Below, in pieces: positions 1 to 6,765 of a stretch of 6,765 nt of DNA; position 1 is the first letter of the stretch; every line of letters starts with the position of its first letter. The position numbers and the translations under genes were made by a program. Source of the stretch: a bacterium Ga0077546 (GTDB lineage Bacteria; Cyanobacteriota; Vampirovibrionia; Obscuribacterales; Obscuribacteraceae). The stretch spans positions 1-6,765 of the forward strand of contig LNEX01000079.1 of the NCBI GenBank assembly GCA_001464165.1, read 5' to 3'. Under the pieces are notes generated by a model that saw only the letters and a list, made by a program, of their open reading frames with translations, searched no databases and was not told the DNA's origin.

Positions 1-274
1 AGCGAATGAGACGCTCTCTTCCCATAGCTCGTTCGATAGCAAGCAATCCATTGAGCAGGTCACGAGGTCCAAGATCTGTTTCAAGCGCTACTGCCGCGTT
101 AATAAAATCAGGCTGCTCAACCACGCCCCAGGGCTTAGTGGCATAAAGGCTAGATTTCTTCAAAACACTGCCCAAATCAGAGAGTCGAGTGATTGCTTCA
201 TTAACATTGCAGACGGCATCACCAATATTTGAGCCGATACCAATATAAGATTTACTTGTATGCGATTTGCTCAT
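1..274 (-). CDS. folK: HPPK, 6-hydroxymethyl-7,8-dihydropterin pyrophosphokinase (3' end beyond window)
   Basis: FolK transfers pyrophosphate from ATP to 6-hydroxymethyl-7,8-dihydropterin, giving the activated pterin used by FolP; it is cytosolic. Translating the minus strand from the ATG at 272-274 gives 91 residues before the window ends. The family landmarks are present: the opening YIGIGSNIGD (residues 10-19), the pterin-binding region SSLYATKPWGVVEQPDFINA (41-60), and AIERAMGRER (79-88), which leads into the ATP-binding region. The metal-binding DxD aspartates and the C-terminus lie outside the window, so about half of a typical ~160-residue protein is visible. The start follows the folB stop by 13 bases, and a GAGAG ribosome binding site overlaps that stop codon (TGAGAG), which suggests translational coupling. 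It is the last visible gene of the CADD-folP-folB-folK operon. Confidence 0.93.
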   Translation of the reverse strand, partial: MSKSHTSKSYIGIGSNIGDAVCNVNEAITRLSDLGSVLKKSSLYATKPWGVVEQPDFINAAVALETDLGPRDLLNGLLAIERAMGRERLIR

Positions 275-287
275 ATAGATAGTTCTC

Positions 288-653
288 TCAGTCTGAGTAA
301 TTTGGGTTAGAGCGACGAAGAACTACTTCAGGAGTACATCCAGCCAGAATATTTGGCTTCGCTATAGCCACTTGAACAGTGCGAATACGTCTATCTTCGA
401 AAATCGAGAGCACTATCTCTGTAGCAATGCGCTCCAAGAGATTATACGAAGTCTCAGTGATGATTCGTCTCACCAGTCTGTTGACTCCGCTGTAATTGAC
501 AGTGTCTTCCAATGCATCTGTGGTTCCTGGCTTTTCTAGATTAATTTCAAGCTCAATATTCAAAACGAAATCTTGTGCCTTATCTTTCTCTCCAGGATTT
601 GCTCCATGGTGACCAGCAACCACCAAATTCTTTAGCCTAATTAAATCTGGCAT
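288..653 (-). CDS. folB: Dihydroneopterin aldolase
   Basis: FolB cleaves 7,8-dihydroneopterin to 6-hydroxymethyl-7,8-dihydropterin and glycolaldehyde, the step before FolK. The protein has 121 residues from the chosen start, the normal family length (~120). It opens with the usual DxIRLKNL strand. Residues matching those needed for catalysis and pterin binding are present: Glu22 (PGEKDK), Tyr54 (VNYSGV), Glu75 (NLLERIA) and Lys99 (AIAKPNI). A GTG six bases upstream (657-659) is in frame, but it would overlap the ribosome binding site AGAGGG. The ATG at 651-653 sits five bases after that site and gives the family-typical N-terminus, so I prefer it. The gap to the folP stop is 12 bases and to folK 13 bases, consistent with one operon. 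Confidence 0.94.
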   Translation of the reverse strand: MPDLIRLKNLVVAGHHGANPGEKDKAQDFVLNIELEINLEKPGTTDALEDTVNYSGVNRLVRRIITETSYNLLERIATEIVLSIFEDRRIRTVQVAIAKPNILAGCTPEVVLRRSNPNYSD

Positions 654-665
654 TTTCACCCTCTG

Positions 666-1499
666 CTAGCTTGCGTCAGACCAATGGCTCGGTCGCCACT
701 GCCGAACGATGGCATCTGCCACCCTCACAGTATCAATAATCTCAGCTACATCGTGCACCCTGACGATATCGACACCAGCCTCAATACCAAGAGCAACGGT
801 GGCAGCAGTACCAAACACTCGCTCATGAGCTGGACGACCAGTCAATTTTCCAATCGTTGATTTGCGAGAGGTACCCAATAAGACGGGAAAGCCCAGAGCA
901 GTAAGATTATTCAACCCAGCCAGCATTTCAATATTATGGTCGGCAGTTTTGCCAAAGCCAATACCAGGATCAAGAATTATCTGATTCTGAGTAAGGCCAC
1001 ATTGCACAGCCTGATTTGCAGCCTGTTTCAAATAGGAACAGACCTCACTGACAACAGATTTTGCATAAACAGCACTAGCCTTATTGTGCATAATAACCAC
1101 CGGGCATTGGTGGTGCCTGACGCTTTCAAGCAATCCCTTTTCTAAGCCCCAAACTGAATTGAGAAGGTCAGCTCCGCAATTAAGAGCCTCTGTCAAAACT
1201 GCAGGGCTATAGGTATCAATCGAAATGATCGCATCAGAGTAGCGGCGCAGCTTAGTCAATACCGGCAAAACTCGCTCGGCTTCTTCTTCTTCACTAATAG
1301 CAGTATGACCAGGCCGAGTTGACTGGCCACCGATGTCGACGAGATCTGCACCTTGCTTTATTTGCTCAAGGGCCAAGGAGACAGCACTGTCTGTATCAAC
1401 AATGCCGTCTCCCGAGAAGGAGTCAGGAGTTACATTGACAATTCCCATGACAAATGTGCGCTCGCCGAACTTAAGCTGCTTATTGCGGATAGTTAACAC
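666..1499 (-). CDS. folP: Dihydropteroate synthase
   Basis: FolP condenses 6-hydroxymethyl-dihydropterin pyrophosphate with pABA to make dihydropteroate; it is the sulfonamide target. The 277-residue length is typical. TIM-barrel signatures appear in order: MGIVNVTPDSFS (18-29, pyrophosphate and metal loop with Asn22), DIGGQSTRPG (55-64, pABA loop), SIDTY (93-97), DLLNSVWG (111-118), LDPGIGFGKT (176-185, pterin pocket), GTSRKS (209-214) and RVHD (247-250). All expected catalytic positions look intact. The start is GTG with only a weak upstream site (GTGGAT). The next in-frame ATG, at Met18, would cut off the first barrel strand, so GTG is preferred. The gene starts 14 bases after the CADD-like gene stops and ends 12 bases before folB. 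It is a separate protein, not a FolKP fusion as in chlamydiae. Confidence 0.96.
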   Translation of the reverse strand: MLTIRNKQLKFGERTFVMGIVNVTPDSFSGDGIVDTDSAVSLALEQIKQGADLVDIGGQSTRPGHTAISEEEEAERVLPVLTKLRRYSDAIISIDTYSPAVLTEALNCGADLLNSVWGLEKGLLESVRHHQCPVVIMHNKASAVYAKSVVSEVCSYLKQAANQAVQCGLTQNQIILDPGIGFGKTADHNIEMLAGLNNLTALGFPVLLGTSRKSTIGKLTGRPAHERVFGTAATVALGIEAGVDIVRVHDVAEIIDTVRVADAIVRQWRPSHWSDAS

Positions 1500-1513
1500 C
1501 GACTATCCACGCA

Positions 1514-2257
1514 CTAACAGGCCATAGCCAAAGCAGACGGAGCCAGCTGATCTTGCGGTATGCCAGTTCTCTTCATCTCAATACCATCAAGAGCCTGCCA
1601 GAGATGCTGTGCAGCTCTCTCGGCAGAATCAAGTGCTAGTTGAATAGTCTGGTCCCTATCGTTATCACTGTGCTCTAGTTCTTGCTCGATCAGTTCTTGC
1701 CAAACCTTGGTGTGCTCAATATCGGCAGTCGCATGAATGGAGAAATACTTGTAGCTTTTAGCATCTGCACCATAATGCTGCTTCAAGCCTACGGCTTTCT
1801 CTTTGGCAATGCGAGGCACTTGCGACTCATAAGCACAAAAAGCAGCAAGAGCTTCATTGGTTTTGCCGCTGCCAGAAATATTGCTGTAGAAGTCTACTAA
1901 TTCATTGACTTGAGGAAGATGCTCGGTGTTTTCAACTTCGCTACGCTCAGCTCCCATTCCAGCTGCAAAATCTAACCAGATATCAGAGTGTGAGCGTTTG
2001 TCCGGCGATAATGCACCCAACTCATCCAGACGATTCTCTTTGATTGCTTGTTTCAGTCCACCATCGGCCAGACGGTTCTCGAGCATCTCGAGATAGTGAG
2101 GAAACGCCTCTATATGCTTATAGTACTGACTTGAGTACATGCGCAAATCATCTTTGGACAATAAGCCGTTTGTCCAAGCCTGGTAAAACGAATGAGCTAG
2201 TAAGTCATATTTTTCGATTCGAGCATTGAATTCGCACCAAAAAGTTTTGGTATCCAT
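1514..2257 (-). CDS. CADD-like dimetal oxygenase, probable pABA synthase
   Basis: This 247-residue protein belongs to the TenA/PqqC heme-oxygenase-like fold and closely matches Chlamydia CADD (CT610). CADD makes para-aminobenzoate by oxygen-dependent cleavage of its own tyrosine at a dinuclear Fe/Mn site. By my recalled alignment, key CADD residues are kept: Tyr27 and Tyr43 correspond to Tyr25 and Tyr41; Glu81 and His88 to Glu79 and His90; Glu142 to Glu144; Lys152 to Lys154; and His174, Asp178, His181 to His175, Asp179, His182 with identical spacing. The stretch around Glu144 (YESQVPRIAKEK) is almost the same as in Chlamydia. The chosen ATG (2255-2257) has a GGGGG site seven bases upstream; a longer reading to 2326 adds 23 residues unlike the family. 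Immediate linkage to folP, folB and folK supports a role in supplying pABA. No signal peptide or membrane segment is seen. The TenA thiamin-salvage role is less likely. Confidence 0.88.
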   Translation of the reverse strand: MDTKTFWCEFNARIEKYDLLAHSFYQAWTNGLLSKDDLRMYSSQYYKHIEAFPHYLEMLENRLADGGLKQAIKENRLDELGALSPDKRSHSDIWLDFAAGMGAERSEVENTEHLPQVNELVDFYSNISGSGKTNEALAAFCAYESQVPRIAKEKAVGLKQHYGADAKSYKYFSIHATADIEHTKVWQELIEQELEHSDNDRDQTIQLALDSAERAAQHLWQALDGIEMKRTGIPQDQLAPSALAMAC

Positions 2258-2407
2258 CGGTAAGCCCCCGCAGTTGGTATCACTCAAAGTTAAGTCAGTG
2301 AAGCTTAGAACACAAGTAAACATCAACTAGATTGAGCAAATCGAAACGTCAAAACGATATGAAACAAGTTTTGAAGTAAATGGAGAATTCCGAAGATTTC
2401 AAAATAT

Positions 2408-2437
2408 AATGCCCTACCGGTAAACCGATAGGGCATT
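2408..2437 (-). terminator. Rho-independent terminator after the RRM gene
   Basis: On the minus-strand RNA the arms AUGCCCUA-U-CGG and CCG-G-UAGGGCAU pair almost perfectly around a UUUA loop. The single C/A mismatch seen on the plus strand becomes a U-G wobble in this RNA, so the hairpin is more stable in this direction. It is followed by AUAUUUU, a modest U-tract. It lies about 75 bases after the stop of the RRM gene and about 150 bases before the CADD-like gene. It therefore separates the RNA-binding gene from the folate operon, which must have its own promoter in 2258-2407. Confidence 0.85.
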
Positions 2438-2471
2438 GATATTAGCTTTTAAGCTTGCATACTGGTTAGTA

Positions 2472-2493
2472 CTTTAGAGGAAAACCACTAAAG
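2472..2493 (-). other. Second hairpin in the 3' UTR of the RRM gene
   Basis: The minus-strand RNA can form CUUUAG-U-GG / CC-U-CUAAAG with a UUUU loop: six pairs, a U-U mismatch and two inner pairs. It lies between the RRM stop codon and the terminator hairpin and has no U-tract of its own, so it is not a terminator by itself. It may protect the 3' end of the mRNA or be a protein-binding element. The function is inference. Confidence 0.35.
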
Positions 2494-2512
2494 ACGACAC
2501 ACGGGCTGCAAT

Positions 2513-2800
2513 TTAATAACGGCCTCTGCCGCCACCGCCGCCGCCATCGCGGGACTTAGGCTGGGAAACGTTAACTGCGATTTGTCTGCCATCAACTTCA
2601 CGTCCGTTGAGAGCTTTAATTGCAGCTTCAGCTTGGGCTTGGGTCGCCATTTCTACGAAAGCGAAACCACGTTGTCTGCCAGTCTCACGATCGGTTGGGA
2701 TCGCTACTGATACAACTTCGCCGTACTCAGCAAAAAGATCTTGAAGATCTTGCTGTGTAGTTTTGAATGAAAGGTTTCCTACAAACAATTTGTTATTCAC
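2513..2800 (-). CDS. Glycine-rich RRM RNA-binding protein (cyanobacterial Rbp type)
   Basis: This 95-residue protein is one RNA recognition motif plus a short glycine-rich tail. RNP2 is LFVGNL (residues 5-10) and RNP1 is RGFAFVEM (44-51); the aromatic residues of these motifs, which stack on RNA bases, are kept (Phe6, Phe46, Phe48). The intervening TDRETGRQ loop is typical. The tail from residue 85 is six glycines followed by RGRY, as in the small Rbp proteins of cyanobacteria, some of which are cold-induced. The likely role is cytosolic RNA binding, possibly in mRNA localisation or stability; the targets are unknown. The start is GTG at 2798-2800 with a good AAGAGGA site nine bases upstream. 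The gene has its own terminator and a leader of up to 134 bases, so it is probably a monocistronic unit. Confidence 0.93.
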   Translation of the reverse strand: MNNKLFVGNLSFKTTQQDLQDLFAEYGEVVSVAIPTDRETGRQRGFAFVEMATQAQAEAAIKALNGREVDGRQIAVNVSQPKSRDGGGGGGRGRY

Positions 2801-2870
2801 GTCAATTTTCCTCTTACGACCGCAAAATCTCAGTTTATCGAGACAATTGGTCCTTTTGTACTGTACTAGT

Positions 2871-2903
2871 TTGGCATGGTTTTACGTTTGAAACCATAGC
2901 CAA
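2871..2903 (-). other. Bulged 12-bp hairpin between the orphan gene and the RRM gene
   Basis: TTGGC then ATGGTTT on the plus strand pair with AAACCAT then GCCAA, leaving one bulged base (2898) and an eight-base loop. In the minus-strand RNA it lies 32 bases after the orphan stop and 71 bases before the RRM start. No U-tract follows in either direction, so it is a poor intrinsic terminator. It could be a processing site, a factor-dependent end of the lysC-orphan transcript, or a leader structure of the RRM mRNA. Confidence 0.45.
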
Positions 2904-2934
2904 GTCCATTTGGCAAAGATGCCTTAAGCAGTCT

Positions 2935-3921
2935 TTACCTAATCTCTGCTGAACCATCCAACTTAGGTGCTTTTTGAGCGACCTGAGCCTTACCCTTGAC
3001 TTCACTTGAAAGATCTGTCTGGAGTTCGTCAGAGACCACACCGTTGCCTTTCGACCCCGTTGTAGGAACTTTATCCGCTATTTGCGGTTTTTCTTCATTA
3101 GACCGAGCTAAGGCAAGAGCTTTTTCGCGCTCTTTTAACAACTTGACTACCTTGCTCAGTTTACGTAGATTGGCACGAGCTTCAAATTGCTCGGTGATAT
3201 CCACGTCGTGTCGTTCAATCATTCTCCATTCGCGAATGGTGCGGTCGAGAAGCGCTTTATCAATTTCAGTGTCTTTCGACTTGCGTAAAATACCAGTCAT
3301 TGACCGGGCAAGAAGGACATGGCCGGTGGGGTCACCCGGGTCAAACTGTACAGCTTTAGAAAGCTTTCTATAGGCCTCTTTGAAATTACCTTCAACCAAA
3401 GCCTGCTCACCACCAAAGCGCATATAAGAGGCTTCAGACATACGCCCGCTAATGCCCTTGCCGAAGAATGCTGCATTGGCTGGCTCTCTTGAATAAGAGG
3501 TGGCCTCGTCATCATTAATTTGGGGCGAAATTGTGTCGCCACTTGCCGCACGACAAGTAGCCGTTACCCCAGCAAGAGAGGCCAGCGTATTCTTCAATGT
3601 TATGTCGGCGATGTCAACATGTTGTCCACTCTGAATATCAGCAATTTCGGCTTCTAGTTCAGCAATGCGAATGCCTATGCGGTCAATCTGAGTCAACTCT
3701 TCTTGAATTTTCTCTTGCAAGACCTTGCCGTCGATAGCTGAATTTTCAAAAAACAATGTATATGTACGCTGACCAATAGTTTGTAGATGCTGCGTCTTTT
3801 CAGAAGTTAGTGACATCACTGTCATCTTCAACTTCGCTGCTTTGGCAGCGCGATTGGTCTGATCCGCGGCCTGTTTGGTCGCCTCTTTTACCTTGTTGAA
3901 AATGTTATCTAATCCGGCCAT
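2935..3921 (-). CDS. Unrecognised protein with helical N-terminus and one TPR-like repeat
   Basis: I do not recognise this 328-residue protein. Residues 1-35 form an Ala/Lys-rich amphipathic helix (MAGLDNIFNKVKEATKQAAD), and residues 36-98 are heptad-like and probably coiled coil (KIQEELTQIDRIGIRIAELE). This N-terminal arrangement resembles that of small bacterial zinc-ribbon proteins, but no Cys pairs follow: the only cysteine is Cys123. Residues 100-160 look like a flexible linker. Residues 165-200 match one tetratricopeptide repeat (EGNFKEAYRKLSKAVQFDP), followed by charged helices to about 275. The last ~50 residues are low-complexity, Lys/Ser/Ala-rich and likely disordered. There is no signal peptide or membrane segment. 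The ATG at 3919-3921 has a GAGA site six bases upstream. It starts 50 bases after lysC with no terminator between them, so co-transcription is likely. A scaffold or adaptor role is only a guess. Confidence 0.8.
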   Translation of the reverse strand: MAGLDNIFNKVKEATKQAADQTNRAAKAAKLKMTVMSLTSEKTQHLQTIGQRTYTLFFENSAIDGKVLQEKIQEELTQIDRIGIRIAELEAEIADIQSGQHVDIADITLKNTLASLAGVTATCRAASGDTISPQINDDEATSYSREPANAAFFGKGISGRMSEASYMRFGGEQALVEGNFKEAYRKLSKAVQFDPGDPTGHVLLARSMTGILRKSKDTEIDKALLDRTIREWRMIERHDVDITEQFEARANLRKLSKVVKLLKEREKALALARSNEEKPQIADKVPTTGSKGNGVVSDELQTDLSSEVKGKAQVAQKAPKLDGSAEIR

Positions 3922-3971
3922 TTCTATCTCACGCTTTGACTTTACCGAAAACCTTATCTAAATAGTAAAAC

Positions 3972-5228
3972 CTAAACTGTGACGGAACCATCAGAGAGGT
4001 TAAAGCGCTGATGAATCAGCCTGACTGCGTCTCGCCCATGTTTGGCGGAAGTAATTACACTCATGCGCATATCGCCAGTGGCTACCATTTGTACAGGAAT
4101 ACTGGCATTGTGCAGAACTTCAAAAACGCCAGCCACAACTTCAGGTCTATTGGTTAGACGCCTTCCTACTACCGAAACTTTAGCTATATCGGTCTCCACC
4201 TGCATGAGAGGGTTACCCAAGCTCAAGGCAAGAGATTCAATTAACTGTTGAACCCGAGGCAAAGCTAACTTTTCTACCGTGAAAACTAGCTCTTGAGATG
4301 GCTCATCTTCGTGCTTTAGAACCATCACCATATCAGTTTGAATACCAAGCTCTTGCAAACGAGTGAAGAGTGCCGATATCCCTTCTAGTGGCTTGTTCTC
4401 GTTAGCGTTGTCGAGACTCTTAAGGGTAACGCTGGCCGAATTCATATCGCAGGAAATGCCAGCAATGGCGTATTCAGGCGAAACCACCCGGTGGGTAATA
4501 AGGGTGCCGACATCTTCTGGTACGAATGTGGAGCGCACTCTAATTGGTACTTGGTTATCCATGGCAAGTTCTACCGACCTAGCATTCATTACCTGTGCTC
4601 CCGTGGCAGCAAGTTCTAACATCTCTTCGTAGCTGACCGACGGCAATTTTCTGGCATTAGAGATAATTCGTGGGTCAGCGGTATAAACTCCTCTTACATC
4701 AGTATAAATGTCGCAGCGATCGGCGCCCAAAGCAGCAGCTAGTGCAACAGCTGTAGTGTCGGAACCTCCGCGACCAAGAGTGGTCAATTCATCATTTTCA
4801 GTCACGCCTTGAAAGCCAGCGACAACAGCTATCTCGCCGCGAGCCAGAGACGACTCAAGGCGATCGGTACGCATCTCTTGAATTTTGGCCACGCCATGCC
4901 GGCTCTCCGTAATAATTCCAGCCTGCGACCCAGTGAAAGACTTGGCTTCATGACCCATTGTCTGAATCGCCATGGTCATCAAGGCAATTGAGACTTGCTC
5001 ACCAGTCGCTAAGAGCATGTCCATTTCACGGGGATTGCGCTCACCCGAAGTAGGGATTATCTGCTCTGCCAGAGATATTAGATGATCAGTAGTGTGGCCC
5101 ATGGCGGATACAACAGTAGTGACTTCATGACCTTCGCTAGCGGCTTTCACCACTATCTCAGCAGCCTTGCGAATCTTATTTACGTCTGCGACTGAGGTGC
5201 CACCGAACTTTTGAACGATACGGGCCAT
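3972..5228 (-). CDS. lysC: Aspartate kinase, monofunctional with two ACT domains
   Basis: The enzyme phosphorylates L-aspartate with ATP to aspartyl-4-phosphate, the first step to lysine (and diaminopimelate), threonine and methionine. The 418-residue length fits the Corynebacterium/Bacillus-type alpha subunit, not the ~600-residue four-ACT form common in photosynthetic cyanobacteria. Kinase motifs are KFGGTSV (7-13), TGEQVS (75-80), GRGGSDTTAVALAAALGA (152-169) and DIYTDVRGVYTADPR (173-187), all intact. Two ACT domains follow, at about 255-330 and 345-410, ending in the usual QMVATGDMRMSVI strand. In both ACT domains the usual Pro-Gly turn is altered (PLEGIS; RPEVVA), so feedback control may differ. 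The first ATG (5226-5228) gives the canonical MARIVQKFGG opening; its ribosome binding site is weak (GAGA). An internal start for a separate beta subunit is possible but not shown. Confidence 0.95.
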   Translation of the reverse strand: MARIVQKFGGTSVADVNKIRKAAEIVVKAASEGHEVTTVVSAMGHTTDHLISLAEQIIPTSGERNPREMDMLLATGEQVSIALMTMAIQTMGHEAKSFTGSQAGIITESRHGVAKIQEMRTDRLESSLARGEIAVVAGFQGVTENDELTTLGRGGSDTTAVALAAALGADRCDIYTDVRGVYTADPRIISNARKLPSVSYEEMLELAATGAQVMNARSVELAMDNQVPIRVRSTFVPEDVGTLITHRVVSPEYAIAGISCDMNSASVTLKSLDNANENKPLEGISALFTRLQELGIQTDMVMVLKHEDEPSQELVFTVEKLALPRVQQLIESLALSLGNPLMQVETDIAKVSVVGRRLTNRPEVVAGVFEVLHNASIPVQMVATGDMRMSVITSAKHGRDAVRLIHQRFNLSDGSVTV

Positions 5229-5366
5229 GAATCTCGATTACTTACTTAAGGAAAAATAGATAGAAGTACCACCTGACAATGATAGCGGATGCACCAAAGC
5301 AAAAGAGAAAGGCGTTACCAAAAATACCTAATCAATTTTTCACTTTGCTGATTTAGATCTCTTGCG
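5229..5366 (-). other. Intergenic region between hutU and lysC
   Basis: These 138 bases are AT-rich and hold no ORF worth calling. I saw no convincing terminator for hutU and no clear -35/-10 pair for lysC. The stretch is too short for a lysine riboswitch of the usual size, and I see none of its paired elements. The hutU-proximal end contains the second copy of a 12-base repeat (see the repeat at 5354-5379). Confidence 0.5.
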
Positions 5367-5379
5367 CTAGATCTCTTGC
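5354..5379 (-). repeat. Tandem direct repeat across the hutU stop codon
   Basis: TAGATCTCTTGC on the plus strand occurs at 5354-5365 and again at 5368-5379, a period of 14 bases. On the coding strand the first copy encodes the last residues (QEI) and the TAG stop; the second copy lies just downstream. It looks like a short tandem duplication at the gene end. Confidence 0.8.
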
Positions 5380-6765
5380 ATAGGTATGCGGATATCTGTA
5401 CCAGCGACAAAATCAAGGGCCTCATCATAACCAGCATCGACGTGACGAATCACACCCATACCAGGGTCAGTTGTGAGCACACGGGTAAGCCGCTCGGCTG
5501 CTTCAGGGGTACCGTCAGCAACTATGACCTGACCAGAGTGCAAGGAATAACCCATGCCAACTCCACCACCATGGTGCAGCGAGACCCAACTGGCGCCGCC
5601 AACGGCATTGATCATGGCATTCAAATAAACCCAGTCGGCCACAGCATCTGAGCCGTCTTTCATCGCTTCAGTTTCACGGTTAGGTGAGGCCACAGAGCCA
5701 GAATCAAGGTGATCTCTGCCAATTACAATTGGTGCTTTGACTTTGCCTGAAGCCACTAAATCATTCATGATAAGGCCCATTTTCAAGCGATCGCCATAGC
5801 CGAGCCAGCAGATGCGAGCTGGAAGACCTTGGAACTTCACGCGTTCAGCAGCTAGCTTGATCCAACGACAAAGTTCGACATTATCAGCAAAGTTGGCAAG
5901 GATAGCTTGGTCAATCACAGCAATGTCTTGCGGGTCGCCCGAAAGCGCCGCCCAGCGAAATGGCCCTTTACCTTCGCAGAACAGTGGGCGAATGAATGCT
6001 GGAACAAAGCCGGGGAAATCAAAGGCATCTTTAACGCCGTGATTGAAAGCTTCTTGGCGAATATTATTACCATAATCGAAAGTGATAGCACCGCGTTTCT
6101 GAAACTCTAGCATCGCTTTGACATGAGTAACAATGGCACGGTCAGCCAGTTGTAGGTAGGTGGCTGTGTCGCTAGCACGCAAACTTGTGGCGTCGGCAAT
6201 AGACATTGGCTTGCCGTCTTTCGCTAATGGAATATAGCCGTTCAGCGGATCGTGAGCTGAAGTTTGGTCAGTGACAACGTCAGGCAAGAAGCCAATTTCA
6301 AGCATGCGAGGGAGAAGATCGGCAGCATTGCCACAAAGACCAATCGAAACAGCCTCACCCTTCTCTTTGGCCACTTTAGCCAAAGTCAAAGCGTGCTCTA
6401 AGCTGTCGGCCTGCACATCAAGGTAGGCTGTTTGCAACCGTCTTGCTATTCTCGTTTGGTCTGCTTCAATACAAAGAGCCACTCCTTCATTCATGGTCAC
6501 TGCTAGTGGCTGAGCGCCACCCATGCCACCAAGACCAGAGGTAAGAACAACGCGACCTTTTAGTGTGCCAGCAAAATGCTTGCGAGCAAGGGATGCAAAA
6601 GTTTCATACGTACCTTGCAAAATGCCCTGGGTACCAATATAAATCCAAGAACCAGCCGTCATTTGGCCAAACATCATCAGGCCTTTTTTGTCGAGCTCAC
6701 GGAAGTGCTCCCAGGTAGCCCAATGTCCAACAAGATTAGAATTGGCAATTAAAACTCGAGGAGCG
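5367..6765 (-). CDS. hutU: Urocanate hydratase (5' end beyond window)
   Basis: HutU hydrates urocanate to 4-imidazolone-5-propanoate, the second step of histidine breakdown, using tightly bound NAD+ as an electrophile. The reading frame runs to the window edge: upstream of the internal Met-Met at 6672-6677 it continues as [20 protein letters not shown], which matches the family, so that Met is not the start. About 465 residues are visible and about 90 N-terminal ones are missing from a usual ~555. Visible landmarks are [13 protein letters not shown] FGQMTAGSW, the NAD-binding GLGGMGG (nt 6516-6536), [31 protein letters not shown] with the conserved Cys (nt 5808-5810, equivalent to Cys410 of Pseudomonas), DHLDSGSV (nt 5691-5714) and [11 protein letters not shown]. 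Nothing looks damaged. Other hut genes, if present, lie outside the window. Confidence 0.96.

Follow-up and report, generated by a model that had tools for sequence, protein, structure and literature searches.

The window analysed here, a stretch of 6,765 nucleotides, carries a gene resembling Chlamydia CADD next to genes for folate synthesis. This raises the question of whether the encoded protein makes the pABA that the neighbouring enzyme uses, and whether it does so in place of PabB. We conclude that the product of this gene is very probably a pABA synthase of the self-sacrificing CADD/NePabS type, which supplies folP and stands in for PabB. The observed basis is homology, a predicted fold, conserved residues, the operon and, in kin that bear CADD, the presence of just one chorismate enzyme, which is trpE-like. 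Enzymes of this type, the reaction they carry out and their association with folate genes are already known; added here are the lineage, the operon together with its absence in kin, and a split between tyrosine and phenylalanine pairs at the metal site.

A CADD-type gene heading a folate operon

Open reading frames and profile matches place the CADD-type gene (2257-1514, minus strand) upstream of folP, folB and the start of folK (Table 1), the three folate genes all matching their families above cut-off. The intergenic gaps are 14 bases between CADD and folP, 13 between folB and folK, and either 6 or 12 between folP and folB depending on whether folB begins at GTG or at the ATG at 653. The first-pass annotation had described a CADD-type gene heading this operon with gaps of 12-14 bases, a spacing that fits if folB starts at the ATG. 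It had also likened the arrangement to the chlamydial cluster, in agreement with the clustering of Chlamydia CT610 with folABKP given in an excerpt of PMC1971073. Upstream of CADD lie an RRM gene, a gene that matched no family, one for aspartate kinase, and hutU. A scan of the leader (2258..2407) scored zero minus-strand promoter-like sites, and the window gave zero Rfam riboswitch matches at gathering level. The hairpin after the RRM gene resembles a terminator, a kind of structure whose frequency in shuffled sequence is no lower. Further upstream, a 328-amino-acid open reading frame (2935-3921, minus strand) with zero Pfam or NCBIfam matches corresponds to two frames (116-119 and 228-235 amino acids) in the kin loci L127-L129. 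The loss of some 56-62 bases between the two frames has apparently joined them in frame and taken away the start of the second.

Table 1. Features of the window and residue roles in the CADD-type protein
Feature	Position	Strand	Basis or remark
CADD/PabS-type gene for a predicted self-sacrificing pABA synthase of 247 aa	1514..2257	-	homology, residues, predicted fold
Tyr25, sacrificial; Lys154, amine donor; Glu79, His90, Glu144, His175, Asp179, His182, metal ligands			roles in CADD by alignment
Tyr41, Tyr45, Trp94, Tyr143, Tyr171, probable radical path			by alignment
folP, dihydropteroate synthase, pABA-using enzyme	666..1499	-	TIGR01496 289.9 bits, cut-off 162.6
folB, dihydroneopterin aldolase, GTG start 659 or ATG 653	288..659	-	TIGR00525 72.3 bits, cut-off 72.15; PF02152 91.9 bits
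folK, HPPK, 3' part lost at window edge	2..274	-	TIGR01498 73.8 bits, cut-off 54.1
Leader, CADD start to upstream terminator-like hairpin	2258..2407	-	promoter expected (inferred)
Terminator-like hairpin of upstream RRM gene	2408..2437	-	synteny break relative to CADD-less kin just after hairpin
RRM RNA-binding protein gene, syntenic flank outside pathway	2513..2800	-	protein identical at 95/95 residues in L127, L128, L129

The CADD match is beyond chance, since a protein search returned 2039 homologs at E <= 1e-3 and Chlamydia CADD ranked first among solved structures, with 1RCW aligning at E = 5e-29. Structural comparison likewise found the CADD fold in the predicted model. Against the NCBIfam model TIGR04305 (fol_rel_CADD) the protein scored 182.6 bits (E 7.1e-54); because the curated cut-off of 200, an annotation threshold that denotes no biochemical trait, is not reached, it is not filed as a curated member. 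Five of the six strong-CADD members of its order, the homologs P0003 (83% identical, from a close relative) and P0006 and three of 13 strong acidobacterial proteins also score below this cut-off, and P0121, P0168 and P0104 score above it. Two Nitrosomonas-type proteins reached 294-295 bits, and by these sequence scores the window protein belongs to a more divergent branch of the family, for which the literature examined held no report of activity; this counts against the synthase reading.

Alignment with Chlamydia CADD pairs Tyr25, Tyr41, Glu79 and His90 of the window protein with Tyr27, Tyr43, Glu81 and His88; Tyr143, Glu144 and Lys154 with Tyr141, Glu142 and Lys152; and Tyr171, His175, Asp179 and His182 with Tyr170, His174, Asp178 and His181. 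The sacrificial tyrosine and amine-donor lysine of the CADD/PabS kind (Tyr27/Tyr25 and Lys152/Lys159) are thus present as Tyr25 and Lys154. The second essential tyrosine (Tyr43/Tyr41) and the radical-path residues Tyr45 and Trp94 (Trp99 in NePabS) are also in place, and the predicted dimetal site of three histidines and three carboxylates is complete. All the residues that had been listed from the sequence (Tyr25, Tyr41, six ligands and Lys154) line up at the positions given for them.

The thirteen key positions were all intact in 201 of 204 sequences, a set comprising the window protein, the best 120 of the 2039 homologs and 83 genome loci, from which duplicates (L081, L082 and L085) and every locus numbered above L086 were excluded. 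The exceptions were L054, with a gap at Glu79, L080, where Arg replaces Lys154, and P0004, where Gln replaces His175; the last is the one deviation among four close homologs (82-99%). The fetch patterns for genome loci contained Tyr45, Tyr143 and Glu144, so these columns are biased in the fetched loci, though not in the protein lists; those lists take the best 120 of 2039 and of 3078 matches, with the middle of the family lying outside the sample. L080, from an Acidobacteriaceae MAG (palsa_277), carries arginine in place of the amine donor and may be inactive or use another donor. The C-terminal residue of the window protein is a cysteine (1517-1519, minus strand), as in 14 of 26 relatives aligned.

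The chemistry of the window enzyme is inferred from work on the Chlamydia and Nitrosomonas enzymes. The dimetal site (Glu79, His90, Glu144, His175, Asp179 and His182), probably Mn/Fe, would activate O2, and an oxidising hole would reach Tyr25 by way of residues such as Tyr143/Tyr171, Trp94 and Tyr45/Tyr41. Cleavage of Tyr25 between C-alpha and C-beta would then release its side chain as the source of the ring and carboxyl carbon of pABA, with Lys154 supplying the amine. The protein would be spent in the reaction, giving at most one pABA per protein. Because the next gene, folP, uses pABA directly, the operon would couple supply with demand and stand in for PabB, and by analogy the first place in the operon beside folP fits a protein that is its own substrate.

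pABA genes in the order and a probable deletion in close kin

The genome collection's closest DNA relatives are L001 (63%), under the title Actinobacteria, and L002 (54%), under the title Candidatus Melainabacteria; both belong to one class and one order, which we take to be Obscuribacterales. A strong CADD was detected in six of 53 genomes of this order (167.5-205.5 bits with TIGR04305; next best match 58.8). These six genomes measure 3.0-8.6 Mb, and their size, the sole basis for this view, suggests that the organism is not an intracellular parasite. CADD adjoins folP genes in all six: G001, G091 and G143 have CADD-folP-folB-folK, G128 and G145 have CADD-folP-folK with no FolB match, and in G002 CADD faces folK-folP. 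Dihydropteroate synthase (DHPS, folP) was found in 11 of the 53 genomes, namely in 6/6 with strong CADD versus 5/47 others (Fisher 2e-5, kinship ignored), absences here and below being counted in genomes whose completeness is not stated. HPPK is present in 50/53 genomes of the order versus a DHPS match in 11/53; an HPPK-like gene of about 190 amino acids adjoins an acpS-like gene (by eye) in 4/4 loci examined, such as L151-L154.

The pabB model TIGR00553 found one gene in 30 of the 53 genomes, none in 23 and a second chorismate enzyme in none of them, never scoring over its cut-off. The six strong-CADD genomes each have one chorismate-binding gene, best matched in every case by the trpE model TIGR00564 (415-491 bits, under cut-off), with pabB models reaching at most 311 bits on the same genes. 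It is followed by a glutamine-amidotransferase-like gene in 6/6 and by a trpD-like gene in 5/6 (by eye). With this single trpE-like gene per genome, no PabB was seen in the six; pabABC may be absent from the window's own genome. The six genomes also contain 10 aminotransferase-IV genes, candidates for PabC, of which the three typed are closest to D-amino-acid (two) and branched-chain (one) transaminases.

Three close kin of the window organism, G057, G079 and G101 (loci L127, L129 and L128), carry this locus too, but CADD and folB are missing from it. Their aspartate kinases are 96-97% alike to that of the window and the RRM protein is identical. Gene order in these kin runs aspartate kinase, two small genes, RRM, hairpin, folP, folK, with hutU seen on two of the three stretches and the third ending before it. 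The kin resemble the window in DNA up to and including the RRM hairpin, and again from a point within folP; they lack some 0.9 kb containing CADD and its leader, and folB is likewise absent from between folP and folK. Judged by eye, the start of their folP lies no more than some 30 bases from the RRM hairpin, so that a promoter would have hardly any room.

In the FolP tree the window groups with G057, G079 and G101 (93/91, a fork that is not starred), with the CADD-bearing G001 next (88/89), and in the CADD tree the window pairs with G001 (97/96). Because FolP of the window groups with that of the CADD-less kin and its CADD with that of G001, loss of CADD in the kin appears the simplest reading of the sequences. 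Gain of a CADD-folP cassette by transfer was set aside as less simple on the same two trees. The FolP tree also hinted at faster FolP change after CADD loss; this idea was dropped, as FolP of the window (63%) and FolP of the kin (62-64%) are about equally identical to that of the outgroup G001.

TIGR00553 detected no chorismate-binding gene in these three kin, so, provided that their genomes are sufficiently complete, they should need pABA from outside. Five genomes have folP but no strong CADD, and the idea that they hide one was rejected, TIGR04305 giving no match in G057, G099, G101 and G125 and 30.8 bits in G079. A second chorismate enzyme is missing from these five as well; their folP must therefore draw on pABA taken up from outside or on some unrecognised source, and this weakens any argument from need.

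Alternative readings and the metal site

A different heme-oxygenase-like oxidase (PqqC-, BesC- or UndA-like) acting on a small substrate could stand beside folP by chance. We regard this as very unlikely, as the CADD matches are far stronger in sequence than those to PqqC, BesC or UndA, and as its position beside folP recurs in every strong-CADD genome of the order. The window protein moreover keeps Tyr25, Tyr41 and Lys154, and neither Tyr25 nor Lys154 is present at any of 21 weakly matching HDO loci. These loci represent 15 distinct genes and a part of all weak matches; 20 of them come from the window's order, and L097 from its class. Glu144 is kept at 21/21 of these loci and Asp179 with His182 at 20/21, so it is the sacrificial pair, beyond the fold, that marks the family. 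That these weak matches are themselves divergent synthases was rejected, given the missing pair at the loci examined. The CADD gene might instead be a dispensable extra, with most of the pABA taken up from outside or with PabABC present in the organism. The kin that retain folP-folK without CADD and folB speak for this, as does the lack of a folP match in 42 of the 53 genomes; against it, the CADD frame of the window is open with every key residue, its four close homologs are likewise intact apart from the P0004 substitution, and TIGR00553 revealed no second chorismate enzyme in any of the 53 genomes. On balance we consider a dispensable gene improbable, and a pABA synthase serving folP remains the preferred reading.

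A variant compatible with that reading is that pABA is made with an Fe/Fe cofactor, as in the Nitrosomonas enzyme, which has phenylalanine at two metal-side positions where CADD has tyrosine (PMC11965152). Exchanging these residues (F148Y/F177Y) moves the preference of the Nitrosomonas enzyme to Mn/Fe (PMC11965152). Both metal-side tyrosines (141 and 170 of CADD) are present in the window protein as Tyr143 and Tyr171, and on these two residues a preference for Mn/Fe is predicted. The tyrosine pair occurred in 204/204 window-type sequences versus a phenylalanine pair in 118/120 Nitrosomonas-type ones (the best 120 of 3078; one FA and one FL), and we judge an Fe/Fe site in the window enzyme rather unlikely. 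According to an excerpt of a 2026 review, no HDO other than the chlamydial enzyme is known to have an Fe/Mn cluster (PMC13108848), and use of Mn/Fe has been suggested to reflect iron shortage within hosts (PMC11965152). The sequences with both tyrosines include some whose record titles name bacteria of soil, bog and groundwater, which do not fit this explanation.

Wider occurrence and comparison with known systems

The first-pass annotation described CADD homologs as known from chlamydiae and a few other bacteria such as Nitrosomonas, which understates their spread. In the genome collection 352 matched stretches encode CADD relatives, and 77 of the best 80 bear acidobacterial titles. An even sample of 199 genomes of the acidobacterial phylum gave a TIGR04305 match in 27, with at least 177 bits in 13. 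Within the open-licence literature we found no publication on CADD in acidobacteria or Melainabacteria, which is no proof of absence, and NCBI already names some Terriglobales proteins "CADD family".

Chorismate-binding genes were searched for in 23 of the 77 CADD-bearing acidobacterial genomes, with one found in 22 and none in one. Among the 13 strong-CADD genomes of the even sample, 12 have one such gene and G211 has two; the 186 others have none in 35, one in 50 and two or more in 101. Fisher tests of the difference gave 3.7e-5 among genomes with at least one such gene and 1.1e-3 for two or more versus the rest of all 199, kinship being ignored in both tests; G164 and G170 are common to the 23-genome and 199-genome sets. 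G211, of the same phylum as G164, combines a CADD of 257.9 bits with its two chorismate-binding genes and may be a case of both routes, a point that weighs against the preferred reading.

Taken together, these results support the interpretation first drawn from the sequence as to family, residues, operon and likeness to the chlamydial cluster. They add a lineage of mostly large genomes in which a one-shot enzyme heads the operon of the enzyme using its product, with no PabB found. A predicted Mn/Fe enzyme outside the chlamydiae would allow a direct test of what sets the metal, and the kin whose locus lacks CADD and folB allow pABA makers to be compared in nature with presumed pABA importers. 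More tentatively, many environmental bacteria, in the window's order and among acidobacteria, might normally obtain their pABA from the Tyr/Tyr Mn/Fe synthase and from nothing else; Mn/Fe would then be no adaptation to iron-poor life within hosts, and clean loss of the gene, as in the close kin, would make a folate producer depend on imported pABA while it retains folP and folK.

The 77 acidobacterial loci share the residues of the window protein, including both metal-side tyrosines in 77/77, with L054 and L080 as deviants. Unlike the window, where folP lies next door, these loci (of varied length) have no FolP match by tblastn; a FolK match stands beside CADD in two (L028 and L052) and 7 kb away in one (L074). 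PqqC, TenA, BesC and UndA share the fold of the window protein, but their sequence match is much weaker. NePabS of Nitrosomonas europaea shares Tyr25, Tyr41, Tyr45, the lysine and the six ligands, but has Phe148/Phe177 and an Fe/Fe site (PMC11965152) where the window protein has Tyr143/Tyr171, and its gene adjoins glyA (PMC11965152) rather than folP. CtCADD (CT610) of Chlamydia trachomatis is 31% identical in structural alignment; compared with it, the window gene heads a CADD-folP-folB-folK operon in a lineage whose strong-CADD genomes span the megabase range given above.
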